8,629 bases of DNA from the NCBI GenBank assembly GCA_003499955.1, contig DNRP01000162.1:1-8629 (forward strand). The letters are read 5' to 3'. Under the pieces are notes generated by a model. It made no database searches and was not told the DNA's origin. It worked only from the letters and a program-made list of their open reading frames with translations. The stretch is from Cyanobacteria bacterium UBA9971. GTDB taxonomy: Bacteria > Cyanobacteriota > Vampirovibrionia > Gastranaerophilales > UBA9971. Positions 1 to 8,629 of this stretch are shown here, in pieces. Within the stretch, counting starts at the first letter, position 1. Each line of letters opens with the position of its first letter. The position numbers and the translations under genes are program-made.

Positions 1-56
1 CCTTCAGCCTCAGCTCGCAATCCGCTTTCCGGCGACTTCGTCGCCTCGCTCGCCCT
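1..56. other. GC-rich segment with a small hairpin at the window edge
   Basis: This stretch is far richer in G+C than the AT-rich sequence around it. It contains a perfect 6-bp hairpin, GGCGAC (31-36) and GTCGCC (40-45), with a 3-base loop. Further along the plus strand it runs into a T-rich tract (56-68), but the T-run lies about ten bases past the stem, so it is a poor intrinsic terminator. Plus-strand frame 1 stays open from base 1 to a stop near 117, but the predicted peptide is low-complexity and hydrophobic and I recognise nothing in it. It could be the end of a dispersed repeat or the tail of a gene outside the window; I cannot decide. Confidence 0.3.
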
Positions 57-116
57 TTTTGTTTTTTTATTTTCTATTTCGCGTTTTCTTTTTGAAATTG
101 GCATAACAAAATTTTA

Positions 117-152
117 AATTATAAAAACTTTAAAAGCCAATTTTTTATAATT
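117..152 (-). terminator. AT-only inverted repeat just after folP
   Basis: An 11-bp perfect inverted repeat, AATTATAAAAA (117-127) and TTTTTATAATT (142-152), starts one base beyond the folP stop codon. The arms contain no G or C, so the hairpin would be weak. Its position right after the gene suggests a transcript end, but it may only reflect AT-rich sequence. Confidence 0.3.
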
Positions 153-153
153 G

Positions 154-1335
154 TTAATATAAAACCCTGTCCAGAACTTTAAAAGCTTTAAAGTGTTTTT
201 CTGTATCGTGCACGCGGATAATGTTTACTCCCTGCGAAGCCAGATAAGAATTAAGAGCAATATTTGCTTCTTCTTTTTCTTCCGCGGGAAGATTTATAAG
301 AGATTTTCTTGAAACACCCACTAATAAAGCACATCCTAAAGTTTTAAACTCGTTTATTCTCTTTATTATTTCAATATTATGCTCTAAGGTTTTTCCAAAA
401 CCTATGCCCGGGTCAATTATTATGTTTTCAGGTTTGATTCCCGAAGAAATTGCCTTTTGTACTTTATCTGAAAGGCTTTCATAGATTGCATCTATAATGT
501 TTTTTTCATAGGCAGGGTCTATCTGCATTGTTTCAGGGCTTGATAAAGAGTGCATAATTACAACAGGAGCTTGAAGTTCAGAGGCAACAGTAATCATATT
601 TGAATCCCAGTCAAAGCCTGAAACATCATTTATAATATCAGCCCCTGCTTTTATGGCTTCTTTTGCCATAAGAGAGTGTCTGGTATCAATACTTATAGGG
701 ATATTTTTATCAAATTCCCTTATTTTTTTAATTATAGGAAGTACTCTTTTAAGTTCTTCATCGGGAGAAACTTCTTTTGAAAAAGGTTTTGTGGTTTCTC
801 CGCCTATATCTATAATGTCTGCGCCCGATTGAATTAAAATTTTTGCCTGTTCAAAAGCTTTTTCGGGAGTGTTAAATTTTCCTCCATCGGAAAAAGAGTC
901 GGGGGTAACATTTAAGATACCCATTATATAAGTTTTTTGAGACCAATCAAAGGTTTTTTCTCTTATTTTGATTTGTTTAGGTGTTTTGTTTAAGATTTCA
1001 AGCAAGTTTTCTGATAATTTAGCCAGTTTAAAAGGCTGTTTTTTAAGTTTTTCGCATAAAGTTTTTAGTTGAGAATCTGTGCAGCCTATTAAAATGTCGG
1101 TTTTATCAACTTTACAGGTAAGGACTTCTCTGTGAATAGCGGCATCTGCCCCAATTGAAAGCGCCAGCTGTTTTATTATTGAAGATTGAGGGCAGGTTAA
1201 ATCATGGATTTTATAGAGATTAAATTTATATTTTGAAAGTGCCTGTCTTATATACGATTCATCAAAACCTATGTCTTGAATAACTTTTTCAGCACTTTCA
1301 GGGGTTATTTTTCTTATATAAAAATTGTTTTCCAT
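154..1335 (-). CDS. folP: Dihydropteroate synthase, long form with N-terminal extension
   Basis: Cytosolic enzyme of folate synthesis that condenses p-aminobenzoate with 6-hydroxymethyl-dihydropterin pyrophosphate to give dihydropteroate; it is the target of sulfonamides. The TIM-barrel domain covers about residues 134-393. It shows the signature NVTPDSFSDGG (142-152), IDIGGETTKP (175-184, the pterin/pABA loop, usually GGESTRP), SIDTRHS (215-221), NDVSG (236-240), DPGIGFGKT (308-316), GVSRKS (340-345) and IRVHD (373-377). Residues 1-130 form an additional domain that the roughly 280-residue classical enzymes lack. Extended DHPS proteins of about 390-400 residues are known from clostridia and relatives, so this is probably a natural long form and not a start error. 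The ATG is preceded by AAGGAAATA, a good ribosome site. The gene stands alone: its upstream neighbour is closed by a hairpin terminator (1555-1599). No convincing promoter was found. Confidence 0.96.
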   Translation of the reverse strand: MENNFYIRKITPESAEKVIQDIGFDESYIRQALSKYKFNLYKIHDLTCPQSSIIKQLALSIGADAAIHREVLTCKVDKTDILIGCTDSQLKTLCEKLKKQPFKLAKLSENLLEILNKTPKQIKIREKTFDWSQKTYIMGILNVTPDSFSDGGKFNTPEKAFEQAKILIQSGADIIDIGGETTKPFSKEVSPDEELKRVLPIIKKIREFDKNIPISIDTRHSLMAKEAIKAGADIINDVSGFDWDSNMITVASELQAPVVIMHSLSSPETMQIDPAYEKNIIDAIYESLSDKVQKAISSGIKPENIIIDPGIGFGKTLEHNIEIIKRINEFKTLGCALLVGVSRKSLINLPAEEKEEANIALNSYLASQGVNIIRVHDTEKHFKAFKVLDRVLY

Positions 1336-1374
1336 TATTTCCTTTTCTAGAAATGTGAATTGTTAATTTATTTA

Positions 1375-1483
1375 TTTTATTGTCATTCTGAGGGCTTTAA
1401 CCCGAAGAATCTGTCCAGTTAACAATTTTAGATAGAATCAAAAATTGGATAGATCCTTCGCTTTGCTCAGGATGACAATAAAA
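1375..1483. repeat. Dispersed inverted-repeat element, copy A (MITE-like or intergenic repeat)
   Basis: A 109-bp palindromic unit upstream of folP. The left arm reads TTTTATTGTCATTCTGAG (1375-1392) and then CGAAGAATCTGTCC (1403-1416). The right arm is its imperfect reverse complement: GGATAGATCCTTCG (1447-1460) and CTCAGGATGACAATAAAA (1466-1483). The arms differ by a short spacer and a few transitions. The central part is AT-rich and non-coding. One arm of a second copy lies at 5849-5879. Sequences of the TGTCATTCTGAG...GAAGAATCT type are familiar as intergenic repeats in many bacterial genomes. No clear target-site duplication flanks this copy. A looser 10-bp inverted pair, TGAATTGTTA (1356-1365) and TAACAATTCA (1541-1550), lies outside it and may be chance. 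Confidence 0.75.
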
Positions 1484-1554
1484 GTTCAGAATAACATGCC
1501 ATTGATTTTAGCTTACTTTTTCTCAACATTACTTATTTTATAACAATTCAAAAC
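1484..1554. other. Unassigned part of the folP-transglycosylase gap
   Basis: The gap between folP and the transglycosylase gene (1336-1645) is 310 bp long. Most of it is the inverted-repeat element and the hairpin terminator, listed separately. The remaining 71 bp must hold the folP promoter if there is one, but on the minus strand I find only partial matches (a TATAAA with no good -35 partner). I see no gene in it. Confidence 0.4.
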
Positions 1555-1599
1555 AAAAAGCCCTTCTTAAAGAGGGAGGGATAAAAAGAAGAGCTTTTT
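1555..1599 (-). terminator. Hairpin terminator after the transglycosylase gene (can act in both directions)
   Basis: The arms AAAAAGCCCTTCTT (1555-1568) and AAGAAGAGCTTTTT (1586-1599) pair over 14 positions with one mismatch around a 17-base loop. An A-run on the left and a T-run on the right give a U-tract on either strand. It lies 46 bp past the stop codon of the leftward transglycosylase gene, so it most likely ends that transcript. Confidence 0.75.
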
Positions 1600-1645
1600 T
1601 GTTTTTTATACAGTATCTGTTTAAATCAGTGATTTATGTTCAATG

Positions 1646-2173
1646 TCATTCAATCATTACTGAATCAGGATTTTTGTTGTAATAATCGTAATAACTGAGG
1701 ATATTTCTTACATAAGTCCTTGTTTCGCGGAATGGAGGAATTCCGTTGTACCTCATGACATTTCCCGGCCCTGCATTATAAGCGGCAAGTGCCAGTTTTG
1801 TCGAGCCGAATTGGTCTTTTAATGCTTTTAGGTATTTAATTCCGCCTTTAATATTTTCTTCCGGTTTATAGGGATCTACGTTTAAATCTTTTGCTGTTGC
1901 GGGCATAAGTTGAAAAATACCTATTGCGCCTACATAGCTTCGGGCGGTTTTTTCAAAATCAGATTCCTGTTTTGCTACGCTTAGGGCGAGTATGGGGCTT
2001 AATCCCTGTTTTGTGGCTTCTTTAATAATTCTTTCTTTTATTGCTTTTTTTGAATCCAGGGGAATATTAATTTCCCGGGAACTTAAATCTTGTGTTTTGT
2101 AAACGTTACAGCCTACAAGAAAACTGGCTAAAATAGCGCATAAAAGATATTTAATGCTTCTCTTTATTCTCAT
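1646..2173 (-). CDS. Small SLT-type lytic transglycosylase lipoprotein
   Basis: Predicted membrane-anchored peptidoglycan lyase that cleaves the MurNAc-GlcNAc bond to give 1,6-anhydro ends, in wall turnover or assembly of envelope machines. Residues 1-22 are a lipoprotein signal: a basic start (MRIKR), a hydrophobic core, and the lipobox LVGC with Cys22 as the lipidated residue. The SLT/lysozyme-like domain spans about 48-165. It shows AKQESDF with the likely catalytic Glu70, GAIGIFQLMP (82-91), NIKGGIKYL (107-115) and AAYNAGPG (130-137), the classic order for family 1 enzymes. At 175 residues it is little more than anchor, short linker and catalytic domain. The ATG follows GAGGAGAAGG, a strong ribosome site. 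Both sides carry leftward terminators, so it is probably monocistronic. The exact subfamily (MltC, Slt or EmtA type) cannot be fixed. Confidence 0.93.
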   Translation of the reverse strand: MRIKRSIKYLLCAILASFLVGCNVYKTQDLSSREINIPLDSKKAIKERIIKEATKQGLSPILALSVAKQESDFEKTARSYVGAIGIFQLMPATAKDLNVDPYKPEENIKGGIKYLKALKDQFGSTKLALAAYNAGPGNVMRYNGIPPFRETRTYVRNILSYYDYYNKNPDSVMIE

Positions 2174-2247
2174 CCTTCTCCTCTAAATTTACTTTTTTAT
2201 AGTATTTAGATTTTGACGAATGAAAGTTAAATGAGTTCCCATAAAAA

Positions 2248-2279
2248 ATTTTCTGAATACATATTTGCATTCAGAAAAT
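2248..2279 (-). terminator. Intrinsic terminator after the 147-aa gene
   Basis: TTTTCTGAAT (2249-2258) pairs perfectly with ATTCAGAAAA (2269-2278), plus an outer A-T pair, around a 10-base loop. Read leftward, the stem is followed by a T-rich run (the A-run at 2243-2248 on the plus strand). It sits about 30 bp past the stop of the leftward gene at 2308-2751 and separates it from the transglycosylase gene. Confidence 0.7.
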
Positions 2280-2307
2280 AAACCTTTTACATCAAATTTT
2301 TAAATTA

Positions 2308-2751
2308 CTAATCGAAGTCTCCGGGTGGAAAAAGATTAGCGTCTTCAAATTTTCCTAAAATAGAACTACGGCGGGATGGTTTTTCAGTTGAGTTTAAATC
2401 CGTAAGCATTTCATGGAAAGTAGCAACGGAATTTTTTACAAAATCTTTCATCGGTCTTTTAGCGCTTTTAATAATGTCATGGGAATTAGGGCTTTTAATA
2501 AATCCTTTTATGGAAGCACTTTCGGGTTCTTTAAAAAAATGTACTGACAATGGATTTGCCGCTTGATCAGCAAGTACCTTTTTTGATGCTATTAATAATT
2601 CATCTGCATCTTCCGGGGAGTGATTGATTACGTCTTCAATAAGATCGCGTTTAAAAGTAAGTTGCATTCCAAAGCCTATTTTTTGTTTTCCATGACTTTG
2701 ATCTTGTCTTGAAATTATCGGATTAAAATTTTGTTGCAATCTTCCTAACAT
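2308..2751 (-). CDS. Orphan protein of 147 aa, function unknown
   Basis: I do not recognise a family. The protein has no signal peptide and no membrane segment. It looks soluble, with a basic, polar N-terminus (NPIISRQDQSHGKQK), a probably helical middle (residues 33-65), a stretch with NPLSVHFFKEPES (67-79), a second helical part with several lysines (about 92-118), and a short proline-containing tail ending PPGDFD. The ATG follows AAGGATAATAAAA, a ribosome site at normal distance. It starts 90 bp after the 776-aa gene in the same direction with no hairpin between, so it may be read through from that operon, and it ends at its own terminator. Codon use looks like its neighbours. It is probably a lineage-specific gene; it is real given start, ribosome site and terminator, but nothing in it supports a function. 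Confidence 0.75.
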   Translation of the reverse strand: MLGRLQQNFNPIISRQDQSHGKQKIGFGMQLTFKRDLIEDVINHSPEDADELLIASKKVLADQAANPLSVHFFKEPESASIKGFIKSPNSHDIIKSAKRPMKDFVKNSVATFHEMLTDLNSTEKPSRRSSILGKFEDANLFPPGDFD

Positions 2752-2841
2752 TTTTATTATCCTTTTTTTATTACAGTATCTTTAATGGCTGTGAATAAAA
2801 AAAGTTGACAAATTTCGTTATATTTTTTACAAAACTTAATA

Positions 2842-5172
2842 TTATATTTTTTCTAATTCAGAAAGTTTTGGATCTAAAAGTCTTCTTCCGACATCATCAA
2901 ACTGGATGCTGCAAAGTCTTTTTTCGTTGGAGCCTATTATTTTTGTTACTGTTCCCAGTCCGTATTTCTCGTGTTTGACTTTGTCGCCTTCCTGAAAATC
3001 ATCATCATAAGAAGCTTCAGTTTGATTTTTAGGGGTTGAATATATAGGAATATCCGGCATTGAAGGTTTTGCCGATTTTGTTTTTTTAGAAGGTTTTGCA
3101 GGTTCTTCATAAGCATTTTCTTCATCATATTCATCAGTTAAATTACTATTATTTTCTTCTTCATCCGAATCATCGTAAAAACTTCCGTAATCCAAAACCG
3201 ATTCATCTTGAAATTCTTCATTTGAACTATAATCAAAGTCTTCATCAACATGTTCATCTTTAGATGAGTATGAAAGCTGGTTATCATCAATATCATCGTC
3301 GAGAAAACTTGATAAATCTTCTTCAGAAAAGCCCGAAGCGTATTTTTTAGGAGGTTCAGAAGGTTCATGTTTAGAAGAGTTATAAATATTTTCGTTTTCA
3401 TTTGCGTCATAAAAAGAGGAGCTGTTTGAATTGATATTGTAGGAATTTTCTTCCGGTTCTTCATCTTCTTCATCTTCTTCAGAATCAGCTTCATCTTCAG
3501 TTTCTTCGTCATAAAAAGAAGAATTGTTAGAATTTGCTTCGTAAGGATCATTCTGTTCCAATTCAAAACTATCATCTTCTTCGTAAGAATCATCCTGTTC
3601 TAACTCAATATCTTCGTCTTCTTCATAAGAATCTTCTGAAACAACAGAATATTCATCGGCTTCAGCAGTTTCTTTTTGAGAAATATGAACTTCTTCCTGC
3701 AATTTTGAAATGTTTTCGACTAATTCAATTCCTGATTCATCGTAATCAAACTGGTTTGAGTAGTTAAAATTCTCTTCATCATCCTCTTCTTCAATTTCAT
3801 CGGTCATTTCATAAGAGAAGGAGTTTGTTGTTGGTAATTCGTCTTCTGTTTCTGCTTCATATTCAGTATTAAGATATATTTCGGGAGATGAACTCGCTAA
3901 ATCAGTTGAATAGTGGCTTTCTTCAAAAACTTCTGTGTCGTAAATATTTGTATATAATGGAATGTTGTTTGTAATTCTTCCTGTAATCACAACTTCGTTA
4001 TCTTTAAGTCTGATTAAGCTTTCCTGTAAGGCTGTAATTTTGGTTGTGTTTTCCGGCGCAAAGGCAATAATATTCGCTGCATAAGACAATAAAGAAACAG
4101 CGGTTTCTGATTCATGCCCGGTAATAATCACAGGACAAACCCCGTTTTTATTGGCTTTTGTGCAAAGATTTTCTATAAAAGCTTTGTCAATGCCGGCTTT
4201 ATCAGCAGCAACTAGTAAAAAGAACTTTTGTTTGTATTTTTTAGTGTTTGAGTCGATTAAAAATTCAATCAGGTCTTTTTGCCAGTCTGACGGGAATTTT
4301 GATAAATCAACTATGACAAGGTTATTAGTTTTAATATTCTCGCTAAAGTTTGTGATTTCTTGTTTTTTATCCGCAAAAACGCCGTTTTTTTCAAGTTTTG
4401 AAAGTTTATTTTTTAATAAAACGAGTTCTGTCAGTTTGTTGGTTGCATAAACAGAATCTACGGCCTGTCTGAAGCTGGAGAAAGGAATATTTTCAATTTC
4501 GCCTGATGAAAGATAATTTTCGACTTCCATAAAGATGTCTTCAACAGTTGCTCTTGTTTCCGCAGAGGCATCCGAAAGGCTTTTTTTATAAAGAAGTTCA
4601 AGTCCTTTTAGGTCAAAAGGAAGTTTAATATTTTTTCCTGCTTCCATAATCAAAGAAACTTTTAAGTCCGAATAGCTGTTATCAAAATCGATTAAGACGG
4701 TTTTTCCTGCTGTTTTAGACAATTCGCAGGATAAAAGACTTAAAATATTATCTTTTTGGGTTTGTTTATCGCAATAAATTACGGTTGGTCTTTCAAAAAA
4801 AGAGGCTTCAAGGTTAACTTCCGTGTCGGGGTACAAAGATAAAATTCCCACAGGAATAGGATTTTGCGCATTTAAAGTATTTGAGCATAACAGAACTTCT
4901 TTAGCTGAAAGTTTATTAATCAAAAAGTCCTGTGACGGAATATTTCCCTGCCAGTTTATTAATTTTCCTGTGTTGTCAAGGGTATATAAAATTTTTGAGT
5001 CAGCTATATTGAAGTTAGGGTTTTTTTCCGCGGTAGAAATTCCTGTAACTTGTACAAGAACGCCGTTTTTTCCTGAGGCTGTTATTTTTAAAATATCTCC
5101 GAGCAAAAGTTGTTTTTCGTTTATATCGAATTTAATTTTGATTTTTTGACCGCTTATCTGTTCAATAAACAT
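2842..5172 (-). CDS. Degenerate HerA-like ATPase fused to an acidic linker and a PcrA/UvrD-type C-terminal Tudor-like domain
   Basis: Three parts. Residues 1-48 resemble the HAS barrel of HerA (LLLGDILKI...VLVQVTGI). Residues about 107-412 follow the HerA ATPase order: PVGILSLYPDTEVNL, then a P-loop position, VLIDFDNSY (159-167), LVLLKNKLSKLEKNGVF (250-266), LVIVDLSKFPSDWQKDLI (285-302, like the HerA IDLSGLP segment), FFLLVAADKAG (317-327), PVIITGHES (347-355) and VVITGRITNNIPL (394-406). The catalytic parts are gone: YCDKQTQKDN (133-142) stands where HerA has its P-loop GxxGSGKS, and VAAD replaces the Walker B acids. Residues 413-725 are a disordered, very acidic linker with short repeats. 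Residues 726-776 (FQEGDKVKHEKYGLGTVTKI...) match the C-terminal domain of PcrA/UvrD helicases, which contacts RNA polymerase. I infer a non-hydrolysing scaffold at DNA or RNA polymerase. The ATG follows GAGGT, and the gene starts 42 bp after the 151-aa gene. Confidence 0.8.
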   Translation of the reverse strand: MFIEQISGQKIKIKFDINEKQLLLGDILKITASGKNGVLVQVTGISTAEKNPNFNIADSKILYTLDNTGKLINWQGNIPSQDFLINKLSAKEVLLCSNTLNAQNPIPVGILSLYPDTEVNLEASFFERPTVIYCDKQTQKDNILSLLSCELSKTAGKTVLIDFDNSYSDLKVSLIMEAGKNIKLPFDLKGLELLYKKSLSDASAETRATVEDIFMEVENYLSSGEIENIPFSSFRQAVDSVYATNKLTELVLLKNKLSKLEKNGVFADKKQEITNFSENIKTNNLVIVDLSKFPSDWQKDLIEFLIDSNTKKYKQKFFLLVAADKAGIDKAFIENLCTKANKNGVCPVIITGHESETAVSLLSYAANIIAFAPENTTKITALQESLIRLKDNEVVITGRITNNIPLYTNIYDTEVFEESHYSTDLASSSPEIYLNTEYEAETEDELPTTNSFSYEMTDEIEEEDDEENFNYSNQFDYDESGIELVENISKLQEEVHISQKETAEADEYSVVSEDSYEEDEDIELEQDDSYEEDDSFELEQNDPYEANSNNSSFYDEETEDEADSEEDEEDEEPEENSYNINSNSSSFYDANENENIYNSSKHEPSEPPKKYASGFSEEDLSSFLDDDIDDNQLSYSSKDEHVDEDFDYSSNEEFQDESVLDYGSFYDDSDEEENNSNLTDEYDEENAYEEPAKPSKKTKSAKPSMPDIPIYSTPKNQTEASYDDDFQEGDKVKHEKYGLGTVTKIIGSNEKRLCSIQFDDVGRRLLDPKLSELEKI
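3550..3633 (-). repeat. Tandem 14-residue repeat in the acidic linker
   Basis: Two adjacent 42-bp units in the 776-aa gene encode DSYEEDEDIELEQD (residues 514-527) and DSYEEDDSFELEQN (528-541), followed by a partial third start, DPYEA. A second motif, NSN(N/S)SSFYD, occurs at 547-555 and 581-589, with a weaker GSFYDD at 663-668. The pattern points to expansion of the linker by short duplications. Confidence 0.7.
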
Positions 5173-5214
5173 CTTTTTATGTGACCTCTATTTTTTATTG
5201 ATTATACCTTAAGT

Positions 5215-5670
5215 TTACATGAAAAAGTCATCATCATCTACAAGTTTGCTAAATAAGTTTTTTGCGTAGTTTTCCGGTGAATCAAAACTCCATTTTATAT
5301 CATGCGAGTCAGGATTTATAGTAAATGAAATCGGCGTCAGGTGTTTTGTTACTCCTTTCCAGATATAAAGCGGGATTATAGTTGTCTTAATAACATTATC
5401 CGGTATTTCTATTTTACCTTTTTGAAAAATTATTCGGTGAAATCTTCCTTCTATAAAAAATCTGTTTTTTCCTTCGGATTTAAAGTTAACGGCGTTACAT
5501 TGGAGTTTTTTATTTAAAGATTCGGTGATGGTTTGGAAAATACCGGCAAATTCTTCGTTAAAAATTTTGTTTACAACGGGTTCAATCACGGTATTTTTAT
5601 ATTCTTCCGTTTCTTTGGCAAGAGTCAGTTTATTTTTAAATTTTTCTGCCAGATCCTCGATATCAATCAT
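5215..5670 (-). CDS. Orphan protein of 151 aa, probable operon partner of the HerA-like gene
   Basis: I do not recognise a family. Residues 1-55 are rich in Lys and Glu and probably helical (MIDIEDLAEKFKNK...). Residues 60-125 alternate hydrophobic and polar residues, as in a beta-rich domain (NRFFIEGRFHRIIF, 69-82; TTIIPLYIWKG, 96-106). The C-terminus is LVDDDDFFM: an acidic run capped by hydrophobic residues, which resembles in style the protein-binding tip of single-stranded DNA-binding protein (DDDIPF) without matching it exactly. There is no signal peptide or membrane segment. The gene ends 42 bp before the HerA-like gene in the same direction with no terminator between, so the products may work together. 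It is too short and too different to be NurA, the usual HerA partner. The ATG is preceded at 9-13 bases by GGAAG. Confidence 0.72.
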   Translation of the reverse strand: MIDIEDLAEKFKNKLTLAKETEEYKNTVIEPVVNKIFNEEFAGIFQTITESLNKKLQCNAVNFKSEGKNRFFIEGRFHRIIFQKGKIEIPDNVIKTTIIPLYIWKGVTKHLTPISFTINPDSHDIKWSFDSPENYAKNLFSKLVDDDDFFM

Positions 5671-5718
5671 TCGGTTTTTCTTCCAAAAATTAAAATCTTT
5701 GATATAAGTTTTTTGTAT

Positions 5719-5724
5719 ATTATA
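5719..5724 (-). promoter_or_regulatory. Possible -10 box for the leftward operon
   Basis: On the minus strand these bases read TATAAT, a perfect -10 hexamer, about 50 bp upstream of the 151-aa gene's start. No good -35 hexamer lies 16-18 bp further upstream, and the region is AT-rich, so this is only a candidate. Confidence 0.3.
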
Positions 5725-5810
5725 TTTATCTACAAGAATGCCATTATGAGTAAATTAAATTATATATTATGAACCTGTTTTCAGGAAATACTGCTTATAG
5801 TGGGTTTTCA

Positions 5811-5880
5811 TTGTCACCCTGAACTTGATTCAGGGGCTAACCAACGATGGACAGATTCTTCGCTTCACTCAGAATGACAG
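5811..5880. repeat. Dispersed inverted-repeat element, copy B
   Basis: A 70-bp unit with TTGTCA at its left end and TGACAG at its right end. The right arm, GGACAGATTCTTCG (5849-5862) and CTCAGAATGACA (5868-5879), is the reverse complement of the left arm of copy A (1381-1416) with identical blocks. The left arm is different: it contains its own 7-bp hairpin, CCCTGAA (5817-5823) and TTCAGGG (5829-5835). It lies between the divergent 151-aa and 135-aa genes, at the left edge of the AT-rich rightward region. A role as an element end, a transcript stem-loop or a plain intergenic repeat cannot be told apart here. Confidence 0.7.
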
Positions 5881-5927
5881 TCATGCACAACTGTTGGCAG
5901 GTGTTTGCAGATAGAAAAAGGTGATTT

Positions 5928-6335
5928 ATGAAATTATTTAAAAAAATTTTTGAATTTGTTTTTAAAAATAATAATGATAATTGGGTTGAATATATTGAAT
6001 CAGATAAACCTTTTAATTTAACTGACCAATCTTCCTATCAATTTACTTGGGGGCGTATTTCAAAGCCATCTAAAAATATGAATGATTATACATTTTCAAA
6101 TATGGAATATCAATTTACTTCAGTGGGTTTTTTTAGTCACGATCAAAGAAATGGACATCAATTTACTTGGGGTATAAATAAAAAAGAATATAAAAGACTC
6201 AAAAAATTATCCATAAAATCAAAAAAAATAACATTTACTAATCCTCAGGTTATAAATATTGCTGTTTGGGGACTTATTATTCTTCCTTGTATAATTTACG
6301 CAGATAAAATTTTTCAAAAATTTATACGTGCATAA
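5928..6335 (+). CDS. Orphan membrane-anchored protein of 135 aa with QFTWG repeats
   Basis: Unrecognised protein. It has a basic, amphipathic N-terminus (MKLFKKIFEFVFK), then a polar middle with three copies of a short motif: YQFTWG (37-42), YQFTSVG (61-67) and HQFTWG (77-82). A basic stretch follows (KEYKRLKKLSIKSKK, 86-100), then one probable membrane segment (about 108-123, VINIAVWGLIILPCII) and a basic tail. The motif copies share the DNA block ATCAATTTACTT at 6037, 6109 and 6157, spaced 72 and 48 bp. No signal peptide is apparent; the protein would be anchored near its C-terminus. The ATG follows AAAGGTGATTT, a good ribosome site. The gene is very AT-rich, more than the leftward genes and much more than comM, which suggests acquired DNA. 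It stands upstream of the MNT/HEPN pair in the same direction, 89 bp before it. Confidence 0.65.
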   Translation: MKLFKKIFEFVFKNNNDNWVEYIESDKPFNLTDQSSYQFTWGRISKPSKNMNDYTFSNMEYQFTSVGFFSHDQRNGHQFTWGINKKEYKRLKKLSIKSKKITFTNPQVINIAVWGLIILPCIIYADKIFQKFIRA

Positions 6336-6363
6336 TACATCTAATTTAAAAGAAAAGAGAAAT

Positions 6364-6377
6364 TAAATGATAGCAAA
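6364..6377 (+). repeat. Left copy of a 14-bp direct repeat matching the comM start
   Basis: TAAATGATAGCAAA is identical to 7128-7141, where it forms the HEPN stop codon and the first comM codons. Allowing one mismatch, the match extends 3 bases to the left. The two copies bracket the MNT/HEPN pair at a distance of 764 bp. Confidence 0.75.
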
Positions 6378-6411
6378 CAATATTATGATAAAATTGTTTT
6401 ATAAAAAATAA
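6367..6411 (+). pseudogene. 14-codon orphan frame, possible remnant of an older comM start
   Basis: An ATG in the left direct repeat opens a frame of 14 codons, MIANNIMIKLFYKK, ending in TAA at 6409-6411. ComM in this window begins MIANVI, so five of the first six residues agree; the frame then diverges. Its stop overlaps the ribosome site (AAAGGTG, 6410-6416) of the nucleotidyltransferase gene. I read it as the left-over 5' end of comM after a cassette inserted there. A short leader peptide coupled to the next gene is the alternative. Confidence 0.4.
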
Positions 6412-6424
6412 AGGTGCAAAAAGC

Positions 6425-6742
6425 ATGCCGGATAAAAAAATTCTGGACAAAATAATAGAAGCAATCTTGAAAGTTGTTAAACCTGACAAAATAATTTTGT
6501 TTGGTTCGCAAGCTCGGGGAGATGCTCGTCCTGACAGCGATTATGATATTTTAATAATTAAATCGGGCATTGAGAATGAAAGAAAAATTGCTCATTCTAT
6601 CTATAGAATTCTTGTTGATTTTGATACTCCTATAGGTGTTGATATAATCGTAAAAACTCCTGAAAGCGTTGAAGAAAATAAAAAAATGGTTGTTTCTGTG
6701 GTAAAGCAAGCTCTTAAAGAAGGTGTTGTTATTTATGGATAA
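6425..6742 (+). CDS. MNT-type nucleotidyltransferase (MntA-like antitoxin candidate)
   Basis: A minimal nucleotidyltransferase of the polymerase-beta fold. Proteins of this kind paired with HEPN proteins can act as antitoxins by transferring AMP to the HEPN partner. The active-site signature is complete: FGSQARGDARPDSDYDILI (26-44), i.e. GS-X10-D-X-D with Gly27, Ser28, Asp39 and Asp41, and a third acidic residue at Asp73 in VDIIV. At 105 residues it has the usual size for stand-alone MNT proteins and no added domains. The ATG follows AAAGGTG at about 8 bases. Its stop overlaps the start of the HEPN gene, which implies translational coupling. The pair is AT-rich compared with comM and bracketed by a direct repeat. 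The assignment to the family is firm; the antitoxin role is inferred from pairing. Confidence 0.9.
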   Translation: MPDKKILDKIIEAILKVVKPDKIILFGSQARGDARPDSDYDILIIKSGIENERKIAHSIYRILVDFDTPIGVDIIVKTPESVEENKKMVVSVVKQALKEGVVIYG

Positions 6743-7130
6743 TGCACAAACTTGGATTAAAAGGGCAAAAAGTAATTTGATAAGAGGCAAGGATAGTTCT
6801 TATCTTGATTTAAAAGATATAAATCTTGAGGACTTATGTTTTGATCTTCAACAGTGTGCGGAAAAATCTTTAAAAGCAATATTAATAAAAAATAATATAG
6901 AATTCCCCAAAACTCATAATATATCAGAATTATTGATATTAATAAGACAAAAAACAACAATTATTATTCCTGAAAAAATAAAAGAAGCAGCTATTCTAAC
7001 GGATTATGCGGTAAACACAAGGTATCCTTCCGATTTTACGCCCGTTTCTTTAGAGGAACATAAAGAAACTTTAGAAATAGCGGAAAATGTTTATAATTGG
7101 GCAAAAAATATTATAGAAGCAGGAAAATAA
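6735..7130 (+). CDS. HEPN-domain protein (PF05168-type), partner of the nucleotidyltransferase
   Basis: A 131-residue all-helical HEPN protein. Family features are CFDLQQCAEKSLKAIL (35-50), FPKTHNISELL (57-67) and TDYAVNTRYPSDF (89-101). HEPN proteins paired with MNT enzymes are often RNase toxins using an R-X4-6-H motif. Here the conserved arginine, Arg96 of TRYP, has no histidine at the required distance (Phe101, Thr102 and Pro103 stand there; the next histidine is 109), so RNase activity of the usual type is doubtful. I chose the ATG at 6735 because the protein then begins MDNAQTWIKRAK as in relatives, and AAGAAGGTG lies 9 bases upstream. A GTG at 6723 in the same frame is possible but less likely. 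The gene overlaps the MNT gene by 8 bp, and its TAA directly abuts the comM ATG. Confidence 0.88.
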   Translation: MDNAQTWIKRAKSNLIRGKDSSYLDLKDINLEDLCFDLQQCAEKSLKAILIKNNIEFPKTHNISELLILIRQKTTIIIPEKIKEAAILTDYAVNTRYPSDFTPVSLEEHKETLEIAENVYNWAKNIIEAGK

Positions 7131-7141
7131 ATGATAGCAAA
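7128..7141 (+). repeat. Right copy of the 14-bp direct repeat
   Basis: TAAATGATAGCAAA, identical to 6364-6377. Its first three bases are the HEPN stop codon and the rest is the start of comM. It marks the right edge of the proposed MNT/HEPN cassette. Confidence 0.75.
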
Positions 7142-8629
7142 TGTAATAACCGGAGCGATAATTGGGATTGAAGGGTATAAAATCACTGTTGAAGTTGATA
7201 TTTGCTCGACAATACCTGGATTTACCATTGTAGGATTGCCTGATATGGCGGTTTCGGAAGCAAAAGAAAGAATCCGCTCCGCGATAAAAAATTCGGGTTA
7301 TGATTTTCCCTCAAGAAAAATCGTTATAAATCTCGCGCCGGCGGATATCAGAAAAGAAGGCTCGGGGTTTGATCTTCCCATGGCGGTCGGGGTTTTGGCG
7401 GCGAATGGGGATATTAAGTTTGAATCCCTTGAAAACGTTGGTTTTCTCGGTGAATTATCTCTTGACGGAAGCCTTAGAGCCGTTAACGGAGTTTTGCCGA
7501 TTACGCTTGGTTTGAAAAAAGCAGGGGTAACAAAAATCGTTGTGCCTGAAAAAAACGCGAAAGAAGCCGCTCTTGTTGATGGGGTCGAGGTTTATCCCGT
7601 AAATGACCTTCAGGATGTGTTCAAGTTTCTTAATCCGCCTGCTATTGCGGATTTCAGAATCAAGCCTTTTACTATTGATGTTAAGGAAATCCTTGAAAAA
7701 ACAGCGCAAGAAGAAATACAGTTTGATTTTAAGGATGTAAAAGGACAGGAAAAAGCAAAAAGGGCTTTAGAAATTGCCGCGGCGGGCGGGCATAATATTC
7801 TTATGTCAGGTCCTCCGGGGTCGGGCAAAACCCTTCTTGCAAAATGTTTTGCAGCGATTTTGCCCCCTCTGGAATTTTCTGAAGCCATGGAGCTTACTAA
7901 AATTTACAGTGTCAGCGGGCTTCTGGAAAAAGACGAGCCGTTAATAACTTCCAGACCTTTTCGCTCGCCGCATCATTCCGCTTCTTACGCGGGGATTGTC
8001 GGAGGAGGAACAAATCCAAAGCCGGGAGAAATTAGTCTTGCTCACAGAGGCGTACTTTTTATGGATGAAGTTGTAGAATTTCCAAGGCAAGTTCTGGAAA
8101 TTCTAAGACAACCGCTCGAAGATGGAGAAGTTACCATAAGCAGAGCCATGGTAAGTGTTAAATATCCTGCCGATTTTACTTTGCTTGCCGCGATGAATCC
8201 CTGTCCGTGCGGGTATTTTGGAGATAAATTAAAGCCGTGCGTCTGTTCCGAGTTTCAGGCAAAAAAATATTGGGCAAGGCTTTCAGGTCCGATTCTGGAC
8301 AGGATTGATTTACAGATAGAAGTTTCAAGGCTTTCCGAAGACGAGCTTTTAAGCAAAAACACTAATTCTGAAAGTTCAAAAACCATAAGAGAAAGGGTTG
8401 TAAAAGCCAGAAAGATTCAAGTTGAAAGGTTTAAAGACGAGGGAATCGTGTCCAATTCCCAAATTTCGCCAAAGCTTATTAAAAAGTATTGCCAGCTTGA
8501 CTCAAACGGCGAAAATCTTTTGAGGATGGCTATTAATAAGTTTAATCTTTCGGGGCGGGCGTATGACAGGATTTTGAAGCTTTCCAGAACTATTGCGGAT
8601 CTTAAGGACAGTGAAAATATTACGCAGGC
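7131..8629 (+). CDS. comM: ComM/YifB-type Mg-chelatase-like AAA+ ATPase, 3' end beyond the window
   Basis: Cytosolic hexameric AAA+ helicase; in naturally competent bacteria ComM drives branch migration during integration of transformed DNA, and in others the role is less clear. The 499 residues in the window include the N-terminal ChlI-type domain (about 1-165, with PGFTIVGLPDMAVSEAKERI at 29-48), the AAA+ core with Walker A GPPGSGKT (227-234), FRSPHHSAS (277-285), Walker B GVLFMDEV (307-314), a four-cysteine cluster typical of the family (Cys358, Cys360, Cys370, Cys372), and ILDRIDL (388-394), followed by the C-terminal Mg-chelatase region (NLSGRAYDRILKLSRTIADL, 472-491). Family members are about 505-510 residues, so perhaps ten are missing. 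The ATG abuts the HEPN stop, with AGGAAAATAA before it. G+C is clearly higher than in the upstream pair. No separate promoter is seen, so it is probably co-transcribed with the pair. Confidence 0.95.
   Translation, partial: MIANVITGAIIGIEGYKITVEVDICSTIPGFTIVGLPDMAVSEAKERIRSAIKNSGYDFPSRKIVINLAPADIRKEGSGFDLPMAVGVLAANGDIKFESLENVGFLGELSLDGSLRAVNGVLPITLGLKKAGVTKIVVPEKNAKEAALVDGVEVYPVNDLQDVFKFLNPPAIADFRIKPFTIDVKEILEKTAQEEIQFDFKDVKGQEKAKRALEIAAAGGHNILMSGPPGSGKTLLAKCFAAILPPLEFSEAMELTKIYSVSGLLEKDEPLITSRPFRSPHHSASYAGIVGGGTNPKPGEISLAHRGVLFMDEVVEFPRQVLEILRQPLEDGEVTISRAMVSVKYPADFTLLAAMNPCPCGYFGDKLKPCVCSEFQAKKYWARLSGPILDRIDLQIEVSRLSEDELLSKNTNSESSKTIRERVVKARKIQVERFKDEGIVSNSQISPKLIKKYCQLDSNGENLLRMAINKFNLSGRAYDRILKLSRTIADLKDSENITQ

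Follow-up and report, generated by a model that had tools for sequence, protein, structure and literature searches.

A predicted HerA-fold protein lacking the HerA catalytic motifs, joined through an acidic arm to a PcrA/UvrD-type Tudor domain and retained across a bacterial order

The main gene of the window (the whole 8,629-nucleotide stretch of DNA analysed here) encodes a 776-residue protein whose sequence shows homology to HerA, with a predicted HerA fold, but which has none of the catalytic motifs of HerA (Walker A, Walker B and the glutamine-arginine sensor). An acidic linker, here called the arm, joins its HerA-type domain to a Tudor domain of the PcrA/UvrD type, an arrangement that an earlier note on this DNA had proposed and that profile, structural and motif evidence now bears out. 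Our preferred reading is that the protein is a non-enzymatic HerA-fold scaffold with arms and Tudor heads, for which UvrB is a likelier partner than RNA polymerase; we hold it tentatively, at a probability of about 0.38. The layout of the gene and the basis for each assignment are as follows.

2842..5172, minus strand: main gene, a 776-residue predicted HerA-fold pseudo-ATPase with an acidic arm and a Tudor domain (open reading frame and homologues)
4864..5172, minus strand: N-terminal part resembling a HAS barrel, residues ~1-103 with an approximate boundary (beta-rich in the model)
3922..4863, minus strand: RecA-like domain of HerA type that lacks the catalytic motifs, residues ~104-417 (HerA profile and structural matches; PF01935 in relative P0026)
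4747..4776, minus strand: former Walker A site, YCDKQTQKDN, residues 133-142 (alignment with two canonical HerAs)
4672..4695, minus strand: LIDFDNSY, residues 160-167, including Asp 162 (alignment of 123 N-domains)
4192..4224, minus strand: former Walker B site, FFLLVAADKAG, residues 317-327 (alignment with canonical HerAs)
3013..3921, minus strand: acidic arm, predicted disordered, residues 418-720 (composition; pLDDT mostly below 50)
3301..3330, minus strand: arm motif FSEEDLSSFL, residues 615-624 (pattern common to 56/77 dereplicated arms)
3034..3054, minus strand: arm motif DIPIYST, residues 707-713, an instance of [ILV]P[IVL]Y before the Tudor domain (pattern in 73/77 arms)
2845..3003, minus strand: PcrA/UvrD-type Tudor domain, residues 724-776 (PF21196; PDB sequence matches)

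The N-terminal domain gives a significant profile match to the HerA of Sulfolobus (4d2i), and the structural match to HerA covers residues 1-417 of the predicted model, whose fold is RecA/HerA-like; on both counts the assignment made in the earlier note stands. The HAS barrel and the RecA-like core by which membership of HerA is recognised are both present, and in relative P0026 the HerA-type domain is matched by PF01935. In the predicted structure, which is that of a monomer, residues 1-417 are well folded and residues 724-776 are folded, with the arm between them mostly below a pLDDT of 50. That the N-terminal domain adopts a HerA fold and that the arm is disordered are thus both predictions of the model.

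To describe the catalytic sites across the family we used 123 distinct N-domains (275 matches minus duplicates, sequences containing X and short sequences), aligned with canonical HerAs as controls. The Walker A pattern GxxxxGK[ST] occurs in 0/123 of these N-domains, with both canonical controls positive; an intact P-loop is therefore seen in none of these relatives. The P-loop lysine column holds K in 38/123, the window protein included, but K followed by S or T is seen in only one, and no substitute residue within the P-loop exceeds about 61%. The acidic pair DE of Walker B is present in 5 of the 123, the window protein reading DK there, and the SQRP sensor (the glutamine-arginine sensor of HerA) is absent as well. 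One catalytic-region residue is kept, Asp 162, in 123/123. The degeneracy first noticed in a single copy is therefore a property of the family, the motifs being lost in 123/123 distinct N-domains, and the dN/dS values given below likewise argue against one decayed gene. The family N-domains are also net acidic, with a median charge of -19 and a range of -25 to -2 in 206 partly redundant sequences, a set that omits those without a recognisable Tudor start; residues 1-417 of the window protein carry a net charge of -7.

Compared with HerA, a dsDNA translocase of archaea and bacteria (Sulfolobus 4d2i, for example), the window protein therefore lacks both Walker motifs and the SQRP sensor and adds the acidic arm and the Tudor domain. 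It differs too in its genomic company, since NurA is absent from this genome (83% complete) and from 39/40 genomes, the fortieth giving one weak match. Full-length canonical HerA is found in only 2/40 genomes, in both beside a SIR2-type gene; by Pfam and PADLOC, loci L031 and L032 of relatives G002 and G003 hold complete gene pairs of the SIR2-HerA type. The HerAs of the SIR2-HerA and DUF4297-HerA defence systems keep the P-loop and adjoin an effector gene, whereas PADLOC returned no match for the window protein, nor for its 151-residue neighbour. In a sister order (loci L221-L227, family f8), a canonical HerA of ~540 residues adjoins four conserved genes of ~290-365 residues. In EccC5, an ATPase of type VII secretion, an ATPase domain belonging to the wider FtsK/HerA group is likewise degenerate (PMC11154593).

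Homologues are present, as a single gene, in 40/40 relatives examined. In a phylum sample of 386 genomes, matches were obtained in 170 of the 173 genomes of the same order, and in none of the 10 same-class genomes outside the order or of the 203 others (196 of them not itemised). The order carrying the family is apparently Gastranaerophilales, going by the named relatives, a gut and groundwater lineage that is common in the gut and poorly studied. No internal stops occur in the listed homologue matches from the 40 relatives and the phylum sample. Across six genome pairs, dN/dS of residues 1-415 is 0.08 for the two closest genomes and rises to at most 0.22, and that of the arm lies between 0.32 and 0.58 (six genome pairs). 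By this measure the degenerate N-domain is under purifying selection.

The arm (residues 418-720) is 34.7% D/E, with a net charge of -93, and is unalignable across the family, yet short motifs are kept inside it. The pattern [FLY][ST][DE][DE][DE][LI]xx[FLIM], abbreviated FSxxDLxxF, is found in 56 of the 77 arms that remain of 206 after dereplication, against a mean of 0.16 and a maximum of 2 in shuffles, figures to be read in the light of its definition after inspection of the sequences and of the non-independence of related arms. It is missing from 21/77, and in families f3, f6 and f7 none of the sampled arms has it. The second pattern, [ILV]P[IVL]Y, lies ~25 residues N-terminal to the Tudor domain in 73/77 arms (shuffles: mean 1.26, maximum 4) and in 95/99 in a separate count. 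Conserved short motifs within disordered chains are usually docking sites, and we infer from this analysis that FSxxDLxxF and PxIPIY are candidate docking sites; the candidate docking peptides of the window protein are GFSEEDLSSFLDDD and MPDIPIYSTPK.

The Tudor domain, which serves the repair helicase UvrD/PcrA for docking to other proteins, matches PF21196 (PcrA/UvrD Tudor) at 30.3 bits against a cut-off of 23.9, and its PDB sequence matches are the PcrA/UvrD Tudor chains 9dqs, 4c2t and 5dma; P0026 lies just below the Pfam cut-off at 23.6, as do some other relatives. In PcrA, residues H681, W684, K712 and L714 are each required for RNA polymerase binding, according to the available part of PMC5397179. 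At the corresponding positions, matched to PcrA by eye in 87 distinct Tudor sequences (those without a recognisable Tudor start being omitted), the family has H in 54/87, Y in 86/87, R in 80/87 and L in 83/87, so that the aromatic and basic character of the binding face is kept relative to PcrA but its identity is not. The domain is thus like the PcrA/UvrD Tudor (5dma, PF21196) in its Pfam and PDB sequence matches and in mostly keeping the binding-face residues, and unlike it in not being carried on a helicase and in the absence of the usual RpoB docking motif.

That motif, the helicase-interaction motif, forms the TGE hairpin of RpoB gripped by the PcrA Tudor domain and also recruits PcrA to UvrB (both from the accessible part of PMC8318588). 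The published pattern, [VIL]DxxTGE[VIL][VILT], is found in 0/11 partial RpoB reads of relatives (432-855 residues), nor is it in the readable part of the RpoB of this genome, where 45 residues read X; a TGE turn does occur elsewhere in RpoB in 10/11 reads, outside the published pattern. In UvrB the motif is present in strict form in 2/9 and, with D or N allowed at the second place, in 5/9, the UvrB of this genome among the latter, and is absent from the UvrB of 4/9 relatives even in relaxed form. It is probable that the Tudor domain binds some partner, although the textbook one is missing, and we infer from these sequences that UvrB is a better candidate than RNA polymerase. However, UvrB is not demonstrable as the common partner, since 4/9 UvrBs are without the motif while the Tudor domain is family-wide. 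The link to RNA polymerase suggested in the earlier note is weakened by the missing RpoB motif, although the Tudor residues on which PcrA depends for that binding are largely kept.

Six UvrDs (L172, L173, L174, L176, L177 and L178) have a diverged Tudor-like C-terminus of their own, making two such domains per genome possible; with UvrD having its own Tudor-like end, the Tudor domain considered here could therefore serve another use. The Pfam Tudor model matched mostly the HerA-like protein and not UvrD.

Two neighbouring genes bear on the setting of the main gene.

5215..5670, minus strand: 151-residue companion gene, upstream of the main gene in a minority of relatives (10/40 genomes)
7131..8627, plus strand: ComM-type gene (Mg-chelatase-like ATPase), presumably comM, cut by the window end (PF01078, PF13541, PF13335)

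Wherever the companion gene occurs (10/10 genomes having it) it directly adjoins the main gene on the same strand. Its product matches no Pfam family above cut-off and has a predicted fold without a convincing match, a long helix at the N-terminus and a beta sheet being predicted, and it contains invariant EGxxRF and WKGxxKHL motifs. In the 45-base gap between the two genes, a TATAAT-like box lies at about 5190-5210 on the minus strand, and the main gene may therefore have its own promoter. The ComM-type gene is divergent and lies beside or near the main gene in 10/21 loci, spread over four families; it is missing from 11/21, including all seven loci of family f2, whose gene neighbours vary widely. 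Such a neighbour would be in keeping with a role in recombination or repair but is proof of neither. Elsewhere in the window, an NTP_transf_2 nucleotidyltransferase reading frame overlapping a HEPN frame (6425-7130, plus strand) looks like a HEPN-MNT toxin-antitoxin pair; it lies between the companion gene and the ComM-type gene, which is not so in relative L089. A 135-residue reading frame at 5928-6335 (plus strand) matches no Pfam family above cut-off, and 154-1335 (minus strand) encodes a pterin-binding enzyme of the dihydropteroate synthase type with about 137 extra residues ahead of the Pfam domain.

In the mechanism we propose, the HerA-fold domain would no longer use ATP and would have taken on a scaffold role. 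The HerA-fold domains would form an oligomer, putatively a ring, presenting several long acidic arms that each end in a PcrA-type Tudor domain. The arm motifs FSxxDLxxF and PxIPIY would act as docking sites, the Tudor domain would grip beta-hairpin partners via the same face as in PcrA, and UvrB rather than RNA polymerase would be bound, with repair factors collected or withheld in competition with UvrD. A more specific version, in which an order-defining dead HerA ring with six or seven arms is an ATP-free, multivalent hub for UvrB/UvrD-type repair machinery, a new class of bacterial scaffold occupying the place of HerA-NurA in other organisms, is one we regard as unlikely.

The scaffold could also be unrelated to DNA: its HerA-fold domain would then be a hub on which proteins of the envelope, of division or of secretion assemble, and the Tudor domain a generic peptide reader. 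The lost motifs for DNA translocation, the acidic N-domain, the widely differing neighbours of family f2 and the precedent of a degenerate FtsK/HerA superfamily domain in EccC5 (accessible part of PMC11154593) make this a possibility to be taken seriously, though on balance it is doubtful, given that the Tudor domain belongs specifically to the PcrA/UvrD family and that four families have retained a ComM-type gene as neighbour. The earlier note had suggested a DNA-bound ring, and with it a Tudor tether to RNA polymerase linking DNA to transcription. HerA relatives do encircle DNA (from the available parts of PMC9960219 and PMC5715905), and the Tudor face that PcrA uses is largely kept. Against the tether stands the RpoB motif, missing from all 11 partial reads and from the readable RpoB of this genome, and the DNA ring is weakened both by the net acidic N-domains and by the Sulfolobus HerA Walker A mutant K154A, which lost dsDNA binding and formed no nucleotide complex (accessible part of PMC5715905), so that we consider this reading rather unlikely.

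Retention of some nucleotide binding, in a non-standard form coupled to a switch of shape, would make sense of the lysine kept in the P-loop column of 38/123 N-domains, the window protein included, and of the universal Asp 162. It seems improbable given the counts for GxxxxGK[ST] (0/123), for K with S or T (1/123) and for the Walker B pair (5/123), and given that no P-loop replacement rises above about 61%. A regulatory subunit in a mixed ring with an active ATPase would have a possible mate in the product of the ComM-type gene lying divergently beside it in 10/21 loci. However, that gene is unlinked in family f2, ComM belongs to another ATPase class than HerA, and full-length canonical HerA is found in only 2/40 genomes; we therefore think a mixed ring very improbable. 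A decaying HerA gene, as the vanished catalytic motifs alone might suggest, is contradicted by the homologues in 40/40 relatives, by the lack of internal stops in the listed matches and by the dN/dS of 0.08 to 0.22 for the dead domain, and we reject it as virtually excluded.

The earlier note knew of no described protein with such a combination, and our searches of the open PMC literature likewise turned up no paper on a HerA pseudo-enzyme that carries a Tudor domain. The parts are each known; what did not emerge from the papers searched is a clade of dead HerAs, the joining of such a HerA to a Tudor domain via a motif-bearing acidic arm, and the order-wide fixation of the whole. If the non-enzymatic scaffold reading is true, a DNA motor would have been turned into a scaffold and then retained across a whole bacterial order, and a Tudor domain would have been transferred from a helicase to a non-helicase. 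The gene would then be a marker for Gastranaerophilales, and its two short docking motifs would allow the partners to be fished for directly.
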